Source: a virus. From it: a stretch of 64,000 nucleotides of DNA. Under the pieces are notes generated by a model. The model was not told the DNA's origin and ran no database searches. It saw only the letters and a program-made list of their open reading frames with translations. This document shows, in pieces, positions 1 to 64,000 of this stretch (position 1 is its first letter; each line of letters begins with the position of its first letter). Made by a program: the position numbers and the translations under genes. Location: positions 16,821 to 80,820 of the IMG/VR virus record IMGVR_UViG_3300034139_000007; one strand, 5' to 3'.

Positions 1-45
1 AGCGTCAGGTCTTGCGTCTTGAAACCCAGCTGGCCAGATTTCTGA
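1..45 (+). CDS. Possible 3' end of an upstream gene (partial)
   Basis: The first frame is open from the window edge to a TGA at 43-45. It ends just before the ribosome-binding site of the next gene. The third positions are fairly GC-rich, which suits coding in this genome, but only about 14 residues are visible and no function can be assigned. Confidence 0.3.
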   Translation, partial: SVRSCVLKPSWPDF

Positions 46-66
46 CCACTCACCAGGAGAATACCC

Positions 67-300
67 ATGGTCGCGAAGCCGACACTCAAGGAACTGACGG
101 CCCAAGTGGCCGAGCGGCAGCGGGAGGCGCTGGAGGAGACCCAGACTGGTCTAAGGGCACTGATGGCGTCTCTGAAGCCGCTGGATGAGGCTGGCATTCC
201 CAGCGTCGCCGGGGCCTACATCAACCGCATCATCTCGACCTGCCAGGTCTGGGACAGTGAGGCAGATGGCCTCATCGCCCAGGTCACGATCAAGGAATAA
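67..300 (+). CDS. Small hypothetical protein (77 aa)
   Basis: The ATG follows an AGGAG ribosome-binding site at good spacing, and the stop is followed immediately by a strong terminator. The protein is mostly charged and probably helical in its first half (ELTAQVAERQREALEETQ), with no membrane segment. It lies between the left window edge and the lysis module, so it probably closes the late tail-gene operon. Family not recognised. Confidence 0.7.
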   Translation: MVAKPTLKELTAQVAERQREALEETQTGLRALMASLKPLDEAGIPSVAGAYINRIISTCQVWDSEADGLIAQVTIKE

Positions 301-302
301 GA

Positions 303-330
303 GAGGCCCGCTTCGGCGGGCCTTTTCTTT
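303..330 (+). terminator. Rho-independent terminator
   Basis: AGGCCCGC and GCGGGCCT pair around a TTCG-type loop and are followed by TTTTCTTTT. It closes the transcript ending with the 77-aa gene and isolates it from the lysis cassette downstream. Confidence 0.9.
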
Positions 331-336
331 TGCCGT

Positions 337-349
337 TATCCAGTAGACA
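337..349. promoter_or_regulatory. Motif A dyad operator, copy 1
   Basis: TATCCAGTAGACA: inverted half-sites TATC / GACA around a 5-bp centre. It lies between the terminator and the lysis cassette, where a promoter for the next + strand unit would be. It is one of eight good copies in the window. The binding protein is unknown. Confidence 0.65.
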
Positions 350-401
350 TTTTAAACACGCAACGCGGGCACTATCACCCGATCTATGGCATGGCTCTGA
401 A

Positions 402-581
402 ATGGCACGCAATAAAGCAATCATGGCTTGGGGTAACGAAGCCGACCGTCACAGGTTGGCGGCTATCGCCCGGTCCGAGCAGCAGAGCGGAAGCCAAGTC
501 CTTCTTACGTTCATCCAGACCCGCTACCGGGAGCTGTTTGGCGATCTCGACCCTTCGCTGACAGTGCCGAAGGACCAGTAG
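402..581 (+). CDS. Small hypothetical protein (59 aa)
   Basis: The start at the ATG at 402 (MARNKAIMAWGNEADRH) is preferred, because an upstream in-frame TTG at 330 lies inside the terminator. The ribosome-binding site is weak. The C-terminal half (SGSQVLLTFIQTRYREL) has the amphipathic helix spacing of short ribbon-helix-helix proteins, but this is only a resemblance. It is the first gene downstream of a motif A operator and abuts the next gene. Confidence 0.5.
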   Translation: MARNKAIMAWGNEADRHRLAAIARSEQQSGSQVLLTFIQTRYRELFGDLDPSLTVPKDQ

Positions 582-582
582 C

Positions 583-948
583 GTGGAACCGACCGAAATG
601 CAGAATGTTATCCTGCCGCTGATCGATCGGTTGATCGCGCCGGTCGTCCAGCGTCTGGACCAAATGGACACCCGCCAACGGGAAGACGCCCAGCATCTGC
701 ACGCCAAGCTCGACGCGGTCGCCGCCGTCGGCCACCGGGTCCAGAACTTCGAGGGCACCGCACAGGACCTCAAGCATCGCCTCGAAGAGGTGGAGAACAA
801 CCAGATCGCTCAGGCCGCCAGCCTCGCGCGTACCCAAGGCCGTAACGACGTGATCGTGTGGGTCCTGGGCGTCATCGGCGGCCCGGTCGTAGTCGCCCTC
901 ACCCTGGCCGGGATCGCCAAGGTGTTCAACATATCGCTGGGAGTGTAA
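583..948 (+). CDS. Coiled-coil protein with C-terminal membrane anchor, XhlA/holin-accessory-like
   Basis: 121 aa from a GTG one base after the preceding stop; an in-frame ATG at 598 is an alternative. Residues ~1-85 are hydrophilic and heptad-like (LDQMDTRQRED...LKHRLEEVENN). Residues ~92-116 form a single hydrophobic segment (VIVWVLGVIGGPVVVALTLAGI). A cytoplasmic coiled coil plus a C-terminal membrane helix, directly upstream of an endolysin, matches the layout of XhlA-type lysis accessory proteins. That role is inferred from architecture and position only. It could instead be the holin or a membrane-attached structural protein. Confidence 0.65.
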   Translation: MEPTEMQNVILPLIDRLIAPVVQRLDQMDTRQREDAQHLHAKLDAVAAVGHRVQNFEGTAQDLKHRLEEVENNQIAQAASLARTQGRNDVIVWVLGVIGGPVVVALTLAGIAKVFNISLGV

Positions 949-1038
949 GACCCCAGCGAACCGTAACCTCCAGGTCAGGCGATCTGCCTCACCCTTGGAA
1001 CAACACCAGCGCACGATCCAGCGCCTGGAGGCCCCCTC

Positions 1039-1911
1039 ATGAGCAAGCTCGCAAACATCCTTCCCCTCGTCCTGGCCCATGAAGGTGGCTTCTCGGACCA
1101 CCCCCGCGACCCGGGTGGTGCGACGATGAAGGGCGTGACACAGCGCGTCTACGACCACTACCGCGAGCTGAAGGGACTTGAGCCTCGCAGCGTGCGGCAC
1201 ATCACGACCCGCGAGCTGGAAGAGATCTACCAGAAGCAGTACTTCGACGCCGTCAAGGGCGACCAGCTCCCCGCTGGTCTCGACTACGCCGTGTTCGACT
1301 ACGCCGTGAACAGCGGACCTGGCCGGGCCGCCAAGGACCTCCAGCGCACGCTGGGCAGGGGTCTGAAGGTGGATGGCCAGATCGGCCTCGGCACCCTGGC
1401 CGTGATCCGTGAGGCCATGGCCGAGGACGAGGAAGGCCTGATCCAGAAGTACTGCGACCGTCGCCTGCGCTTCCTGCGCGGTCTGAAGACCTGGGACGTC
1501 TTCGGCAAGGGCTGGGGCCGTCGCGTCTTCGGCAACCACGAGGGCTTCCAGGAGACCGACAAGGGCGTGGTCGACTATGCCATCATGATGGCCCGCAAGG
1601 ATCTGGAGTTCCCGATCAAGGTCTCCGAGCTGCCGGTTGCCATCGGCGTCCGTGAAGGCGAAGAAGGCGGTCGCGGCACTGAGGCTGAGACTGCGGTCAC
1701 CAAGACGCCCGCCGGGATCGGCACGATCATTGCCGCGACCGGCGTCTCGGGTCAGACGATCATCGCTGCCGCCGAGCAGGTGAAGCCACATATCGGTGAC
1801 ACCCTGGTCGGCAAGCTGGCCCTCATCGCCTTCCTGGTGATGATGCTGGCCGGCGCTGGCCTGCTGGGTTACACCTTCTACCGTCGCATGAAGGAGAAGG
1901 GTGCCATCTGA
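1039..1911 (+). CDS. Endolysin, GH108 N-acetylmuramidase with C-terminal membrane segment
   Basis: 290 aa; the ATG follows GGAGG. The N-terminus has the glycosyl hydrolase 108 hallmark (LAHEGGFSDHPRDPGGATMKG), where the Glu of EGG is the expected catalytic residue. Residues ~90-165 look like the peptidoglycan-binding half usual in this family (LDYAVFDYAVNSGPGRAAKDLQ). The family hydrolyses the glycan backbone of peptidoglycan. Oddly, the protein runs on past the usual ~180 aa to a linker and a hydrophobic helix near the C-terminus (LALIAFLVMMLAGAGLLGY) followed by basic residues, so it may be tethered to the inner membrane. Its stop overlaps the start of the i-spanin. Confidence 0.93.
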   Translation: MSKLANILPLVLAHEGGFSDHPRDPGGATMKGVTQRVYDHYRELKGLEPRSVRHITTRELEEIYQKQYFDAVKGDQLPAGLDYAVFDYAVNSGPGRAAKDLQRTLGRGLKVDGQIGLGTLAVIREAMAEDEEGLIQKYCDRRLRFLRGLKTWDVFGKGWGRRVFGNHEGFQETDKGVVDYAIMMARKDLEFPIKVSELPVAIGVREGEEGGRGTEAETAVTKTPAGIGTIIAATGVSGQTIIAAAEQVKPHIGDTLVGKLALIAFLVMMLAGAGLLGYTFYRRMKEKGAI

Positions 1912-2339
1912 TGGCCAATCCGTGGATGATCCTGGGGGCGTCCCTGCTGCTTGCCGCAGCAGGGTCCGCTGCCGGTTACAAGGTCAGGGACTTCCAGGCC
2001 ACTGAGCGGCGGGCTGCATGCGCAGCAAGCATCAATGACCTGACCCTGAAGAACTGCCCGCAGGAGATCGTCACCGCATTCGACGCGGTGAAGGGCCAGC
2101 TGGCGATCACTCAAATCGAATACCGGGACCGGACGGTCACGGTCATGGCTCAAGGCAGCACCGAGGACCGGGCTGCTCGACGGGCGCTCTCGGACCAGAT
2201 CGCGGCTCTGAGCAACGTGGAGAAGACGTATGCGTGTGCTGCTAGTCCTGCTTTCGAGCTTCGCCGTAGCCAGCTGTGGGCCGATGCTGCAGCGGAGGGT
2301 GTCTATCCCGGACCCAGTGGGGCCGACGAAGCTCCCTAG
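1911..2339 (+). CDS. Inner-membrane spanin (Rz-like)
   Basis: 142 aa. The N-terminal segment (~5-22, WMILGASLLLAAAGSAAG) is an uncleaved anchor, followed by a charged periplasmic helical region (RDFQATERRAACAAS...SDQIAALSNVEK). It begins at the endolysin stop and its 3' third contains the o-spanin start in another frame, the classic nested Rz/Rz1 arrangement. With the o-spanin it would bridge and fuse inner and outer membranes in the last step of lysis. Assignment rests on topology and gene layout. Confidence 0.82.
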   Translation: MANPWMILGASLLLAAAGSAAGYKVRDFQATERRAACAASINDLTLKNCPQEIVTAFDAVKGQLAITQIEYRDRTVTVMAQGSTEDRAARRALSDQIAALSNVEKTYACAASPAFELRRSQLWADAAAEGVYPGPSGADEAP

Positions 2340-2571
2340 CGAGCTGTTCGAGTGCGACGCCGAACCCCTTCCCGTAGCGGCGGGGGTCTCTGATCCTGTC
2401 GCTGCGGTCAATGAAACGGAGCGTACCGGTGCCGGACGCGATTGCCGACGGCAGCTCCGCAGGGTGTGTCTGACCCTGTCGGCCATTGATCAGGTAACAG
2501 GAGAATGCCCCGATGCGCGCAACTTCCGTCGGCCCGCCCAACCGTCTGCGCGAACCCCCATACAGGAGTAG
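2230..2571 (+). CDS. Outer-membrane lipoprotein spanin (Rz1-like)
   Basis: 113 aa starting at an ATG preceded by GGAGAAG inside the i-spanin gene, in a different frame (110 bp overlap). The signal peptide ends in a clear lipobox (LLSSFAVASC, Cys at ~16). The mature part is Pro-rich near its N-terminus and contains several Cys. The expected role is lipid-anchored outer-membrane partner of the upstream spanin. It is longer than many Rz1 proteins and extends ~230 bp beyond the i-spanin stop. Confidence 0.85.
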   Translation: MRVLLVLLSSFAVASCGPMLQRRVSIPDPVGPTKLPSELFECDAEPLPVAAGVSDPVAAVNETERTGAGRDCRRQLRRVCLTLSAIDQVTGECPDARNFRRPAQPSARTPIQE

Positions 2572-2618
2572 CTAGAGCCCCTGAACTAGCTCATCGACCT
2601 ACGGGCCTCGGCGGATTT

Positions 2619-2631
2619 TATCTACTGGATA
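2619..2631. promoter_or_regulatory. Motif A dyad operator, copy 2
   Basis: TATCTACTGGATA, a perfect TATC-N5-GATA dyad. It lies in the ~190-bp gap between the lysis cassette and the tail-fibre cassette, before a terminator-like hairpin and the next + strand start. Confidence 0.7.
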
Positions 2632-2711
2632 ACATTCACCTTGTAGGCCTACTCCGGGGAAACGATATTCCAGCCTGACTGGCGTTCGCCCTTCTCCGGT
2701 CACTTCCGTGG

Positions 2712-2744
2712 AACCCCCCGTCCGTGCCCCCGGGCGGGGGGTTT
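2712..2744 (+). terminator. Terminator-like hairpin upstream of the tail-fibre cassette
   Basis: AACCCCCCG and CGGGGGGTT pair across a GC-rich loop and are followed by TTGC. It probably ends the lysis transcript. It lies only ~20 bp before the next start, so it could also act as an attenuator in the leader of the fibre operon. Confidence 0.7.
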
Positions 2745-2762
2745 TGCAAATGGACCAGAAGC

Positions 2763-3098
2763 ATGCCGATCAAGATTTTCCGCGGTGAGACCCTGACGAC
2801 TGCCATGGCGGCGACGGTCGGCGACATCACGGGTGCGACCATCGTAGCGACGATGAAGAAGGCGCGGGTCGCCAAGGTAGCCCCACCCGCCAGCACCCCC
2901 GTCGCCGCGACGCTCAACGCCACCCCTGTGGCCAACGTCGCCAACACCGGCAAGCCGGGGTGGCACCTCGAAATCCCCGCCGCACAGACCAACGGCCTCC
3001 CGCTCGGCGACTATGTCGCCCAGGCGAAGATCACGCTGCCCAGCGGCGTCGTGGACTACAGCCCCCTCATGGACATCCTGATCGAGGAGCGCATCTGA
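2763..3098 (+). CDS. Tail-fibre-associated protein with Ig/BppU-like N-terminus
   Basis: 111 aa; the ATG at 2763 is chosen over an upstream in-frame start inside the hairpin. The sequence has alternating beta-strand pattern (IKIFRGETLTTAMAATVGD ... GDYVAQAKITLPSG) typical of small phage baseplate or fibre Ig-like modules. A similar start occurs in the head-tail protein at 60151. Its stop overlaps the next start (ATGA), and it heads a four-gene fibre cassette. Likely a structural adaptor; exact role unknown. Confidence 0.65.
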   Translation: MPIKIFRGETLTTAMAATVGDITGATIVATMKKARVAKVAPPASTPVAATLNATPVANVANTGKPGWHLEIPAAQTNGLPLGDYVAQAKITLPSGVVDYSPLMDILIEERI

Positions 3099-3316
3099 TG
3101 TTGGTGCTCCAGTGGGTCGAGCTGCCGAAGCTGGGCCTGGCTTGGGTCGGCCCAACTGCACCCGCCCCTTCAACGCCTCTAGGCACCCCACCGGCCATCA
3201 ACGTGGTGATCGGGGCACAGGGCCGAGACGGTCAACAAGGTCTCCGGGGGCCGCCCGGCGACGGCGCTGCCGACCCCGGTGACATCACTCTCATCTTCGA
3301 AAACCAACTGCTGTAA
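3098..3316 (+). CDS. Collagen-like mini-protein (72 aa)
   Basis: The start is an ATG overlapping the previous TGA. Residues ~39-56 carry six consecutive Gly-X-Y triplets (GAQGRDGQQGLRGPPGDG) flanked by short beta-like ends (LVLQWVELPK; ITLIFENQLL). Gly-X-Y stretches in phage fibre proteins form trimeric collagen-like stalks. The position between two fibre genes supports a trimerising linker or stalk, but such a short stand-alone protein is unusual. Confidence 0.7.
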   Translation: MLVLQWVELPKLGLAWVGPTAPAPSTPLGTPPAINVVIGAQGRDGQQGLRGPPGDGAADPGDITLIFENQLL

Positions 3317-3328
3317 GGAGCTACTTCC

Positions 3329-3853
3329 ATGTCATTTGCGACCCGTCTGTCGGACCTCGCCACTCGGGTTGCAACCGAGTGTAAGAGCCTGCGCACGCTG
3401 CTGAACGGCAACGCCGCCGACAACAGCGCCCTCATCACCACGGCCAAGTCCAACCTGGTCGCGGCCATCAACGAGGTGAAGACCCAGGCCAACTCCCTCG
3501 CCGCCTCTGGCGGGGCCACCATCAACGATGCGTCCAGCAACTCGACGACCCAGACCTACTCGATCAACAAGATCCTGCAGTCGCTGACCGATCTGAGTAC
3601 TTCCATCAAGAGCGAGATCCTGGGCGGGGTCGGCCTCGACGGCGACACCCTGGCTGAGCTGAAGGCCTTCATCGACAGCAGCGCGGGCGACATCACCGCC
3701 CTGGTGGCCAACCGTCTGCGCTTCGATGCTCCTCAGACGCTGACCACGCCCCAGAAGGTGCAGGTCAACGAGAATGCCGGGTCGCTGTCGCTCGTCCAGT
3801 CGGGCGATCCCGAGACCAACCTGGTCAACATCTTCCAGACCGGCCTGGCGTAA
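3329..3853 (+). CDS. Tail fibre protein
   Basis: 174 aa; the ATG follows AAGGAG. The N-terminus (MSFATRLSDLATRVATE) resembles that of the next gene (MSLASRLTDVVGAIRDK), suggesting both dock to the same tail part. A helical region containing SNLVAAINEVKTQ, a segment seen in many phage fibres, is followed by TLAELKAFIDSSAGDITALVANRLR and a beta-rich end. Probably a trimeric fibre or connector subunit. Confidence 0.75.
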   Translation: MSFATRLSDLATRVATECKSLRTLLNGNAADNSALITTAKSNLVAAINEVKTQANSLAASGGATINDASSNSTTQTYSINKILQSLTDLSTSIKSEILGGVGLDGDTLAELKAFIDSSAGDITALVANRLRFDAPQTLTTPQKVQVNENAGSLSLVQSGDPETNLVNIFQTGLA

Positions 3854-3856
3854 TCC

Positions 3857-4855
3857 ATGAGCCTGGCCAGCCGCCTCACCGATGTGGTCGGAGCGATCCG
3901 CGATAAGTTCAATACTATCGCGCCTCGCCTGCTGGCCAATGGCGGTAGCGTGGGCCAGGTCTACACCCACAACGGCAGCGGCCATGGCTGGGCCGCCCCG
4001 TCTGGCGGTGGAGGCGGCGGTGGATCTGCCTGTCAGGTAGACATTTTCGACACCCCTGGTTCGGGGCAGACCTGGACGAAGCCAGCTGGGGCCAAGTGGG
4101 TCGAAGTCACCCTTATCGCTGGCGGCGGCGGCGGCGGTTCGGGCCGCAAGGGTCCTGCAGGGACGGCACGTTCCGGTGGCGGCGGCGGTGCTGGTGGTGC
4201 TTGCCAAGTTGTCACTCTGTCGGCTGACGCGCTCGGTGCCACCGAGAACGTCACCGTGGGTGCCGGTGGCGCGGGCGGTGCCTCGCAGACGAACAACAAT
4301 GCCTCGGGGTCGAATGGTGGGTCGGGCGGGCTCAGTCGCTTCGCCAACATCTCCACCAACTCATCGTCGGCGGGCAACGCGGGTTCCGGTTCGGCAGCAG
4401 GGGCGGCGAACGCATCGACAGGCCACATCTTTAACGGCAGCAATGGTGGCGCGTCCAGCATTACGGCGAACGCCGCCAACGTCTCTCATCCGGGGACGCA
4501 AGCTGCGAGCGGAGGGGCTGGGGGAGGCTGTCTCTCAACAGCGAACGCCTCATTCGCTGGCGGCGGCGCTCTTGTCCCACTCATTCAGACCGGCGGAAAC
4601 TCCGCTGCAGGCGGCGCGGGGGGCACCGGAACAAATGGCGGCTCTATCGCCACCCGCACCCCTGGCATGCCCATCGGTGGCCAGGGTGGCGGCGGTGGCG
4701 GTTCAGGGGCGACTGTTAACGGCGGGACCGGCGGCGCTGGTCAGTGGCCTGGCGGTGGTGGCGGCGGCGGTGGTGCTGCTACCGATAGCCTTGGAAACTC
4801 TGGTGCTGGTGGAGCGGGCGCAGGTGGCGTCGTGATTGTGGTGACGTACTTCTGA
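3857..4855 (+). CDS. Glycine-rich tail fibre / receptor-binding protein
   Basis: 332 aa. The N-terminal ~55 aa are shared in style with the preceding fibre. A strand module (QTWTKPAGAKWVEVTLIAG) then leads into ~230 residues dominated by Gly, Ala, Ser and Asn with many poly-Gly runs (GGGGGGSG, GGGGGG). This is the architecture of Gly-rich distal receptor-binding domains in which polyglycine-II helices pack together. The last residues (GAGGVVIVVTYF) form a hydrophobic beta strand typical of these proteins. It most likely sets host specificity, and the low-complexity region is a hot spot for variation. Confidence 0.85.
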   Translation: MSLASRLTDVVGAIRDKFNTIAPRLLANGGSVGQVYTHNGSGHGWAAPSGGGGGGGSACQVDIFDTPGSGQTWTKPAGAKWVEVTLIAGGGGGGSGRKGPAGTARSGGGGGAGGACQVVTLSADALGATENVTVGAGGAGGASQTNNNASGSNGGSGGLSRFANISTNSSSAGNAGSGSAAGAANASTGHIFNGSNGGASSITANAANVSHPGTQAASGGAGGGCLSTANASFAGGGALVPLIQTGGNSAAGGAGGTGTNGGSIATRTPGMPIGGQGGGGGGSGATVNGGTGGAGQWPGGGGGGGGAATDSLGNSGAGGAGAGGVVIVVTYF

Positions 4856-5163
4856 TGAACAAGCTCTTCACGCAGGCCGCCTGCCTGACCGCCGAGATGA
4901 TCGGCAAGCCGATCACGTTCGTCATCAACGTCGCCATCATCCTGCTGTGGGCGGTGAGCGGTCCGCTCTTCCAGTTCAGCGACACCTGGCAGCTGGTGGT
5001 GAACACCGGCACCACAGTCTTCACCTACCTGATGTTGTTCCTGCTGCAGCACACTCAGAACCGCGACGGCAAGGCGCTCCAGACGAAGCTGGACGAGATC
5101 CTTCGGGCCATCCCGCAGGCCGACGATGGCTTGCGCGGCATCGAAAAAGACCCCAGAGCCTAA
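4855..5163 (+). CDS. Low-affinity iron permease family membrane protein; possible holin
   Basis: 102 aa starting at an ATG overlapping the fibre stop (TGATG). Two hydrophobic segments (~18-36 ITFVINVAIILLWAVSGPL; ~45-65 WQLVVNTGTTVFTYLMLFLL) are followed by QHTQNRDGKALQTKLDEILRA. The SDTWQLVVNTGTT and QNRD-ALQxKLDE pattern is characteristic of the bacterial low-affinity iron permease family. Metal transport is not proven by this match. With no other clear holin in the window, a two-helix ~100-aa protein at the end of the lysis/fibre region could serve as one. Both readings remain open. Confidence 0.75.
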   Translation: MNKLFTQAACLTAEMIGKPITFVINVAIILLWAVSGPLFQFSDTWQLVVNTGTTVFTYLMLFLLQHTQNRDGKALQTKLDEILRAIPQADDGLRGIEKDPRA

Positions 5164-5177
5164 GCTCCGGGGCCTTC
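5151..5177 (+). terminator. Terminator-like hairpin at the convergent + / - junction
   Basis: CCCC-A-GAGC pairs with GCTC-C-GGGG over a CTAA loop that contains the permease stop codon; CCTTCC follows. It separates the + strand fibre cassette from the 3' end of nrdB on the other strand. Confidence 0.5.
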
Positions 5178-5211
5178 CCGTCGTCGACATCCCGCCCGGG
5201 GTGGGTGTCTA

Positions 5212-6342
5212 CTACTCCACCCGACGCTGAGCGTCAAACCGATCCCAGACAGCACCGTAGGTGCCGCCCGATGCGCCCTTGGAATACTCGGTGGCCCGAG
5301 CCTCGAAGAAGTTCGCGTGCTCCTGGCCGGAGAGCAGCGCCTGGAGCCACAGCAGCGGGTGCTCGGTGATACCGAACGGGTCGTCCAGCCCCAGCTGGCG
5401 CATGCGCCAGCCAGCGATGAAGCGGATGTACTGCTTGATGTCGTCGGCGGTCATACCCTCCACGGCACCCAGTTCGAAGGCCAGGTCGATGAAGGCGTCT
5501 TCCTGCTCGATCACCTTCAGGCAGGTCTTCAGGATGTCAGCCTTCACCAGCGGGGTCAGAGCGCCCGTCTCGTTGGCGAACTCGTGGAACAGGCGGATGA
5601 TCCCCTCGCAGTGGATGCTCTCGTCACGCACCGACCACGAGACGATCTGGCCCATGCCCTTCATCTTGTTGAAGCGCGGGAAGTTCATCAGCATGGCGAA
5701 GCTGGCGAACAGCTGCAGACCTTCAGCGAACCCGCCGAACATGGCCAGGGTGCGCAGGATGTTGGCGTCGGTGTCGACCGTGAAGGTGTCCCAGTGATCG
5801 ACCTTGGCCTTCATGGCCTCGTATTCAGCGAAGGCCGCGTACTCGCTGTCGGGCATGCCGACGGTCTCCAGGACCAGCGAGTAAGCGTCGATGTGGACCG
5901 GCTCCCGACCGGCGAAGCCGGACAGCATCATGCAGATCTCGGTTGGCTTGAACAGGCCACCGAGGCGGGTCATGTAGTTGTTGCTGACCTCCTCGTCGGA
6001 CTTCACGAACAGGCGGAAGATCTGCGTTAGCAGGTTTTTCTCACCCGGCGTCAGGTTGCGCTCCCAGTCCTTGACGTCCTCGCCCAGCGGCACCTCCTTG
6101 GGGAGCCAGTGGACTTCCTCATGCACCTTCCACAGGTCGTAGGCCCAGGGGTAGCGCATGGGCTTGAAGGGACCGGGGCGACGCAGGCTGACCGGGATCA
6201 GCTCGTGGATGGCCAGCAGGGCCTCCTGCTTCACGGCGGTCATGGTCGGCGAGCTTTCGCCAGCGATGTGCGGCATCACCACCGTATCGCGCACGGTGCC
6301 CTCGGGGACGAGATCGTAGTTGGGTGTGACGTCTACTGACAT
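5212..6342 (-). CDS. nrdB: Class I ribonucleotide reductase, small (beta) subunit
   Basis: 376 aa from the ATG at 6342 (a GTG at 6351 is also possible). It overlaps the end of nrdA. It houses the di-iron/tyrosyl radical that starts NDP reduction. Carboxylate and His ligands are visible: HEEVHWLP early, REPVH (ExxH) at ~150, and RDESIH (ExxH) in the second half. The Tyr of HIDAYSLVLE is close to the first ExxH, as for the radical Tyr of class Ia enzymes. Length is normal for the family. It supplies dNTPs together with NrdA, dNMP kinase and ThyX. Confidence 0.96.
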   Translation of the reverse strand: MSVDVTPNYDLVPEGTVRDTVVMPHIAGESSPTMTAVKQEALLAIHELIPVSLRRPGPFKPMRYPWAYDLWKVHEEVHWLPKEVPLGEDVKDWERNLTPGEKNLLTQIFRLFVKSDEEVSNNYMTRLGGLFKPTEICMMLSGFAGREPVHIDAYSLVLETVGMPDSEYAAFAEYEAMKAKVDHWDTFTVDTDANILRTLAMFGGFAEGLQLFASFAMLMNFPRFNKMKGMGQIVSWSVRDESIHCEGIIRLFHEFANETGALTPLVKADILKTCLKVIEQEDAFIDLAFELGAVEGMTADDIKQYIRFIAGWRMRQLGLDDPFGITEHPLLWLQALLSGQEHANFFEARATEYSKGASGGTYGAVWDRFDAQRRVE

Positions 6343-8165
6343 GCGAGGCACTCGTCGTACTGGGGTTGCTGATCAGGGGTGGCCATGGTTGGGACCGGGG
6401 TGGCATCAGACCCGGCGTGGGCGGCGCGCTTCGTCGAGCGGGAGCGCAGGTAGTAGAGCGACTTGGCACCGCGCTCCCATGCGGTGAAGTGCAGCATGTG
6501 CAGGTCCCACTTGTCCACGGTGCCTGGCAGGAAGATGTTCACCGACTGGCCCTGGCAGATGTAGGGCGTCCGGTCGATCATGTGTTCGACGACCCACCGC
6601 TGGTCCAGCTCGAAGCTGGTTCGGAACACCTTCTTCTGATCTTCGTTCAGGTAGTCGAGATGCTGAACCGATCCGTCGGCTTCCAGGATGCTATCCCACT
6701 GCTCCTGGAGCCAGCCCTTGCGATGGGCACCGAAGCCAGTGGGGGCAATCTGGGTCTTCCAGACCGACTTCAGGAGCGCGTCCAAGTACGGGTTCTTGAC
6801 CACGAACGAGCCGGAGAGGGTCTTATGAACGTAGATGTTCGAAGGGATAGGTTCGATACCCGCCGAGGTCCCACCGGCGATGATCGAGATCGACGCCGTC
6901 GGGGCGACGGCCAGTTTATGGCTGAACCGTTCCATCACCTGGTCATCAGCCGCATCCAGGCAGGGGCCGCGCTCGACCGCCAGCTTCTGGCTGGCCGCGT
7001 CAGCTTCGCGCCGTAGCATACGGAACATCCGCATGTTCCACGACTTGGCCATCGGTCCCTCGAAGGCCAGTCCCTGCTTCTGCAAGAACGAGTGGAAGCC
7101 CATCAGGCCCAGGCCGACCGAGCGTTCACGCTTGGCCGAGTAGACCGCTGCAGCCATGGCTGGCGGGGCGCGGGTGATGAAGTCCTCCAGGACGTTGTCC
7201 AGGAACCGCATGATGTCTTCGATGAAGTAGGGGTCGTCCTGCCACTCCAGGAAGGTCTCGGCGTTGACCGACGACAGGCAGCACACGGCTGTCCGGTCCG
7301 TGCCCAGGTGGTCCTTGCCGCTGTGCAGCAGGATCTCGGTGCATAGGTTCGACTGCTGGACCTTCAGGCCAACCTTGCGCTGGAACTCCGGCATGGCCTC
7401 GTTCGCCCGGTCCACGAAGACCAGATAGGGCTCGCCGGTCTGGAGGCGCGTGTCGAGGATCTTCTGCCACAGCGCGCGGGCATCCACGGTCTTCATGACC
7501 ATGCCGCTCTTGGGCGACGTCAGGGCGAAGCTGGTGCCATCACGGACCGCGACCATGAAGGCGTCGGTGATGTTCAGACCATGGTGCAGGTTAGGCGCAC
7601 GTCGGTTGGCATCCCCGGTCGGCTTCCTGATCTCCAGGAACTCTTCGACCTCGGGGTGGTGGATGTCGAGGTAGACGGCGGCAGAGCCCCGTCGCAAGGA
7701 CCCCTGCGCGATGGCCAGGGTCAGACTATCCATGACGCGGATGAAGGGAATGATGCCGGACGTCTGGCCCGCGCGCCCGACTTCCTCACCGATGGAGCGC
7801 ACACCGCCCCAGTAGGTGCCGATGCCGCCGCCGTTGGAGGCCAGCGCGATGTTCTCGTTCCAGATCGACTGGATGCCGTCGAGGCTGTCGCCAACGGCGT
7901 TCAGGAAGCAGGAGATGGGCAGGCCACGGTCGGCACCACCATTGGACAGGACCGGTGTGGCCGGCATGAACCAGAGCTTCGACATGTAGTCGTAGACGCG
8001 CTGGGCATGGGCCTCGTCATCGGAGAACGCAGCGGCGACGCGCGCGAACATGTCCTGATAGGTCTCACTGGGGAGCAGGTAGCGGTCGTCGAGGGTCTTC
8101 TTGCCGAATGCGGTGAGGAAGGCGTCGCGCTCCGGGCACAGGACGACAGCCGAGGGGTCGGTCAT
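6333..8165 (-). CDS. nrdA: Class I ribonucleotide reductase, large (alpha) subunit without ATP-cone
   Basis: 610 aa. Active-site elements are present: PISCF (substrate-site Cys), NLCTEI (Asn-x-Cys-x-Glu with the thiyl Cys), AVCCLSSVN (second redox Cys), PTASISIIAGGTSAGIEP (phosphate-binding loop). The C-terminal tail ends ECLACQ, a CxxC pair serving as the thioredoxin/glutaredoxin shuttle. The protein starts almost directly with the catalytic barrel and lacks the N-terminal ATP-cone of ~760-aa NrdA, so the overall-activity (dATP) brake is expected to be missing, as often in phage enzymes. It is preceded by motif A copy 3 and a 13-bp hairpin. Confidence 0.97.
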   Translation of the reverse strand: MTDPSAVVLCPERDAFLTAFGKKTLDDRYLLPSETYQDMFARVAAAFSDDEAHAQRVYDYMSKLWFMPATPVLSNGGADRGLPISCFLNAVGDSLDGIQSIWNENIALASNGGGIGTYWGGVRSIGEEVGRAGQTSGIIPFIRVMDSLTLAIAQGSLRRGSAAVYLDIHHPEVEEFLEIRKPTGDANRRAPNLHHGLNITDAFMVAVRDGTSFALTSPKSGMVMKTVDARALWQKILDTRLQTGEPYLVFVDRANEAMPEFQRKVGLKVQQSNLCTEILLHSGKDHLGTDRTAVCCLSSVNAETFLEWQDDPYFIEDIMRFLDNVLEDFITRAPPAMAAAVYSAKRERSVGLGLMGFHSFLQKQGLAFEGPMAKSWNMRMFRMLRREADAASQKLAVERGPCLDAADDQVMERFSHKLAVAPTASISIIAGGTSAGIEPIPSNIYVHKTLSGSFVVKNPYLDALLKSVWKTQIAPTGFGAHRKGWLQEQWDSILEADGSVQHLDYLNEDQKKVFRTSFELDQRWVVEHMIDRTPYICQGQSVNIFLPGTVDKWDLHMLHFTAWERGAKSLYYLRSRSTKRAAHAGSDATPVPTMATPDQQPQYDECLACQ

Positions 8166-8193
8166 GGGTAATCTCTCCAGGATGGGACGACGA

Positions 8194-8225
8194 CCCTAGC
8201 GGTCGTTGGTCGACGACCGCTAGGG
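8194..8225 (-). terminator. Perfect 13-bp hairpin between dNMP kinase and nrdA
   Basis: CCCTAGCGGTCGT pairs perfectly with ACGACCGCTAGGG over a 6-nt loop. In the - direction it lies after the dNMP kinase stop and ~30 bp before the nrdA start, without a clear T-tract. It may be a terminator or an mRNA 5' stabiliser or attenuator for nrdAB. Confidence 0.6.
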
Positions 8226-8237
8226 GGCAAAAGCGAG

Positions 8238-8250
8238 TATCTACTGGACG
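8238..8250. promoter_or_regulatory. Motif A dyad operator, copy 3
   Basis: TATCTACTGGACG. It lies between the dNMP kinase stop and the nrdA leader hairpin, so it is placed to control nrdAB transcription. Confidence 0.6.
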
Positions 8251-8257
8251 TTCTGAT

Positions 8258-8794
8258 TTAGCCGACGAAACCCGTCATCATCGCGTGCAGAGTGTCGACC
8301 GATCCGTTGTTCACGATGGTCACGTTGACGTCCAGCGTGTCGATCAGCACTTCGGAGGAATGCTCCTCCCCGGTGCCGACCGGGCGGTCGGGTCGTTCGA
8401 TGCGGATGACCCGCCCACCGGCGTCCTGGATGGCCTGCACCTCGTTGGGGAAGCGGACGTCGGTGATGACCGCCTGCTGGACCTGCTTGGCCTTCTCCAG
8501 AGCGATGTCCACCCAGAAGCTGTCAGCCATCTGCTGGCGGCCCCACTCGGTCCCGAGACGCTGCAGGGCATAGCGCGGCGTCTGGCCAGCCAGGAGCGGC
8601 GTGGGGACCTCCTTCAGGTCCCCTTCCAGCATCCGATCGATCAACTCGTCGTCTGCCCCCTGGTATCGCAGCAGTGTGGCCAGCATCAGCTTCAGCGGGG
8701 TGGCGAAGGCCAGCTGCTCATAGCCGACCAGCGCGTCTGCTGCCGTGTTCTTGCCCGCCCTCTTGCGCCCGGCGACCCCGATAATCTTGGTCAT
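8258..8794 (-). CDS. Deoxynucleoside monophosphate kinase
   Basis: 178 aa P-loop kinase. The N-terminus IIGVAGRKRAGKNTAAD is a Walker A of the GxxxxGKN type found in phage T4 gp1-like dNMP kinases. A later stretch (VITDVRFPNEVQAIQDAGGRVIRI) matches the DVRFPNE segment of that family. The enzyme phosphorylates dNMPs to dNDPs. Its start overlaps the thyX stop (ATGA), and nrdAB lies downstream, making one dNTP-supply operon. Confidence 0.9.
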   Translation of the reverse strand: MTKIIGVAGRKRAGKNTAADALVGYEQLAFATPLKLMLATLLRYQGADDELIDRMLEGDLKEVPTPLLAGQTPRYALQRLGTEWGRQQMADSFWVDIALEKAKQVQQAVITDVRFPNEVQAIQDAGGRVIRIERPDRPVGTGEEHSSEVLIDTLDVNVTIVNNGSVDTLHAMMTGFVG

Positions 8795-9597
8795 GCTTCG
8801 ATCTCCTTACGGAACTGGACCCAGCCCCTGAAGTTGGCGTGGAACTCGGTGTCGCCAGACGGTGTGGCCTGGTGCTCGACGGGCGAGAGATGGGGCGGCC
8901 AGGCGACGGCCAGCTTCTGGAACAGGCCCAGGTCGTCCTTGTGTAGGGGCAGCAGCCCGTCGTGGGTGACGTAGCTGGTCCGCGCACAGCGAGCAGCGGA
9001 GATCTGACGTGCCTCTACCCCGGATCGATCCTTGTAGGCGTCCTGGATATACGGCAGGTGCCAGTCGCCCTCGTGCAGCAGTCGGGGGTCCGACGTCTCC
9101 ATGGCCAGCTTGATGGCCACGGCCAGCACCTGGATCGTCGGGTCGGCGTCCGGGTGGTCGCGCAGCAGCATGAAGTTGGCCCACTCGGTGGACGACACCA
9201 CCACGGTGATATGCGACCAGGGCTCGACCATGCGGTTCACGATCTGCTTGTGCCCGCCGAGCGCCGCCATCCAGCCAGCCGCGATACACATGGCGCGCCC
9301 CGACACTCGCCACAGCAGGCGCGCGGCGGTGAGACGCCAGCCTGACAGCTCCTCGCGTGCCTGCATGCCCGGCTGGTTCTTGCCCCAGTGGACGGGCTCG
9401 GCCATGTCGCCGACAATGGAGGCCAGCAGACGCTTGGTCGGGATGGCGCGGCTGGAGCCAGCGTTACGGCTGAAGACCCGGTGGGTCATGAACTCGGAAT
9501 GGATGAAGCGGGGGTAGCGCAGCTCCAGGGTGGTCAGGCGGATCGCGGTGTTGGCCGCGACGCTGTCGGCGATGACCTTGGCGGTGATGGTGGTCAA
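8791..9597 (-). CDS. thyX: Flavin-dependent thymidylate synthase
   Basis: 268 aa if translation begins at the TTG at 9597, which has an AGAGGA ribosome-binding site 5 nt upstream and follows the preceding TAA by one base. An ATG at 9642 would instead translate that site. The signature is present in variant form: THR-x7-S (MTHRVFSRNAGSSR) replaces the usual RHR-x7-S. Other family features include RAIPTKR and the C-terminal ARQISAARCARTSY. It makes dTMP from dUMP using FAD, NADPH and methylene-THF. The Arg-to-Thr change in the motif is notable. Confidence 0.93.
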   Translation of the reverse strand: MTTITAKVIADSVAANTAIRLTTLELRYPRFIHSEFMTHRVFSRNAGSSRAIPTKRLLASIVGDMAEPVHWGKNQPGMQAREELSGWRLTAARLLWRVSGRAMCIAAGWMAALGGHKQIVNRMVEPWSHITVVVSSTEWANFMLLRDHPDADPTIQVLAVAIKLAMETSDPRLLHEGDWHLPYIQDAYKDRSGVEARQISAARCARTSYVTHDGLLPLHKDDLGLFQKLAVAWPPHLSPVEHQATPSGDTEFHANFRGWVQFRKEIEA

Positions 9598-9598
9598 G

Positions 9599-9859
9599 TT
9601 AGTCCTCTCGGGGATCGGTAAAGGTGAAATGGCTCCAGCCATCGATGCGCTTGGCCCAGTCCGGCACGATACCGTCGCGGGCGTCCTGGCTCTCGCACCA
9701 CTCCCACCATTCCCGGCGACGCTCGTCAGGGATCAGGTAGTAGTGGCTGCTGTCGTCTACGGCCAGACGGTAGCGGGGAAGGCCAAGATCGACCCTCCCC
9801 CGCACGATGCTCGGCGACAAGGGGACACAACGCCCCACGACCATGGGCTGGTCAGCCAT
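9599..9859 (-). CDS. Conserved small hypothetical protein (86 aa)
   Basis: Starts with an ATG overlapping the upstream stop and ends one base before the thyX TTG. It is aromatic-rich (SSHYYLIPDERRREWWEWCES...WSHFTF), soluble and compact. Family not identified. It is in the dNTP/replication operon between an unknown 146-aa protein and ThyX, so a role in nucleotide metabolism is possible but not shown. Confidence 0.75.
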   Translation of the reverse strand: MADQPMVVGRCVPLSPSIVRGRVDLGLPRYRLAVDDSSHYYLIPDERRREWWEWCESQDARDGIVPDWAKRIDGWSHFTFTDPRED

Positions 9860-10292
9860 CGATCAGGTTCCACTCATCGTTGGTGCGGCTGTCGACAAGC
9901 GTGTCCTCGACCTTGTAGCGCCACACCTTGAAGCCATGGGCCTGAAGAGCACGGACCAGGTGTTGCACGCGCAGCGACAGGTCGTTCTTGGACTTCGAGT
10001 GGCCGGTCATGAAGGTGTCCTTGGCCGACCGCTCCTCGGTGTCCTCGGCCCGCTTCTTCATCAGCAGCTCGGCCAGCTTGAAGTTGAACCGGCCAGCCAC
10101 CTCGGTGGCCAGTTCGCGGCGTTCATCGAAGACCGGCTCGATGGTGATATGGGCCTCCAGGTACAGAGGCACCTCGTCGAACTGGCCCATCAGGCGGTTG
10201 TCGTTCTGAGCCTTGCGACACCGACCCGTCGCGGGGTCGGTCTCGATCATATCGCCGATGGCGATGGCTTCCATTGCGCGTCCGATCAACAT
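9852..10292 (-). CDS. Conserved hypothetical protein (146 aa)
   Basis: No known domain is assigned. Distinct features are a beta strand LEAHITIEPVFDERR, a basic helix KLAELLMKKR, then DTFMTGHSKSK and a C-terminal GFKVWRYKVEDTLVDSR. The alternation of strands and helices suggests a compact alpha/beta fold, perhaps an enzyme. Start and stop overlap neighbours by a few bases, so it is co-translated in the nucleotide operon. Confidence 0.72.
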   Translation of the reverse strand: MLIGRAMEAIAIGDMIETDPATGRCRKAQNDNRLMGQFDEVPLYLEAHITIEPVFDERRELATEVAGRFNFKLAELLMKKRAEDTEERSAKDTFMTGHSKSKNDLSLRVQHLVRALQAHGFKVWRYKVEDTLVDSRTNDEWNLIDG

Positions 10293-10564
10293 CAGGTTCT
10301 CTCCTTTGCGTGGTCCAGCAGCAGCTTACGAGCTGCCCTGGCTTGGGCGACGATGCCCGATGCGCCCTTGACGCCCTCGAAGAAGGACCGAAGTCCTGCC
10401 TCGTGCGGCTCCATGTAGGCCTTGCCGAGCTTGGTGTAGAAGGTGTCCAGAAAGCTGCCAACGCCATAGCCGGTTAGCGCGTCGATGGCAGCGATCTCAT
10501 CCTCGTTCAGTTCGAGGACGGCAGTAGCCTCGACCTTTGTCGTGTGTCTGACGAAGCGGGCCAT
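10292..10564 (-). CDS. Hypothetical protein (90 aa)
   Basis: Starts at the ATG at 10564, overlapping the MazG-like stop (TGATG). Mixed alpha/beta: FVRHTTKVEATAVLELNEDEIAAIDALTGYG followed by helical segments. No transmembrane segment or known motif. The short overlaps on both sides indicate operon membership. Function unknown. Confidence 0.72.
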   Translation of the reverse strand: MARFVRHTTKVEATAVLELNEDEIAAIDALTGYGVGSFLDTFYTKLGKAYMEPHEAGLRSFFEGVKGASGIVAQARAARKLLLDHAKERT

Positions 10565-11004
10565 CAGATCCCCCTCGCCGCCTTCACGGCCTGCTTGTCG
10601 GCGATCCTCTGGATCATCTCCGGCGTGTCGATGCGGGCCAGCTCGCGTCGGGCCTCCTCGTCCGTGGAGACGCCCTTCATGGCGTTGAGGCAGAGCAGCG
10701 TCACCATGACGCCGCCCACCTCCTGTGGGTACTCGCCCACCGGGCGGCTGTAGGCGTCGATGGTGGGCTTCAGGAAGTCGATCAGCGACAGCCCACCAGC
10801 CTGACACAGCTCCGCGGCCTCCTCGGCGAACCGGCGCAGCCGCATCTGGACGTCGGGATCGACACCCAGCACGGCGTTGACCTTGTCCAGCCAGGCGCCG
10901 TTGGCCGCCTGCAACTGGTCAAGCTGGCTCACCTCGGGGAGCGGGAAGCACAGGCGACAGCCGGAGCCGGGCCAGTCGTGCTCGCACATGTCCACGTTGG
11001 CCAT
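10564..11004 (-). CDS. MazG-like nucleotide pyrophosphohydrolase
   Basis: 146 aa. The all-alpha NTP-PPase signature is visible as RRFAEEAAELCQA (ExxxE half) and RPVGEYPQEVGGVMVTLLCL (second half, with Gly where the canonical ExxD has Asp). The segment DTPEMIQRIADKQAVKAARG is typical of phage homologues. An N-terminal Cys/His cluster (CEHDWPGSGCRLC) could bind a metal. It may clean modified or excess dNTPs, or lower ppGpp-like alarmones; substrate unknown. Starts by overlapping the ligase stop. Confidence 0.82.
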   Translation of the reverse strand: MANVDMCEHDWPGSGCRLCFPLPEVSQLDQLQAANGAWLDKVNAVLGVDPDVQMRLRRFAEEAAELCQAGGLSLIDFLKPTIDAYSRPVGEYPQEVGGVMVTLLCLNAMKGVSTDEEARRELARIDTPEMIQRIADKQAVKAARGI

Positions 11005-12170
11005 CAGAGGACCCTCCCTTCAGTGCCCAGCCAGGCCTTCACGGTGGCCATGCGGGGGATGCCGTCGGCGGTGAAGCCGAAGTGCTGGACGGTCGCCGAC
11101 AACTGGCCGGAGCTGTCCGCCAGCAGGTCCATATTGAACTGCGACTGGCCGCCCTTGATGCCAGCCCCGAAGGTGCGGCCATCGGGCAGGCGGAAGGTGG
11201 CGCGCTTGGCATAGCGGCTGTAGTTGCCCAGCCCAGCCTCGACACGGACCAGCGGGAACTCGTTGTCGTCGAAGACCTTGCACTTCAGGTTCGACCACGA
11301 CCGCTTGCCGACCCGGTAGGCCAGGTCCAGCTTCACCATCGCGCCCTCGTAGCCATCGTCGATGAAGCGGCTGCGGTAGACGTCCACCTCACTGGTGTCG
11401 TTGACGGGGTAGAAGGGGTTCAGGCGGACCGTGCCGCTCTGGCCGATCTCATCACCCGTGAAGAGGCCCAGGTCCATCTGCAGCATCTCCCGCCGCTCGG
11501 TGTAGGGCAGCGGAGCCACGTCCGGCGACGGATAGTCGTAGACGTGGAACTGCATGACCTTGGCGGCCTCCAGCTGCTCCGGCCCCAGGTTCTTGGTCTT
11601 CTTCAAGATCGACGACAGCTGCTCGAAGTCGTCCTTGTAGTCGTGGTTGTACAGCTCACCGTGCAGAACGGCGTCGGGGAAGTCGCGGAAGAAGGGCGAG
11701 AGGGCCGACATGATATGCGGCACCGCCACGATAGGCTGACCCTCGCGGCTCGTCAGGCCGGTGGCCTGGGCGATGCAGCAGAAGCCATCCAGCTTGGGCT
11801 CGACGAAGACGCCGGTGCCCTGCGGCGACCTGGCACTGACGCGGTCCTTGGCGACCCGCGCCACGCACTTCTCGAACGTGGTGTCGGCCCACTTCTCGGC
11901 CAGCATGGGCGCGAAGAAGCGGGGCGTGTCGATCTCGGCGATGGTCTCGAAGTACTTCCGCTTCAGCTGGTAGGTGTACCCGGCGTCGATCTCGAAGGCC
12001 GCCTGCTCTTCATCGGTGCGCTTCTGCTTGCCGACGCAGGTGGTCCATTCGGACGTGACCAGATTGCCGCCCAGGATGCCGTGGGTGGTGCGGTGCTTGT
12101 TGCCCTCCTGCTCCATGGACCAGACGAGGACTTGGCCGGGCTTGCCCCGGCGATAGAGGATGCGGCTCAC
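11004..12170 (-). CDS. ATP-dependent DNA ligase
   Basis: 388 aa from a GTG overlapping the previous stop. Nucleotidyltransferase motifs occur in order: I EPKLDGF (adenylated Lys), III LHGELYNH, IV YEGAMVKL, V NLKCKVF. The C-terminal ~90 aa look like an OB-fold (EFPLVRVEAGLGN...GRTFGAGIKGG). The first ~90 residues (QVLVWSMEQEGNKHRTTHG) resemble a WGR-type DNA-binding extension, which is less usual in a phage ligase. It seals nicks and Okazaki fragments. Confidence 0.93.
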   Translation of the reverse strand: MSRILYRRGKPGQVLVWSMEQEGNKHRTTHGILGGNLVTSEWTTCVGKQKRTDEEQAAFEIDAGYTYQLKRKYFETIAEIDTPRFFAPMLAEKWADTTFEKCVARVAKDRVSARSPQGTGVFVEPKLDGFCCIAQATGLTSREGQPIVAVPHIMSALSPFFRDFPDAVLHGELYNHDYKDDFEQLSSILKKTKNLGPEQLEAAKVMQFHVYDYPSPDVAPLPYTERREMLQMDLGLFTGDEIGQSGTVRLNPFYPVNDTSEVDVYRSRFIDDGYEGAMVKLDLAYRVGKRSWSNLKCKVFDDNEFPLVRVEAGLGNYSRYAKRATFRLPDGRTFGAGIKGGQSQFNMDLLADSSGQLSATVQHFGFTADGIPRMATVKAWLGTEGRVL

Positions 12171-12379
12171 AGGGTGGCTCCATACTTAGCCAGCCCGTAG
12201 GCGTGGCCGATGCTGAGCGCGGCCATGCGGACGCGGCTCTCATTGCTGGCAGTGGTGTCCTCGTTGAGGGTGTCGTAGGTGCCAGCCAGCTCCTCCTCGA
12301 TGGTCGACAGAATGCCGACGGTCGCGGACAGCTTGGTCTCCAGCCGAGCGTTCTCGGCGATCAACTCGTCTTTGGTCAT
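12167..12379 (-). CDS. Small coiled-coil hypothetical protein (70 aa)
   Basis: The N-terminal half is a short coiled coil (ELIAENARLETKLSATVGILSTIEEELAG); the rest is Ala/Ser-rich. It overlaps the ligase start and the membrane protein upstream by a few bases. No family recognised. Confidence 0.65.
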   Translation of the reverse strand: MTKDELIAENARLETKLSATVGILSTIEEELAGTYDTLNEDTTASNESRVRMAALSIGHAYGLAKYGATL

Positions 12380-12576
12380 CGGAAGCCTCCCCCGAACAGG
12401 ATCAACAGCGCGATGAAGTAGTAGAACCCGGCCACGCTGGAAGCGCAGGCCTCCGGCGTCAGCTCGGGGAAGCGGGGTTGCAGCAGCCAGCCTGCGCCAT
12501 AGGCGATCCAGGTCAGTGCGGCGGGGAGACCGATCAAGCCTGTGAACCAGGCGCGGCCTTCTTCGGTGGTCTTCAT
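12376..12576 (-). CDS. Small membrane protein, two predicted helices (66 aa)
   Basis: Two hydrophobic stretches (TGLIGLPAALTWIAYGAGWLL and SVAGFYYFIALLILFGGGF) connected by a short polar loop. An ATG start with GGAGAAGG somewhat far upstream. Position inside the replication operon is odd for a membrane protein. It may be a host-takeover or superinfection factor; function unknown. Confidence 0.65.
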   Translation of the reverse strand: MKTTEEGRAWFTGLIGLPAALTWIAYGAGWLLQPRFPELTPEACASSVAGFYYFIALLILFGGGFR

Positions 12577-12604
12577 GGGAGAGTTTGCCCTTCTCCAGTT
12601 GATG

Positions 12605-12997
12605 TTACGAGTAGGTGTGAAAGAACTTCCTACCCTCGGTCTGCTTCCGTCGTGGGATCGAGTACTGGATGAACCAGTCGCGGTCCCGGCCTTGCATCAT
12701 CTCATGGGTGCCTGCCTCGTAATCGGCACGCGCCCGCGCGATGGCGTCTTGGTACTCCCGTGGCCACAACGGGTTGTCGGCGTGGCGCACGGCGATGATG
12801 TACTGGGGGTTGGGCTTGCCAGGGGCGTGGCCCAAGTCCTCGGGTGGTGGTCGGCGTCGCGCAGGCGGGGTGGCTGGTGGGGCCATCTCCGCACCAAAGC
12901 GCGCGACGAAATCACTGTAGGGTAGGTTGAGGCGCTCCGCTACTACTTCCAGATCGCCTCCGCACTCATCGTACAGGGCTCGAACGTCAATCTTCAC
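12605..12997 (-). CDS. Hypothetical protein with N-terminal HTH-like segment (130 aa)
   Basis: The start is a GTG with an ideal GGAGG six bases upstream; the gene overlaps the 3' end of the Rad50-like gene by 11 bp. Residues ~1-35 (VRALYDECGGDLEVVAERLNLPYSDFVARFG) have helix-turn-helix spacing. A Pro/Arg-rich linker (PPARRRPPPEDLG) leads to PLWPREYQDAIARARADYEAG and a basic aromatic end. Possibly a DNA-binding partner of the neighbouring recombination nuclease. Confidence 0.68.
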   Translation of the reverse strand: MKIDVRALYDECGGDLEVVAERLNLPYSDFVARFGAEMAPPATPPARRRPPPEDLGHAPGKPNPQYIIAVRHADNPLWPREYQDAIARARADYEAGTHEMMQGRDRDWFIQYSIPRRKQTEGRKFFHTYS

Positions 12998-15065
12998 TAA
13001 ATCCTCCAAGCCGGATGTGATGCGGCGCATCCACCTGCTTATGCGAAACCAGCAAGACTTGGGAGACCCTTTCTTCCAACATTCGAAGAACGCTGGAAGT
13101 TTGTTCGGCACGGAAGTCATCCATGCTGTCGTCGATTTCATCAGCGAGCATGATGCTGATGACCCGATTAGTGAGAACCTGGCCCAGAGCGATCCTTAAC
13201 GAAAGGTTAGCGCAAGCCTTGCCCGAGCCGGATAGAGTATCGAGGTCCTGGTTATCGACCTGGACGTTGAACTCATCATCGACGTTGACCAGGTTGCGCT
13301 GGCCTCCAGTCATCTGACGGAGCAGCTGACTTGCCACCGTGTTGAGCGACGGCAGGACATGCTGTTTGATCAGGCCACGGAGGACCGCCATCACTTCGCG
13401 CACCTTCCGGTGCTCTTCAGCATTGGTCTGGATTTCACCAACGACGCGGACGCCCTCGACATAGGCATCCTTGACCTGATCGTAGCGATCACGGGCGGCC
13501 TCGTATTGCTTCGAGGTCTCCAGCTCCACGGCCAGAGCCTGATACCGCTCCACCGCACCATCCAGCTGGCCCTTGCGGGTCATCTTCTCGGTGCGGTCGG
13601 TCAGCCAGGCCTCGTAGCCACGGGTCTGGTTCTGCCACGTCTCCAGGTTGGCCTCGTACTGGCGGCGGTCGGCCAACATGGCCTCGTAGTCCGCCATGTC
13701 GGCGAACTTTTTCTCGGCCACGGCCAGCTCGGACGCCAGAGCCACGCGCTGCACGGCCTGATCGATCATCCGACGGTAGGTGTCGATCTCACGCTCGGCC
13801 AGATCCGGCTTGGCGACGGGGGCCATCGCATCGAAGGCGTCCCACCGCTCGGCCTGGAAATCTTCCCACGCCTTCTGCATGCGGTCGATCTGGGCCGAAG
13901 ACATAGACGGCGCGTCCGGCTTCGGCATGGACGGCTGTTCCAGCAACGCCTCGGCGGCGATCAGCTCCTCCTTCAGGCGCGCGGCATGATCCGCGTGCAG
14001 CGCGAACGACGCCTTGCACTCGGGGCAGTCGATCTTCTCGACCCCGGCCAGTGCCGTGCGCAGCCGCTCCACCTCGGCCAGCTGGTTCTCGTAGTGGCCC
14101 CATTCATCGCGGTCGGACCAGCGTACTTCCATGATCGTCAGATCGACCACAGAGATGGCCGGCGGTGCATTGCTGGCCGCCCACCGCGCCTCGGCATCGT
14201 AGGCGTGGAAGGCGGTCCACGCCGCCTGCACCTGGTCCAGCAGCGCGTTGGTGAACGGAGCCGTCTCCGGCAGGGCGTTGACCTGTGCGCGCAGCGTGGC
14301 GACCCGCTCGCGGGCAGCGCCGCGCTTCTCGGCGAGGCTGATAAGGTTCGCTGCTGGGAGATCGACCTTGGTGGTCGGCTTCTCCGGCTTGGCAGGCTGC
14401 GGCGCGGCCAGCCAGCCCTCGACAGAGGCCAGCTCCATGGCCTCCTTCTGGCGTTCCTCGACCTGCCCGACCAGCTTGGACGATGGCACCCAGTCGTCGG
14501 GCTTCTCGGGCGGTGCGCCGGGCGGCGTCAGCCGCTCCATCATACCTTCCGCCTGCCGTTCCAGGGCCTTGGCCTCCTCGAGCGCCCACTTGGCCACCAG
14601 GTCTAGGGCGTTGAGCCCCAGGACGCTGTCGACCATGGCCTTGCGGGCCGTGGGGGTCATGCTGCCCAGCTTGCCGACCTCACCCTGATTGATCGAGCAG
14701 GCGATGTCGAAGACCGTCAGGTTGAAGCCCAGCTCCTCGATGACCTTGGCGTTGACCGGCTTGGTGCCAGTGGCCACGGTCACGTCGTTGCGCTTCATCG
14801 TGGCCCCGCGCGTGTTGCGCTCGATCTCGATGATATTGCCCTTGATGACGAACTCGCCCTTCACCGCCAGTGACTTGTAGTCGTCGGACTTGCCGCGCAG
14901 CACGGCGACCCCGAACAACAGGTACCGGGCCATCTCGAAGATCATGGACTTGCCACTCTCGTTCGGGCCGGTGATGGCGGTGAAGCCTTCCACGAACGAC
15001 AGATCAGCGGACAGGGTCCGGCCAGTCGTGGGGAAGGTGACGGAGTACTTCAGCTTACGGAGCAT
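12987..15065 (-). CDS. Rad50/SbcC-like ATPase (T4 gp46-type recombination nuclease subunit)
   Basis: 692 aa from the ATG at 15065. ABC-type SMC-like layout: Walker A GPNESGKSM near residue 33, long central coiled coil broken by a CPECKA zinc-hook motif, signature-like LSGSGKACANLSLRIAL, Walker B SIMLADEIDD, and the H-loop LLVSHK. With the Mre11-like protein two genes upstream it should form an end-processing exonuclease for recombination-dependent replication and host DNA breakdown. Length is shorter than cellular Rad50, usual for phage. Confidence 0.95.
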   Translation of the reverse strand: MLRKLKYSVTFPTTGRTLSADLSFVEGFTAITGPNESGKSMIFEMARYLLFGVAVLRGKSDDYKSLAVKGEFVIKGNIIEIERNTRGATMKRNDVTVATGTKPVNAKVIEELGFNLTVFDIACSINQGEVGKLGSMTPTARKAMVDSVLGLNALDLVAKWALEEAKALERQAEGMMERLTPPGAPPEKPDDWVPSSKLVGQVEERQKEAMELASVEGWLAAPQPAKPEKPTTKVDLPAANLISLAEKRGAARERVATLRAQVNALPETAPFTNALLDQVQAAWTAFHAYDAEARWAASNAPPAISVVDLTIMEVRWSDRDEWGHYENQLAEVERLRTALAGVEKIDCPECKASFALHADHAARLKEELIAAEALLEQPSMPKPDAPSMSSAQIDRMQKAWEDFQAERWDAFDAMAPVAKPDLAEREIDTYRRMIDQAVQRVALASELAVAEKKFADMADYEAMLADRRQYEANLETWQNQTRGYEAWLTDRTEKMTRKGQLDGAVERYQALAVELETSKQYEAARDRYDQVKDAYVEGVRVVGEIQTNAEEHRKVREVMAVLRGLIKQHVLPSLNTVASQLLRQMTGGQRNLVNVDDEFNVQVDNQDLDTLSGSGKACANLSLRIALGQVLTNRVISIMLADEIDDSMDDFRAEQTSSVLRMLEERVSQVLLVSHKQVDAPHHIRLGGFSED

Positions 15066-15267
15066 TGAGGCGGCCCTTGATCTTTTCGAACAGCTTCCAG
15101 ACCTCGTCGGCCCGGTGCTGATTGCTCGTGCCCCAGGCACGCAGGGAGTTGGTCTGGGCGGCCATCAGCATCTCCCGCAGCAGGCTGCGTTCGGTGTTGC
15201 TGATGTCCTCCAGACTATTGACGCAGTAGCTTAGAAACCCGACGGCGACTGTTGGGTCAGCCGACAT
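15055..15267 (-). CDS. Small hypothetical protein between the Rad50- and Mre11-like genes (70 aa)
   Basis: An ATG start overlaps the Mre11-like stop region; its stop overlaps the Rad50-like start. Mostly helical (NTERSLLREMLMAAQTN...ADEVWKLFEKIKGRL). The tight sandwich position suggests a small subunit or regulator of the complex, but no homology is recognised. Confidence 0.7.
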   Translation of the reverse strand: MSADPTVAVGFLSYCVNSLEDISNTERSLLREMLMAAQTNSLRAWGTSNQHRADEVWKLFEKIKGRLNAP

Positions 15268-16243
15268 TCTGGTCGTCCTCGTGCAGACGGTGTTCCTTCA
15301 GGCGGTCTCGCATGGCGGCGTCGACGGCGGGGGCCAGTCCGACCTGCTCGATGGCGCGACCCAGGAGCTGGTCGAAGTCAAAGGCCTCGAACTCAACATC
15401 CAGCGCCATAGCCTCCTCCTCCTGACCATCCCTGATCTGAGTGAGCTGGAGGCAATCAACCTGTACATCGAGACGTTCACCCGGCTGGAGACGGACCCGC
15501 AGATGCTTGTCCTGGAAGGCGTCCAGGTTGGCAAGGACGAAGGCCAGATCTCTGGTGACGTAGAAGCGTTCATCAGCGTCCTGGCTGTGGTCCAGCGGCT
15601 GCATGGAGCCTGTCACCTCGACCGGCAGGCCGTCGATGATCATGTCGCGCTTGTTGTGGTCGTGGCCGGTCACGGCCTGCTTGACGCCCAGCGCCTCCAG
15701 GGTGGCCGCGGGGATGTAGTTGGTGCTCTCGGCCTGTCGTGCATCGACGTCCCAGTGGCCATAGATCACGTCGGCACCACGGACCAGCTCGTCGTGCAGG
15801 ACGATCATCTCACCAGCGGTGTGGACGGGGTGCCATGGCATGAAGACGTGCTGCTCGCTGCCGATCACCAGCATGAACGGCTCGTCGGCGGCGATCATGA
15901 CGGCCTCACCCACGATGGCGGTGAAGATCCTGAAGGCCGTGACCTTCTCGGCATCGCGGCTGGCGTCGTGGTTGCCCCGGTACAGGATGTAGGTGCAATG
16001 AGGATTGGCCTCGACCGCTGCGAGATAGGCCATGGCTGCGCGCCAGATGGTACCGTAGGGCACGATGGCCTCGTCGAACAGGTCGCCGACCTGGACGTGG
16101 TGCGTGACGCCCTCGACGTCCATCAGGTTGGCTTCGAACTCTGCCCACTGCATCGCCTCGCGGTCCCCGCGACGGCCCAGTGAGACCCCGTTCTTCCAGC
16201 GTTTGCCGAGGTGAACGTCACCTAGTTTCTTGATCTTGGTCAT
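15257..16243 (-). CDS. Mre11/SbcD-like metallophosphoesterase (T4 gp47-type nuclease)
   Basis: 328 aa from the ATG at 16243. Calcineurin-like phosphoesterase motifs run in order: KLGDVHLGKR (I), QVGDLFDE (II), YRGNHDASRD (III), YGHWDVDA, TGHDHNK (V). These residues bind two Mn ions. Partner of the Rad50-like ATPase encoded just downstream, together trimming DNA ends for strand exchange. Confidence 0.95.
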   Translation of the reverse strand: MTKIKKLGDVHLGKRWKNGVSLGRRGDREAMQWAEFEANLMDVEGVTHHVQVGDLFDEAIVPYGTIWRAAMAYLAAVEANPHCTYILYRGNHDASRDAEKVTAFRIFTAIVGEAVMIAADEPFMLVIGSEQHVFMPWHPVHTAGEMIVLHDELVRGADVIYGHWDVDARQAESTNYIPAATLEALGVKQAVTGHDHNKRDMIIDGLPVEVTGSMQPLDHSQDADERFYVTRDLAFVLANLDAFQDKHLRVRLQPGERLDVQVDCLQLTQIRDGQEEEAMALDVEFEAFDFDQLLGRAIEQVGLAPAVDAAMRDRLKEHRLHEDDQNVG

Positions 16244-16267
16244 GGTCCTGCCCTTGGTCGGTAGAAA

Positions 16268-16291
16268 GGCCGGTCCGTCGCCGGACCGGCC
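16268..16291 (-). terminator. Rho-independent terminator after the ASCH-like gene
   Basis: GGCCGGTCCG and CGGACCGGCC form a perfect 10-bp stem; in the - direction it is followed by TTTCT. It ends the transcript carrying the polymerase and nuclease genes and separates it from the Mre11/Rad50-like set. Confidence 0.82.
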
Positions 16292-16299
16292 CATGGTTG

Positions 16300-16758
16300 T
16301 TAAACCAGCTTCAGATACAGCACGGTGATGATCGACCGTGCATCGAAGTCGCCGCCGTAGTGGCGCTTCAGGTCGTCATGAAGCAGCTCGGCGGCGACGG
16401 GGCCATGCTGGCCGTACTCGTGGTTGTCGGCGGCCAGAGCCTTCATGCGATCCCAGGTGCCGCTGTGGATGCTGACCACCTCGGCCTCGACGACCTCGTA
16501 TTCAGCATCCTCGGTCTTGGCCAGCTTGACCGTGTCGCCGATCTCGACGCGCTCGGCCCACTTCTTGCCGACGCGGAAGGTGTTGAACACGTCGCCCTTC
16601 TTCTTGCGGGGCTGGGGCGGGTTGGTGAACAGCATGACGCCGTCCTTCACGCCGCGCTCGGCCTTCTTGGCCGGTGCGGGGGTCTCGACCTTGGGCTCGG
16701 GGCCAGGGTCACCGACGGTCTTGTCGATCACGGGGGTCTTGGCGTTGGAGTTAGGCAT
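16300..16758 (-). CDS. Hypothetical protein, ASCH/PUA-like C-terminal domain (152 aa)
   Basis: Start at the ATG at 16758, overlapping the exonuclease stop. The N-terminal ~50 aa are Pro/Lys-rich and disordered. The rest (FRVGKKWAERVEIGDTVKLAKTE...YEVVEAEVVSIHSG) has the W-x-R-x-GD and VEVxxI pattern of small ASCH-type RNA/nucleotide-binding folds. The match is by pattern only. It is the last gene before a strong terminator. Confidence 0.6.
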   Translation of the reverse strand: MPNSNAKTPVIDKTVGDPGPEPKVETPAPAKKAERGVKDGVMLFTNPPQPRKKKGDVFNTFRVGKKWAERVEIGDTVKLAKTEDAEYEVVEAEVVSIHSGTWDRMKALAADNHEYGQHGPVAAELLHDDLKRHYGGDFDARSIITVLYLKLV

Positions 16759-17338
16759 CGGGGTCTTCCTTCTTGGGCTCAACGGCGAACTTCGCCTTCG
16801 CGGTCAGGGCGACCGCAATCTGGTGTAACGTATCATCAAGCGCATGGTGCTCGCGACCGACGAATGGAACCTGCTTATCAAAGGCGGGAGCTGATGGGTC
16901 CATCCGCATCCCCCTGATAAAGCTCTGCATATCGATGCAGTCCCGGAAGAAGAACGGGTTGTCGACACCGGCGTCCTTGAAGCAGCTCTCGATGAACGGC
17001 CACTCGAAGCTGATCGGCTTGGCCCACAGGCGGGGCTGCTCCAGCGCACCCGTCACGCGGCGCACCCACTGCTGGTAGCGATACATGCCCTCGCCCAGGC
17101 TGACAGGGTCCTCGGTGGCCAGCCGGAAGGTCTCCGGGTCCTGCTTGTGCCACCAACCGCGCGTGTCCTCGCACCAGCTGCGCCAGGGTGGCATCTCCAT
17201 GGTGACGTAGAAGGTGTCGGGGCAGACGGTGCCCTCGGCGTAGTTGAACGCCACGCCGGCCAGGGAGAGCATGGCGTTGCGGTCGGGTCGGGTGCCGGTC
17301 GTCTCGATGTCCGACATGATGTCGTAGAATGCAGTCAT
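16751..17338 (-). CDS. DnaQ-like 3'-5' exonuclease (DEDD family)
   Basis: 195 aa; ATG overlaps the preceding TGA. Exo I is DIMSDIETTGTRPD (Asp and Glu ligands), Exo II lies in WAKPISFEWPFIES, Exo III is HHALDDTLHQ, a His-x4-Asp pattern of the DEDDh type. It degrades single strands from the 3' end and may act in proofreading, RNA primer or DNA turnover. The polymerase encoded nearby has its own exonuclease-like N-terminus, so this may be a separate repair or salvage enzyme. Confidence 0.88.
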   Translation of the reverse strand: MTAFYDIMSDIETTGTRPDRNAMLSLAGVAFNYAEGTVCPDTFYVTMEMPPWRSWCEDTRGWWHKQDPETFRLATEDPVSLGEGMYRYQQWVRRVTGALEQPRLWAKPISFEWPFIESCFKDAGVDNPFFFRDCIDMQSFIRGMRMDPSAPAFDKQVPFVGREHHALDDTLHQIAVALTAKAKFAVEPKKEDPDA

Positions 17339-17790
17339 GGAACCCACTGGCTGTTGGCCCGACGCAGGAAGTCGAGCGCGAGAGATGAGGCCCCGTCAGT
17401 CTGGGCCTGCTGGACCAGCGCGTAGGGGAAGCGGAACCACTCGTCGGTCGACAGGTGGTGGTAGTAGACCCAGTAGCCGCCACCCGCCGAGACGGTCTGG
17501 CTGGCGGCTGACTTCTGCCCCGGCTTCAGGAGCTTGAAATCGAACCGGTCGTGGGTCGCGGTAGAGGACTTCACTTCGGCCAAGAACATCACGCCGTCAA
17601 GTACTACTAGACGATCTGCGGGCTGGGCCTTGATGTTCACGAAGCCGCCCTTCCCGACACGCCCCTGGTTCATGCCTGTCGCCTCGGAGGCGTCAGTGAA
17701 GGCATGGACGTAGGCTCGCTTGCCGAGCAGGGCGAAGTGCTGGTCGAAGATCCGTTCCGACGGCTTGCCGGTGTTCTTAGAACTCGACAT
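17335..17790 (-). CDS. PD-(D/E)xK nuclease, RecU/Holliday-junction-resolvase-like
   Basis: 151 aa from the ATG at 17790. Core motif: PADRLVVLDGVMFLAEVKSS, where Asp and the E-x-K form the metal site, preceded by a basic GRVGKGGFVN region and followed by LKPGQKSAA and GGGYWVYYHH. This is the arrangement of RecU-like junction resolvases and related phage nucleases. Likely resolves branched DNA before packaging; exact specificity is inferred. Confidence 0.75.
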   Translation of the reverse strand: MSSSKNTGKPSERIFDQHFALLGKRAYVHAFTDASEATGMNQGRVGKGGFVNIKAQPADRLVVLDGVMFLAEVKSSTATHDRFDFKLLKPGQKSAASQTVSAGGGYWVYYHHLSTDEWFRFPYALVQQAQTDGASSLALDFLRRANSQWVP

Positions 17791-18079
17791 CTGGCATCCC
17801 CGTCGCAAGAAACGCACCCGGCTTCAGGCTGATGACCTGGGCGGTGGGCTGGGGCACGACACGGACGATGGTCCACGCCTTGTCCCAGTGCATCCCGGCC
17901 TCCTCGGTGGTCTCCAGGAAGGCCTTGGGGTACTTGCCCGGTTCGAGGAACTCGACCCGCATCTCTGCGGGCTCGTTCTTCTCTCCGTCCCAGCGCCACA
18001 GGATGCCGTAGCAGAAGTCCTGGCCCCTCTTCGCAGCGTCGGCCTTGATGCCCTCGATATGGTCAGCGATGGTGGTCAT
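17777..18079 (-). CDS. Hypothetical protein (100 aa)
   Basis: Starts by overlapping the DNA polymerase stop (ATGA) and overlaps the nuclease start. Beta-rich centre (FCYGILWRWDGEKNEPAEMRVEFLEPGKYP). No family recognised; tight coupling to the polymerase suggests a replication-related role. Confidence 0.7.
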   Translation of the reverse strand: MTTIADHIEGIKADAAKRGQDFCYGILWRWDGEKNEPAEMRVEFLEPGKYPKAFLETTEEAGMHWDKAWTIVRVVPQPTAQVISLKPGAFLATGMPDVEF

Positions 18080-20835
18080 GCGGCCTGCCTCTGGTGCATC
18101 AGGAAGTCGACGACCTGACGGGTCTGGTCGTCATTCAGACGTCCGCCCCAGACGCTCTCGGGCAGGAAGTCCAGCTTGGGTGCTTCGAACAGCTCGATCT
18201 GGCCGATCTGACCAGCCAGAGGGTTGTCAGGGTTCCAGGGTTCGAACGTCAGGCCGACCGCCGGGGTGGCGTCCAGCTTGAGGGTCGGGAAGATGTCGTT
18301 GTGGGACATCATGACCTGGCGGGCCAGGGTGATGAACTCGGCGACCAGGTCCTTGTGGACCGACCAGACCTTCTCATCGTGCACCGGGATCTTGAAGTTA
18401 GCCTCCCGCTTCGTCCAGCCCATCTCCTTGATGATGGCCTTCAGCCGCAGGATCGACCGCTTGATGACGAAGGCGTTCGTGCCCTGCACCATGGCGTTCA
18501 CAGCCTGGTTCTTCGCCCGCTTGTTGATGCGACGGGCGATCTCGTGGACGATGGGGCGCAGCTCGACGACGTCGGGCCACTTGGCCTTGAAGACCTGCAT
18601 CCACTCTTCCGTGGCCTCGTAGCGGAACCGGCGGTGGCCGTCCGGCAGCTCGACATAGCCGTAGATCTCGGCGTGCTGGATGGTGTCCATGCGCCACTGC
18701 TCCGCACCCCAGAAGCGGTTCCGATAGAACTCGGTCGCCTCCCCGGTGCGCTGCAGACCCCAGCCCATGCGCTGCCCGACAGTGGTCAGGAAGCCCGAGT
18801 ACCAGTAGTTGAAGTTCGCGCCCTTGCCGATCTCGGTCCGCCAGTACTTGGCGGCCTTGGCACCGGTCATGCTCTCGCCCTTCAGGTTGGTGAACATCCG
18901 GTCCCGCTCGTAGGGCTTGCAGCCGTACTCCTTCATGAAGTCGTCGGGGTTCTGGTAGTTCTTCAGGGTCTTGAAGATCTCCTCCGTCATCCATGGAAGT
19001 TCGGCCCGGAAGATGTCCGCCGCCGCACCCAGGTGCATATCCTGGTGGGGCAGCTGACCGAAGGCCCGGTGGAACTCCTCGTCCTTGGACAGCTCGCCGA
19101 TGATGACCAGCTCGAAGGCCGACCAATCGAGCGAGACCAGGATGTGGTCGTCATAGTCCGGCAGGAAGAAGCCCCGGACGTAGGTGCTCTCGCCACGCTT
19201 GGCCAGCTGCATCAGGTTCGGGGTGGAGCCAGCCAGACGGCGGGTGTTCAGCAGGCAGTTGACGGTCGGGTACATCCGATCCGTCTCCGGGTCGGTCAGC
19301 ATCGTGTAAGGCGTCAGGTACAGCTTCATGCGCTGCTCGACGCCGGCCATGGCCGTCATGATCTCGATGACCTTGAGCTTGGCCTCGGCGTTGTCGACCT
19401 GGGACTGCTTGATCCAGTCCTGGATCTTGCCTCGGGCCTCGCCGTCCGACTGGATCGCGCCCTTGTCGAACATCATCTTGGCGCGCATCAGGTCGTACAG
19501 CAGGACCCGCACCGGCATGTAGTGGGTGATCGACAGCTCCGGCTTGGCCTTGCCCTTCAGCTCGAAGCCACGGGCCTCCAGGTGCCAGGCGTTGCCGACC
19601 GGCGAGGAGACCTGCATGCACTGCGTCAGGTCGTCGTCGCTGTCGGGCATGTTGGCCCAATCGGACCACTTTTTGCGGTACTTGTGGTAGCCGCAGGCGG
19701 CGTCCGGCTTCTCGGGATTGAAGTACCAGTCCTGCCGCTTGGCCAGCTCGCGCTCCGGGCCATCGGCAGAGGGCAGTAGGGCACGGATGGCGGGCTTCAG
19801 GTCACGCAGCAGCTTGGCGAACTCGATGCGCTCCAGCGCGCGGCGCTCGTCGATGGCGGGCTTGTTGACCCGCATGCCGTCGGTCCAGATCTCCGAGAAG
19901 ACGTGGACCATAGGGTTCTCTTGCTCGAAGAAAGTCCCCAGCGCGTTCGGGCTGTTGCGGGCCAGCTCCTGCATCAGCACATGGAACAGGGGGATCACCC
20001 AGTAGGCGTCCTCCGCACCGTAGTCCGACACCTCGTCGCCGGACAGCATGCCCATGTGGGCGTTACCATCCATGGTCTCCTCGAAGGTCGACATGTCGTA
20101 GCCGAAGAACTTCTTCACCAGCTTCTTCAGGCCGTGGCCGTAGGCCATGTCATAGACGTAGCCGTTGTAGGAGCCGTCGCTGTCGGCGGTCTTGGACGTG
20201 ATCTTGCCGATGATTTCGTCGACCTTGCGGCTGAACCGACGGTCCTGCTCGTCCTCGTCGTCGGGGACCAGGTCCTGGGGCGTCGTCTCCAGCGCGGCCA
20301 TCATCAGCGGGTGGACGTGGCGCTGCAGCTCGCCCAGCGGGGCCTTCCAGAACTCGTTCTTGTCGTAGTTGTCGTCACCGAAGGCCGACACCGACATCTG
20401 CATGGTGCAGACGATGTTGTTCAGAGGGTAGTCGAAGCAGGAGGCGAAAGCCGTCAGCTCGTAGGTGGCGTTGTGAGCGACCCACAGCACGCCCTCGGGC
20501 TTGGCGTCGAGGATCGGCTGGACGTCGGCCCAGGTCAGGCGGTTGGCGACGTCGGAGTGGCCCAGGTTGAAGTACCAGGCTACGTCGTGGCCCTCGGGGT
20601 AGAGCGAGAAGCCGGTCATCACGGTGCGACGCATGTCGAACACCAGCTTCTTGTTCTTAGCCTTGTGGCGGGTCTCCTCGTTGACCTTCATGAAGGCGTT
20701 GAGGCCGTCGTGCCGGGCGTCGTCCTGCGTCTCGCAGTCGATGCCGAGCAGGGTGGTGCAGGCCTGGATGGCGGCCAGCACGCGGGGCAACTCGGTCTGG
20801 AAGTTGCGACGGTCGATCAGGGTGGTGCGGATCAC
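18076..20835 (-). CDS. polA: Family A DNA polymerase with 3'-5' exonuclease domain
   Basis: 919 aa from a GTG (GTGA overlap). N-terminal DnaQ-like region: LLGIDCETQDD (Exo I), then LWVAHNATYELTAFAS (Exo II-like). Polymerase motif A is VSLDWSAFELVIIGEL (Asp, Glu), motif B region EIGKGANFNYWYSG, motif C KIPVHDEKVW (His-Asp-Glu). It has a ~140-aa insertion between exonuclease and palm compared with T7 polymerase. It is the replicative polymerase; primase-helicase, ligase and 5'-3' exonuclease are all encoded in the window. Confidence 0.95.
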   Translation of the reverse strand: MIRTTLIDRRNFQTELPRVLAAIQACTTLLGIDCETQDDARHDGLNAFMKVNEETRHKAKNKKLVFDMRRTVMTGFSLYPEGHDVAWYFNLGHSDVANRLTWADVQPILDAKPEGVLWVAHNATYELTAFASCFDYPLNNIVCTMQMSVSAFGDDNYDKNEFWKAPLGELQRHVHPLMMAALETTPQDLVPDDEDEQDRRFSRKVDEIIGKITSKTADSDGSYNGYVYDMAYGHGLKKLVKKFFGYDMSTFEETMDGNAHMGMLSGDEVSDYGAEDAYWVIPLFHVLMQELARNSPNALGTFFEQENPMVHVFSEIWTDGMRVNKPAIDERRALERIEFAKLLRDLKPAIRALLPSADGPERELAKRQDWYFNPEKPDAACGYHKYRKKWSDWANMPDSDDDLTQCMQVSSPVGNAWHLEARGFELKGKAKPELSITHYMPVRVLLYDLMRAKMMFDKGAIQSDGEARGKIQDWIKQSQVDNAEAKLKVIEIMTAMAGVEQRMKLYLTPYTMLTDPETDRMYPTVNCLLNTRRLAGSTPNLMQLAKRGESTYVRGFFLPDYDDHILVSLDWSAFELVIIGELSKDEEFHRAFGQLPHQDMHLGAAADIFRAELPWMTEEIFKTLKNYQNPDDFMKEYGCKPYERDRMFTNLKGESMTGAKAAKYWRTEIGKGANFNYWYSGFLTTVGQRMGWGLQRTGEATEFYRNRFWGAEQWRMDTIQHAEIYGYVELPDGHRRFRYEATEEWMQVFKAKWPDVVELRPIVHEIARRINKRAKNQAVNAMVQGTNAFVIKRSILRLKAIIKEMGWTKREANFKIPVHDEKVWSVHKDLVAEFITLARQVMMSHNDIFPTLKLDATPAVGLTFEPWNPDNPLAGQIGQIELFEAPKLDFLPESVWGGRLNDDQTRQVVDFLMHQRQAA

Positions 20836-21101
20836 TTGGTCTGTGCCTTCTTGGCTGCGGCGATGGCCCGGTTCAGGTTGGCCAGCTTGCGGTCATCACC
20901 CCGCATGCGCTTCCTCGCCTTGTTGCGCTCGATCTCGATGCGGAGGGACGACATGCCCGGCTCGATGGGCATGGTGACGCCGCGGATCGTCTGGTAGCGG
21001 ACCTCGTCTGGCTGGCCCGCCACCTTCAAGAAGTCCTCGTCAGGGTGGCGCTGGTAGATCCCGTCGCGGTCGAAGCCAGGGATGAGGCGGTAATCAGTCA
21101 C
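20832..21101 (-). CDS. Small basic hypothetical protein (89 aa)
   Basis: GTG start at 21101 overlapping the 5'-3' exonuclease stop. The C-terminal third is strongly basic and helical (IEIERNKARKRMRGDDRKLANLNRAIAAAKKA), suggesting nucleic-acid binding. It sits between exonuclease and polymerase genes with 4-bp overlaps on both sides. Confidence 0.7.
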   Translation of the reverse strand: MTDYRLIPGFDRDGIYQRHPDEDFLKVAGQPDEVRYQTIRGVTMPIEPGMSSLRIEIERNKARKRMRGDDRKLANLNRAIAAAKKAQTK

Positions 21102-21892
21102 AGCATATACTCCGAGCAAAGGCGGTAGAGCGTGGCTTCGTCGCGCACGCCCTGTTTCAGGTGGGTGTTGATCACGTCCTGACCGACCGGCAGAGGGTCG
21201 ATGATCCGACGCATGACGGCCAGCTCGTCGATGTTCTCCTGCTCCTTGAGCCAGTTGCAGGAGCCAGGCCGGATGCCGATGGCCAGCGCGCGGGGGACTT
21301 CATCGTCCGTCAGCGGGCGGCGATTGTCCAGCAGGTCCGTGATGAGGGCGCGCAGGCCTTCCTTGTCGCACTCGTCCCAGCCGCCCTTACCGAAGCCCTT
21401 GAGGCCGGGGAGGGTGTCAGAGGGGTCGCCGACCGTGGTCTTGTACAGGCGGATGTCGGACGCTGGCATCTTCGGATCGTAGGTGCAGGTCACGCGGGGC
21501 GACAGCGCGCACAGCGCAGCAATGTCAGCATCCCGGCATACGATCTCGATGGGCAGGTTGGTGGTGGCCAGGAAGTGCTCGGTCAGGGCAGCGATCACGT
21601 CGTCGCCCTCGAACCCCGGCACGCGGATCTGCCACGAGCCGGTAAAGGCCATCAGCTCGCGCACGAAGTTCAGGTCGCGGATGACGGTGCCCTTCGGCTT
21701 CTTGCGGGTCTTGTAGGCGGGGAACAGGGCACGCCTGGCCTTGTTCGCGCCCTCGCCGTCCCAGACCCAGATGCGCAGGTCGTAGGGGTTGGCCGTCTGG
21801 TTCAGGCATCCCATCAGGAAGTCGCGCAGCTTCGTCGTCTCCAGCTGCACGCGCAGGTAGGACAGGCTGTCGTAGAGGACGATCTTTTTCAT
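21098..21892 (-). CDS. 5'-3' exonuclease / flap endonuclease
   Basis: 264 aa, ATG with upstream GGAG. FEN-family signatures: RALFPAYKTRKKPKG (helical-arch region), FEGDDVIAALTEH (EADD-type acidic motif), CRDADIAALCAL (second acidic cluster), VGDPSDTLPGLKGFGKGG (GDxSDNxPG plus helix-hairpin-helix). It removes RNA primers and flaps, complementing a polymerase that lacks such a domain. First gene after a terminator, so it heads the polymerase operon. Confidence 0.93.
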   Translation of the reverse strand: MKKIVLYDSLSYLRVQLETTKLRDFLMGCLNQTANPYDLRIWVWDGEGANKARRALFPAYKTRKKPKGTVIRDLNFVRELMAFTGSWQIRVPGFEGDDVIAALTEHFLATTNLPIEIVCRDADIAALCALSPRVTCTYDPKMPASDIRLYKTTVGDPSDTLPGLKGFGKGGWDECDKEGLRALITDLLDNRRPLTDDEVPRALAIGIRPGSCNWLKEQENIDELAVMRRIIDPLPVGQDVINTHLKQGVRDEATLYRLCSEYML

Positions 21893-21912
21893 GGGGTCTC
21901 CAAACGAAGAAA

Positions 21913-21936
21913 GGGCGGCGGCCTAAACCGCCGCCC
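21913..21936 (-). terminator. Rho-independent terminator after the ssDNA-binding candidate
   Basis: GGGCGGCGG and CCGCCGCCC pair over a 6-nt loop; on the - strand TTTCTTCG follows. It separates the 263-aa gene from the exonuclease/polymerase operon. Confidence 0.85.
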
Positions 21937-21960
21937 CTCCGAGCTTCAGTTGAACAGGGC

Positions 21961-22752
21961 TTAGCCCGGCTCGTGGTCACGCTCGTCCGTGGCACCGGCG
22001 ACCGCCAGGAAGTCGACGAAGTCGGCCTTCCCGTAGGTGTTGCCGCCACCTTCAGCCGTCTTGTGGACCAGCTTGCCGCGCAGCGTCAGATCGTGGGGGA
22101 TCTGACCCGCAGCGCGCAGGTCGTCATACGGCTTGATGAACGAAGCGAACTCCTTGAAGTTCGTGATCGAGAGCGTCAGGCCCAGCGTCTGGCCGGTCTT
22201 GACCAGGGCCTTGCCCTTGTTCTCGCCCTTCTCGGCGATGACGTCTTCACCCACCAGCGTGAACGGAATGTCCGCCGAAGCGTAGTCCCCACGGCAGCGG
22301 CTGTCGGCCTGCATCGCCTCGGCCACGCAAGCGGCCCAGGACTTCTTGGTCCGGCTTTCGGTCTGACGGTCGAACGACCGCAGATACTTGGCCGGGGTGG
22401 AACCCCAACGAAGACCGAAGAAGGGGACCACGTCGGAGAGCTTGAACTCCACCGTGATTTCTTCCAGGGCGTTCTTGGTGTCGGTGCCGATCAGGAAGCC
22501 GGTCTTGTCGACCTTCAGATAGGCGTCGACGCGCATGCCGCCCTGGGACAGCAGCTCACCCAGCGTAACGGGGCGACCGGCAGCGACCGCACCCGGTTGG
22601 GCCGGCGGCTGATAGGCACCGCCGACGGCGGGGGGAGTGGGGTCCTGAGTGGGGGGAGCACCAGCTGCGGCAGCGCCGCCGGAAGCCGCGGCTGCACGAG
22701 CGTTGGCGATTTGCTGGTTGATGGCGTCGAGGGGATTGGCTGCATCAGTCAT
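21961..22752 (-). CDS. Candidate ssDNA-binding / replication accessory protein (263 aa)
   Basis: The N-terminal ~60 aa are a low-complexity Ala/Pro/Gly tail (ASGGAAAAGAPPTQDPTPP). The remaining ~200 aa form a compact beta-rich domain (ITVEFKLSDVVPFFGLRWG; LTLSITNFKEFASFI; LTLRGKLVHKT). It forms its own transcription unit, with motif A upstream and a terminator downstream, next to helicase and polymerase. That expression pattern suits an abundant DNA-binding protein, but no sequence motif proves it. Confidence 0.55.
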   Translation of the reverse strand: MTDAANPLDAINQQIANARAAAASGGAAAAGAPPTQDPTPPAVGGAYQPPAQPGAVAAGRPVTLGELLSQGGMRVDAYLKVDKTGFLIGTDTKNALEEITVEFKLSDVVPFFGLRWGSTPAKYLRSFDRQTESRTKKSWAACVAEAMQADSRCRGDYASADIPFTLVGEDVIAEKGENKGKALVKTGQTLGLTLSITNFKEFASFIKPYDDLRAAGQIPHDLTLRGKLVHKTAEGGGNTYGKADFVDFLAVAGATDERDHEPG

Positions 22753-22848
22753 TTGTAGTCTCTGTTTTTGAAAAGTACGCCGCCGGATTGGTCGGCGCAG
22801 AGGACTTGAACACTAGTTCCGGCGACGCCTCAAGCCGCCGAAATGGAA

Positions 22849-22861
22849 TGTCTACTAGATA
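22849..22861. promoter_or_regulatory. Motif A dyad operator, copy 4
   Basis: TGTCTACTAGATA, overlapping the stop codon of the SF2 helicase and ~100 bp upstream of the 263-aa gene. It probably marks the promoter of that single-gene unit. Confidence 0.62.
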
Positions 22862-24309
22862 GTAGAACTTTGTTCGTGCATCTGCTGATAATGGTTGAAC
22901 CGCAGCACCTCGCGGGTCGGATCGACCCTCCAGGCGTCCAGAGACTTGGTCTCCAGGATCTGCATGAACCGTGGGTCCAGGCTTTCGTAGTAGGCAAGTG
23001 TTGTAATGCGCAGGGGTGTCTGGCGCTTCTCCCTCACCGTCCGGCGGTAGCCTTGGATGAAGTCGCTGTCCATGTAACCGAGGGAGACGTTGATGACGTG
23101 GTCCACCTCGATGCGCTTCGGACCCCAGTACTGCCAGTTGAAGCCGACCGAGGCCACACCGGGTGTGGCGATGACCGCGTCCAGCTCACCGGCGCGGAAC
23201 GCCTCGTCGACCCGGTTCTTCTGGGCACGAGACATCGACCCGTTCATCAGCGCCGCCCGCAGGCCACTCTCGCGAGCCACCTCCAGGATCTGACGCTGCT
23301 GGGGGATCAGGGCAGCGAACATGATCAGAGGCTTGCCGGTGCGGACGTGGTCCTCGAAGTGGATCTTCAGGGCCTCGACCTTACCAGGCAGCTTGTTCGG
23401 CATGATGTCGACCGGCGGCAGGCCCAGCTTGTGGTCCAGGTCGCGCAGGTCGGGGAAGGCGTTCGGATGCTCCATCAGCTGACGGGCACGGATCATGGCC
23501 GGGCCGGGCTGACTGCCGTCCACGAAGAAGTCCTCCAGCTCCAAGAAGGCATCCTTGCGCAGCTGCTCAAACATCTTCAACTGGGCCGGGTGCATCGACA
23601 CCCACTGAACCTCGGGGATCACGGCCTGCTTGCCGAAGATCTGCTCGAAGGTATAGCGGATGCCGTGGGTGCCGAAGATCGACGACAGCTTCTCGTGACC
23701 GGACCAGAAGATCGGGCGGCCATAGTCGTCCAGCTGGGCGTGCTCCGACAGGAACGACAGCTCGTAACCGAACGGGTAGTAGCGGGGCTCGATGGCGGCG
23801 ATGGCCGAGTACCCGGTGTCCAGCCTGCCATTGATCATGGTGCCGGTCATCATGACCATCTCGTCCATGTACTTGGCCATCTCCAGGAACACCTCGGTGC
23901 GGGCGCTCTCCGGCCCACCGAAGCACATGTGATGCTCGTCGGTGTCGAGGGCGCGGACGCCCTGCTCCCAGATGCCCTGGTAGGTGGTTTTCAGGCGGTC
24001 CGGGCCGAGCATGAAGATCTGCGCACCCTTGGTCATCTCCTTCTGGATCTTGGCCGCGGAGCCATCCAGCACGGCGATGGCCGACCGGGGCAGGCCGGTC
24101 CAGCGTATCACTTCCTGGATGTTCTTCTCGATCAGGGCCAGGGGCTGGACCCAGGCGGTCTTGATGCCGTCGGCCACACGTCGGCCCATGTTCACGCACA
24201 CCGGCGGCGTCTTGCCGGTGCCGGGGTCGGACAGGTCCATGCACTTCTTCTGCTGCATGTAGAAGGCCAGGCGGGGCACCTGGTCATCGTCTCTGAGGCG
24301 TAGGGTCAT
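22855..24309 (-). CDS. SF2 DNA helicase (DExH, SNF2/UvsW-like)
   Basis: 484 aa. Motif I DPGTGKTPP, motif Ia VQPLALI, motif II DTDEHHM (DExH), motif III MMTGTMINGR, second RecA-like domain with LIMFAALIPQQRQI, motif V ATPGVASVGFNWQ and motif VI QGYRRTVRE. Probably remodels replication forks or recombination intermediates. Its stop codon lies inside motif A copy 4. Confidence 0.92.
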   Translation of the reverse strand: MTLRLRDDDQVPRLAFYMQQKKCMDLSDPGTGKTPPVCVNMGRRVADGIKTAWVQPLALIEKNIQEVIRWTGLPRSAIAVLDGSAAKIQKEMTKGAQIFMLGPDRLKTTYQGIWEQGVRALDTDEHHMCFGGPESARTEVFLEMAKYMDEMVMMTGTMINGRLDTGYSAIAAIEPRYYPFGYELSFLSEHAQLDDYGRPIFWSGHEKLSSIFGTHGIRYTFEQIFGKQAVIPEVQWVSMHPAQLKMFEQLRKDAFLELEDFFVDGSQPGPAMIRARQLMEHPNAFPDLRDLDHKLGLPPVDIMPNKLPGKVEALKIHFEDHVRTGKPLIMFAALIPQQRQILEVARESGLRAALMNGSMSRAQKNRVDEAFRAGELDAVIATPGVASVGFNWQYWGPKRIEVDHVINVSLGYMDSDFIQGYRRTVREKRQTPLRITTLAYYESLDPRFMQILETKSLDAWRVDPTREVLRFNHYQQMHEQSSTI

Positions 24310-24312
24310 AGG

Positions 24313-24528
24313 CTAGTCCTTGATGCGGCCACGGCGGGGGCTGGCACGCCGACAGCGGCGCAGCACCTCATCCTTGGGGTACAGGGCGATGCGACCATAC
24401 ACGTCGCGGACCACGTCCACCCCATGCAGGGTCATGTTGCCATCGTGAATGCGGACCGGGGTGTACAACGGGAACCTCTTCAGCTCCTCGATCAGATCGC
24501 CGACGGTGGGGATGCGGGCGTCAGGCAT
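24313..24528 (-). CDS. Small conserved hypothetical protein (71 aa)
   Basis: Begins PTVGDLIEELKRFPLYTPVRI, a helix-strand unit common in short phage and bacterial proteins of unknown function, and ends with an Arg-rich tail (RRCRRASPRRGRI). Overlaps the upstream gene by 8 bp and ends 3 bp before the helicase start. Confidence 0.68.
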   Translation of the reverse strand: MPDARIPTVGDLIEELKRFPLYTPVRIHDGNMTLHGVDVVRDVYGRIALYPKDEVLRRCRRASPRRGRIKD

Positions 24529-24760
24529 GCGTTTTCCAGTACCATTTCTGGGAGGGGTAGTAGCGTACTACTCGCCCCGCCCGGTGTCCACCAGCGAGGA
24601 AGCCAAGGCGCTTCAGCTCCTTGCAGCGGGCGTGGAGCCAGTCGTCTCGCCATCTCAGGCTGACGTCGAAGAAGCCTTTCGACCGCGCGATGTGGACGAT
24701 CTGGGCCGGGGTGTCGCGTTCTTTGCGCTCGCTTTCAGCGCGGCGGTCATAGTAGCCCAT
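24521..24760 (-). CDS. Small hypothetical protein, winged-helix-like (79 aa)
   Basis: Sequence HIARSKGFFDVSLRWRDDWLHARCKELKRLGFLAGGHRAGRVVRYYP suggests helices followed by a beta-wing and many basic residues, as in small DNA-binding proteins. Overlaps its downstream neighbour by 8 bp, and overlaps the 3' end of the upstream 123-aa gene by 106 bp in another frame. Confidence 0.62.
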   Translation of the reverse strand: MGYYDRRAESERKERDTPAQIVHIARSKGFFDVSLRWRDDWLHARCKELKRLGFLAGGHRAGRVVRYYPSQKWYWKTHA

Positions 24761-25026
24761 CGTGCTTCATCCTCTGCCCTGATGCGGGCGTTGTGGGTCG
24801 CCACCTCATCCGGTGTGCGTGGCCGGTCCGGGGCGGGGGCGTCGTTGGGCCGGGCCAGCGGTGTGCCAGGCGTGTCGTCGCTGGGGCGGCGGCGAAAGCT
24901 GGGGAACAACGCACCCCTAGCTCGGGGGTTGAAGCTCTCCAGGTCGTTCTCATCCTTGGTCAGGATCTTGATCGGCCCATGGTGCGCAACCTGGCTGGCG
25001 CGGCGGACGTCGTCATCCTTGCCCAT
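24655..25026 (-). CDS. Hypothetical disordered protein (123 aa), 3' end overlaps next gene
   Basis: From the ATG at 25026. N-terminus RRASQVAHHGPIKILTKDENDLESFNPRARG, then a Pro/Arg-rich disordered stretch and a Ser/Arg/Lys tail (PRPRSSTSRGRKASS). The last ~35 codons overlap the 79-aa gene in a second frame. Either this is true overprinting or the real stop-proximal part is not functional. Confidence 0.5.
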   Translation of the reverse strand: MGKDDDVRRASQVAHHGPIKILTKDENDLESFNPRARGALFPSFRRRPSDDTPGTPLARPNDAPAPDRPRTPDEVATHNARIRAEDEARWATMTAALKASAKNATPRPRSSTSRGRKASSTSA

Positions 25027-25636
25027 TCTGGATTGCCTCCATGTGTCGACGCAGCAGGCCTGCGCCGATCTCTTCAAACGGTGCCGTCGTGTCGACGTGG
25101 AAGGGCTCGACCCACTCGACGCCCTGGAAGATCGGGACGCGGCTCTCGCACACGATCAGGATGCGCCGGCCAGAGGCGGCGGCCAGCTCGATATGCCGCT
25201 CGATCTCTCGGGTCCGGTTCACGTTGCCCGCCGTCCAGACCAGTGGTCCCAGGTTAGTCAGCTCGTAAAGCGGAGCCAGCTGTAGGGCCTTGCGCCACCA
25301 GACGGGGCGGACTGGCACCTCCGTGGGCGTGGACAGCCTTGCCAGCGCCTCCAGGCTTGGCCCGAGGGTGTTATCGACATCGACGATCATCTTCGCCGTG
25401 GAGCCCTCGCGGCGCGGGACCGGCCAGAAGACCTTGGCCAGCGGCTCGTGGACCCACGAAGGGGCCTCAACTATATGGTCAAGGTCGATGTTGTGCTGGC
25501 ACCGGGCGTTCCGTGGCCTGATCTGGGGCTCGAAGGGTGCCCGCAGGTTGGGCGAGATCAGGTTCTGGACGCCGGACTTCTGGAGCAGGAACGGTATGCC
25601 GCCCGCGACGTGCAGGCCGAAGCGGCTGACGATCAT
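25013..25636 (-). CDS. Hypothetical protein with HAD-like DVDNTL motif (207 aa)
   Basis: ATG at 25636 is preferred to in-frame upstream starts because it overlaps the stop of the 63-aa gene. MIVDVDNTLGPSLEAL at ~residue 78 matches the HAD motif I pattern (D-x-D-x-T-L). Downstream, LGPLVWTAGNVNR could be motif II (hydrophobic-Thr) and GRRILIVCES a later strand. This would make it a phosphatase or nucleotidase of dNMPs or tRNA/DNA ends. No clear motif IV was found, so the assignment is tentative. Confidence 0.55.
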   Translation of the reverse strand: MIVSRFGLHVAGGIPFLLQKSGVQNLISPNLRAPFEPQIRPRNARCQHNIDLDHIVEAPSWVHEPLAKVFWPVPRREGSTAKMIVDVDNTLGPSLEALARLSTPTEVPVRPVWWRKALQLAPLYELTNLGPLVWTAGNVNRTREIERHIELAAASGRRILIVCESRVPIFQGVEWVEPFHVDTTAPFEEIGAGLLRRHMEAIQNGQG

Positions 25637-25824
25637 GCGGTGGCGACCTTGATCTCGCGGTTCATCAGCCGACCCAGCATCTGGCGGCGGATCTGGCACG
25701 GGCTGTTGGCGATGGTGGGACCGACGGTGAACATCAGGAACTGCTCCTTCTGCTCTTCGGTTTTCAGGGCGGCGAGATGCTGGCTGAACTTCCAGTACTC
25801 TTTGGTGGCTTCGGCTAGGGTCAC
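25633..25824 (-). CDS. Small hypothetical protein (63 aa)
   Basis: GTG start overlapping the regulator stop. Helical and charged (ATKEYWKFSQHLAALKTEEQKEQFLMF). Co-translated with the two-HTH regulator; may be a small modulator, but nothing further is visible. Confidence 0.65.
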   Translation of the reverse strand: MTLAEATKEYWKFSQHLAALKTEEQKEQFLMFTVGPTIANSPCQIRRQMLGRLMNREIKVATA

Positions 25825-26261
25825 GTCTTCTCCTTGGGCAGGGCTGGTGTGATGAGGGTGTCGAAGTCCACGCCGAGGACGCTGGACAGCGTATACAACT
25901 GTCCGAGCGTAAAGTCGTGGGCTCCGACCTCCATGTTGCGGACGACCACGCGGCTGACGTTAATCTGTAGTCCCATCTTGGTCGGGGTCAGGTCATGCTC
26001 GGCGGCGTATCTGGCGATCTGGATGCCGATCCAGGAATGTCGCTTCGACAGGGCCTTTTTGTTGACCATGATCCGGGGGTCATCAGCCTTGGCCACCCGC
26101 TTGCGCGGGCCATTGGCCATCCGGTCAGCGTTCACCAGTTTGTGGATCGTGCTGACCGAACGGCCATAGGTCTTGGCTAGGTCGGGGACACTCTGGCCCT
26201 CCCAATAGCTTTCCACGATCTTGGTGTTCAGATCGCGAATGTCATCACGGCTGGGGGGCAT
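25821..26261 (-). CDS. Two-domain helix-turn-helix transcription regulator
   Basis: 146 aa; the ATG at 26261 has GGAG six bases upstream. Residues ~10-43 (NTKIVESYWEGQSVPDLAKTYGRSVSTIHKLV) form a resolvase/sigma-like HTH. Residues ~72-138 form an XRE/Cro-type HTH domain (QIARYAAEHDLTPTKMGLQINVSRVVVRNMEVGAHDFTLGQLYTLSSVLGV). A perfect motif A dyad lies 27 bp upstream of its start, consistent with autoregulation. It is the best candidate in the window for the protein that reads motif A. First gene of a - strand unit. Confidence 0.87.
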   Translation of the reverse strand: MPPSRDDIRDLNTKIVESYWEGQSVPDLAKTYGRSVSTIHKLVNADRMANGPRKRVAKADDPRIMVNKKALSKRHSWIGIQIARYAAEHDLTPTKMGLQINVSRVVVRNMEVGAHDFTLGQLYTLSSVLGVDFDTLITPALPKEKT

Positions 26262-26287
26262 GGTCACTCCGGTGCAGTAGTTGATTT

Positions 26288-26300
26288 TGTCTACTGGACA
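26288..26300. promoter_or_regulatory. Motif A dyad operator, copy 5 (upstream of the HTH regulator)
   Basis: TGTCTACTGGACA, a perfect TGTC-N5-GACA dyad, with A/T-rich flanks extending the symmetry. It occupies the 46-bp gap between the GP88-like stop and the regulator start. Confidence 0.75.
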
Positions 26301-26307
26301 TTTTCGA

Positions 26308-26964
26308 TCAATGATAGTGGTAGTTTACATCTGCCGTCGTCCAGCAGGTGTCGCACGAACCGCACTTATTGCCCTGCTGCAAGGCCGGGCAATGGCTGAA
26401 TGCCTCGCTGTCGACACCGACGGTCGAGACCGGCAGGTCGAACGGACGGGACTTGGGCGCGACGCCCAGCTTGGGGCTGGAGGTGCGGACCACCAGGTTG
26501 GACGGGAAGGTGCCGCCCTTGGCCAGGAAGGCGCGGACGACGGGCAGCTCGCGGGTCGGCAACCAGTGTGACAGCTGCGGGGTGCGGACGGCGATCTCGA
26601 CGATCTTCTGCAGCATCTCGACCGACTGCAGGTCACCGGCGTCGAACCAGCGGAAGCGGTTCTCGACGACACCCGGGGAACGCTCGCGCCGCTGGTGGGT
26701 GTACAGGTGGTTCAGGACGGTGACGAAGTTGTCGACGAAGGCGGGGTCATCGACGGCGGCCAGGCGGCGCTGCTGGGCCTCGACCACGTTGGAGAACCGG
26801 TAGTTGCCTTTGAGCGCATAGCAGCCGGAGCAGGTGGTGCCCTCGACCGCGGCCAGCTTGGACCCGGTGATGCAGGTGGTGGCCGATATGGACCAGGACC
26901 ACCAGGGCATTTTCGACGGCTTGCCGAGGCCGCCGATGGCTTTGAGTGCTTCTAGGTATTGCAT
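26308..26964 (-). CDS. GP88-family phage protein
   Basis: 218 aa. Pattern matches the mycobacteriophage Gp88 family: KMPWWSWSISATTCITGSKLA, TCSGCYALKGNYRF, RWFDAGDLQSVEML, HWLPTREL, then a C-terminal Cys cluster with HCPALQQGNKCGSCDTCW. The Cys pairs (CSGC; CGSCDTC) look like metal or Fe-S ligands. Function of the family is not established. Confidence 0.85.
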   Translation of the reverse strand: MQYLEALKAIGGLGKPSKMPWWSWSISATTCITGSKLAAVEGTTCSGCYALKGNYRFSNVVEAQQRRLAAVDDPAFVDNFVTVLNHLYTHQRRERSPGVVENRFRWFDAGDLQSVEMLQKIVEIAVRTPQLSHWLPTRELPVVRAFLAKGGTFPSNLVVRTSSPKLGVAPKSRPFDLPVSTVGVDSEAFSHCPALQQGNKCGSCDTCWTTADVNYHYH

Positions 26965-27185
26965 TTCATTTCCTTGACCATGCGGCGAATGTTCTGCCGC
27001 ACCCAGTCTTCCTGGTGCTGGAGTTTCTTCTTGTTCGACGTGTCCGAGAGCGTCGTCTGACGGCGCTGATCACCGTAGCGGACCACCATCAGGATGTGTT
27101 TGCTACCGTGCTGGAACTCGACGGAGGCCCCGTGTTTCGGGGCCTCCGCTTCAGCTGCAGCACGAACCTTTCGGTCCCGCGCCAT
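26952..27185 (-). CDS. Small basic conserved hypothetical protein (77 aa)
   Basis: From the ATG at 27185, two bases after the MazG-like stop. Central unit GASVEFQHGSKHILMVVRYGDQRRQTTLSDTSNKKKLQHQEDWVRQNIRRMV resembles short HicA-like or dsRBD-like alpha/beta basic proteins common in phages. A strong 11-bp hairpin lies within its 5' coding region. Confidence 0.68.
   Translation of the reverse strand: MARDRKVRAAAEAEAPKHGASVEFQHGSKHILMVVRYGDQRRQTTLSDTSNKKKLQHQEDWVRQNIRRMVKEMKCNT
27122..27148 (-). terminator. Terminator-like perfect hairpin inside a coding sequence
   Basis: CGGAGGCCCCG and CGGGGCCTCCG form an 11-bp perfect stem with a 5-nt loop, ~40 nt downstream of the MazG-like stop and inside the 77-aa gene. 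No T-tract. It could attenuate expression of the downstream gene. Confidence 0.45.
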
Positions 27186-27186
27186 G

Positions 27187-28122
27187 TTAGACCCGAGAGA
27201 TGCCGTTGCCGGGATCGACGTGCGGCTTGGGCTCGATGCCCCGACTGTCCGTGATCTTGCCGGTGATGCGGTAGAGGGTCGTCGCATCAGTCGCCAGGGT
27301 CTGGCCCTTGTACTTGCCGTCGTACTCGTCACCGGCCACGAAGGGCTGGAGCACGAGCCGCCCGGTGAAGCGCAGGTCGCCCTCGTCGTCGGCATAGCGC
27401 AGCCGGTCGTGGTCGGGGCCATAGGGGACGATCTCGACGTCGCCCAGCTCTTCGGCATGATCATCCGAGTTCCCCTCCAGGACCTTGCGCTCCGCAACCG
27501 TGTCGCGGTTGATGGCCAGGTCGGCGTCGAACTTGTCCGGGAAGCGACGGAACAGCTTGTCGATGTTCTGCTGGTCGTTCTCGCGGATGGTCTGGCCCAG
27601 GGCGATCAGGGCGTTGGCGCGGTACCAGGCCACGTCGCCCATTTCTTCCTGCATGTTGACCTCGTCGAGGGTCGCGCCGTCGAACAGGACGGGGATCAGG
27701 GCTTCCAGCAGCTCGCCGGCCTCGGTCACGATGCCCAGGATCATGTGCGTCAGCAGCAGGATCTTGGTGTTCGTCACCTCCAGCGGCGGGTGGACGTCGC
27801 CGAACACGGTCGGCTTGCCGTAGGCCAGGGCCTTCTTGAAGCTGTCGAGCGCGACGGTGGCGTCACGGGCTTCTTCGAGGCGGATGCGGAAGTGCTCGGC
27901 GGGCACCAGGTCGGTGCGGTGCTGGTGGCCAGCCGGGCAGGTGCGGCTAGCGAGGGTCTGGTAGTCGAAGTCGGTCATCAGGTTGTCCATCATGTGAGCG
28001 ACGACGCGGAGTTCCAGGTCCGCGAAGTCCAGGTGAAGCAGGCTAGGCTGCGGGTCGGGGCGGTGTGGTCGAAGGCCCTGCCACTCGGGGCTGGATCGGT
28101 AGGCCCTGCCGGTCGGGGTCAT
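27187..28122 (-). CDS. MazG-like NTP pyrophosphohydrolase with unusual N-terminus
   Basis: 311 aa if started at the ATG at 28122. The middle carries the MazG signature: GIVTEAGELLEAL (ExxE) and NMQEEMGDVAWYRAN (ExxD), metal-binding helices that hydrolyse NTPs to NMP and PPi. The C-terminal ~100 aa are acidic and beta-like. Residues ~28-45 (LLHLDFADLELRVVAHMM) look strikingly like motif A of family A DNA polymerases. This stretch begins right after the preceding gene's stop. If the real start is an internal ATG near 27991 the stretch would be untranslated. Confidence 0.8.
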   Translation of the reverse strand: MTPTGRAYRSSPEWQGLRPHRPDPQPSLLHLDFADLELRVVAHMMDNLMTDFDYQTLASRTCPAGHQHRTDLVPAEHFRIRLEEARDATVALDSFKKALAYGKPTVFGDVHPPLEVTNTKILLLTHMILGIVTEAGELLEALIPVLFDGATLDEVNMQEEMGDVAWYRANALIALGQTIRENDQQNIDKLFRRFPDKFDADLAINRDTVAERKVLEGNSDDHAEELGDVEIVPYGPDHDRLRYADDEGDLRFTGRLVLQPFVAGDEYDGKYKGQTLATDATTLYRITGKITDSRGIEPKPHVDPGNGISRV

Positions 28123-28399
28123 CGGGGAACTCCAGCACGGTGAGAGGGATGCAGTAGTAAGTCTCGTCGAGGAAGCCTCGAAAATCCTTACGGTAGAGCT
28201 TGAGGTCGAAGCGGACCTCGCGGTTCCAGATCACCACGTCGTGGATCTCGGCGGTACGGCCAGCGTGCTTGCCGCTCTTGACCTTGACCTTGGTACCGAT
28301 GATCGCTTTGCCGAACAGCTTGAGCTGGTCGTCGAGTTCCTTTCGGCGAAACTCCAGACTGGCGACTTTGAGGCGGATGAACGTCTCGATCTGGTTCAT
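28043..28399 (-). CDS. Hypothetical protein with KOW-like motif (118 aa)
   Basis: N-terminal helix (FIRLKVASLEFRRKELDDQLKLF) followed by GTKVKVKSGKHAGRTAEIHDV, a KOW/SH3-like RNA-binding loop as in ribosomal and NusG proteins, then a strand-rich region and Pro-rich tail. Overlaps the next gene's N-terminus by 80 bp. Possibly a nucleic-acid-binding protein. Confidence 0.68.
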   Translation of the reverse strand: MNQIETFIRLKVASLEFRRKELDDQLKLFGKAIIGTKVKVKSGKHAGRTAEIHDVVIWNREVRFDLKLYRKDFRGFLDETYYCIPLTVLEFPDDPDRQGLPIQPRVAGPSTTPPRPAA

Positions 28400-28400
28400 G

Positions 28401-28709
28401 TCAGTCCCACGGTGGGCTGTCGTCGTCCTGCGACGGGGCCAGGTTTACGGGCTGGGGCAGGAACCCCAGGGTGGTGAAGTGCAGCGCGGCGAGCAGCGGC
28501 TCCAGGTTTCGAATGTCGAAAATCGGATGGGATTGGGTGTCGACGTTCAGTCGGGCGGTCTTAGTGGTGGGCCACCAATCGACCCAGACCTCCCGGCCAT
28601 AGGCTATCCGATAGTGGTAAGGGCTTAGCTGCTGGACCAGGTGGCCCTTCAGGGCCAGTTCCTGGGCCAGCAGTGCGGCCTCCTCCTTCGTGTAGAAGGT
28701 CCTACCCAT
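28401..28709 (-). CDS. Hypothetical protein (102 aa)
   Basis: Starts with FYTKEEAALLAQELALKGHLVQQLSPYHYRIAYG, an alpha/beta unit, then WVDWWPTTKTARLNV. The end is Pro/Asp-rich. Overlaps the upstream gene by 8 bp. Not recognised. Confidence 0.7.
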   Translation of the reverse strand: MGRTFYTKEEAALLAQELALKGHLVQQLSPYHYRIAYGREVWVDWWPTTKTARLNVDTQSHPIFDIRNLEPLLAALHFTTLGFLPQPVNLAPSQDDDSPPWD

Positions 28710-29082
28710 AGACGACGTCCTTCAGCACGATGCACTGGAGCAGCACGTCGCCGGTTTCGGCGTCGTGACTACCCTCAATAAGGTCGGCGAAATGCAGCGG
28801 ATGTTTGGTGGCCACCAGCTGCACACCGGCCTCCACCTGCTCCGGCCCGATCCAGATGGTCTTGTCGCCCTCGTCCTCGGGGTTGTCGAAGCGGACGCGA
28901 ATGCGGTAGTTGCCGCTCTCGTAGAACTCGCCCTCGGCGTAGAAGTTGGGAAGGTCGGGTCCATCCTCGCGGATGAAGTCATGGCACCAGTAGTTGGAGC
29001 CGCCTTCGATGGCGTTACAGATGACGTCAGCGACGCTCTGGAACGGCACCTCAGTCGTGACTTGGACGGTGATTTTCTTCAT
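28702..29082 (-). CDS. Conserved phage hypothetical protein (126 aa)
   Basis: Contains VADVICNAIEGGSNYWCHDF, a segment seen in a widespread family of unknown phage and prophage proteins, then beta strands (YRIRVRFDNPEDEGDKTIWIGPEQVEAGVQLV) and HFADLIEGSHDAETGDVLLQC. No catalytic motif is evident. Probably a small beta-rich enzyme or binding protein. Confidence 0.75.
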   Translation of the reverse strand: MKKITVQVTTEVPFQSVADVICNAIEGGSNYWCHDFIREDGPDLPNFYAEGEFYESGNYRIRVRFDNPEDEGDKTIWIGPEQVEAGVQLVATKHPLHFADLIEGSHDAETGDVLLQCIVLKDVVYG

Positions 29083-29353
29083 GGCTGGTCGCTTTCTTGG
29101 CTAGGGGATATTCGCTCCCCAGTTGGACGTTTTCGACGGCGGTGCGCCAGCCCTGCCTGCTGGCCCATGCGAACAGCTGAACGGCCTCAGACTGTTCCGG
29201 CGTCAGCATGGATAGCTGCTCGGCGGTCCAGACCTTGAGCCGTTGTTCGGCGGGCGTTGCAGCGCGGGGCGGACGGGATTTCAGGTAGACGACGATCAGG
29301 CTCACCAACAGGACGGCGAGCAAGATCGACAGAACGATGACGGCAGTGAACAT
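29051..29353 (-). CDS. Membrane-anchored hypothetical protein (100 aa)
   Basis: From the ATG at 29353. One N-terminal transmembrane helix (AVIVLSILLAVLLVSLIVVYL) followed by a basic cytoplasmic-type tail (KSRPPRAATPAEQRLKVW). Overlaps the next gene by 32 bp. It is immediately downstream of rIIB, after motif B and a hairpin, so it may be read through from the rII unit. Role unknown. Confidence 0.68.
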   Translation of the reverse strand: MFTAVIVLSILLAVLLVSLIVVYLKSRPPRAATPAEQRLKVWTAEQLSMLTPEQSEAVQLFAWASRQGWRTAVENVQLGSEYPLAKKATSHEENHRPSHD

Positions 29354-29370
29354 GTGGAGACCTATAAGGA

Positions 29371-29400
29371 TCAGGGGCTCGGCGTCAGCCAAGCCCCTGA
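29371..29400 (-). terminator. Hairpin after rIIB
   Basis: TCAGGGGCT pairs with AGCCCCTGA over a 12-nt loop directly after motif B copy 1 and the rIIB stop. It ends or attenuates the rII transcript ahead of the 100-aa membrane protein. Confidence 0.7.
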
Positions 29401-29413
29401 TTTAACGGTTAAA
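29401..29413. promoter_or_regulatory. Motif B dyad, copy 1
   Basis: TTTAACGGTTAAA. It contains the rIIB stop codon (TAA) and is followed by a hairpin, then the next gene 48 bp on. Confidence 0.68.
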
Positions 29414-30596
29414 GTCCCGCAGCGGTCTCGGCACGCTGCAGTCGATCGATCTGCGGCGGGGCACTGTCGGTCAGGCCCAGCTCCGCTTCGATCTCATCGA
29501 GACGATCCGACAGGGTCTTGTCGTCCCAGTCGCTGTCGTCGATGTTGAGCGTGGCGCGGAGACGCTCGACGCGGTCGGTGAAGCTGACCGGTGCGTCGTC
29601 ACCGACAACCGGACCCAGGTCACCGCTCAGGTCGCGCATGGCCACCAGAGCCTCGACGCGAGAAGCATAGGTGTCCACGACGGTGCCCGCGGGGTTCACA
29701 AGGTCCCATTGATCGCCGTCACGGTCGGCCCAGAGCACACGCCAGCCAGCGTCCCAGGCGGCCAGGGCCGGACCGCAATCCTCACCCTCGGGCAAGGCAA
29801 ACTTGATGCCCTCACGCTGGTACAGGGCCACGCGGTCGTAGCTGAACACCAGCTGGTCCTCGCCCTCGAAGAAGACGCCCTCGCGGGCCTCCTGCATCGA
29901 GATCTCGAACAGCACCTCGTGCTTCTCGGTGCGGCCCTTGGAGCCGCCGCCGTCCTGCGGGAAAGACACGACGTCAGACGGGTCCTCGGCCATGATCAGG
30001 CAGCGATAGTCCGACATGCTCTTCAGGTACTTGTGATTGCAGAAGTGCAGGCCACGCGAGCAGGTGTTGTTGTAGTTGAGGTCGCACTCGTCGCGCGGCA
30101 TCCGAACGATCCGACCCGGTGAGTTGTCCATGGACCTGGTGTGGGCGTCCAGGTACTGCATGTTGACGTACCGATAGGCCAGGAAGCGACCGTCCGGCAG
30201 GATCGGCAGCTCGGCCCGCTCGACCCACTGAAACAGCATGTCGATGGCGTCGCGGGTCGGGTTGCGCATGACGCGGTCCAGGAACAGCGCATACGGCTCC
30301 GGGTCGCGGCCACGGTTCACCATCTGGAGGATGCGGTCGACGAGGTAGTTGTCGACACGTCGGCCCTGGAAGGTGACGCGACCGGCGAAGACGGTCACGT
30401 CGCCATAGTTGCCCAGGGCTTTGGTGAGGCGGTCCGAGGCGTTGACGATGCCGTCGACCTGGTCGTAGTCACCATTGGCGATGGCCGTCTTCAGCTCCTC
30501 GTATCGAGGGTTGTCCGACGGAACCGTGAAGGGCCTGCCGGCCACGAACACGGTCACGCTGTCAGCGGACACGATTGAGATCACAGGGTTAGTCAT
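29409..30596 (-). CDS. rIIB: rIIB-like protein
   Basis: 395 aa. Diagnostic rIIB block: NPTRDAIDMLFQWVERAELPILPDGRFLAYRYVNMQYLDAH, MDNSPGRIVRMPRDECD, TCSRGLHFCNHKYL, then DPSDVVSFPQDGGGSKGRT. T4 rIIA/rIIB act together at the membrane to control lysis inhibition and to escape RexAB exclusion. The 8-bp overlap with rIIA supports co-translation. The acidic C-terminal ~100 aa are not part of the core family block. Confidence 0.92.
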   Translation of the reverse strand: MTNPVISIVSADSVTVFVAGRPFTVPSDNPRYEELKTAIANGDYDQVDGIVNASDRLTKALGNYGDVTVFAGRVTFQGRRVDNYLVDRILQMVNRGRDPEPYALFLDRVMRNPTRDAIDMLFQWVERAELPILPDGRFLAYRYVNMQYLDAHTRSMDNSPGRIVRMPRDECDLNYNNTCSRGLHFCNHKYLKSMSDYRCLIMAEDPSDVVSFPQDGGGSKGRTEKHEVLFEISMQEAREGVFFEGEDQLVFSYDRVALYQREGIKFALPEGEDCGPALAAWDAGWRVLWADRDGDQWDLVNPAGTVVDTYASRVEALVAMRDLSGDLGPVVGDDAPVSFTDRVERLRATLNIDDSDWDDKTLSDRLDEIEAELGLTDSAPPQIDRLQRAETAAGL

Positions 30597-32784
30597 TCAG
30601 CTTGGTCCTTCTGAATGCGGCGAGGGCGGGGACGTCCACGTCGCTGTAGTTGAAGATGTTTGTCTCGGTCCGTTCCCAGATCGCGACGGCGAGGCGTAGT
30701 AGTGGAGATCGATTGTAGACTTTCTCGACCTCCTTGGCCACCGACACCCGCAGCTTCTTGGGTGTCGGCATGTCGAGCCCGGCACGACGGGCATAATCCC
30801 GGGCGTGATCGATCTCACGCTGGAGCGCGCTGGCATCCTCGGGAGCCTTGAGGGCTTCGAGGCGGGCCGTGATCGTCGGGAACAGGTCCGGGTGCCGGGT
30901 GGTCAGGCGGCGCACGGTCTTGGTGAGCTTGTCCTGATCGACCTGGGCCGCGGCGGCCTGACGGGCCAGCTCGGCCAGCACATCCGGGTTACGGATGGTC
31001 AGATCGAACTTGGCCTTGAGCCAGACGTCCAGACGGATGAAGTCCGCCTGATTACCGTCGCGCTTGACCTGGGCCTGGGCCTTCTTGGACAGACCCAGCA
31101 CCAGTTGGCCACCGTCGGTACGCCAGCTAGAGTTGATGACCTTGTTGTCGAAGCCGACCGTGTCGTCGATGTCGTGACCCGTAAGGGGGATGTAGACACC
31201 GGCGGTGGCCAGCTCGTCGGTCTGGTTCCAGTCCGAACGGCACCCGTGGTAGCGGTAGCCGCCATACTGGGTGCCAGGAGACAGGGTCAGGACGCGCAGC
31301 TCGGTCTTCTTGCCGCTGGCCAGCTTGGTCTTGGGCTCTGGCAGGGGCAGCTCCGACAACAACATGATGTTCTGGTCAGAGTAGCGCCAGTCGGCGAAGT
31401 GGGCACGCATGGCCTCGATGGAAGGCCAGTTGGGCACATCGGCACCCTTGTGGTCGAGACGATGGTCGAACAGATAGACCGCCAGCTTTCTGACGCCCAG
31501 ATCCTCGGCCAGTTGGCGAGCACGCGAGGTGACCCGGCGCTTGCTGTCGGACACGTCCTTCATGTCGTCAAAGACGAAGAACCGGTTGTCGCGGAAGGCG
31601 TCGACCGGGAAGGTGTCCTTGACGTAGCGACTGAAGGTGACCTCGGTCTTGTCACTCTTCCAGGACTTGGGCTCGACGTTCAGGACCTGCGGGCGACCGT
31701 AGGGCAGGGCGATCTCGTCGCGGATGCCCGGGAAGCCAGCGTGCTGGACGATGTCGCGCATCACGATGCCGGGCTTGGCGTCGGCCTTGATCTCGGGCCA
31801 CTTCTTGGTGATCATCGACCAGGTGTTGTTGTCCTTCAGCTTCTGGATGAACTCCAGCTGCTCGAAGGGGTTCATGGTCTTGACCAGCTCGAACTGCTGC
31901 TCGGCATAGTCGTCGCAGATCTGACGATACCGCTCGCGCAGCCGGGTCAGGGTCAGGGTGTCATACGACAGACCCTCACGGCTCGGCAGGAGGTCCAGCT
32001 CACCGATGCCGAACACCATGATGATGGTGCCGGGCAGCTTGGCGTCGCCCTCCTGGAGCACGATGCCCCAGTCCAGCGGGTAGGCGACCGGACCCATCAG
32101 GACGTAGGGCTTGGCCGGAGCCTCGGTGCGGACCCAGTAGTTGGACTTCTGATCGGTGTACTCGATCACCGGCACGTCAATGCCGTGGACCTCGTAGCTG
32201 CCCAGCGGCAAGTGCTGCAGCAGGTCAGCGGCAGTGCTCTCGAAGACGCCCCAGTCGTTGGTCTTGATCGGGACCTGGACCTGGATGCCGTCCGGCTCGT
32301 CGGTGGGCTGCTCATCGATGCGCGACATCTGAGGGATGCCGTCGCCGCCACGGTAGGCGGCGTAGCTGCGCTTGATGCCGGCCTGCACGGACGCCACGGT
32401 GAAGGCGTCGGCGTAGGCGAAGGGCGACTTGCAGCCCAGACCGAAGCCGCCGATGGCGTCGTCGCCCTGATCCTTGGTCGATGCACCGAACGAGGTGTAC
32501 ATCAGCATCACGTCGTCGTCGCTCATGCCGGGGCCGTAGTCGCGGATCGTCAGCATCGGCTCGATGTGGTTGGGCAGGCTGATCAGGATCGGACGGGTCT
32601 GGCCGTTCATGCCGTGGGCGTCCAGTGCGTTGCACGAGATCTCACGGATGACGGCCCGGGGTTTGTCCGAGTAGAGCTTATCGGCCAGGATGCTGAACAT
32701 CTTGGCGTTGCCCTGGATGGTGAAGGCGGCAGTCGGCAGCTCGTCGCTGACCGAGACGTCTCTCTTGAAGGCATCGGAACGCAT
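30589..32784 (-). CDS. rIIA: rIIA-like protein, GHKL-type ATPase
   Basis: 731 aa. Bergerat-fold motifs in the N-terminus: N-box VIREISCNALDAH, G1 IRDYGPGMSDDD, G2 GGFGLGCKSPFAY. Length and neighbour match T4 rIIA. Motif B copy 2 is 18 bp before the ATG, and the leader AAGCAAGGACATACGACC is nearly identical to the one at 43097-43113. Predicted to work with rIIB in membrane-linked lysis timing and resistance to host exclusion. Confidence 0.93.
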   Translation of the reverse strand: MRSDAFKRDVSVSDELPTAAFTIQGNAKMFSILADKLYSDKPRAVIREISCNALDAHGMNGQTRPILISLPNHIEPMLTIRDYGPGMSDDDVMLMYTSFGASTKDQGDDAIGGFGLGCKSPFAYADAFTVASVQAGIKRSYAAYRGGDGIPQMSRIDEQPTDEPDGIQVQVPIKTNDWGVFESTAADLLQHLPLGSYEVHGIDVPVIEYTDQKSNYWVRTEAPAKPYVLMGPVAYPLDWGIVLQEGDAKLPGTIIMVFGIGELDLLPSREGLSYDTLTLTRLRERYRQICDDYAEQQFELVKTMNPFEQLEFIQKLKDNNTWSMITKKWPEIKADAKPGIVMRDIVQHAGFPGIRDEIALPYGRPQVLNVEPKSWKSDKTEVTFSRYVKDTFPVDAFRDNRFFVFDDMKDVSDSKRRVTSRARQLAEDLGVRKLAVYLFDHRLDHKGADVPNWPSIEAMRAHFADWRYSDQNIMLLSELPLPEPKTKLASGKKTELRVLTLSPGTQYGGYRYHGCRSDWNQTDELATAGVYIPLTGHDIDDTVGFDNKVINSSWRTDGGQLVLGLSKKAQAQVKRDGNQADFIRLDVWLKAKFDLTIRNPDVLAELARQAAAAQVDQDKLTKTVRRLTTRHPDLFPTITARLEALKAPEDASALQREIDHARDYARRAGLDMPTPKKLRVSVAKEVEKVYNRSPLLRLAVAIWERTETNIFNYSDVDVPALAAFRRTKLND

Positions 32785-32802
32785 GGTCGTATGTCCTTGC
32801 TT

Positions 32803-32815
32803 TTTAACGGTTAAA
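32803..32815. promoter_or_regulatory. Motif B dyad, copy 2 (rIIA leader)
   Basis: TTTAACGGTTAAA (+ strand). It overlaps the stop codon of the 159-aa gene and lies 18 bp upstream of the rIIA ATG. Confidence 0.72.
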
Positions 32816-33290
32816 GAATGGTGATGCGCGTTGCGCTGTGCACCAGGGTTTTGGCCTGGAACCCACGAGGCAGGGGAATGTCGGACCTGACATTGTAGGG
32901 GTGCTTCTGCCCGATCTCGGTGGAGAGACCCTCCACCCTGATGGCACGGCGAAGCCAGATCGTGTCGCGGCTTTCGTTGCGCACGTCAGCCTCGCGCAGC
33001 AGGGCCTCGATCCCCCGCCAGGTCCATTGTGAGGACCAGTCGACGGTTGGCTTCCTGGCGCTGGCGATGAGGATGTGTGGCTCATAGCCCAGCACCGGTA
33101 GGTCACGATCCGACATCTTCACCGCCGACCGAAGCTGGAGGTGGATGGGCAAGCACGACGCGCGGACAGTCAAGCCGTAACGGGGCTTGCTGGTCGGCTC
33201 GGGCAGGAGCAGGCTGTTGTAGACGAAGTGGAAGACGTGGTCGCTCGGCCCCAGGTCGATGCAGAAGGGGATCGGATCTACTTCGGACAT
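32811..33290 (-). CDS. Hypothetical protein (159 aa)
   Basis: Soluble, mixed composition: DHVFHFVYNSLLLPEPTSKPRYGLTV near the start and NESRDTIWLRRAIRVEGLSTEIGQKHPYNV later, suggesting a beta-sandwich. Its TAA lies within motif B copy 2. No family recognised. Confidence 0.7.
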   Translation of the reverse strand: MSEVDPIPFCIDLGPSDHVFHFVYNSLLLPEPTSKPRYGLTVRASCLPIHLQLRSAVKMSDRDLPVLGYEPHILIASARKPTVDWSSQWTWRGIEALLREADVRNESRDTIWLRRAIRVEGLSTEIGQKHPYNVRSDIPLPRGFQAKTLVHSATRITIL

Positions 33291-33676
33291 GGGTCAATCT
33301 CCTCGAAGTCCAGCCCCTCGGACCACCACTCGCCGGCGGGGCCGCCACGCATCTCGATGTGGATGGTGCTGTTGGCACCGACATGGACGACCGACAGCAG
33401 GCTGTTGCTCAGGTCGACGCCGGGGTGAGTGTCCACCTCGCTCTCACCGAACACGCCGTCCGTGTGGCGGTCGCGCAGCTCCTTGGAGGCGAACCCGTCG
33501 GTGGGCAGGGTCTCGGTCCACGGATGGCGCTCGAAGGCCGCCAGCGGCCACAGGACCTCGGAGAAGTCCCACTTGCCACAGACGCGGAGCGCCTCGGTCA
33601 CGCGCTCGATGTCCAGGTCGAAGGAGATCAGCTGATCCTCTTCGTTTTCCTGCATCATGATCGTGTAGATTTTCAC
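33278..33676 (-). CDS. Hypothetical acidic protein (132 aa)
   Basis: GTG start overlapping the preceding stop. Acidic with DLDIERVTEALRVCGKWDFSEVLWPLAAFERHPW and GGPAGEWWSEGLDFEEIDPCP. No known motif. Overlaps the next gene by 13 bp, so translationally coupled. Confidence 0.7.
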   Translation of the reverse strand: MKIYTIMMQENEEDQLISFDLDIERVTEALRVCGKWDFSEVLWPLAAFERHPWTETLPTDGFASKELRDRHTDGVFGESEVDTHPGVDLSNSLLSVVHVGANSTIHIEMRGGPAGEWWSEGLDFEEIDPCPK

Positions 33677-33885
33677 AGGTAGCTCTCCATGAGCTTGATG
33701 AAGGCGGGAAGGTCCGCCTTGGGGACTTCGATCTGGGCCGCCGTGGTGCGGTCGCCCTTGCTGTTGATCGGCATCAGCACAATCTCGGTCGGGGTGTCGT
33801 AGCTGCCGACCCCTATCTGGGTGCCGGAACGGTTCCGGCCCCAGTAGGCGGCGGTGCGCTTGTCGCCGAAGAGGATGTCAGGCAT
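33673..33885 (-). CDS. Small hypothetical protein (70 aa)
   Basis: Beta-rich (TEIVLMPINSKGDRTTAAQIEVPKADLPAFIKLMESYL), single-domain size. Overlaps both neighbours by a few bases. Not recognised. Confidence 0.68.
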   Translation of the reverse strand: MPDILFGDKRTAAYWGRNRSGTQIGVGSYDTPTEIVLMPINSKGDRTTAAQIEVPKADLPAFIKLMESYL

Positions 33886-34300
33886 CGGCCTTCGGGGTCA
33901 CGATCCAGCTGGTCGCGGCCTTGCTCGTCTTCTTGGCCGCCGACAGGATGCTGGCGGCCTTGGCCGCACCGATCTCGTCGATCAGCAGCTTCATCAGGGC
34001 GTCCGGGTCGATCATCTCGCGACCGTTGGCGGTCTTGGCGAAGATCCGGTAGCTGTCGGTCTCGGCGAACTCGACCTGTTCGAGGCTGGGACGCTGCTCG
34101 GCATCGGTGATGATGCCCAGCTTCACGGCGGCGGTCTTGGCCTTCTTCTTGCGCGCCTCGGCCAGCGTGGCCAGGCTCAGCGCGGTCAACAGCTCGTGGG
34201 CCGCGAGGTCACGCTCGCCGCTCTCGGGCTTCGGCGCGGTGCCGTTGGTGGTGCCGATCTTCTTGAAGGCGGCAACGATTTTGTCGGTCAGGGTTCCCAT
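33878..34300 (-). CDS. Hypothetical protein (140 aa)
   Basis: Begins with KIVAAFKKIGTTNG; central Lys/Ala-rich helix (LATLAEARKKKAKTAAVKLG) and a C-terminal helical region (DALMKLLIDEIGAAKAASILSAAKK). Probably a basic helical protein. No family recognised. Confidence 0.68.
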   Translation of the reverse strand: MGTLTDKIVAAFKKIGTTNGTAPKPESGERDLAAHELLTALSLATLAEARKKKAKTAAVKLGIITDAEQRPSLEQVEFAETDSYRIFAKTANGREMIDPDALMKLLIDEIGAAKAASILSAAKKTSKAATSWIVTPKADA

Positions 34301-34578
34301 GGGTCTTCTCCATCTTGGGCTAGCGGGATTGCTTGGTCGAAAAAGTACAGCAGGGCGATGAGGTCGGACCGGTCGGCGAACTTGTCGTCGCGGTCCTCGC
34401 CCTTCTGGACGCGGGCCAGCAGGTCGAGCGTGTACTCGATGCAGGCCTGCTGGTGGGTGGGGTTAGTCGGGGTCGCGTCGTTCAGGTAGAAGCTGTAGAA
34501 GCACGCCCCGAGATCCCCCACAGAGATATAGCTCCCCCATTGGGAGGCAATCTCGAAGGCTCTCTCGCGGGTAATCAT
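34288..34578 (-). CDS. Hypothetical protein (96 aa)
   Basis: ATG preceded by AAGGA. Helical: RERAFEIASQWGSYISVGDLGACFYSFYLND and ACIEYTLDLLARVQKGEDRDDKFADRSDL. Overlaps the 140-aa gene. No family recognised. Confidence 0.68.
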   Translation of the reverse strand: MITRERAFEIASQWGSYISVGDLGACFYSFYLNDATPTNPTHQQACIEYTLDLLARVQKGEDRDDKFADRSDLIALLYFFDQAIPLAQDGEDPWEP

Positions 34579-34616
34579 CGTCGAAGTCCTTGTCTAACAG
34601 GGACTGCAGCGCAGGC

Positions 34617-35099
34617 TTATGCTGCAGCATTCGCCACCGCCTGAAGGAACTTGCCGTAGGCAGTGCCGTAGGCTTGGGTGGCGTGGGCCAGGTCGTGGGC
34701 CGCGGCTTGGAGGACGGCCTGGGCCTTGCTGATCTCGTCGGGGCCGTAGGCGACTTCCGCCTGTTCGGGCTCTTCGCCCTCGGTGCTGATCCAGCCGCCG
34801 GAGGCCAGCTTGGTGGCCACCTCGTCGAGGAAGTCGTTGAAGTCACCGATGAAACTTTTGACCTGATCGGGCATGTCGATCCGGTACTCGAAGAACCCAT
34901 CGACGACGGTCAGCTCCATCTGGTCATCCCAGTCGTAGTAGTTGCCCTCGTCGTCGGTTCTGGGCGGCGGGACGTCAGTGTCGTTTTCCCAGAAGCCAGC
35001 TCGGTCGCAGCCATGCTCCTTGAGCAGCTCGATGACGGTGGTGAGGGTGACGCCGTCCTTGAGGGGCACGACGCCGCGATAATAGACTGGTCCAGCCAT
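34617..35099 (-). CDS. Hypothetical acidic protein (160 aa)
   Basis: Acidic N-terminal half (ENDTDVPPPRTDDEGNYYDWDDQMELTVVDGFFEYRID) and a helical C-terminal half (ISKAQAVLQAAAHDLAHATQAYG). The strongly negative surface recalls DNA-mimic proteins, but that is only a charge observation. Follows a terminator, so it starts a sub-unit. Confidence 0.68.
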   Translation of the reverse strand: MAGPVYYRGVVPLKDGVTLTTVIELLKEHGCDRAGFWENDTDVPPPRTDDEGNYYDWDDQMELTVVDGFFEYRIDMPDQVKSFIGDFNDFLDEVATKLASGGWISTEGEEPEQAEVAYGPDEISKAQAVLQAAAHDLAHATQAYGTAYGKFLQAVANAAA

Positions 35100-35126
35100 G
35101 GTCGAACTTTCCTTACGGTGAAGGTT

Positions 35127-35146
35127 GGGGTGGCCGAAGCCACCCC
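35127..35146 (-). terminator. Terminator hairpin with TTCG loop
   Basis: GGGGTGGC and GCCACCCC enclose a tetraloop (TTCG on the - strand), just after the 297-aa gene stop. Confidence 0.75.
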
Positions 35147-35155
35147 GGTTTCAGA

Positions 35156-36049
35156 TCAGACGCCCAGCGTCGCCTTGACGGCGCGGACGTGCGGGGCCGA
35201 GCCGGTGAACGACTTGGCCAGGACGAACTGGAAGGCATCCCGGTCGCTGGCGATGGGACCATCGACGACGGCCAGGATGTTCTTGCCAGTGGGGCTCATC
35301 GCCCAGCCTTCGGACTGAGCCAGGTCGGCGTCAGCGGAGGCTTCCTCGATCTCCTCGATGCCGTCGATCTGGCGGTGGTGGTCGATCCACCCTGCCTTGA
35401 CGGGCATGGCGTCGAAGATGGCCTGGGCCTGACGCTTGGCGTCGGACGGGGTCCTGGCGCTGACGATCACCGACCGCTCGGAATAGACCCGCGCGTCCTG
35501 GATCACCTTGTAGTTCACGACCGGCGGGGCAGTAGCGACACCGGCAGGCTGGACCGGCAGGGTGAACTGGTTGCCGATCTGCAGGCGGTAGGAAGGCTTG
35601 CCTTCACGCAACTCGACCGACACGACAGTGCCGATGGCACCGCGATCAGCCGTATTGGCAGCAGGCGGGACGGGGCTGTAGGTCGTGTCAGCCGTGTCGT
35701 ACAGGTTCAGCTGCTGGAGGGTCTCCAGCTCGTCGCCGACCTTGAACTCGGCGTCGCCCAGCAGGATCATGGCGGCCAGCTCGCGGCAGTCATCGATGGT
35801 CAGGGTCTCGGCCTGGCCAGCGAGCCAGATCTGGATGGTGCCGTCTTCCAGAACCCACAGGCCGACAGGCAGGCGGTTCTGCGAGGCCCAGACGTTCTTG
35901 TCCGTCTTGAACGCCGGGGTGGCGACCTCGTCGGAGGCCAGGGCTTTGGCGAAGTTGGCGGCGTCTTCAGCGGACAGCTGGAGCGGGGCCGGCAGTTGGG
36001 GGTGAGCCAGGTCGAACCCAGCGTCGGTCTTGGTCAGAGTGATGTTCAT
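35156..36049 (-). CDS. Hypothetical protein (297 aa)
   Basis: ATG at 36049 chosen over far upstream in-frame starts. N-terminal ~110 aa carry a strand-rich unit with NRLPVGLWVLEDGTIQIWLAGQAETLTIDDCRELAAMIL. A middle beta domain (TVVSVELREGKPSYRLQIGNQFTLPVQPAG) and a C-terminal region (VIVSARTPSDAKRQAQAIFDAM) follow. Likely two or three small domains. Sits alone between a terminator and a tight gene cluster. Function unknown. Confidence 0.7.
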   Translation of the reverse strand: MNITLTKTDAGFDLAHPQLPAPLQLSAEDAANFAKALASDEVATPAFKTDKNVWASQNRLPVGLWVLEDGTIQIWLAGQAETLTIDDCRELAAMILLGDAEFKVGDELETLQQLNLYDTADTTYSPVPPAANTADRGAIGTVVSVELREGKPSYRLQIGNQFTLPVQPAGVATAPPVVNYKVIQDARVYSERSVIVSARTPSDAKRQAQAIFDAMPVKAGWIDHHRQIDGIEEIEEASADADLAQSEGWAMSPTGKNILAVVDGPIASDRDAFQFVLAKSFTGSAPHVRAVKATLGV

Positions 36050-36093
36050 CAGGGTGGTTCCTAGTTGATGGTTGGTACGCACGACTACCTCCG

Positions 36094-36384
36094 TCAGGAG
36101 GATCTGGGGATGATGAGGGTCGCTTGGTTGATGACCATCAGGGCAGCGAGCCATGTGGTCATCCTCTGCACAACGTGGATGGGGACGACGGGGTCGACGA
36201 TCAGCACAGGGCCGAGCATCAGGCCGGTCGGTTCGAAGTAGAAGGGCCGGATGCCGGGTGTCATGACGGACATGGGGTCCGAGACCAGCAGGCCGATCCC
36301 GGCGACCTCCACACCCGTGACGTGGGCGGGAGGCTCGACCGTCCGCACCAGCTGCGTGCGGGGATCAATCAGGATTGCCGTCAT
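36094..36384 (-). CDS. Hypothetical protein (96 aa)
   Basis: Starts ILIDPRTQLVRTVEPPAHVTGVEVAGIGLLVSD, then hydrophobic VLIVDPVVPIHVVQRMTTWLAALMVINQATLI, a possible membrane-associated or beta-rich end. Overlaps the upstream gene by 20 bp. Not recognised. Confidence 0.65.
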   Translation of the reverse strand: MTAILIDPRTQLVRTVEPPAHVTGVEVAGIGLLVSDPMSVMTPGIRPFYFEPTGLMLGPVLIVDPVVPIHVVQRMTTWLAALMVINQATLIIPRSS

Positions 36385-36736
36385 CGGGCAGCTCCAGACT
36401 GGGGTGCGGGCCGCTCAAGGTGTGACGGCGGCTGATGATGTAGTTGTAAGCCGCCACGCGGGCCTTAGGGAAGATGCCGGGCGTGGACCAGTCGAGGGTG
36501 GCGACCAGCTCGGGGACGAACTCGAAGTCGAAGGCCACGCGACCATCGTTGAAGTCGCCCTCGTTGATGACGTCGTAGACCAGCTCGACCCATTTGGCGA
36601 TGTCGAGGGCGTAGTCGCGCATGTCGAACGAGCCGCGGTTGCCCCACAAGGTATCGAGGCCGGGGCTCTTGTCGCGCTGGTCGATCATGGCCTCCCAGAC
36701 GATCATGCCCGTGGTTGCGATAACGTCGGTGATCAT
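36365..36736 (-). CDS. Hypothetical protein (123 aa), possible leaderless start
   Basis: Predicted helical with acidic patches (ALDIAKWVELVYDVINEGDFNDGRVAFDFEFVPELV). The ATG lies only 5 bp from motif B copy 3, leaving no room for a ribosome-binding site between them. If transcription begins at the motif, the mRNA would be leaderless or nearly so. Confidence 0.7.
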   Translation of the reverse strand: MITDVIATTGMIVWEAMIDQRDKSPGLDTLWGNRGSFDMRDYALDIAKWVELVYDVINEGDFNDGRVAFDFEFVPELVATLDWSTPGIFPKARVAAYNYIISRRHTLSGPHPSLELPDDGNPD

Positions 36737-36741
36737 TGGAT

Positions 36742-36754
36742 TTTAACCGTTAAA
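36742..36754. promoter_or_regulatory. Motif B dyad, copy 3
   Basis: TTTAACCGTTAAA, between a terminator hairpin and the ATG of the 123-aa gene (5 bp away on the - strand). Confidence 0.72.
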
Positions 36755-36756
36755 GT

Positions 36757-36781
36757 GGCCCACTCCGGGATGGAGCGGGCC
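36757..36781 (-). terminator. Terminator-like hairpin before motif B copy 3
   Basis: GGCCCACTCC pairs with GGAGCGGGCC (one mismatch), after the 140-aa gene stop. Confidence 0.6.
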
Positions 36782-36790
36782 GGGTTGTAG

Positions 36791-37213
36791 TCAGACGCCC
36801 AGAGCCTCCAGGCGGTCCATCAGCTCACGGATCTCGGGCGAGCCGGCGGCCAGGGCCTCGATGCGGGCACGTTCGGCGGCTTCCTTGGCGAGGCGGTCGA
36901 TCTCCTTGCGGATGCGACGGGCCTCGGCCAGGTTGCGCTCGGCCTTCTCGTAGTCGGCGAAGTCGACGACATCGACGATCCGGCGCGTGGCCTTCTCGGG
37001 GGTGTCGCTGGGCTGGCCGACGATCTTGACGACCTTCAGGCCGCCAGCGTCGGTCGGAGCACGCACGACGGCGAACTCCAGCTTGTCGGCTTCGATCCGG
37101 CGAGCCTGCTCGTCGGTGACGTAGTAGGCGTATTTCCGGGAGGACCAGCGGTCCGCGTTGCGGCCAGTGGCGAACTCGTCGCCGGCGTTGAACTGTACGT
37201 CGATGCTTTTCAT
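36791..37213 (-). CDS. Hypothetical protein with C-terminal coiled coil (140 aa)
   Basis: N-terminal beta region (IDVQFNAGDEFATGRNADRWSSRKYAYYVTD), a central strand unit (FAVVRAPTDAGGLKVVKIVG) and a long charged coiled coil (YEKAERNLAEARRIRKEIDRLAKEAAERARIEAL). Probably oligomeric. Family unknown. Confidence 0.72.
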   Translation of the reverse strand: MKSIDVQFNAGDEFATGRNADRWSSRKYAYYVTDEQARRIEADKLEFAVVRAPTDAGGLKVVKIVGQPSDTPEKATRRIVDVVDFADYEKAERNLAEARRIRKEIDRLAKEAAERARIEALAAGSPEIRELMDRLEALGV

Positions 37214-37566
37214 GGGTTTCTTATCCAGATTTTCCGCAGGGTGGCGCGGTTGGGGTTGAGCCGGAACAGGGCCAGGCGGGTGGCTCGGAAGTCCGCCAGG
37301 AATGGGGTGGGGCCGCGCAGTCGCTCGATCAGGGCGGTGACTTCGTCGCTGATCTCGGACACGATGAACACGTCCGTCATCTCATCGAGGTAGGCGCGGG
37401 TCGCGGGCATCATGAACCGGGTCTCACCCTCCATCTGCTCGAGACCCCAGACGAGGATCTCCTGTTGGCGATAGGCCTCGGCGACATCGACAGGCGGGAA
37501 GTTCATCATGCCAGCGAGCATGCGGGATTTGCTGGTGCGGGCTTCGGTCAGCGCGGTTTCCATCAT
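37210..37566 (-). CDS. Hypothetical protein (118 aa)
   Basis: Start at the first of two adjacent ATGs overlapping the previous TGA. Helical with a basic tail (LALFRLNPNRATLRKIWIRNP). Contains AYRQQEILVWGLEQMEGETRFMMPATRAYLDEM. No family recognised. Confidence 0.68.
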   Translation of the reverse strand: MMETALTEARTSKSRMLAGMMNFPPVDVAEAYRQQEILVWGLEQMEGETRFMMPATRAYLDEMTDVFIVSEISDEVTALIERLRGPTPFLADFRATRLALFRLNPNRATLRKIWIRNP

Positions 37567-37898
37567 CACGGCGGGTTCGCCTTTCCACAGTTGGTGCAGG
37601 TGAAGCGGGCGGCGGGGTCGCGCGAGCCCATGTAGGGCGTCGTCGGGTCGCCGTTCTGATAGGGGCGGTCGGGATAGGGATCGCCCGGCCAGACGTCGTT
37701 CAGGCCGCGCTGGGCTTCATCCTCGCTGGCGGGGTGGAAGCTGGGCTCCGGCGATGTCGGGGCGCGCAGCGCGTTCATGTAGTCGATCATGCCCTGCTGG
37801 TCGTTGGGCACGATCTCGGTCTCGAACTTCAGGCCGGAGGCTTTGGCCTCGGCCTGTGTTCGGTGCAGCTGTCCGCTGCTGTCCTTGTAGCACTTCAA
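37566..37898 (-). CDS. Hypothetical protein with C-terminal CxxC (110 aa)
   Basis: Read from a TTG overlapping the preceding TGA (TTGA), preceded by GGAGCAAGG. The N-terminus KCYKDSSGQLHRTQAEAKASG is followed by an acidic linker rich in Pro and Asp, and the end (ARFTCTNCGKANPP) has a zinc-knuckle-like CxxC. Without the TTG no ATG gives a reasonable protein. Confidence 0.6.
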   Translation of the reverse strand: MKCYKDSSGQLHRTQAEAKASGLKFETEIVPNDQQGMIDYMNALRAPTSPEPSFHPASEDEAQRGLNDVWPGDPYPDRPYQNGDPTTPYMGSRDPAARFTCTNCGKANPP

Positions 37899-38413
37899 GG
37901 CCTTGCTCCCATGGCGGTGGCGATGATGGAGTTCTGGGTCAGCGTTGGCAGCTGAGCCCAGTCGGGCACGGTGTCGGCCATGGTGGCCATGACCTTCTCG
38001 CGCTTCTTCTCGAAAGCCTCCTTGCGCGCGGCTTCCGCGCCAGCTTCGATGACGCGGTCGTGCTCGGCCTTGCGAACCACAGCCTCGTCGGCGGCCTTCT
38101 TCTCGATGGCCATCCATTGGAGGTCAGGCAGGTCGAGATAGCTGGCGGGGAAGGTGATCATCAGCTCGGGCTGACAGTCGTAGTCCCACCACGAGTACTT
38201 GACCTCGACGCTGTCGCCGTAGGTGTCGAAGTCGACGGGCGAGCCGAGGACGGGGTCCAGCCAGCGACTGGTGATCTTCGGGAACGCGCTGTCCCGGACG
38301 ATCTTGCGCTGCTCGTGGCAGTAGCGGGCGATGACGTCGAGGCGCTTCAGCGTCAGCTCGATGGTCTTGGCCAGCTGGGCCAGTGCCGTGCTGCTGATGT
38401 GGTTGTCGGTCAT
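37895..38413 (-). CDS. Hypothetical protein with coiled-coil C-terminus (172 aa)
   Basis: N-terminal helices (TALAQLAKTIELTLKRLDVIARYCHEQRKIVRDSAF), central beta region (FDTYGDSVEVKYSWWDYDCQPELMITFPASYL), then a long basic/acidic helix (KKAADEAVVRKAEHDRVIEAGAEAARKEAFEKKREK). ATGA overlap with the upstream gene. Not recognised. Confidence 0.72.
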   Translation of the reverse strand: MTDNHISSTALAQLAKTIELTLKRLDVIARYCHEQRKIVRDSAFPKITSRWLDPVLGSPVDFDTYGDSVEVKYSWWDYDCQPELMITFPASYLDLPDLQWMAIEKKAADEAVVRKAEHDRVIEAGAEAARKEAFEKKREKVMATMADTVPDWAQLPTLTQNSIIATAMGARP

Positions 38414-38601
38414 CGGAAGAACTTCCCGATGTGCTCTTCCCAGGTCGTCATGATGTCGATGCAGATCTCGTCGTCGAACTGATCGGCCTCCTGACGCCAG
38501 CCACGGCGGTCGGTGACGTCGTTCCAGATCGCGGCGACAGCCTGCTGGACAGGGTCGGAGCTGGCCGCCAGTTTGGCGACGTGTTCGTAGCGGCAGGCCA
38601 T
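38410..38601 (-). CDS. Small hypothetical protein (63 aa), possible leaderless start
   Basis: Acidic helical protein (YEHVAKLAASSDPVQQAVAAIWNDVTD ... FDDEICIDIMTTWEEHIGKFF). The ATG is 4 bp from motif B copy 4, with no ribosome-binding site possible in between. Confidence 0.68.
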   Translation of the reverse strand: MACRYEHVAKLAASSDPVQQAVAAIWNDVTDRRGWRQEADQFDDEICIDIMTTWEEHIGKFFR

Positions 38602-38605
38602 GGAT

Positions 38606-38618
38606 TTTACCCGTTAAA
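38606..38618. promoter_or_regulatory. Motif B dyad, copy 4 (one mismatch)
   Basis: TTTACCCGTTAAA on the + strand, between a terminator hairpin and the 63-aa gene. Confidence 0.62.
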
Positions 38619-38638
38619 GTCTGAGGAAGGGGAAGGGT

Positions 38639-38662
38639 GGACCGGCCCCGAAGGGCCGGTCC
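38639..38662 (-). terminator. Terminator hairpin before motif B copy 4
   Basis: GGACCGGCCC and GGGCCGGTCC form a perfect 10-bp stem with a TTCG loop on the - strand. Confidence 0.75.
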
Positions 38663-38674
38663 GGTGGCGGTCGA

Positions 38675-39082
38675 TCAGGCGTCGTCGTCGTCCTTCAGCG
38701 CGGCCAGCTGCTTCTGCAGGTCCGCGATGCTGGTGCCGGCCAGCTTCTCGGCTTCGGCGCGGGCCAGGGCGTCCGTCAGTGTGCGCTTCAGGTCGGCCTT
38801 GGCGGCGCGCTTGGTGGCGCGTTCGGCGTCCAGCTGCTTGTCGGCGATCACCTCGATCACCAGGTCCAGCGCGTCCTGGAGCAGGCCACGGCGGGGGTCC
38901 GGCGTGGTCTGGATGAAGCTCTCCTCCGTGATGGACTTCAGCTCCGCGTTGACGGCACGGGCGGTGGCGTCGAGATCGGGCAGCTTCAGATCGTAGAGCT
39001 GCTCGGCAGTCAACGGGCCGCGGGTGGAGTTGAAGCGCGTCTTGCGACGGGCAGCGAGTTTGAACAGGTTCTTGTCAGTCAT
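38675..39082 (-). CDS. Conserved phage hypothetical protein (135 aa)
   Basis: Starts FKLAARRKTRFNSTRGPLTAEQLYDLKLPDLDATARAVNAELKSITEESFIQ, a block found in many phage proteins of unknown function. The rest is a helical, charged coiled coil ending in Asp-rich residues (KDDDDA). It pairs with the 667-aa protein downstream of its promoter region. Confidence 0.78.
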   Translation of the reverse strand: MTDKNLFKLAARRKTRFNSTRGPLTAEQLYDLKLPDLDATARAVNAELKSITEESFIQTTPDPRRGLLQDALDLVIEVIADKQLDAERATKRAAKADLKRTLTDALARAEAEKLAGTSIADLQKQLAALKDDDDA

Positions 39083-39091
39083 GGGTGGTTC

Positions 39092-41095
39092 CTAGAACTG
39101 GATTTCGTAGGCGCGACCATCCGCGACTACGGTGAGGGTGTTCCTCTGGGTGGAAGAGAAGCCCAGCCCGGACAGCTGGTCTTCGGCGAAGGGAGCCTTG
39201 GTCTTGGCCCCCAGCACCTCGAACACCTTGCGGTGCTCATGCAGGTCCGGTCGCAGGTACTCGTTGTAGATCCCACGGACCGGGTCCGGGTTCTGCACCC
39301 CGCGAAGGATGAAGAACCAGTGCTTGTTGCCGATGGCCTGCCCGTTCCAGTGGTTCGGGCTGAGCATCAGCGTGTCGACCGGCACCAGCGTCTCGGTGGT
39401 GATGCCCCAACGCTTCTGGCTGCTGGTGGTGGTCGGATGCTTGTGGTCGATGGTCCACGCCCCGTCCTTGAGCGTGGCGACGGCCAGGGTAAGCCACTCC
39501 TTGTGCGCGAGGGGCTCGGGGTGGTCGTACTGGTAGACCTGCCCGCCGACCTCGATCTCGGCCTTGAAGCCGGATGTGGTCGGGGCGCGGTTGTGCCAGT
39601 TGTGGATCTTGAAGACGTACTGGCCGTCGCGCAACTTGGCCAGGTCGGGGAAGGTGATGTTCTCGACGGGGACATAGCCCTCCGGCGCAGGCTGGGTGTA
39701 GTCGACGTCCTGAACCCCGCCCGACATGCGGTCGTTTCTCGCGTTCCAGCCGACGCGCTGGCCGACCGGATAGCCGTCGTGGCGACCATCCTGATGCGGC
39801 GTCGCGCCGGGCATGAAGACGTGCAGGTCCATCAGGCTGGCATTGCGGCCCACGTCATTCCATAGGTGGGAGAAGCGCAGGACGCCATCCACCCGTCCGC
39901 CGGCCATCGCCACCCGCTGGCGCAGGGTGCTGTCGGTCACGTCGCCGTCGTAGGACCAGCTGAAGCCATTGGCCCACGGGAACAGGCCCTCGTCGCCCTG
40001 GGTGATCGACATGAAGTTGCCGAGGTGCCGGTTCTCGACCAGCGCGCTGATCGACTTGTGCGACTTGGCGAAGAAGTCGGCGGCGGCGATGAGCGTCGGG
40101 TTGTCGATCTTGACCTTGGACAGGGTGGCAGCAGGCATCAGCAGGTCAGCCAGGCTGTCCTTCATCTTGCTGGCCACGGTGTTGTCGACGAACAGGACGT
40201 CGTTGACCGACACATCGGTGATGCGAGCATGGCGGCGAGTGATCGCGCCGCGCAGGCCGAGTTCGTCGACCTTGGCCAGAGCCTGCTCGATCATGCGGGG
40301 CGTGACGAGGGCCGAGGGGCGCTTGTAGTTGGCCGGGGCGACCATCCTCTCGTACTTCTTGACCGCGATTTCCAGCTCGGTCCCTTCGGACAGCTCCAGC
40401 AGCAGCTGGCCGATGGCCGTGTTGCGGAACCGGGCCGACTTGTCGTCCAGGTTCGACCAGATCAGCAGGTCGGTGCCGTCCCAGCTGGCCTTCAGACTGC
40501 GGAAGGCCTTGATCGCGGGCAGAAACTCCTCGCCCTTGTACAGGTTGTTGGCCTCGGCCAGGTCGATCACGGTGTCGAGGGCATCGAGACTGATCTCGAT
40601 CAGGCCACGCTTCAGGACCTGAGCGGTCGTGTTGATCTTGCCCCGCACCTCGTCCGGGCTGGTCGAGAAGTGCTTGTCAGCCACCGACCCCGAGAAGTGA
40701 TCCCAGGTCCTGACGGTGTTGTCGGGCAGCAGCTCGTTGGAGGTGGCGTTGCCGTACTTGCGCTCCTTGGTGCGCCAGACCGACTTGATCGGCGCTTGGC
40801 GGACGCGGTCGGCCAGGATCTTGGTGACCTGATCGTAGGGGAAGGGCGGCGTGACGTCCCAGACGGTCTGGACTTGGCCGTCGATGATGGCGACCACGTT
40901 GCCGATGTTGCGGATGAACTGCTTGCAGCAGGAGCAGTCGTGCTCGGTGCGCTCACGGAACAGAGGGTTGGTGCCCTCGGGGAAGGCCGACAGGTAGGTG
41001 GCGAACAGGTCCTCGGTGTCGACGACGAACAGCTCGTGTTGGCGCATCGCCTCGTACCGCTTGTGAACGAGGTCGGAGAAGTCTTTGAATGACAT
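39092..41095 (-). CDS. Large conserved phage protein with DLDLHV-type beta-sandwich (667 aa)
   Basis: N-terminal ~250 aa include NPLFRERTEHDCSCCKQFIRNIGNVVAIIDG, a Cys/His-rich block (HDCSCC) widely conserved in phage proteins of unknown role. The C-terminal half contains FSHLWNDVGRNASLMDLHVFMPGATP and YVPVENITFPDLAKLRDGQYVFKIHNW, a pattern like the DLDLHVxxP...ENI...G-x-Y domain of YfaP/DUF2135-type beta-sandwiches. No catalytic motif is recognised. Starts 5 bp from motif B copy 5 without a visible ribosome-binding site. Confidence 0.75.
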   Translation of the reverse strand: MSFKDFSDLVHKRYEAMRQHELFVVDTEDLFATYLSAFPEGTNPLFRERTEHDCSCCKQFIRNIGNVVAIIDGQVQTVWDVTPPFPYDQVTKILADRVRQAPIKSVWRTKERKYGNATSNELLPDNTVRTWDHFSGSVADKHFSTSPDEVRGKINTTAQVLKRGLIEISLDALDTVIDLAEANNLYKGEEFLPAIKAFRSLKASWDGTDLLIWSNLDDKSARFRNTAIGQLLLELSEGTELEIAVKKYERMVAPANYKRPSALVTPRMIEQALAKVDELGLRGAITRRHARITDVSVNDVLFVDNTVASKMKDSLADLLMPAATLSKVKIDNPTLIAAADFFAKSHKSISALVENRHLGNFMSITQGDEGLFPWANGFSWSYDGDVTDSTLRQRVAMAGGRVDGVLRFSHLWNDVGRNASLMDLHVFMPGATPHQDGRHDGYPVGQRVGWNARNDRMSGGVQDVDYTQPAPEGYVPVENITFPDLAKLRDGQYVFKIHNWHNRAPTTSGFKAEIEVGGQVYQYDHPEPLAHKEWLTLAVATLKDGAWTIDHKHPTTTSSQKRWGITTETLVPVDTLMLSPNHWNGQAIGNKHWFFILRGVQNPDPVRGIYNEYLRPDLHEHRKVFEVLGAKTKAPFAEDQLSGLGFSSTQRNTLTVVADGRAYEIQF

Positions 41096-41100
41096 GGTAT

Positions 41101-41113
41101 TTTAACCGTTAAA
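41101..41113. promoter_or_regulatory. Motif B dyad, copy 5
   Basis: TTTAACCGTTAAA, one base after the 118-aa gene's stop-proximal end on the right and 5 bp before the ATG of the 667-aa gene. Confidence 0.72.
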
Positions 41114-41114
41114 G

Positions 41115-41471
41115 TCAGTCGACAACGTCGATCTGGGTTGATGATTTGATGGTGGTGCGGCGGTCGCCATCGTAGCTGACGACGATGCCGAGGACTTCGC
41201 CCTTGAGCCAGCCGCGGCCTTTGCGCCAGTGGCTGACCTTGCTGCCGAGGCGCGGGGTGCGCTGGCCCATCTTGTGGGTTGGGGAGAAGCCCAGCTCGAA
41301 CCACTTCTGGTACCAGTGCAGGCGGGTCGCCTCGTTGTCCTCGTAGTGAACCTGCTCATCCAGCGCGTAGAGCGTGCCGAAGAGGCTCATCTGCTGGCCG
41401 TTGCCGCCGCTGATCATCTTCTTCAGCAGGCGGCACAGCAGCCAGTGCTCGACCTTGGTCAGGGCGGCCAT
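41115..41471 (-). CDS. Hypothetical protein (118 aa)
   Basis: N-terminal helix (KVEHWLLCRLLKKMISGG) and a C-terminal small beta barrel-like region (RLGSKVSHWRKGRGWLKGEVLGIVVSYDGDRRTTI) recalling SH3/KOW proteins. Separated from the upstream gene by 3 bp. Function unknown. Confidence 0.7.
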   Translation of the reverse strand: MAALTKVEHWLLCRLLKKMISGGNGQQMSLFGTLYALDEQVHYEDNEATRLHWYQKWFELGFSPTHKMGQRTPRLGSKVSHWRKGRGWLKGEVLGIVVSYDGDRRTTIKSSTQIDVVD

Positions 41472-41474
41472 GGC

Positions 41475-41828
41475 TCACCAGATGTCCGAGGACAGCAGGT
41501 CGCGTCCGACAGTGAGCCACTGCTTGGTCAGCTGGCCGCTGGCGACGCCGATCTCCTTGGCCTGCTCGCGGGTCACGAACCGGTTGTTCGAGGTCCAGAA
41601 GCCGTAGGTGTCGGTGACGTCAGCCGTGTAGGGTTGGTCCCGGCCCAGGTTGACGCGCAGGTCAGAGTGCGACTTGAACCCATGGTGCAGGTTCCCTTGG
41701 GCGTCGACCAGGGCGCAGGCCATGATCATCTCGGGGTCGGTGTGGACTTTCGAGGTGTCCATCCGTGGCAGTTGGGCGGCGTTCTTGGCCATCGCCTTCT
41801 GCTCGCGGCGTCGGTCGGCTCGGGTCAT
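41475..41828 (-). CDS. Hypothetical protein (117 aa)
   Basis: ATG at 41828 overlaps the previous TGA. Basic N-terminus (RADRRREQKAMAKNAAQ) then IMACALVDAQGNLHHGFKSHSDLR and GFWTSNNRFVTREQAKEIGVASGQL, the latter resembling short conserved units in phage early proteins. Role unknown. Confidence 0.7.
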   Translation of the reverse strand: MTRADRRREQKAMAKNAAQLPRMDTSKVHTDPEMIMACALVDAQGNLHHGFKSHSDLRVNLGRDQPYTADVTDTYGFWTSNNRFVTREQAKEIGVASGQLTKQWLTVGRDLLSSDIW

Positions 41829-42079
41829 GCGGGCATCCTGTAAATGAGGCGTTCCAGCTCTTGCAGCTGGAGACGCGCGTTGGTGACGCGGCGAAGCGCC
41901 TCGTCGCGGGTATCGGTGCCTTCCTTGGCGTCCAGCTCGATCATCAGGAAGATGAACAGCGTGTCGCCCTGGGTGCGGCACTCGTCGAGGGTCTGGACGT
42001 GGGCATAGTCGCCCCCACCGTAGTTGTCCGCGACCAGGCGCTGGAAGGGGTTCAGCGGCGCTGGCTTGGGCTTGGGCAC
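41825..42079 (-). CDS. Hypothetical protein (84 aa)
   Basis: GTG start preceded by GGAGGAG. Pro/Lys-rich start, then YGGGDYAHVQTLDECRTQGDTLFIFLMIELDAKEGTDT and a helical C-terminus. It overlaps the lipoprotein gene by 28 bp. Not recognised. Confidence 0.65.
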   Translation of the reverse strand: MPKPKPAPLNPFQRLVADNYGGGDYAHVQTLDECRTQGDTLFIFLMIELDAKEGTDTRDEALRRVTNARLQLQELERLIYRMPA

Positions 42080-42318
42080 AGCTCCTCCAGTGGCGTGGTC
42101 GCGGACGCCTTCTCGACGATGGGATAGCTGCCGTGGATGGTCCGCATGTAGCGGTCCCCGGTCAGCGGATCGAGCCAGATGGTCTGGCTGGCGCTGCACA
42201 CCCGCAGGACCTCAAGACGCTTGCGCGTCTCGTGGTCGTTGACCTGCTGCTGGGTCGGGGGTGCGGTGCAGGCGGTCAGTCCTGCGAGGAGGACAAGGAT
42301 GGCTTGATGACGTCCCAC
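42052..42318 (-). CDS. Small lipoprotein (88 aa)
   Basis: Short signal peptide with a lipobox (ILVLLAGLTAC, Cys at ~17) from a GTG. The mature part is polar (PPTQQQVNDHETRKRLEVLRVCSAS ... WLDPLTGDRYMRTIHGSYPI). Unlike the o-spanin it is not nested in an i-spanin. A membrane-sited early lipoprotein could act in superinfection exclusion; this is inference. Confidence 0.68.
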   Translation of the reverse strand: MGRHQAILVLLAGLTACTAPPTQQQVNDHETRKRLEVLRVCSASQTIWLDPLTGDRYMRTIHGSYPIVEKASATTPLEELCPSPSQRR

Positions 42319-42722
42319 TTCACTTCTCCAGTTTCGATCAGGTGGTTCAGGACCACGGCGGCCTGTTCCGGGGTGGCTTGGTAGTAGCCGCTGCTGTCGC
42401 GGTCGCCGATTGGCGCGGCGTCGAACACGGGCGGGTAGAACAGCTGGCCAGCCTGGCCGCCGATCACCACCGGGGTGGGTTCGTGGTTCAGCCCCAGATA
42501 ATCCGCGGCAATGACCTCGATCTCCTCGCTGTCATTGCCCCGATAGCCGGCGGCATAGGCCGCCCAGCCAGCGATGCAGGCCGTGGTGTTGCAGGTGTGC
42601 AGGTTTTCGAGCGTGGCGTCGTAGCGGCCTCTGGGATTGTAGACCAGGTACGACATGTTGAAGTGCTGGGGCGCATCCAGGATCAGATCCCGGACATGAG
42701 CGATGTTCGCTTTATTCAGCAT
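42276..42722 (-). CDS. CxxxC-I-A-G-W-A family protein, copy 1 (148 aa)
   Basis: N-terminal NIAHVRDLILDAPQHFNMSYL leads to CNTTACIAGWAAY. The end NHLIETGEVKWD resembles copy 3 (RRLAETGEVQWP). One of three paralogues at 42.3-44.3 kb sharing a helix, an F-N-M-type segment and a C-x3-C-I-[AG]-G-W-A motif. The Cys pair could bind metal or form a disulfide. Overlaps its neighbours by 11 and 43 bp. Confidence 0.75.
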   Translation of the reverse strand: MLNKANIAHVRDLILDAPQHFNMSYLVYNPRGRYDATLENLHTCNTTACIAGWAAYAAGYRGNDSEEIEVIAADYLGLNHEPTPVVIGGQAGQLFYPPVFDAAPIGDRDSSGYYQATPEQAAVVLNHLIETGEVKWDVIKPSLSSSQD

Positions 42723-42888
42723 CGGGAACGATCCTGACGAGACGACGGCCTTCGGGCTCTTCGTCGATGATGATGGTGGCCTTGCCGGTCAGCAAAGCTG
42801 ACACGCCAGTGAGGATCGCGTCGAACATCTGTTCGCGGTTCTCTTCCTGCTGGCGGCGGGCGGCCTGTTGCATTTCGTAGTCACGCAT
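42712..42888 (-). CDS. Small hypothetical protein (58 aa)
   Basis: ATG at 42888 with AAGGAG ten bases upstream is preferred over the 96-aa reading from 43002, which would overlap the 47-aa gene. Gln/Arg-rich helix (MQQAARRQQEENREQMFDAILTGVSALLTGK) and a strand-like end (ATIIIDEEPEGRRLVRIV). Confidence 0.65.
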   Translation of the reverse strand: MRDYEMQQAARRQQEENREQMFDAILTGVSALLTGKATIIIDEEPEGRRLVRIVPDAE

Positions 42889-42952
42889 CTCGGTTTCTCT
42901 CCTTGCCTGCCTTGCGGCGTCGGCGTTGTGGCGTTTCCAGGCTCGGCGGCGG

Positions 42953-43096
42953 TTACGACCGGGCTTCAATGTCCGCCTCGACCTGAGCCACGGTGCTGGC
43001 ACCGTTTTGCACGGCGACAGCCGCGAGGCGGTGGCGGGCTCGGTCGGGGGAGCGGAACTGGTTCACCAGATCGGCGCGTTGGGCGTTGGTCAGCAT
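42953..43096 (-). CDS. Small hypothetical protein (47 aa)
   Basis: Start codon at 43096, stop TAA at 42953-42955. Begins LTNAQRADLVNQFRSPDRAR and ends AQVEADIEARS, helical and charged. It is the first gene behind motif B copy 6, with the same leader type (AAGGACTTACGACC) as rIIA, which argues that it is real despite its size. Confidence 0.65.
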   Translation of the reverse strand: MLTNAQRADLVNQFRSPDRARHRLAAVAVQNGASTVAQVEADIEARS

Positions 43097-43113
43097 GGTC
43101 GTAAGTCCTTGTT

Positions 43114-43126
43114 TTTAACGGTTAAA
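43114..43126. promoter_or_regulatory. Motif B dyad, copy 6
   Basis: TTTAACGGTTAAA (+ strand), 17 bp before the ATG at 43096, followed by a leader almost identical to that of rIIA. Confidence 0.72.
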
Positions 43127-43141
43127 GTGGAGGGTGGAGGG

Positions 43142-43543
43142 TCAGTCTTTGAAGATCTCGGCGGGGTCCAGCTCGCCGTGGAGGACCTGGCGCAGTTCCT
43201 CCAGGATCTTGGGTCGCACTTGGCCCGCGGCGTCGGTGGCCTCGTCGTGGGTGTTCTGCAGATTGCAGATCAACTGCAGCTCGGCAGGGTCGCAGGTCAG
43301 GATCGGATCATCCTCCATGGTCAGCAGGGTGCTGATGGCCGAGGCGTTGTGGCCCCGCTTGTCGATGATCGCGAAGACCTCGTCGGGGATGGCCGCGCCG
43401 ACCACGCAGGGCAGCTTAGTGAAAGGGTCGCGGTAGGTGCACGCGCCGACCCCGTTCTGGGCCTGTAGCCGCTCCTCGTCGAAGGCCTTGCGGCCAGCTT
43501 CGATGATGTTGGCGACGGTCAGGTGGAAGGGGGCAGCGGTCAC
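43142..43543 (-). CDS. Hypothetical protein (133 aa)
   Basis: GTG start overlapping the stop of copy 2 of the Cys family. Sequence NGVGACTYRDPFTKLPCVVGAAIPDEVFAIID and DDPILTCDPAELQLICNLQNTHDEA contains four Cys and an acidic C-terminus. It may be a distant relative of the neighbouring CxxxC family, but the motif differs. Confidence 0.68.
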   Translation of the reverse strand: MTAAPFHLTVANIIEAGRKAFDEERLQAQNGVGACTYRDPFTKLPCVVGAAIPDEVFAIIDKRGHNASAISTLLTMEDDPILTCDPAELQLICNLQNTHDEATDAAGQVRPKILEELRQVLHGELDPAEIFKD

Positions 43544-43899
43544 CAGTTCAGTTCCTTTTCGATGCGGGTCGGCCAGGTGGGGAGCGCGTTGCCTTGGATG
43601 AGGCTGTCGATGGCCGCCAGGGTGGTGGGTTTGTCGATCTTGCCGATGGCTTGCGGGCCGAGGTGCGACAGGAACAGGTAGTTGGCCTGCTGCGGGGTCA
43701 GGCCCAGAAAGTCGCGAGCCTGGGCCAGGCTGGGGGCGGCAGGGGTGTAGTCGGGCATCGCGGTGCAGGCCCAGCCAGCGATGCAGCGAGGGCTCCCGCA
43801 GTCCTTGGGGTTGCCGACCTCTCGCATGTCGACGAGGGCGTCGGGGGCGTCGGCGATCAGGCCGCGGACCAGGGTGAAGTTGGCGATGTTCAGGGCCAT
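43540..43899 (-). CDS. CxxxC-I-A-G-W-A family protein, copy 2 (119 aa)
   Basis: NIANFTLVRGLIADAPDALVDMREVGNPKDCGSPRCIAGWAC matches the arrangement of copies 1 and 3. Ends with helical DKPTTLAAIDSLIQG. Overlaps the upstream copy by 10 bp. Unknown function. Confidence 0.75.
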   Translation of the reverse strand: MALNIANFTLVRGLIADAPDALVDMREVGNPKDCGSPRCIAGWACTAMPDYTPAAPSLAQARDFLGLTPQQANYLFLSHLGPQAIGKIDKPTTLAAIDSLIQGNALPTWPTRIEKELNW

Positions 43900-44276
43900 T
43901 GGACTTCTCCGGTTTCGGCGAGCCGGCGCAGGGTCGCGACGGCTTGGGCTTGGGTGATGCTGGCCCAGTCGAGATCAGGCATGAAGAGTTGCTCGATCAG
44001 ATGCTGATCGTCATCGATGCCCAACCATTTGGCTGCAGCGTTGGTGGGGTCGCCGGTCAGGCCGAGGCGGACATCGACCCGCTCCCCGGGAGGGGTGGCG
44101 AGAGCCTGCGCCCAACCGCCGATGCAGGCGCACGTCCCACAGTCGTGGATCAGGTCCGCGGCAGTGACCATCGCCGCTTCATTGCCGACTTGGGTGGCCC
44201 AGAAGCGCATGTTGAACCGTTCGGGCGGCAGGGCCTCGATCAGGTTGGCCAGGAGGGTGATGTTTTGAGTATTCAT
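43890..44276 (-). CDS. CxxxC-I-G-G-W-A family protein, copy 3 (128 aa)
   Basis: NITLLANLIEALPPERFNMRFW, then HDCGTCACIGGWAQAL and AAKWLGIDDDQHLIEQLF. First of the three paralogues to be transcribed, 20 bp from motif B copy 7. Its motif has an additional Cys (CGTCAC). Confidence 0.75.
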   Translation of the reverse strand: MNTQNITLLANLIEALPPERFNMRFWATQVGNEAAMVTAADLIHDCGTCACIGGWAQALATPPGERVDVRLGLTGDPTNAAAKWLGIDDDQHLIEQLFMPDLDWASITQAQAVATLRRLAETGEVQWP

Positions 44277-44296
44277 CGGAGATGACCCAGTCTTTG

Positions 44297-44309
44297 TTTA
44301 ACGGTTAAA
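44297..44309. promoter_or_regulatory. Motif B dyad, copy 7
   Basis: TTTAACGGTTAAA, between the 85-aa gene stop and the first CxxxC-family gene. Confidence 0.72.
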
Positions 44310-44312
44310 GTA

Positions 44313-44570
44313 TCAGGCTCGACGTTCGAGGCGAGCGACCGGAGTGGTGGCAGGCTGGTCCTGCACGATGGTGACCTGGGCGCGGAACGTCGGCCCGACC
44401 TGCCACAGCTGGAACGCGCGGTGGGTCCGCTCGGTGAGTGCGCCTTGGCCGGTCTTCTGGGCCGAGGCGTAGCTCATTTTCAGGGGCTGGCCGTCGTTGC
44501 CGGTGAAGGCCTCGAAGCGTTCGGGGCCGGTGTTCGGGCACAGGGCCAGGATGTAGGTTTCGGCGCTCAT
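44313..44570 (-). CDS. Hypothetical protein (85 aa)
   Basis: ATG overlaps the protease stop (ATGA). Beta-rich small protein (AETYILALCPNTGPERFEAFTGN ... RTHRAFQLWQVGPTFRAQVTIVQ). Translationally coupled to the trypsin-like protease; may be its partner or inhibitor, but there is no direct evidence. Confidence 0.68.
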   Translation of the reverse strand: MSAETYILALCPNTGPERFEAFTGNDGQPLKMSYASAQKTGQGALTERTHRAFQLWQVGPTFRAQVTIVQDQPATTPVARLERRA

Positions 44571-45076
44571 TGGGCGGGTTCCTGTTGACACATGGGGGTG
44601 GTGGCCAGCTCGATGATGCCGACCTTGCCGTCAGCCGTGGTGGCGCTGATGATGCCGACGAGCCGGTCCTGCTCATCGACGACCGCGCCGCCGGACATGC
44701 CTGGCTCGGGGGTGCGAGATGGGTCCGCGCCACGTAGGTTGTAGGTGATTTGGGTCGGGGCGACGCGGACATCGTATCGCGTGTCGATGGCGCGGACTGT
44801 GGATCTGGCCCGGGAGCCTATGAGGCGATACGTCTCGTTGGTGGTGATCGGGGCGCAGCTGACGGTCATCTGGCGCTGGAAGGGCCGGTCGGGGTCCGTG
44901 GTGAGGATGACCACGTCGCTGTCGGCGTCCTGGTAGACGATGGTCGCGGACCTGTTGTCGATGATGCAGGTGTCGTTTTGGAAGACGTGCGCTGCTGAAA
45001 TGACGGTGTTCGGGGCGATGACCACGCCGGAGCCGAAGCCCATGGCGCAGCTGATCAGAACGACTTCGATACCCAT
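44567..45076 (-). CDS. Trypsin-like serine protease, possibly exported
   Basis: 169 aa. Catalytic triad motifs in order: GFGSGVVIAPNTVISAAHVF (His of AAH), DADSDVVIL (Asp), PGMSGGAVVDEQDRLVGII (Ser of GxSGG). These match the S1 family of HtrA/DegP-like small chymotrypsin folds. The N-terminus (GIEVVLISCAMGFG) is hydrophobic and could be a signal, though short. Paired Cys suggest disulfides and an extracytoplasmic location. A phage-encoded S1 protease in an early region is unusual; targets unknown. Confidence 0.87.
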   Translation of the reverse strand: MGIEVVLISCAMGFGSGVVIAPNTVISAAHVFQNDTCIIDNRSATIVYQDADSDVVILTTDPDRPFQRQMTVSCAPITTNETYRLIGSRARSTVRAIDTRYDVRVAPTQITYNLRGADPSRTPEPGMSGGAVVDEQDRLVGIISATTADGKVGIIELATTPMCQQEPAQ

Positions 45077-45093
45077 GGTGTGAGGCCTTTTGG

Positions 45094-45495
45094 TTAGTGG
45101 ATGGGGGGCGCGAGGTAGGTCCGCGTCGCCTCGAATGAGGTTGAAATCCAGTTGTCGACCGACTGGCGAAGCTCCAGGTTCTGCGCGTCGGTCAGCTGCA
45201 GTTCCTTGGTTATGTGATCGACATACTGGACCAGATTGGCCAGATCGCCGACGTAGCTGTCGTGGTGCTCGACGCCCTGGGTGTCGATGAAGTCAGCTCT
45301 CAGCTCACCGTTCACGGACACGATGGGGCGGCTCGTATAGCGGGCGGGGGCGGCTGCGGGGTGCGGTGGCAAGTCCCGCGCTGCGAGGATTTGGGCATGG
45401 AGCGAGTTCACCGATGGACCCCACATGAGCCGCGTGTCGAGGTCCATGGCGAAGAGCTGCTTCGCGGACTGGGGTCGGAGGGGTGGGAGTTTCAT
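45094..45495 (-). CDS. Hypothetical protein (133 aa)
   Basis: Pro/Arg-rich start, then LFAMDLDTRLMWGPSVNSLHAQILAARDLPPH and IVSVNGELRADFIDTQGVEHHDSYVGDL, C-terminal helical YVDHITKELQLTDAQNLELRQSVDNW. Immediately upstream of the protease. No family recognised. Confidence 0.68.
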   Translation of the reverse strand: MKLPPLRPQSAKQLFAMDLDTRLMWGPSVNSLHAQILAARDLPPHPAAAPARYTSRPIVSVNGELRADFIDTQGVEHHDSYVGDLANLVQYVDHITKELQLTDAQNLELRQSVDNWISTSFEATRTYLAPPIH

Positions 45496-45529
45496 TGGGA
45501 GGGTCGCTCGTGGTGGAGGGTGGAGGGGT

Positions 45530-45562
45530 GCCCGGTCCTGTTTCGTGGCGCGCAGACCGGGC
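45530..45562 (-). terminator. Hairpin after the 161-aa gene
   Basis: GCCCGGTC pairs with GACCGGGC across a 17-nt loop in the 80-bp gap; no T-tract is visible. Confidence 0.45.
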
Positions 45563-45575
45563 TATGATGCGCCTG

Positions 45576-46061
45576 TCAGCTAGGCCATGTGTCACCTCCG
45601 GGGTCGTAAGGGAGTGCGCGAGCGTGCTTCAGGACGCCGGCGATAGCGGGGAGAGGCAGGTTCAGGTGGAGGGGCTCGCCGTCGTTCAGATGGACGATGG
45701 TCCAGTAGAAGGCGTTCGAGCGTTTCTCGCTGATCGTGAACTCGGTCGTATACATGTCCAGCTGTTCGATGCCCGCGACTTTCAGCCCTAGCAGCAGGGC
45801 GTTGGCGTTGCCGTGGCGGGCGAAATACTGGCGGATCGTGTCGGGGTAGAAGACCGCGAGGCCGGCACCCTGGGCGCAGAAGCAGGGGGTCTGGTTGTCG
45901 AACTTCACCATCACCCCCGTGGCTTTGATAGTGGCCGGATCTTCGAGGGCGGTCATCCAAGCGTCAAAAGCAGTCTGGTCGGCTTGGCTGAGTTCTCGTG
46001 TCAGGCTCGACTGTTGCGATGGTTCGAGGCTTTCGAAGATTTCTTTGGGAGAGTTTAACAT
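45576..46061 (-). CDS. Hypothetical protein (161 aa), start codon inside motif B
   Basis: Start ATG lies in the centre of TTTAACATGTTAAA. Sequence MLNSPKEIFESLEPSQQSSL, then VMVKFDNQTPCFCAQGAGLAVFYP and EFTISEKRSNAFYWTIVHLNDGEPLHL. Beta-rich and soluble. No family recognised. The motif also contains the stop of the preceding gene. Confidence 0.7.
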   Translation of the reverse strand: MLNSPKEIFESLEPSQQSSLTRELSQADQTAFDAWMTALEDPATIKATGVMVKFDNQTPCFCAQGAGLAVFYPDTIRQYFARHGNANALLLGLKVAGIEQLDMYTTEFTISEKRSNAFYWTIVHLNDGEPLHLNLPLPAIAGVLKHARALPYDPGGDTWPS

Positions 46062-46067
46062 GTTAAA
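46054..46067. promoter_or_regulatory. Motif B variant with central ATG, copy 8
   Basis: TTTAACATGTTAAA, a perfect 14-bp palindrome that contains both the upstream stop (TAA) and the ATG of the 161-aa gene. Confidence 0.6.
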
Positions 46068-46686
46068 GTTCCTGGGCCTCGATGAGGGCTTCATTGATGA
46101 TGTCCAGATCGTATACTCCACCTACGGCGTCGAATACTTCCTGGGGCGTCTTGTCGCGCAACTCCATCGCGGCGATGGTGTCAGCGCATTCTGTCACGTC
46201 CTGCTGGCGGCTTGGGGGTGTGGCCAGAGCCTGCACCTGCCACGGGAGCGGGACCGCGTCGGGGTCGCTGGGGATGATTTCCAGCTTGTAGTGGTGCGGG
46301 TTGATACAGGGCACCCATCCGCGGGGCAGGCTGGGGTTCGAGATGATTGTGGCGGGACCGCGAACCTCGACACGCGATCCCGAAGGGGTATCACCCAAAA
46401 TCGAGGGGGCTTCACCGTCAGGCTCGACAGGCTCACAAAACAGGAACGGGCCGCGCGTGCCTTGATGCGAGACGCGGTGGGAACTGTGGATCGGTTGCTG
46501 GAGGATAAGGGATAGGCACGCGCGGGGGGTCGACATCATCGTCTCGCCGGACCAGATCAGCCGTGGCCCGGGCCAGCATGGCGTGGCTTTATTGGGCCAG
46601 CTGGTCAGGTCAGGCCAATGGCCTAACATCTGCGACAGGCGGGTCTGGAGATCGGTCGAGGGGCGTCCGCCCTTGGTCTGGCTCAT
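46063..46686 (-). CDS. Hypothetical protein (207 aa)
   Basis: Basic N-terminus (SQTKGGRPSTDLQTRLSQMLG) resembling the start of a DNA-binding arm. The middle is Pro/Ser-rich; the C-terminus is acidic and helical (DVTECADTIAAMELRDKTPQEVFDAVGGVYDLDIINEALIEAQ). First gene behind motif A copy 6. Not recognised. Confidence 0.66.
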   Translation of the reverse strand: MSQTKGGRPSTDLQTRLSQMLGHWPDLTSWPNKATPCWPGPRLIWSGETMMSTPRACLSLILQQPIHSSHRVSHQGTRGPFLFCEPVEPDGEAPSILGDTPSGSRVEVRGPATIISNPSLPRGWVPCINPHHYKLEIIPSDPDAVPLPWQVQALATPPSRQQDVTECADTIAAMELRDKTPQEVFDAVGGVYDLDIINEALIEAQEL

Positions 46687-46705
46687 AGTTGGCTACTACC
46701 ACGAA

Positions 46706-46718
46706 TATCTAGTGGATA
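46706..46718. promoter_or_regulatory. Motif A dyad operator, copy 6
   Basis: TATCTAGTGGATA, 20 bp upstream of the 207-aa gene. It is close to the AT-rich block at 46.83-46.88 kb. Confidence 0.6.
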
Positions 46719-46830
46719 AAATAGGGCTTGCCAGTCTCTGCGAACGGGACCAGGCTGCGCCTTGGGCGGCCCGGCGAAACAACAGGATTTCCAGGCTGGA
46801 GGTTTCCATAACAGGATCGACCGTCCATTT

Positions 46831-46882
46831 ACTATTCTATCTTATATTCTTTTCTATAGATAAAAAATTTTAAGAGAATAGT
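46831..46882. other. AT-rich block with inverted repeat (candidate promoter or origin element)
   Basis: Only 8 of 50 bases at 46831-46880 are G or C in an otherwise GC-rich genome. The block is bounded by ACTATTCT (46831-46838) and its complement AGAATAGT (46875-46882). It lies in the 241-bp non-coding gap 46687-46927, which also holds motif A copy 6. The rest of the gap shows nothing recognisable. Confidence 0.55.
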
Positions 46883-46927
46883 GTTTCGGCTTTTTATTCC
46901 GTTTGGAAACCCCCGCTCTCAGGCGCT

Positions 46928-47413
46928 TTACGCCGCACCCCGGCCCAAGAGCCTCGCACGGACCTCTTCACGCGACAAAATCGGCCCCGGACGACGACGC
47001 ACTACCGGCACCGCGTCGACGCGCTCCAGCTCCAGCACCACGTCGCGCACGTCGTAATCGCTAGCCTCGCACAGACGATGGACCTCATCCCAGGCCATAT
47101 CGACCGTGGGAGCGGAGATCGTCCAGAACCGAACCCCGCGTGCCTTGACCACGTAACGATCCCCACCCGCGAGCTGCGGCAGGCAAGTCGCGGGCGGGGC
47201 ACGCGGGGTGTCATCTATGAACACCTTGGGTGGCTTGCACCAGACGAGGGCTACTGTGTCGAACACCAGATCGTTCGTACCTAGCAGCTGCTGGCCGGCA
47301 CCGGGCAGGCCCAGATCCTGCGACGCGGGGATTTGCTGGCGACCGACCACGGCACCGACGTCATCGGTGCTGGTGGTCTTCACGGCGTCGAGGCCGAAGC
47401 GGGATTTTAACAT
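46928..47413 (-). CDS. Hypothetical protein (161 aa), start codon inside motif B
   Basis: ATG in the centre of TTTAACATGTTAAA (copy 9). Begins MLKSRFGLDAVKTTSTDDVGA; contains WCKPPKVFIDDTPRAPPATCLPQLAGGDRYVVKARGVRFWTIS and an Arg-rich end (VVRRRPGPILSREEVRARLLG). The last gene before the AT-rich block. Family unknown. Confidence 0.7.
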   Translation of the reverse strand: MLKSRFGLDAVKTTSTDDVGAVVGRQQIPASQDLGLPGAGQQLLGTNDLVFDTVALVWCKPPKVFIDDTPRAPPATCLPQLAGGDRYVVKARGVRFWTISAPTVDMAWDEVHRLCEASDYDVRDVVLELERVDAVPVVRRRPGPILSREEVRARLLGRGAA

Positions 47414-47419
47414 GTTAAA
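47406..47419. promoter_or_regulatory. Motif B variant with central ATG, copy 9
   Basis: TTTAACATGTTAAA, containing the ATG of the 161-aa gene and overlapping the stop of the 77-aa membrane gene. Confidence 0.6.
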
Positions 47420-47648
47420 AACTCCAGTGAATGAGGATGCCGCACAGGCACAGAACCATGGCGGGGATGGCGATGGCCGCGACCGCGTCCTGGATGGCTG
47501 CGTCGCGCTGGAAACGGTAGGCTGCACTCTTGAACCGGTCGCGGGCCTCGAAAAGACAGACCAGACCCAGGATGATGGTCAGTAGGGCCAGGCCCGCGCC
47601 GCCGAAGCGGGCGAACATTTGGGCCAGGACCAAGATTTCAGAACTCAT
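47415..47648 (-). CDS. Small membrane protein, two predicted helices (77 aa)
   Basis: ATG at 47648. Hydrophobic segments GAGLALLTIILGLVCLF and AAIAIPAMVLCLCGILIHW separated by a basic loop (EARDRFKSAAYRFQRDA). Behind motif B copy 10 and the double hairpin. A membrane role in exclusion or lysis control is possible. Confidence 0.68.
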   Translation of the reverse strand: MSSEILVLAQMFARFGGAGLALLTIILGLVCLFEARDRFKSAAYRFQRDAAIQDAVAAIAIPAMVLCLCGILIHWSF

Positions 47649-47660
47649 CGGCTTCGCCTT

Positions 47661-47673
47661 TTTAACCGTTAAA
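47661..47673. promoter_or_regulatory. Motif B dyad, copy 10
   Basis: TTTAACCGTTAAA, 12 bp before the ATG of the 77-aa membrane protein and right after the double hairpin (- direction). Confidence 0.72.
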
Positions 47674-47679
47674 GTGGAA

Positions 47680-47752
47680 GGGGCTCTTGTCGCACGCGCG
47701 TAACGCGCACAGGCGTGCGACAAGAGCCCCTTGGTGCTTTCGCACCAAGGGG
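47680..47752 (-). terminator. Tandem hairpins sharing four bases
   Basis: One 18-bp perfect stem (47680-47697 with 47713-47730) and one 11-bp perfect stem (47727-47737 with 47742-47752) share CCCC at 47727-47730, so both full stems cannot form together. They lie between motif B copies 10 and 11. Strong terminator or switch-like attenuator. Confidence 0.78.
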
Positions 47753-47766
47753 TCAGGGGAGGGGAC

Positions 47767-47779
47767 TTTAACCGTTAAA
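47767..47779. promoter_or_regulatory. Motif B dyad, copy 11
   Basis: TTTAACCGTTAAA on the + strand, directly after the stop of the 213-aa gene. Unlike the others, its flanks (ACTTTAACC) read in the opposite orientation. Confidence 0.65.
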
Positions 47780-48421
47780 TCAGGCGGCGATGGCCTCCTG
47801 CGACGGGGCGGCGCGGGCCGTCAGGCCCTTGTCCAGCATGGCGAACAGGGTTTCCAGCGCCTGCGTCGCTTCCGGCGATGCGTTGTCCAGCAACGCGGCG
47901 ATGGCCTTGGAAGCCGTGGTCTGGCAATCCAGAACCGGGTTATAGTCCGGGTTCAGGACAGTCAGGCCCGCCTCGTCGTCGCCCTCCTCGCGGATATTGT
48001 CCGTCTTGGCCTGCTCTTGCTCAATGGCCGTGGTCGCCTTGCCGGCCTTTTGTTCCTCAATCCACTTGCGGGGATTGATCGACGCCGCATAGGCGGTCAC
48101 GGCGGCGTCAAACTCTTCCGGCGTCATGGCTTCCGGCGAGGGGATGGCCTTGCGGGCATTGGCAAGGTTCGCGTCATCCTTGAAGAAGGTGTTAGCGCGG
48201 GACTTGTGCACGGCGGCGACGCCGCCACCCTTGGATTGAGGGACCTTTTCGCCGACAAGTGTCGACACGGCTTTGAGCGAGAGGGTCGGGTCGGCGACGA
48301 TGAAGGCGACGAACAGAGCCGTCATCGTCGAGGCGACTTTGCCCGTCGCCTTTTCGGCTTTGGAAGCCGCGTCGCGGGCGGCATGAACGGCGGAGGCGGT
48401 ATGCGTTTGAACGTTGAACAT
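47780..48421 (-). CDS. Hypothetical protein (213 aa)
   Basis: ATG at 48421 has GAAAGGG upstream; an upstream in-frame TTG would translate that site. The N-terminal region is helical and Ala-rich (SAVHAARDAASKAEKATGKVASTMTALFVAFIVAD), perhaps one membrane-associated helix. The middle is charged (EEQKAGKATTAIEQEQAKTDNIREEGDDEAGL). First gene behind motif B copy 12; it is isolated by hairpins, suggesting high independent expression. Unknown role. Confidence 0.7.
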   Translation of the reverse strand: MFNVQTHTASAVHAARDAASKAEKATGKVASTMTALFVAFIVADPTLSLKAVSTLVGEKVPQSKGGGVAAVHKSRANTFFKDDANLANARKAIPSPEAMTPEEFDAAVTAYAASINPRKWIEEQKAGKATTAIEQEQAKTDNIREEGDDEAGLTVLNPDYNPVLDCQTTASKAIAALLDNASPEATQALETLFAMLDKGLTARAAPSQEAIAA

Positions 48422-48450
48422 TGTGTGCCCTTTCAAGGCGAAGGTTGAAG

Positions 48451-48463
48451 TTTAACCGTTAAA
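48451..48463. promoter_or_regulatory. Motif B dyad, copy 12
   Basis: TTTAACCGTTAAA, 29 bp upstream of the 213-aa gene. It marks the right boundary of the motif B region. Confidence 0.7.
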
Positions 48464-48504
48464 GTTTGGGAGTAAGTTGCAAGTCATAAGGGTGGTCACT
48501 CGCC

Positions 48505-48517
48505 GACCTACTGGGTC
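48505..48517. promoter_or_regulatory. Weak motif A-like dyad
   Basis: GACCTACTGGGTC keeps the CTACTGG core and has its own perfect dyad (GACC/GGTC), but differs from the other copies in the arms. Confidence 0.35.
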
Positions 48518-48754
48518 AGCACCTGTCACGCGCGCGGGGCGCGTGAACCCTCTTCATGTATGGCCTTGCTTCCGTCTCCTTCTCTTCATCCGATAACTAA
48601 GAATACCCTATCCTACCATGCAGAGGGGGTGCAGCACGAAGGTGTACACCCTCTCTGGTCAGTGGTGGCGTGGGGAGAGATGCGACCATCCGAGAAACAC
48701 TCCCGGAAAAAATCCGCAGAAAAAGCACTAGTAACGTACAAAAGGCATAGAAAA

Positions 48755-48780
48755 AGCCCCGATCCAGGAGGATCGGGGCT
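48755..48780 (-). terminator. Rho-independent terminator of the primase operon
   Basis: AGCCCCGATCC and GGATCGGGGCT form an 11-bp stem with a 4-nt loop, followed on the - strand by TTTTTCT. Confidence 0.92.
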
Positions 48781-48803
48781 CATTCCGTTCAGTTTTCGGT
48801 CGA

Positions 48804-49400
48804 TCAGCGGCCCAAGTAGGCCAGAACCGTCCCATCCCACCCTCGACGCGCGATCCAACGACGCTCCCGGCTGGTCTGGTCCGGTTCCAGGGTGATGTCC
48901 GACATCGGCACCCCGGTCAGACCCGCGAGCCGGAAACGCTGGTCGTCACACCACTTGGCGTCCTCGACAGCCGCGGCCTGCACGGCGAGACCGGCCCCAA
49001 CACCCAAACCGGCCATCCGAGCGCCCGCCGGGATGATGTATTCGCCGTCACGGAGCGGCTCGCGAACCAGACCGCCGTCGGCGAACATCCGCTCTAGGTC
49101 ACGACGCGACTGATCCGCCGATTTCTGCATCGACGTCGCGGCGTACTGGAACGCCCGCGACGCCGCGCGCATCTGATCCGCCGCCGAGGGTGCCCTACGC
49201 ATGCAGACCCGCGCAGCGCGGTCGGCCTCCACGTCGGAGCAGCCCAGCCAGATCCAATAGTCCTTCCACCGAAGCTCCAGATACTTGGCCTGGACCTGAC
49301 GGTCGGTGTCCTCGACGAAGGTCGTGATGACGCTGTTCGGCACCGACGCCCCCGCCGGCCCCAAGATCGCCGCCCGGATCTTCTCAATCAGCTTTCGCAT
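48804..49400 (-). CDS. Hypothetical protein (198 aa)
   Basis: Helical N-terminus (RKLIEKIRAAILGPAGA), a Trp-rich KYLELRWKDYWIWLG segment, long helix (RRAPSAADQMRAASRAFQYAATSMQKSADQSRRDLERM), then a Gly/Ala patch. Last gene of the primase operon, before a strong terminator. No family recognised. Confidence 0.7.
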   Translation of the reverse strand: MRKLIEKIRAAILGPAGASVPNSVITTFVEDTDRQVQAKYLELRWKDYWIWLGCSDVEADRAARVCMRRAPSAADQMRAASRAFQYAATSMQKSADQSRRDLERMFADGGLVREPLRDGEYIIPAGARMAGLGVGAGLAVQAAAVEDAKWCDDQRFRLAGLTGVPMSDITLEPDQTSRERRWIARRGWDGTVLAYLGR

Positions 49401-49573
49401 TCCGTCACCCTCAGAGCATCCACGCCCGTTTCCGTCGCGACAGCCGTCGCCTCATATTCGGATGGGAACCGCGTTGCCGCAGCCTCATCCGTGGTCCAGG
49501 TCCACGCCATGCCGTGCCCCATCAGGTACTTGGGGTCCGCTAGTGGCCCCCTCTCGATAATCCAGTCGTTCAT
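49388..49573 (-). CDS. Small hypothetical protein (61 aa)
   Basis: WIIERGPLADPKYLMGHGMAWTWTTDEAAATRFPSEYEAT resembles short phage proteins with a W-T-x-D-x-x-x-A-T-R-F motif, of unknown function. Overlaps the 198-aa gene by 13 bp. Confidence 0.68.
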   Translation of the reverse strand: MNDWIIERGPLADPKYLMGHGMAWTWTTDEAAATRFPSEYEATAVATETGVDALRVTECES

Positions 49574-49632
49574 GCCATCTCCTCACTCTCGGTGCTGGTC
49601 AGGATCATCGCCCACAGCCAGCCCCATTCCAT
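49570..49632 (-). CDS. Possible 20-aa mini-gene
   Basis: An ATG at 49632 reads MEWGWLWAMILTSTESEEMA and its TGA overlaps the next ATG. It fills the gap between the primase stop and the 61-aa gene. The tidy overlap is the only support; it may instead be non-coding. Confidence 0.3.
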   Translation of the reverse strand: MEWGWLWAMILTSTESEEMA

Positions 49633-49643
49633 CAGATCGATCT

Positions 49644-52079
49644 CTACTTCTTCGGCCCGTCGCGCCTCGCAATCGTGAGCCCGTCGTAGAACGCGACCTC
49701 CCCCATAGGGGAAGGCTCGATCACTGACCGGAAGCCGATCTCGCTCTGCAACTCCTGCATGATGAGCCTGAACCGCTTCAAAGCGACAGGCGAGGCATTG
49801 GCCTGAACCCTGCAAAATGCGTAGTACAGACCATACAGCTCCTGCTCGGAGGTGCGGGGCAAGCAATCCACGTTGCCCGTCGGTGCGTGGACCTGAACCC
49901 CGCCGGACATCAAGAAATGGCGCACGCTGTTGTTCTGCGATGCAACCTCGGAGATCAGGTGGGCGTGCGACGCGGGCAGGGTGTACTCCTGCCGCCTCAT
50001 CAGGTCCTCGATAGCCGGAACCACCCAGGCCGCGATGGCCTCCTGCTCCTCGGCCAGGATCAGCTGGGCCAGCCCGATGATCTTCTGCCCGTCCGACACC
50101 TGGTTGGTGAAGTGCAGGAAGAGCCAGCGCCGGTTGAAGCCCGCCGACGTGTCCCTGGTGCGCGGAAGGTGGTTCGAAGCGAACCAGTGGGCGCACAGGG
50201 GGCGGAACTTGAAGATGTCACGGCCCTTGAACTGGCCGTTAAGCTCCTCGCCCTCGACGATGGACTTGAACCGGTCGCCCGAGATCAGCTCCTTCTCCGA
50301 CAGCTCGCCGCAGAAGTTCAGCAGCTTGCCGTGCATCTGGGTCGGCAGGAACTTGTCGGCCCAGTCGTGCGGCGGCACCGAACACACGGCCTCGTCCGGG
50401 ATCATGCCCTGGACGATGTCCTTGACCGTCGACTTGCCGGTCTTGGGCGGGCCGAACAGGCAGATCGCCCGCGAGAAGCGGGGTGCCATGGCGAAGAGGG
50501 TCGAGGCCAGGGCCTCACGGAAGGCCTGGACCTTGTCGGTGTAGTCGGGGTCCTGACCCCAGGCCTGATCCAGCAGCGCGAGCAGACGAAGCGGCGCACC
50601 TTCGTTCGGAACATAGCGGTACGGCAGGACGTAGCGAGCGCCGAAGCACGGGTCATGATCGACCAGCTCCATGTCCAGCGTCAGATAGCCGTTGGCGAAG
50701 TTGATACCGGTCGTGTCCCAGGTCTTCAGACCGCGGGGCACCAGGTGCGACACGACCTGGAGGATGCCCCGGTGGTCGTTGTGCTTGCGGGCCGCCTGGA
50801 GCGCCCCGAACTCCTCGGCCAGGACCTTGAGCAGTTCGCTCTCGGTCATCTGACGCCAGTGCGACCCGGCCCACTGGAAGAAGTGCGAGCCGTCGAACCG
50901 CAGCTCGCCGTACCGCTCGATCTCCTTGATCAGCGCCTTGGCCACCTCCGTGTGGTCGGCCCCCGTCATCGACGAGCCCTTCAGCTCCTTGATGCGCTTG
51001 CGCATGGCGGCCATCGTCAGCAGGCGGCTGTTGCCGTTGTAGATGAACTGCAGGATGATGTCGCACTGCAGGTCGCCCATGTGCTGCGACTTGGCCAGGC
51101 GGACCAGCACCTCGTCAACGACCGCAGCCCGGCTGGCCTGCTTGTCACGCGGGATCTCGGTGAACTTGTCGGTCAGGTGGGTCAGATACTCCTCGACCGT
51201 CCATTCCTCGACCTCGTCGCCGAAGTACTTCTTGCACTCCAGGATCTCGTCGTCGCCCAGACCCAGCGACCACCCCTCGGGCAGCACCTTGCCGTGCTCC
51301 ATGATGTCCCGGCGGACGAACTCCATCACCTTCTCGCGCGCCTTGGCGGGGTCCATCGGATCGCCGACGACATTCTCGGTGAACCCGACCACCCACGCCT
51401 CGGCCTCATTCAGGCCTTCGCACAGCGTGCGCTCGCCCTTCAGGATGCCGCGCGCCAGCAGGCCGGCCATGGCGGTCAGCGCACTGTCGCGGCCACCCGC
51501 CGGAACCCACTTCGTCACCTGCACCGACCCGCGCGACGACAGCTTGATGCCCGCGTCGATCAGGGCCTGGCGCAGCTGGACTTCGAAGTCGCGCGGCAGG
51601 GGGTGGATCTTGTCCAGGACGTCGATCAGCTCGCAGTTGGCCGTATAGGGGCGCTGCGTGTCGGGGTGGATCGACGGCGGCAGCACGATCTGCGTCCCGC
51701 GAGACAGGATCTCGCAGATGACCGCGCCATCCTCACCCTTGATCCGGGTCGTGCGCTCCTCGTTGTACTTGAAGACCCGAACCGAGCCCTTCTTGCCGAC
51801 GCGCGTCCAGGGCGACGGCGGCAGCAACAGGTCCAGCACCCGGGCGACACGCGGGTCGTCGCTGTCGAGGTCGAGTGCAACCAGGCCGGACTTGGGTCCG
51901 AGTGGGAGACCGATGTTCCCATCCGGGTACATCGACAGCCACGTCTCCATGGTGTTCTCGTCCGGCATGGCCAGACCGTAGGCCTGCCACGCATTTGGAG
52001 CGGGCATCTTCTGCTTCGGCTTCAACGGGATCGCTGGAAGACCGACGGCCCAGTACGCTGGGGCGGTTTGACTAAACAT
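49644..52079 (-). CDS. Bifunctional primase-polymerase / SF3 (D5-like) helicase
   Basis: 811 aa. N-terminal prim-pol-like domain: IGLPLGPKSGLVALDLDSDDP (metal-binding DxD) and RGTQIVLPPSIHPDTQRPY. The middle is the D5_N-type region. The C-terminal SF3 helicase has Walker A LFGPPKTGKSTVK, followed by FCGELSEKEL (Walker B region) and ASNHLPRTRDTSAGFNRRWLF (motif C/sensor). It primes and unwinds DNA at the fork ahead of the family A polymerase. Separate operon from the polymerase. Confidence 0.93.
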   Translation of the reverse strand: MFSQTAPAYWAVGLPAIPLKPKQKMPAPNAWQAYGLAMPDENTMETWLSMYPDGNIGLPLGPKSGLVALDLDSDDPRVARVLDLLLPPSPWTRVGKKGSVRVFKYNEERTTRIKGEDGAVICEILSRGTQIVLPPSIHPDTQRPYTANCELIDVLDKIHPLPRDFEVQLRQALIDAGIKLSSRGSVQVTKWVPAGGRDSALTAMAGLLARGILKGERTLCEGLNEAEAWVVGFTENVVGDPMDPAKAREKVMEFVRRDIMEHGKVLPEGWSLGLGDDEILECKKYFGDEVEEWTVEEYLTHLTDKFTEIPRDKQASRAAVVDEVLVRLAKSQHMGDLQCDIILQFIYNGNSRLLTMAAMRKRIKELKGSSMTGADHTEVAKALIKEIERYGELRFDGSHFFQWAGSHWRQMTESELLKVLAEEFGALQAARKHNDHRGILQVVSHLVPRGLKTWDTTGINFANGYLTLDMELVDHDPCFGARYVLPYRYVPNEGAPLRLLALLDQAWGQDPDYTDKVQAFREALASTLFAMAPRFSRAICLFGPPKTGKSTVKDIVQGMIPDEAVCSVPPHDWADKFLPTQMHGKLLNFCGELSEKELISGDRFKSIVEGEELNGQFKGRDIFKFRPLCAHWFASNHLPRTRDTSAGFNRRWLFLHFTNQVSDGQKIIGLAQLILAEEQEAIAAWVVPAIEDLMRRQEYTLPASHAHLISEVASQNNSVRHFLMSGGVQVHAPTGNVDCLPRTSEQELYGLYYAFCRVQANASPVALKRFRLIMQELQSEIGFRSVIEPSPMGEVAFYDGLTIARRDGPKK

Positions 52080-52551
52080 CGAGGAAGCCTTCGAGCTTGG
52101 AGATGAACTGGGTGCGTTGGGCGGGGGTCATGAACTCCTCCAGTGCCTCGACCACGCTGCGCTGCATCTTGGCGGCGTTGCGGATGTTGTGGCGGCGGGC
52201 CTGGAGGTCGACGAGCTTGGTCAGCAGGTCCTGGGCGGTCTTCAGGAAGGACATCTTGTCCTTCATGTCAGACCCCGTGTAGGTCGACATGTCCTTCTTC
52301 ACCGTCAGGTAGATCTCGGCGATTTCGAGATCGAGGGCGTCTTCACCGGCATCGACGAGCTTCTGCGCCGCGCCGGTGCCCGTATCGACGCTCATGTCGC
52401 CCGCGAGGCGGCGCAGCATGGCCTTGATCTGGGGTGGATAGGGACATTCGGCGTCGTCCAGGAAGCCCGGATTGCTCTGGAGCTGGATCTCGATGGCGCG
52501 GAATGGGGTGAGGGTGGCCTCGGTCAGAGGCGGGTAATGCGGTTTGGTCAT
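52072..52551 (-). CDS. Hypothetical helical protein next to terminase (159 aa)
   Basis: Mostly helical: LDLEIAEIYLTVKKDMSTYTGSDMKDKMSFLKTAQDLLTKLVDLQARRHNIRNAAKMQRSVVEALEEFMTPAQRTQFISKLEGF. Translationally coupled to the primase (8-bp overlap) but only ~130 bp from the start of the packaging module on the other strand. It could be a small terminase-like DNA-binding subunit or a helicase-loading factor; neither is proven. Confidence 0.6.
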   Translation of the reverse strand: MTKPHYPPLTEATLTPFRAIEIQLQSNPGFLDDAECPYPPQIKAMLRRLAGDMSVDTGTGAAQKLVDAGEDALDLEIAEIYLTVKKDMSTYTGSDMKDKMSFLKTAQDLLTKLVDLQARRHNIRNAAKMQRSVVEALEEFMTPAQRTQFISKLEGFLDV

Positions 52552-52684
52552 GGGTCTCTCCTACTTTCCATAACAGACTGTAGTCAACTATTGCTCTGCG
52601 CGAGAAATCATACATCCATGGATGTTTTCTTCTATGGAAGATCCAGGACTTGTTCGCCTCGTCATTTTCAGGCAGTCACGCAGC
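52552..52684. promoter_or_regulatory. Divergent intergenic region between replication and packaging modules
   Basis: The ~130-bp gap between oppositely transcribed modules must hold promoters for both. It contains a small palindrome GACTGTAGTC and ATCCATGGAT but no copy of motif A or B. Confidence 0.45.
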
Positions 52685-52879
52685 ATGCCCAACCTCTCCG
52701 AAATCGGCAGCTACACCCTGATCGCCGTGGCGCTGGTCGCCTTCATGGTCCTCGCCCCCGTGATCGGCGTCGTCCTGGGTTTCCTGATCGGTCTGTTCGT
52801 CACGTCGAGCCTGGCCTACAACCTCGGCACCACGGTCTGGGACGCCCTCGTGTCCTGGGTGCGCCGACGCCGTGCGTAA
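52685..52879 (+). CDS. Small membrane protein (64 aa)
   Basis: From the ATG at 52685 (an ATG at 52622 lacks a ribosome-binding site). A long hydrophobic stretch (YTLIAVALVAFMVLAPVIGVVLGFLIGLFVTSSLAY) forms one or two helices, and a basic end (WVRRRRA) follows. Its TAA overlaps the terminase GTG. A membrane protein heading the packaging operon is unusual. Confidence 0.68.
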   Translation: MPNLSEIGSYTLIAVALVAFMVLAPVIGVVLGFLIGLFVTSSLAYNLGTTVWDALVSWVRRRRA

Positions 52880-54599
52880 CCCGCTCCTCCAGCAGTTCAT
52901 CGAAGACCTGAAGACGCGGTACCCCACCGACGGCGTCAACATGAGCTGGTCGGAGTGGCTGGCCCTGAACACCAAGCTCAATGGCCGCCCCTTCGGCTAC
53001 GAGGGGTTCGAGTTCCAGCGTCAGATCATCGACGACATGCACCCCGATATGCACGTCATCAAGCCGTCTCAGGTCGGGATGACCGAGGTGCAGATCCGCA
53101 AGTTCCTCGCGTTCCTGACCCGTAACCGGGGGACGTCGGGCATCTTCTCCTTCCCCGACGAGAAGATGTTCAAGAAGAACTCCAAGACTCGCATCCGACC
53201 CGTGATCCGCCAGCCGGTCTTCAACTCGACCGGCATCGACGACGAGAAGCCCACCCGGGCCATGAACCTGTACGAGATCAACGGCTCGTTCGCCCACATC
53301 ATGGGGATGACCGAGGGCGACGCGACCTCAACCCCCGCCGACATCCTGTTCCACGATGAGGTGGACCTGTCGGACATGACGATGATCGGCCTCTACCAGT
53401 CGCGCCTGCAGAACTCGCCCTGGCGGATCACCCAGTCGTTCTCGACCCCGACCTTCCCCGGCTTCGGCATCGACGCGGGCTACAAGGCCTCGGACATGCA
53501 CGAGTACATGGTCAAGTGCGCCTGCTGCGGCCACTGGCAGGTGCCCGTGTTCGACATGCGGTTCCTGAACCTGCCGGGTTACGGGGGCGAAGGCGAGCTG
53601 GTGGACCTGGACGCCGACCACGGGATCGACCTGGAGGCCAGCTTCTTCAAGTGCGAGCGGTGCTCCAGTCGACTGGACCTGCGCGACCCTGCGCTACGGG
53701 AATGGGTGGCCGAGCGCCCCACGCGCGACGCCCGCGGCTACCGCATCCGGCCCACGTCCAGCTACAAGCTCGACCCCGCCTACATCATCCGTCAGCTCAT
53801 CAAGATGAAGCGGCTGGACCAGCTGAAGGGCTGGCACAACACCGTCCTGGGCGAGACCTATAATGACGGCAACTCCAAGCTGGAGCCGGAGGCGGTCAAG
53901 CGGCTGATGAAGTCGCCGGGCGTCCCGGAGGTCGGCAGTCTGGTGCCTTGCGTGCTGGCGTCTGACATGGGCCGCACCTGCCACCTCACCGTGGGCCGCG
54001 CCGGACAGGGGGCGGTCAACCCCTTCCTCTTCGAGACCGTTCCGTCGGACCAGATCAAGCAGCGCATCCACGAGCTGCGCCAGAAGTACAACATCGTGGC
54101 CGGCGCGGTGGACCGACACCCCTATACGACCACCGCCGAAGAGATCCGTAACGAGACCAACGGCGTGATCCTGCCGGTCGAATATCGCGGCGCGGAACAC
54201 ATCCGGTTGGTCAAGGACGAGTACGGTGCCCTGGACTACATCCAGATCAACCGTACCAAGGCCATCGACGACGTCGTGAAGCTGGTCCAGCGCCAGGGCT
54301 TCGAGATGACCGGCTATGGGTCGCTGCAGACCGTGGTTGTCGAGCACTTCTGCGACATGGTCCGCATCGAGCTACCCGAGAAGCTGGCCACCTGGGAGAA
54401 GACCACCGGCCAGGACCACTTCATGCACAGCCAGGTGCTGTTGCAGGCTTCCACCAAAATCCGCCACATCATCCAGATGACAGAGCAGGGCGATCCGCCC
54501 AAGAGACAGCTAGGCCTCATTGGCGTCCCGTCGCCGAGGTCCGCGTCCAAGCCTCAACTCGGCGACCCAAAGCGCAAGATCCCTGAGAGGCTCATCTGA
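52872..54599 (+). CDS. Terminase large subunit (GpA-like)
   Basis: 575 aa from a GTG overlapping the previous stop. ATPase: KPSQVGMTEVQ is the deviant Walker A of lambda GpA-type terminases, ADILFHDEVD the Walker B with catalytic Glu, FSTPTFPGFG a coupling motif. Two CxxC pairs (CACCGHW; CERCSS) form the zinc-binding insert of this family. C-terminal nuclease region begins LASDMGRTCHLTVG. The motor packages DNA into proheads; the GpA type suggests cos-like or related cutting, but this was not tested. Confidence 0.95.
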   Translation: MRNPLLQQFIEDLKTRYPTDGVNMSWSEWLALNTKLNGRPFGYEGFEFQRQIIDDMHPDMHVIKPSQVGMTEVQIRKFLAFLTRNRGTSGIFSFPDEKMFKKNSKTRIRPVIRQPVFNSTGIDDEKPTRAMNLYEINGSFAHIMGMTEGDATSTPADILFHDEVDLSDMTMIGLYQSRLQNSPWRITQSFSTPTFPGFGIDAGYKASDMHEYMVKCACCGHWQVPVFDMRFLNLPGYGGEGELVDLDADHGIDLEASFFKCERCSSRLDLRDPALREWVAERPTRDARGYRIRPTSSYKLDPAYIIRQLIKMKRLDQLKGWHNTVLGETYNDGNSKLEPEAVKRLMKSPGVPEVGSLVPCVLASDMGRTCHLTVGRAGQGAVNPFLFETVPSDQIKQRIHELRQKYNIVAGAVDRHPYTTTAEEIRNETNGVILPVEYRGAEHIRLVKDEYGALDYIQINRTKAIDDVVKLVQRQGFEMTGYGSLQTVVVEHFCDMVRIELPEKLATWEKTTGQDHFMHSQVLLQASTKIRHIIQMTEQGDPPKRQLGLIGVPSPRSASKPQLGDPKRKIPERLI

Positions 54600-56107
54600 T
54601 GGCTGCACCTTCCCTCGATGCCCTGTTCGCCGAGACCGGCGTCGTCAAGAAGCAGCCCCGCGCTGCGGCGTCGATCACGCCGACCTACAACCCGCAGAAC
54701 GCCGCCCAGATCCTGACGGTCCCCGCGTATCGGGAGCACCTCCAGGCCCTGCGCGACAACCGCCTGAACCAGTCCAGCCAAGAGCTGCTGAAGGCGATGT
54801 TCAAGCAGGACCCCGACGTCTCGGCGGCGGTCGGCTCCTGGCTGACCCTGTCCGACACCCGCATGACCTACCTGGTCCGTGATGCCGACGGGAACATCGA
54901 CGTCAACGCCACGGGCCAACTGCCCAAGCTGCTGCGCGCCCTCACCGCGCCGACCACCTACATGGAGGGCTTCACTTTCAAGCCCGGCCTGAGCATGCTG
55001 GTTCAGGAGATGCGCTATCTGCTGCTGCTGCGCGGAGCCATCGGCAACGAGCTGGTCTTCAACAAGAAGCTGGTCCCGGACCGGCTGCAGCACGTCGACA
55101 TGTCCACCATCGAGTGGTTCGAGAAGCAGCCCGGCGTCTACAAGCCGCGCCAGCGCCAGCAGGGCAAGAGCGAGGGCCAGTCCCTCGATATCCCGTCCTT
55201 CTTCGTGGCCTTCCACCGCCGCGACCCCACCTCGATCTACGCCACGTCCGACTTCGTCTCGGTCATCAACACCGCCGCGAGCCGCGCGCAGGTGATCAAC
55301 GACCTGTACCGGATCATGCAGATCACGGGCTTCCCGCGCATCGACATCAAGGTGCTGGAGGAGACCCTGGTCGAGAACGCGCCCGAGAGCGTCAAGGCCG
55401 ACCCGGACCTGATGCGCCAGTGGGCCGCTGACCGCCTGAACGACGTAGCTGGCAACTTCGCCGAGCTGCGGTCGGACCAGAGCTTCGTCCACATGGACAG
55501 CATCGAAGCGAAGATCTTGAACGACAAGTCGCCGGGAGCCAGCCTCGACATCTCCAACGTCATTGACGTCCTGAACTCGCAGAACCAGGCCGCCCTGAAG
55601 ACCATGGCCACCGTCATCGGTCGGGGCTCCGGCACCGCCGGGGTCGCCTCGGTCGAGGCGCGGATCGCGGCGATGAACGCGGACCAGCTGAACGTGCCGA
55701 TCAAGCAGCAGCTGGACCAGTCGCTGACCTTCCTGCTGAACGTCTACGGCGTCCCCGGCTTCGTGGACGTCACCTTCGCGCCCGCCGAGCTGCGCCCGGC
55801 CATGGAGCTGGAGGCCCAGAAGTCTCTGAAGTCCAGCCGCCTGCGCACCGATCTGTCCGACGGCATCATCACCGACGAGGAATATCACGTCGAGATGTAC
55901 GGTCGTCTACCGCCATCCGGCTACAAGCCGCTGTCCGGCACCGGCTTCATGGCCGCCGCTGCCGCAGCTGGCGTGGACGCCAAGGACGTGACCCCGAACG
56001 ACGACCCGATGGGCGCGAGCCAGTCGGGCGAGGGAGCCGACGCCGCCAAGGGCAACGGTAAGCCCGGATCGAAGAAGCCCGGCGCTGGTCGTAAGGCCGC
56101 CGCCTAA
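54599..56107 (+). CDS. Portal protein
   Basis: 502 aa starting at the terminase stop. N-terminus LTVPAYREHLQALRDNRLNQSSQELLKAMFKQDPDVSAAVGSWL is typical of portals; the centre contains SIYATSDFVSVINTAASRAQVINDLYRIMQITGFPRIDIKV. The C-terminus is a Gly/Ala/Lys-rich tail. Twelve copies would form the DNA entry vertex. Identification also rests on location directly after terminase. Confidence 0.92.
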   Translation: MAAPSLDALFAETGVVKKQPRAAASITPTYNPQNAAQILTVPAYREHLQALRDNRLNQSSQELLKAMFKQDPDVSAAVGSWLTLSDTRMTYLVRDADGNIDVNATGQLPKLLRALTAPTTYMEGFTFKPGLSMLVQEMRYLLLLRGAIGNELVFNKKLVPDRLQHVDMSTIEWFEKQPGVYKPRQRQQGKSEGQSLDIPSFFVAFHRRDPTSIYATSDFVSVINTAASRAQVINDLYRIMQITGFPRIDIKVLEETLVENAPESVKADPDLMRQWAADRLNDVAGNFAELRSDQSFVHMDSIEAKILNDKSPGASLDISNVIDVLNSQNQAALKTMATVIGRGSGTAGVASVEARIAAMNADQLNVPIKQQLDQSLTFLLNVYGVPGFVDVTFAPAELRPAMELEAQKSLKSSRLRTDLSDGIITDEEYHVEMYGRLPPSGYKPLSGTGFMAAAAAAGVDAKDVTPNDDPMGASQSGEGADAAKGNGKPGSKKPGAGRKAAA

Positions 56108-56124
56108 CCACCAGGAGAAGACCG

Positions 56125-56382
56125 ATGCGCGCGAAGTTGAAGGTTGGCAGTGTGAGCCCGATCACACAGCAGGACGGTGTCGTCACCCAGGAGCGCGTGG
56201 TCTTCCACGGCGTCGCCCGGTCCAAGGGCTATCCCGACGATGGCTCCGACGAGGACAACACCTTCGCCCGGTTCAGCCCGTCGGCCCTGTTCGACATCAT
56301 GATCACGAACCCAGAGCTGCTGGGCAAGTACACGCCGGGCGACACGTTCTACGTCGACTTCACGCCCGTTCCGGCGGACTGA
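56125..56382 (+). CDS. Conserved small head protein (85 aa)
   Basis: The RBS is AGGAG. RAKLKVGSVSPITQ ... ERVVFHGVARSKGYPDDGSDEDNTFARFSPSALFDIMITNPELLGKYTPGDTFYVDFTPV is a family commonly found between portal and capsid genes and is of unknown function. All-beta pattern. Likely a virion or assembly protein. Confidence 0.82.
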   Translation: MRAKLKVGSVSPITQQDGVVTQERVVFHGVARSKGYPDDGSDEDNTFARFSPSALFDIMITNPELLGKYTPGDTFYVDFTPVPAD

Positions 56383-56396
56383 TCCACCAACGCAAA

Positions 56397-56424
56397 GAGG
56401 GCGCTGTCCGAAGACAGCGCCCTC
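56397..56424. terminator. Perfect 12-bp hairpin between convergent genes
   Basis: GAGGGCGCTGTC and GACAGCGCCCTC with a CGAA/TTCG loop. It separates the + strand small head gene from the - strand SH3-like gene and could terminate in both directions. Confidence 0.75.
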
Positions 56425-56483
56425 CCGGCGACCAAGCCAAGTCCCACCCTGATGTAAGGACCCGACGCTGATGTAGCGCGGTC

Positions 56484-56669
56484 TTAACCGGCGTGCAAGG
56501 TCGAGGGCCTGGTCTTGACGATCTTGTCCCCGACCTGGACGCGCACGAAGCCGTTGTCGTTCATGCCGAGAACCGTGCCCTTCTGTTCGATGGGGTACCG
56601 ACCGGCGGTCTTGAACGTCACCTCGGTGCCCGTAGCGGGGGCATCCTTCTTCGTCTTCGTCTTGGCCAT
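56484..56669 (-). CDS. Small SH3/KOW-like protein on the opposite strand (61 aa)
   Basis: ATG at 56669 with AGGAG. Basic N-terminus (AKTKTKKDAPATG) then a beta barrel-like unit (TEVTFKTAGRYPIEQKGTVLGMNDNGFVRVQVGDKIVKTRPS). It is a lone - strand gene within the + strand head module, divergent from the protease-scaffold gene, with motif A copy 7 between them. Possibly a nucleic-acid-binding regulator. Confidence 0.72.
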   Translation of the reverse strand: MAKTKTKKDAPATGTEVTFKTAGRYPIEQKGTVLGMNDNGFVRVQVGDKIVKTRPSTLHAG

Positions 56670-56744
56670 GTGCTCTTCTCCTATTTCCGTTGAGCTGTCC
56701 CCTAGTAGCAATCCAAGGTTCTGAAGTACCTAACAAGTTTGAGT

Positions 56745-56757
56745 TATCCAGTAGATA
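56745..56757. promoter_or_regulatory. Motif A dyad operator, copy 7
   Basis: TATCCAGTAGATA, a perfect dyad, in the divergent gap between the - strand SH3-like gene and the + strand protease-scaffold gene. Confidence 0.7.
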
Positions 56758-56829
56758 CTCACTTCTAGGCACATCGTCGTGAAACAGCCTGTTGCCCATG
56801 TGGCACCACTTAGCCTTTAAGCTGGCGAC

Positions 56830-57984
56830 ATGAAGCAGATCAGCAAGACCGCTGAAGTCCTCGCGAAGCTCCGCGCCTCCTACGGTGCGGACGCAAATCT
56901 CGACGACCTGGCGGTCTACGAAGTGATCCTGGCCAACACTCAGCCCCTCCGCAAGACGGGTGGTTTGTTCAAGGGAGCACGTCTCGCCTCGACGCTCATC
57001 ACGGAGATCGTCTCTGCGGTGAACCTCGAAAGCGTGCCGGTCCAGTTTCAACACGATACGTCGACCGCCCCGTATGGTCGCCTGTTCGCCGCCGCTGCCA
57101 GCGGCGACGAGGCACGCGGTCTGCTGGCGGTAGACGGCAAGGCACACCCCGAAGTCGTGCAGAAGCTCGACAGCGGGACCATCGATCAGGTCTCGGTCGG
57201 CATGGTGAACAAGCAGCTGCTCTGCAGCCAGTGCGGGTTCGACTATGCGAACGAGAAGTCCTACCCCAACCGGTGGGATCTGACGTGCGACAAGGAGCAC
57301 AAGATCGGCGACGCCGGGACGCACGTCCAGGTCGTCGGTCTGGAAAGCCTCTTCGAGGTCTCCTTCGTCGGACAGGGTGCCGTTCGTGGTGCGCGCGTTG
57401 TCGGCCCGTCCGAGAGCGCGTTCCAGGATAACCAGCGTTTGGCCGCCTCTTCGGCTGCTACCGGCGGGGCTCTCGCCGTTCATTTGACCGCAACCGTCGA
57501 GGACGACACTCCCATGGATCTCTCCGCTCTGACCACTCAGCTGACCACCGCCGTCTCGGATGGTGCAACCGCCCGGGCCAACCTGGCGATGATCACGACC
57601 GAACGCGACGGCCTGGCCACCAACCTGGCCACCGTGACCGGCGAACGCGACACCGCGATCACCGAGCGCAACACGGCTCAGACCGACCTGGCCACCGCCA
57701 CCGAAACCGTCACCACGCTGACCGCCGCCCACGAAGCCGCGATCACCGCCCTGTCGGCGGAAGCCAAGGCTGTCCTGACGGCCTGCGGCAAGTCGGAAGC
57801 CGACATCGAAACCGAGCTGAAGGATAAGGACGCCACGGCGCTGCTGGGCATCATCCAGGCCAATCGCTCGCAGTTCGCCGCGATCATCCCGGCTGGTGGA
57901 GCGGCCAACTCGGCTGACCTGGCCTCGACCTCGAAGATCGCACCCCGGCGTACCAACGCCTTCCGCAGCCCCGCACGCGCCTAA
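56830..57984 (+). CDS. Capsid maturation protease fused to scaffold
   Basis: 384 aa. Residues ~70-185 form a prohead protease-like domain: VPVQFQHDTSTAPYGRL (His), then KLDSGTIDQVSVGM (Ser). A CxxC pair (LLCSQCGFDY) is inserted after it. Residues ~235-330 are a Thr/Ala-rich coiled coil with repeats of TTERDG/TGERDT/ITERNT type, a scaffold-like region ending in a small hydrophobic tail. Order before decoration and major capsid proteins is standard. Presumably cleaves itself and capsid partners. Confidence 0.85.
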   Translation: MKQISKTAEVLAKLRASYGADANLDDLAVYEVILANTQPLRKTGGLFKGARLASTLITEIVSAVNLESVPVQFQHDTSTAPYGRLFAAAASGDEARGLLAVDGKAHPEVVQKLDSGTIDQVSVGMVNKQLLCSQCGFDYANEKSYPNRWDLTCDKEHKIGDAGTHVQVVGLESLFEVSFVGQGAVRGARVVGPSESAFQDNQRLAASSAATGGALAVHLTATVEDDTPMDLSALTTQLTTAVSDGATARANLAMITTERDGLATNLATVTGERDTAITERNTAQTDLATATETVTTLTAAHEAAITALSAEAKAVLTACGKSEADIETELKDKDATALLGIIQANRSQFAAIIPAGGAANSADLASTSKIAPRRTNAFRSPARA

Positions 57985-58023
57985 TCCCCGCGACACGCAC
58001 AACTTTCTAGGAGGCATCTGAAG

Positions 58024-58455
58024 ATGGCCGGTTTCCACACTCAAGTCCGCATGGCGAAGTTCGACTTCAAGGACAGCCAGTTCACCGTTCTGATGAACGG
58101 CATCGTCGCCGCCGACATTGGCAAGGCCGTCACCTACGACAACACGGAAGACAACGCCGTGAAGCTCGCTGGTGAAGGCGATCCCATCGTCGGCGTGATC
58201 TACACCGTCGAGGACCGCATCAACGAGGGCCAGATGGTTGGCACCGTCGAGATGCGCTTCGCCGCCTATCTGCCGATCAAGACCGGCCTGACCGGTGCCA
58301 AGGTCGTGGGTCGCGGCAAGAAGCTCTGCGGCGCTGGTGCCGGCGAGGTTCGCGCCATCGACCCGGCCACCGAGGCCGCTCTGCTGAACTCGCAGTCGCA
58401 TCCGCACTGCTGGGGTCTGTGGCAGGGCAAGGCCATCGGCGCTCTGATCGTCTAA
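58024..58455 (+). CDS. Head decoration / stabilising protein
   Basis: 143 aa. Beta-rich protein (AADIGKAVTYDNTEDNAVKLAGEGDPIVGVIYTVED ... VEMRFAAYLPIKTGL) of the type found between scaffold and major capsid genes. It likely binds mature capsids. Ribosome-binding site AGGAGG is close to the ATG. Confidence 0.8.
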   Translation: MAGFHTQVRMAKFDFKDSQFTVLMNGIVAADIGKAVTYDNTEDNAVKLAGEGDPIVGVIYTVEDRINEGQMVGTVEMRFAAYLPIKTGLTGAKVVGRGKKLCGAGAGEVRAIDPATEAALLNSQSHPHCWGLWQGKAIGALIV

Positions 58456-58499
58456 TCACCCCAGTTCCAACCCGCTAGCATCTCTCAAGGAGACCTTCG

Positions 58500-59723
58500 A
58501 TGCTGAAGAGCACCACCGAAATCAAGAAGGCCGCCCCGGAAACGGTACTGGCGGGTCTTCTGGACAGCAACTCCACCGGCGCTTCCCTAGAAGCGGCGAA
58601 GAAGCTGATCCTCCAGGCCAAGGAATATGGCCTGGACCTGCGCTCCTATCTGCGCCTGTCCATCGACGCATCGCTCAGCGCCGCTGACCAGATGCACCGC
58701 TACCACGCCGACGCCGCTGGCACTGAACTGCTGAACGGCTACGAGGCTTCCCTGTCGTACCTGGGTCTCCCGACCCGTGACGACCTGGATGCTGGCGTGA
58801 TGCTGCAGGCCGCCGCTGACACCTTCCAGACGTTCCCTGGCACCCGCGCCCTCTTCCCCGAGGTCGTGGACGACATGGTCCAGTGGAAGTATCGCCAGAC
58901 GAACTTCGAAACCACCGAAGGCCTCGTCGCTCAACGCCGGACCATCTCGGGCAACGAGATGATCACCACGGTCGTCGAGGACGCCGAGGCTGACTACGAG
59001 GAGGCCGTCCGTGCGGTCGCCGAGGGTGGCCGCATCCCGATCCACTCGATCCGTTCGAGCGAGAAGCGCGTCAAGTTCTACAAGTTCGGCAACGGCTACA
59101 AGACGACCTACGAGTTCCAGCGTCGCGCTTCGCTCGACATCCTGACCCCGTATGCCGTCCGCACGCAGCGCCAGATCGACCGCTCCAAGGTCGCTGTGGC
59201 CACGCACGTCCTGCTGAACGGCGACGGCGTCACCGGCCCAGCCGCCGTGACTTCGCAGTCGGCCTACAACGACGTGAACACCACGGGTACGTCGGTGAAC
59301 GGCAAGCTCGCCTACAAGCACCTGGCCGCCTGGCTGGTTGCTCGTGCCAAGGCCGGTGCGCCCATCGACACCGTCCTGGGCAACTGGGACATGTACCTGC
59401 AGTGGCTGTTCCTGTTCGCGATCCCGACCACGAACGCGACCACGACCGATGCCGAGCTGCTGGCTCGCTCGGGCTTCCAGATGGGCGGCGTTCCGCTGCT
59501 GTCCGGCAACATCAACTTCAAGCTGGCATCCGATGCGCCTGCTGGACAGCTGATCGGCTTCAGCCGCGCCGACACGCTGGAGGAGCTGACGGAAGCTGGC
59601 TCTCTGATCACGGAGAGCGAGAAGTCCATCGAGACGCAGGAAGTCACCTACGTCCGCACCGAAACCTCGGGCATGCGCCTGATCTTCGGTGATACGCGGT
59701 CGGTCCTGGACCTGGCCTCGTAA
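58500..59723 (+). CDS. Major capsid protein
   Basis: 407 aa; AAGGAG upstream. N-terminal helix, then GTRALFPEVVDDMVQWKYRQTNF and later NGYKTTYEFQRRASLDILTPYAVRTQRQIDRSKVAVATHVL, a pattern of HK97-type capsid spine helix and P-domain. Position after the decoration gene and before the head-tail genes supports it. Terminated by a hairpin, which would allow high stoichiometry. Confidence 0.92.
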   Translation: MLKSTTEIKKAAPETVLAGLLDSNSTGASLEAAKKLILQAKEYGLDLRSYLRLSIDASLSAADQMHRYHADAAGTELLNGYEASLSYLGLPTRDDLDAGVMLQAAADTFQTFPGTRALFPEVVDDMVQWKYRQTNFETTEGLVAQRRTISGNEMITTVVEDAEADYEEAVRAVAEGGRIPIHSIRSSEKRVKFYKFGNGYKTTYEFQRRASLDILTPYAVRTQRQIDRSKVAVATHVLLNGDGVTGPAAVTSQSAYNDVNTTGTSVNGKLAYKHLAAWLVARAKAGAPIDTVLGNWDMYLQWLFLFAIPTTNATTTDAELLARSGFQMGGVPLLSGNINFKLASDAPAGQLIGFSRADTLEELTEAGSLITESEKSIETQEVTYVRTETSGMRLIFGDTRSVLDLAS

Positions 59724-59737
59724 TCCGGGCACAGTCG

Positions 59738-59761
59738 GGGGCGGTCCGCAAGGGCCGCCCC
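59738..59761 (+). terminator. Hairpin after the major capsid gene
   Basis: GGGGCGGTCC pairs with GGGCCGCCCC (one G-T pair); followed by ATCCTGCTCTTG. Partial terminator or mRNA end that boosts capsid expression relative to downstream genes. Confidence 0.65.
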
Positions 59762-59796
59762 ATCCTGCTCTTGAACCCAAACCACGGAGAATAATC

Positions 59797-60144
59797 ATGG
59801 CCAAGGCCCTGGTTGAAACGAAGGACAACATTCAGGTTGTCGGCACCGGCGAGGAACTCCACGCCCGTCACAACCGCGCGTCGGTCGTGCGCGTCAACAA
59901 GTTCATCTCGACCCACGTCACTGAGGGCAACCTCACCCTGCTGGCCCAGCTGAACGACGAGGCCTCGGACAAGGAGTTCGAGAAGCTCTGGAACGAAGCC
60001 GCCGAGGGTGCCGACCTGACCAAGAAGGCCGACGTCGAGGCGGTCGCCGCTGCCCGCGAGGACCTGAAGACGGCCTACGCCAAGGACTATGCCCCCGGCG
60101 GCAAGGAAAAGCCTGATCCTGCTCCGAAGCCCGACGCGAAGTAA
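59797..60144 (+). CDS. Small head-associated protein (115 aa)
   Basis: ATG at 59797 with GGAG. Contains KDNIQVVGTGEELHARHNRASVVRVNKFISTHVTEGNLTLL, then a helical, Ala/Lys-rich C-terminus ending PDPAPKPDAK. Directly after the capsid gene; probably a head completion or tail-assembly accessory protein. Family uncertain. Confidence 0.68.
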   Translation: MAKALVETKDNIQVVGTGEELHARHNRASVVRVNKFISTHVTEGNLTLLAQLNDEASDKEFEKLWNEAAEGADLTKKADVEAVAAAREDLKTAYAKDYAPGGKEKPDPAPKPDAK

Positions 60145-60150
60145 ACCCAG

Positions 60151-60876
60151 ATGCTCACCTACGTCGCAGGTGAGGATCTGATGATCGCCGTCCCGCTCAC
60201 GCGGGACGGCGAGCCCTTTTTGGCGGATGACGGCTCGGTCACCTGGTCCCTGCGGGATCATACCGGAGCCCTGATGTCCGGCATGACGAACGTCTCGCTG
60301 CCCAGCAGCGACACCACCCTTCTGGTTGAAGTCCCCGCCGCCGCGAATGAGATCGCGCCGGGGCGTCAGTTCGAGAAGCGTAGCATCTCCATCAAGGGTC
60401 TGGCCGAGGGCCAACCCTTCGTGGCCGGTGCCCAATATCGCATCACCCCCTGGCTCAACCACTCGGTTACGACGTCCCAGATCTGGGCCTTCATTGGCAC
60501 GGACGCTGGTGAGCTGCCCGAGGCAGACATCGACATCACCGGGGCCTACTTCTCCCTGGCCGAAATGGTCGGCGAGACCCAACTGGTTGAGGCTCTGAGC
60601 AGCGGCAGCAAGCTGGAGCAGCGCGCCAATGACGCCATCAAGGGCATGGCCGTCCTGCGCGTCCTGCCCGGCGTCCGTCAGCGGCTGCTGAAGCGTGCCG
60701 AGGACGGCACCCTAAAGGCCGAGCGGTTCGCCATCGACTTCAACCAGCTGGCCGCCGACGCCACCGCGCTTGTCACCCTGGCCGTCCGCGAGGTCGGTGG
60801 CCTGGACGACAACGTGACCGCACCAACTCTCTTCGTCCTGGCGACGCCGAACTTCGAACCATTCCCGGGAGGCTAA
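60151..60876 (+). CDS. Head-tail or tail module protein with Ig-like N-terminus (241 aa)
   Basis: The first ~70 aa are a beta domain (LTYVAGEDLMIAVPLTRDGEPFLADDGSVTWSLRDHTG) similar in style to the fibre-module protein at 2763. The rest is helical with SKLEQRANDAIKGMAVLRVLPGVRQRLLKRAEDG. Neighbours are head-tail proteins. It could be an adaptor protein; not certain. Confidence 0.65.
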   Translation: MLTYVAGEDLMIAVPLTRDGEPFLADDGSVTWSLRDHTGALMSGMTNVSLPSSDTTLLVEVPAAANEIAPGRQFEKRSISIKGLAEGQPFVAGAQYRITPWLNHSVTTSQIWAFIGTDAGELPEADIDITGAYFSLAEMVGETQLVEALSSGSKLEQRANDAIKGMAVLRVLPGVRQRLLKRAEDGTLKAERFAIDFNQLAADATALVTLAVREVGGLDDNVTAPTLFVLATPNFEPFPGG

Positions 60877-60877
60877 G

Positions 60878-61408
60878 ATGCTCCCCCTCACGCGCGTCGG
60901 CGACCGGTTCAACGAGCCCATCAAGATCGTGGGCGGCCCCAAGACAGTGGGCCGCATCCAGCGCAGCGACGGCGGCGAGCCGGGCGCAGAGTTTGCGCTG
61001 CCCAAGACCAACCTACGGGTCAACCGCCGCTCGCTCATCCGCGCCGGCCAGGTCGTCCAGGCGCCCGGCGGCGACCACTTCCTCGTGGCCGAGCACAGCG
61101 AGACTGGCGAGTACCGGACCCACCACCTGTTCCCCACCGACCGCCGGGTCGAGTGGACCCGCCAGACCGTCAAGATCCACCCGGTCTCCAAGCAGCAGGT
61201 CGGCAGTGGCAAGGAAGAGCTGGGCACGCTCTGGGTCATGTGGGAGCGCACCCGTCGCGAGTTCATGGATCTGTCGATCCGTATCGCCCAGGAAAACTAC
61301 CTGATCGCCACCGGAGCCGACGTCCAGCTGGGCGACTACATCGACGGCAAGCTGGTCAAGCGCGTGAACCATGCGCTGGGCGTCCGCATTCTGGAGTTGC
61401 AGGGATGA
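60878..61408 (+). CDS. Head-tail connector / stopper protein
   Basis: 176 aa. Beta-rich: FNEPIKIVGGPKTVGRIQRSDG ... HFLVAEHSETGEYRTHHLFPTDRRVEWTRQ, and a C-terminal loop GADVQLGDYIDGKLVKRVNHALGVRILEL typical of head-closure and stopper-like small barrels. Its stop overlaps the next start. Assigned by position and strand pattern. Confidence 0.65.
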   Translation: MLPLTRVGDRFNEPIKIVGGPKTVGRIQRSDGGEPGAEFALPKTNLRVNRRSLIRAGQVVQAPGGDHFLVAEHSETGEYRTHHLFPTDRRVEWTRQTVKIHPVSKQQVGSGKEELGTLWVMWERTRREFMDLSIRIAQENYLIATGADVQLGDYIDGKLVKRVNHALGVRILELQG

Positions 61409-62265
61409 AGGTTCGGATCGGCGGCGTCGAGCGGTCGGTCGCCAACCAATCCGACCTCAAGCAGGTGGAAGACCAGATCGCCAACACCATCGTCAATGGC
61501 GCTATCGCCGAGGCGTTGGACATCACCCCACGGTTCCTCGACCGGCTGCAGGAGCGCGTCCAGATCTCGGCGACCCGCGAGGCGAACCGGGTCATGGACA
61601 CCATCGTCGATGTCATCGACAATCCGCAGTTTGGCACCGACCCCGGCCTCAATGGCGCGAACCTTACGCGCGGGACAGACCTGTTCGCCTCTGGCCGTGT
61701 CGACTGGAAGCCTCTGTCCTTCCGTTACACCATGCGCAAGGACCGGCAGGTCCGGCGCTGGGGAGCAGGTGCCAAGGCGGCCCGCGCCCGCTCCTCCAAG
61801 ATGTTCTTCAACCGGGGCACCCTGCGCAACTACCTAAAGGGTCGGGGCAGCACGATCATCCGCAATCGCCTCGGCGGGATGGAGGTGAAGGTTGATCGGA
61901 AGTTGACCGACCGGTCCTTCATGTCGGCCAACAACCGCTGGACCAAGCGCGCCTCCGACTTCCTCGGGGAGGGCGACGTGGGCCGGATCGTGCTGGGTCG
62001 TGTCGAGCTGACGATGTTCCCCCGCCTGTCGCCCGCGATGGCCCCCATGCTGGCTACACGACGCTGGACGGACGCTGGTGATGGTGCGATGGAGAAGGCG
62101 GTGTTCGGCGGGACCAAGACCCTGGCCAAGCTGCTCAATCGACGCGACGCCTATCGCGCACTGCTGACGCCGGTGGTCCAGTTCTTCATGCTGGTCCGCA
62201 TCCCTGCCGCGGTCAACCGCAGCGTGACCGACTACCTGCGGAGGACGTCCATTGGCGCTGACTGA
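61405..62265 (+). CDS. Tail completion / head-tail joining protein (286 aa)
   Basis: ATG at 61405 overlaps the previous TGA. Contains KQVEDQIANTIVNGAIAEALDITPRFLDRLQERVQ, then a basic region (RRWGAGAKAARARSSKMFFNRGTLRNYLKGRGSTIIRN) and a C-terminal PVVQFFMLVRIPAAVNRSVTDYLR. HK97 gp10-like joining proteins have similar size and position, but the identification is by context. Confidence 0.65.
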   Translation: MKVRIGGVERSVANQSDLKQVEDQIANTIVNGAIAEALDITPRFLDRLQERVQISATREANRVMDTIVDVIDNPQFGTDPGLNGANLTRGTDLFASGRVDWKPLSFRYTMRKDRQVRRWGAGAKAARARSSKMFFNRGTLRNYLKGRGSTIIRNRLGGMEVKVDRKLTDRSFMSANNRWTKRASDFLGEGDVGRIVLGRVELTMFPRLSPAMAPMLATRRWTDAGDGAMEKAVFGGTKTLAKLLNRRDAYRALLTPVVQFFMLVRIPAAVNRSVTDYLRRTSIGAD

Positions 62266-62725
62266 GGAGAACCTCTACGAGAGCGTGAAGCTGTCGCTGG
62301 AGCGGTTCGTTGACGACTTCCGAGTGGATCACTTCCCGACCGCGACCCAGATCAACTGGGACGACCACGCCAATATCCAGGAGCTGCCCGAGGCCGACGT
62401 GATCGGTCTGGCCGGGATCGGCCTGGCCGAGGACGAGCACAAGAAGTACCAGATCACCTTCGGCGTCTTGGCTTCGACCTGGGGCGACAAGGGACTGGTC
62501 CGCCTGACCAAGGCGGTCTCGGCCATGTTCGGCAGGATTGCGCCGGAGAACAAGATCGTGGTCTACACCGAGAGCCCCGACGGGCTCAGTGCGGTGCCGA
62601 AGAGCTGGATGGTGACCGCGCTACCGCGCGCCGTCACGCCGGTCCAGAAGGCTGAAGTCAGGGCTGTTCAGGGGGTGGAGTGTCACGTCCTGCTTGACCC
62701 TGGCGCGACATCATATCTGAGATAG
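62252..62725 (+). CDS. Tail terminator protein
   Basis: 157 aa from a TTG with GGAGG seven bases upstream, overlapping the previous gene by 14 bp. Sequence ENLYESVKLSLERFVDDFRVDHF ... YQITFGVLASTWGDKGLVRLTKAVSAMFGRIAPENKIVVYTE fits the alpha/beta tail terminator class found just before tail tube genes in siphovirus-like phages. Its 3' end overlaps a - strand gene by 68 bp. Confidence 0.75.
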   Translation: MALTEENLYESVKLSLERFVDDFRVDHFPTATQINWDDHANIQELPEADVIGLAGIGLAEDEHKKYQITFGVLASTWGDKGLVRLTKAVSAMFGRIAPENKIVVYTESPDGLSAVPKSWMVTALPRAVTPVQKAEVRAVQGVECHVLLDPGATSYLR

Positions 62726-63044
62726 TCTGGATCTCGCGGTCGGTGCGGACCTGGATGGCGTGAGCCACGACGCGCACCAGCTCCGGCCCCATCTTCCGCT
62801 CATATTCCTTGCAGCGGCGCGAGACGGTCATCTCCATTTCGTGGCCAATGCGGACCGTGGACTTGACCTGGTCGTCGGTCGGGACCCTCATCTGGAAGTC
62901 CTCGCCATCGACGAGATCGAGCCCCATTCGCAGCAGGTATCGAAACTCGGCGTTGCGGCTCCGACCGTTCAGCTTGGCGCGCTTCTGGATTTGGTCCAGT
63001 AGACGTTTCGAGATCTCGATGCTGATGTTGCGCTGGTCGGCCAT
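62658..63044 (-). CDS. Ribbon-helix-helix (Arc/MetJ-type) regulator on the opposite strand
   Basis: 128 aa from the ATG at 63044. N-terminal ribbon-helix-helix: RNISIEISKRLLDQIQKRAKLNGRSRNAEFRYLLRMGLDL (beta strand ISIEI plus two helices). A second, weaker unit follows (FQMRVPTDDQVKSTVRIGHEMEMTVSRRCKEY). Antisense to the end of the tail terminator and inside the late + strand operon. It may regulate late genes or its own message, or read motif B or A. Start chosen by GAGGGAAAG upstream, at longer than ideal spacing. Confidence 0.78.
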   Translation of the reverse strand: MADQRNISIEISKRLLDQIQKRAKLNGRSRNAEFRYLLRMGLDLVDGEDFQMRVPTDDQVKSTVRIGHEMEMTVSRRCKEYERKMGPELVRVVAHAIQVRTDREIQTISDMMSRQGQAGRDTPPPEQP

Positions 63045-63154
63045 TAGGAAGCACTTTCCCTCAATACGGCGGGTATACACGAGGGCTTGACCATCGCAAA
63101 TAGCGATCCTGCAATCCCGGCGCGGACCCCCGCGTCATCTAACAGGAGAAGATG

Positions 63155-63958
63155 ATGGCGGGCGAAGCACGCACTTCCGACTTTTTGCTGACCACCGCGA
63201 CCGTCATGATCGGTCCGCGCGCGTCGGTCATGGAACTGACCCCGGAGAAGCACTCCATCGGTCTGGTCAAGAACGTCCAGGTGACGACCGAACCTCAGTT
63301 CGTGTCGCTGACCCAGGGCGTCGAGGCCATCGAGGTCGCCTCGGTGAACGTGGCCAACCCGGCCCGGATCTCGTCCGAGGTCTATGAGTACACCGCGCGG
63401 AACATGGCCTACGGTGCCGGTATCGACGCCGGTGGCGAGGACTACGATCCGATCACGACCCAGGCCGCTCTAGCCTCGGCCATCACGACCGGCGGCCTGA
63501 CGGTCGCCCTGGAGACCGGTGCCATCGCCGCCAACGACATCGTCGTGGGCGACTTCATCGTCATCCAGGACACGAACCAGGGCGACCTGGTCCACGTCGG
63601 CAAGGTCGGTGCCATCGCGGTCGACACCATCACCCTGGCCACGGGCTATGCGATGCCCACGGACGCCGTCTTCGCCGTGGCCACCACGGTCGTCTACCGC
63701 GTGCGCAACATCAAGGTCGGCTCGCAGCTGAAGCGCCCCCTGTTCGGTGCCAAGCTGGTCGGCCTGCTGCCCGAGACCGGCGAGCCCGTCACGCTGATCT
63801 TCCCGAAGGTCCGCATCACGCGCGGCATGGGGCTCTCGTTCCAGAACGAGAACTTCGCCAACATGCCGTTCGAGTTCATGCCGCAGGCCCTGCTGCCCGC
63901 CGATCCGTTCTATGCGGACTTCGGTGGATCGAAGACCTTCTCGGTCTTCAAGCGATAA
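63155..63958 (+). CDS. Major tail tube protein
   Basis: 267 aa from the second of two ATGs, which has better spacing to AGGAG. Beta-rich, with a middle Ig-like insertion (NDIVVGDFIVIQDTNQGDLVHVGKVGAI) and a C-terminal core SQLKRPLFGAKLVGLLPETGEPVTLIFPKVRITRGMGLSFQNENFANMPFEFMPQ typical of major tail proteins. It implies a long, probably non-contractile tail. Followed directly by motif A copy 8. Confidence 0.85.
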   Translation: MAGEARTSDFLLTTATVMIGPRASVMELTPEKHSIGLVKNVQVTTEPQFVSLTQGVEAIEVASVNVANPARISSEVYEYTARNMAYGAGIDAGGEDYDPITTQAALASAITTGGLTVALETGAIAANDIVVGDFIVIQDTNQGDLVHVGKVGAIAVDTITLATGYAMPTDAVFAVATTVVYRVRNIKVGSQLKRPLFGAKLVGLLPETGEPVTLIFPKVRITRGMGLSFQNENFANMPFEFMPQALLPADPFYADFGGSKTFSVFKR

Positions 63959-63971
63959 TATCTACTGGACA
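63959..63971. promoter_or_regulatory. Motif A dyad operator, copy 8
   Basis: TATCTACTGGACA, within 1 bp of the tail tube stop codon at the right edge of the window. It probably starts the next, unseen transcription unit. Confidence 0.68.
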
Positions 63972-64000
63972 TTCCAGTGCTTGAGCTAGAGCTGCGGGCC

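Follow-up and report, generated by a model that had tools for sequence, protein, structure and literature searches.

Two RNA hairpins with six bases in common, lying behind a gp003-like gene of a phage related to Caulobacter phage Seuss, are quite probably an element of the 3′ end of that gene's transcript and not a switch for the gene downstream. In the RNA of the window (the whole 64,000-nucleotide stretch analysed, positions 16,821 to 80,820 of IMG/VR virus record IMGVR_UViG_3300034139_000007, an 80,820-base virus contig) they are not two exclusive states: they coexist and trade base pairs, and only one of them is full length at a time. Among relatives the hairpins keep to the upstream gene while the downstream gene varies by lineage, and it is for this reason that the block is read as a gp003-like 3′-end element.

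The hairpin block and its setting

The primase of this phage shares 75% identity with its Seuss counterpart and 41–44% with the primases of JWF and 2-1 (Achromobacter phages) and Lumi (a Xylophilus phage). Gene order pairs the three genes of this region with gp003, gp002 and gp001 of Seuss, at 28%, 32% and 41% identity (E 6e-15, 0.005 and 4e-19). The sense strand is the minus strand, on which the order is the 213-aa gp003-like gene, motif B, small hairpin, large hairpin, motif B and the 77-aa gene, the block lying between the gp003-like stop at 47780 and the start at 47648:

47780–48421, minus strand: gp003-like gene, 213 aa from ATG, phrog_33105, 28% identical to Seuss gp003
47727–47752, minus strand: small hairpin, 11-bp perfect stem with GAAA loop, first after the gp003-like gene
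47678–47732, minus strand: large hairpin, perfect stem of 20 bp with 4 further inner pairs; the later of the two in the sense RNA
47727–47732, minus strand: segment common to both stems (sense RNA AAGGGG), where the junction slides
47415–47648, minus strand: 77-aa membrane-type protein, the Seuss gp002 counterpart by position (32% identical, E 0.005)
48451–48463, no strand assigned: motif B copy upstream of the gp003-like gene
47767–47779, no strand assigned: motif B copy directly after the gp003-like stop codon
47661–47673, no strand assigned: motif B copy immediately past the large hairpin and ahead of the start of the 77-aa gene

The original prediction of two perfect stems that share bases stands in outline. 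Its 11-bp stem is present as described, closed by a 4-nt loop that reads GAAA on the minus strand; its 18-bp stem is in fact one of 20 bp, pairing 47678–47697 with 47713–47732 around a 15-nt loop; and the sharing it saw in CCCC at 47727–47730 extends to the six bases CCCCTT at 47727–47732. In the sense RNA two identical CCCCTT copies compete for the shared AAGGGG, the 5′ one in the small stem and the 3′ one in the large stem. Of the 11 perfect stems of at least 10 bp with loops of at most 40 in the 64-kb window none is longer than the large stem, the runner-up having 13 bp, and the block holds the only overlapping pair of stems of at least 9 bp there.

Can only one full stem form at a time, as had been proposed? 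Of full stems this is true, the contest being over six bases while both hairpins stay folded. Ensemble folding has each shared base pairing partly upstream and partly downstream in the window and in relatives L024, L055, L056, L062 and L038, so that both hairpins exist together with a migrating junction; in the window the probability of large-stem pairing climbs from 0.16 to 0.95 over the six bases. The minus-strand RNA of 47655–47785 folds at -73.4 kcal/mol (z -11.2) and the plus-strand RNA at -70.6 kcal/mol (z -7.2), values that none of 200 shuffles reached in either case. Wobble polarity leaves the strand unsettled: the small stem of L024 forms a U.G pair when read as sense RNA, whereas the C.A mismatch of L056 would become G.U in antisense RNA.

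By synteny the block would lie inside a terminal repeat. The Seuss gp001–gp003 region falls within a terminal repeat of 1,748 bp that was predicted from reads (PMC4591317); for Lumi, PhageTerm gives a terminal repeat of 2,298 bp (PMC9959647), and Lumi gene 003, at 1343–2140 of the Lumi record, is inside it. The leader that precedes the gp003-like gene can be aligned between the window, L024 and Seuss; at 48540–48700, including the stretches GGGTGTAC and ATTCTTAGT, it aligns with the latter two far better than the hairpin block does, and it is possibly a promoter or packaging end. A search with the leader pattern matched only Seuss and the L024 contig, and a DNA search of phage records with 46800–49000 gave no match. 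Before this leader, at 48754–48781 on the minus strand, stands a canonical terminator with an 11-bp stem and TTTTTCT, kept in L024 (T-tail score 4.27 for the terminator at 48755). GGCGTGGTAGCG, exact or nearly so, recurs across the terminal-repeat regions of JWF and of 2-1, once within a hairpin loop (judged by eye), the positions being about 10104 and 10549 in L016 and about 9131, 10187 and 10723 in L018.

Recurrence after gp003-like genes of relatives

Relatives' loci (the L numbers) came from a primase scan, which gave 78 loci, and a terminase scan, which gave 80. Their gp003-like genes, 35 in total, were traced by profile and pairwise searches, except that Lumi and L053 were placed by position alone, and some of the tracing seeds were chosen by position at a stage when their folds were already known. 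A profile comparison of the alpha and beta gp003 sets gave a probability of 2%, which does not establish homology; what links these sets is position alone. A scan of viral contigs with the gp003 protein gave 18 pattern stretches with no relative among them. The predicted structure of the protein is all helical (mean pLDDT 57), and as its best fold matches, at Z 5.9, are to unrelated proteins, no function can be read from it.

A strong hairpin (stem score at least 24, starting at most 75 nt from the stop) follows 35 of the 35 genes. All 20 of those not picked by structure reach the score of at least 24, compared with 46 of the 321 other ORF ends in these loci; the Fisher p of 4e-16 was computed on related sequences, which are not independent. 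This set of 20 excludes the window, L055, L056, L062, L038, L047, L052, L053, L065, L072, L075, L025, L030, L071 and L017, and within it homology is weak for L073 (1.3e-4), L069 (3e-4) and L086 (1e-3). Fold z-scores of 13 genes not chosen for hairpins, window included, gave a Mann-Whitney p of 0.0003, the full z-score set also holding genes chosen in part for theirs.

An overlapping pair (at least 3 nt, with a long second stem) is present in 6 of the 35: the window with 6 shared bases, L024 with 7, L055 with 8, L056 with 9, L062 with 3 and L038 with 4; L047 is left out because almost nothing is shared there on folding. L024, whose primase is 82% identical over the covered part, has the same pair at 3330–3418 in other sequence, with TTTCTTTTT after the large stem. 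In Seuss, the closest of the named relatives, the layout is present, a small hairpin at 790–814 and a GC-rich second hairpin, and on folding the small one is full with no strong competing large stem. The large stems are near-perfect in the window (24 pairs), L024 (23), L056 (24) and L055 (23), and shorter, 16–18 pairs, in L062, L047 and L038.

Within the distant group that carries overlapping pairs (L055, L056 and L062) one comparison bears directly on pairing. Between L055 and L056, whose proteins are 96% identical, one C-G-C position became A-T-A in three competing arms (AGCCCaGTT / AACtGGGCT / AGCCCaGT against AGCCCcGTT / AACgGGGCT / AGCCCcGTT), and from these three matched changes it follows that both pairings were kept; the upper stem, too, altered in length with both sides in step. 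The triple change is one event in two sequences, and the matched arms could come from template switching in palindromes without selection. What is not kept in the sequences compared is the gene downstream, which differs in L055, L056 and L062 and in JWF, while the hairpins stay with the upstream gp003-like gene.

A separate scan for overlapping stems covered 72 primase loci plus the window, Seuss, Lumi and 2-1, i.e., 76 sources, with L019, L020, L021, L026, L046, L061 and L068 set aside as Seuss duplicates or as having little downstream sequence. It returned 14 sense and 9 antisense matches in 370,511 bases, against a background of 3 in 1,281,290. Eight of the 14 are the hairpin pair after a gp003-like gene (window, L024, L038, L047 and L056–L059, the last four being one sequence), another, in L032, follows a gp003-like gene inside a repeat array, and five are elsewhere (a second window match inside a gene, L049, L074, L081 and L093). 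L055/L090 and Seuss fall below the threshold, and L062/L063 is listed as antisense because its overlap is too short for the sense rule. A looser version was discarded, as chance matches were too many for use. The pattern GGGGCTCTTG...CAAGAGCCCC matched six stretches of contig, the L056 group accounting for four; L182 and L183, also matched, have a single stem and no small hairpin. Rfam gave four sub-threshold matches, none near its gathering score.

Motif B, the sequence TTTAACCGTTAAA, is a palindrome core with one central base that occurs in nine exact copies in the record, with none for the reversed control. Its listed positions are 29401, 32803, 36742, 38606, 41101, 43114, 44297, 47661, 47767 and 48451, and copies stand just upstream of the starts of early minus-strand genes. 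That it flanks the block on both sides was rightly noted, and of the reversal claimed for one copy only a short flank remains: the core has the same orientation on the plus strand, with GT after it in 8 of 10 copies and AC before it at 47767. An inverted identity of 23 bp, reaching beyond the motif, links 29395–29417 and 47762–47784. Seuss has TTTACC...GGTAAA at annotated ribosome-binding sites, in five places of which two recur in the right terminal repeat, and JWF/2-1, Lumi, L073, L055/L056, L062, L065, L072 and L075 have palindromes of their own, several at the gp003 3′ end or at a hairpin apex. From sequence, motif B and these palindromes look like a fast-changing operator set, altered per lineage, for a putative binder.

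Processing, termination and other readings

What, then, would two overlapping hairpins do at the end of a message? The best explanation as a whole, tentative though a serious contender, is a 3′-end element with an RNase III-type cut and a hairpin cap. During transcription the small hairpin would form first, and RNA polymerase would mostly read on because the tail is poor. The long duplex would form next and take the shared G-run, and a double-strand RNase of RNase III type may then cut it, parting the gp003 message from the one downstream. Once free, the G-run could re-pair with the small hairpin, whose full 11-bp stem would be an exonuclease-resistant 3′ cap, so that the role of the overlap would be to pass bases from a processing hairpin to a protecting one. 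The RNase III step is itself held a shade more tentatively than the whole. A duplex of about 20 bp or more does lie between two cistrons (20-bp perfect plus 4 pairs, between the stop at 47780 and the start at 47648). Counted for the 3′-end reading are the hairpin by the stop in 35 of 35, the kept overlap pairing, the L055/L056 co-change, the long stems, the mostly poor tails and the unconserved downstream gene; counted against it are the short large stems of L062, L047 and L038, Seuss without a strong competitor, the ambiguous wobble and template switching.

As to mechanism, RNase III processing against a degenerate terminator, the choice is one that we infer. Canonical termination in the window is not supported: a GC-rich stem-loop is there, a T-rich tract directly after the stem is not. 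T-tail scores are 1.24 for the small stem and 0.33 for the large one, or 1.97 if it is cut at CCCC, where two canonical terminators give 3.88–4.27 and the 95th percentile of random 64% GC sequence is 1.55. With neither hairpin having a good T-tail, and the block not listed by the terminator scan, the strong barrier once proposed here is not supported. Partial or fail-safe stopping of transcription at the gp003-like gene end, by overlapping intrinsic terminators whose T-tails have decayed, is possible but rather unlikely. Canonical terminators do stand at the same place in JWF, 2-1, L042, L048, L033, L030 and L065, and tails are good in the non-overlapping hairpins of JWF, 2-1, L042, L033 and L049. 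The L024 large stem is followed by its T-tail sequence (score 4.05), and the T-tailed hairpin of L065/L072 is replaced by the overlapping pair in L055/L056/L062. Overlapping pairs have poor tails except for the L024 large stem and the L062 small one (2.54), however; tails are poor also in Seuss, L055, L056, L047 and L038, and those of the window compare badly with the canonical 3.9–4.3.

A roadblock-assisted toggle is distinctly improbable. An operator-like palindrome in the position of the T-tract, bound by a putative phage protein (perhaps the gp003-like protein itself), would stall polymerase before the large 3′ arm is made, a proposal just as improbable in its own right, so that only the small hairpin forms; with motif B after the large hairpin unbound, the large hairpin would form and transcription continue. 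Consistent with this, a motif copy or analogue is about 4–13 nt from the large hairpin in the window, L024 and Seuss, a lineage palindrome is at the gp003 3′ end in the window, L024, L073, L055, L056, L062, L065, L072, L075 and Lumi, and it is the small-hairpin apex in L055, L056, L062, L065 and L072. Motif copies are also, however, at ribosome-binding sites of genes without such a hairpin pair, a copy immediately past the gp003 stop is missing from Seuss, JWF and 2-1, and the palindromes of L062 and L065 occur only once in the stretch examined. If it were true, occupancy of a DNA site would set which overlapping hairpin forms and whether terminal-repeat genes are transcribed further, and palindrome and hairpins would have changed together in each lineage.

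A cruciform or single-strand hairpin serving replication or packaging, i.e., a DNA element of the terminal repeat, is more improbable again: the palindrome is large and perfect, the locus falls by synteny within the Seuss repeat, and gene 003 of Lumi is inside a repeat too, but its position in Seuss is mid-repeat, it is tied to one gene's 3′ end, and relatives carry there T-tailed terminators, which act in RNA. Least probable of all, and hardly to be entertained, is the terminator/antiterminator switch gating the 77-aa membrane gene that was originally proposed, of which there survive an RNA-level element, a strand leading into that gene, competing stems kept in relatives, and a genuine competition for one segment with near-equal energies, so that the junction slides, but neither the classical switch nor control of the gene: the small hairpin is complete before the 3′ arm of the large one is transcribed, and the latter therefore cannot stop termination there, the tails are poor, the hairpins coexist, and they track the upstream gene and not the unconserved one downstream.

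The block marks the 3′ end of a fast-changing terminal-repeat gene, alongside a lineage-specific operator-like palindrome. A pair that changes sequence yet keeps a 3–9-base overlap in several lineages is a natural test of one dual-use element, the dual use in question being overlapping stems as processing site and end cap in one RNA element.

Comparison with known systems

In the open literature searched on the named phages, stoperators, exclusive hairpins with terminators, and tandem terminators with RNase III, no such element appears for these phages. The Seuss paper makes no mention of a hairpin element (PMC4591317), and the accessible parts of the Lumi (PMC9959647) and TCUP2199 papers hold no match for terminator or palindrome.

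In attenuators and riboswitch expression platforms, as here, a single segment has two alternative partners. The two pairings of such elements are mutually exclusive; in the window six bases pair both ways, and both hairpins persist. In such elements the antiterminator can form before the terminator is completed, whereas in the window the small hairpin is first in sense order and already passed when the large stem is completed, and there is no sensor domain and no Rfam match above the gathering score. Stoperators of Cluster A mycobacteriophages are 13 bp long. They are short sites dispersed between genes (PMC9283540), as motif B is dispersed at gene boundaries, but the stoperator is asymmetric and motif B a near-perfect palindrome. 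Tandem intrinsic terminators likewise place two GC-rich hairpins after a gene, and the relatives' locus has T-tailed versions; here the hairpins overlap and the T-tails of the window are weak. Early mRNA of phage T7 has intercistronic RNase III processing hairpins. The block differs from them in that a shorter hairpin precedes the duplex, with six bases common to the two, and in that its cleavage is putative, but it has, as they do, a long and nearly perfect duplex separating early genes in a terminally repetitive phage, one that could leave a stem at the 3′ end of the upstream message.
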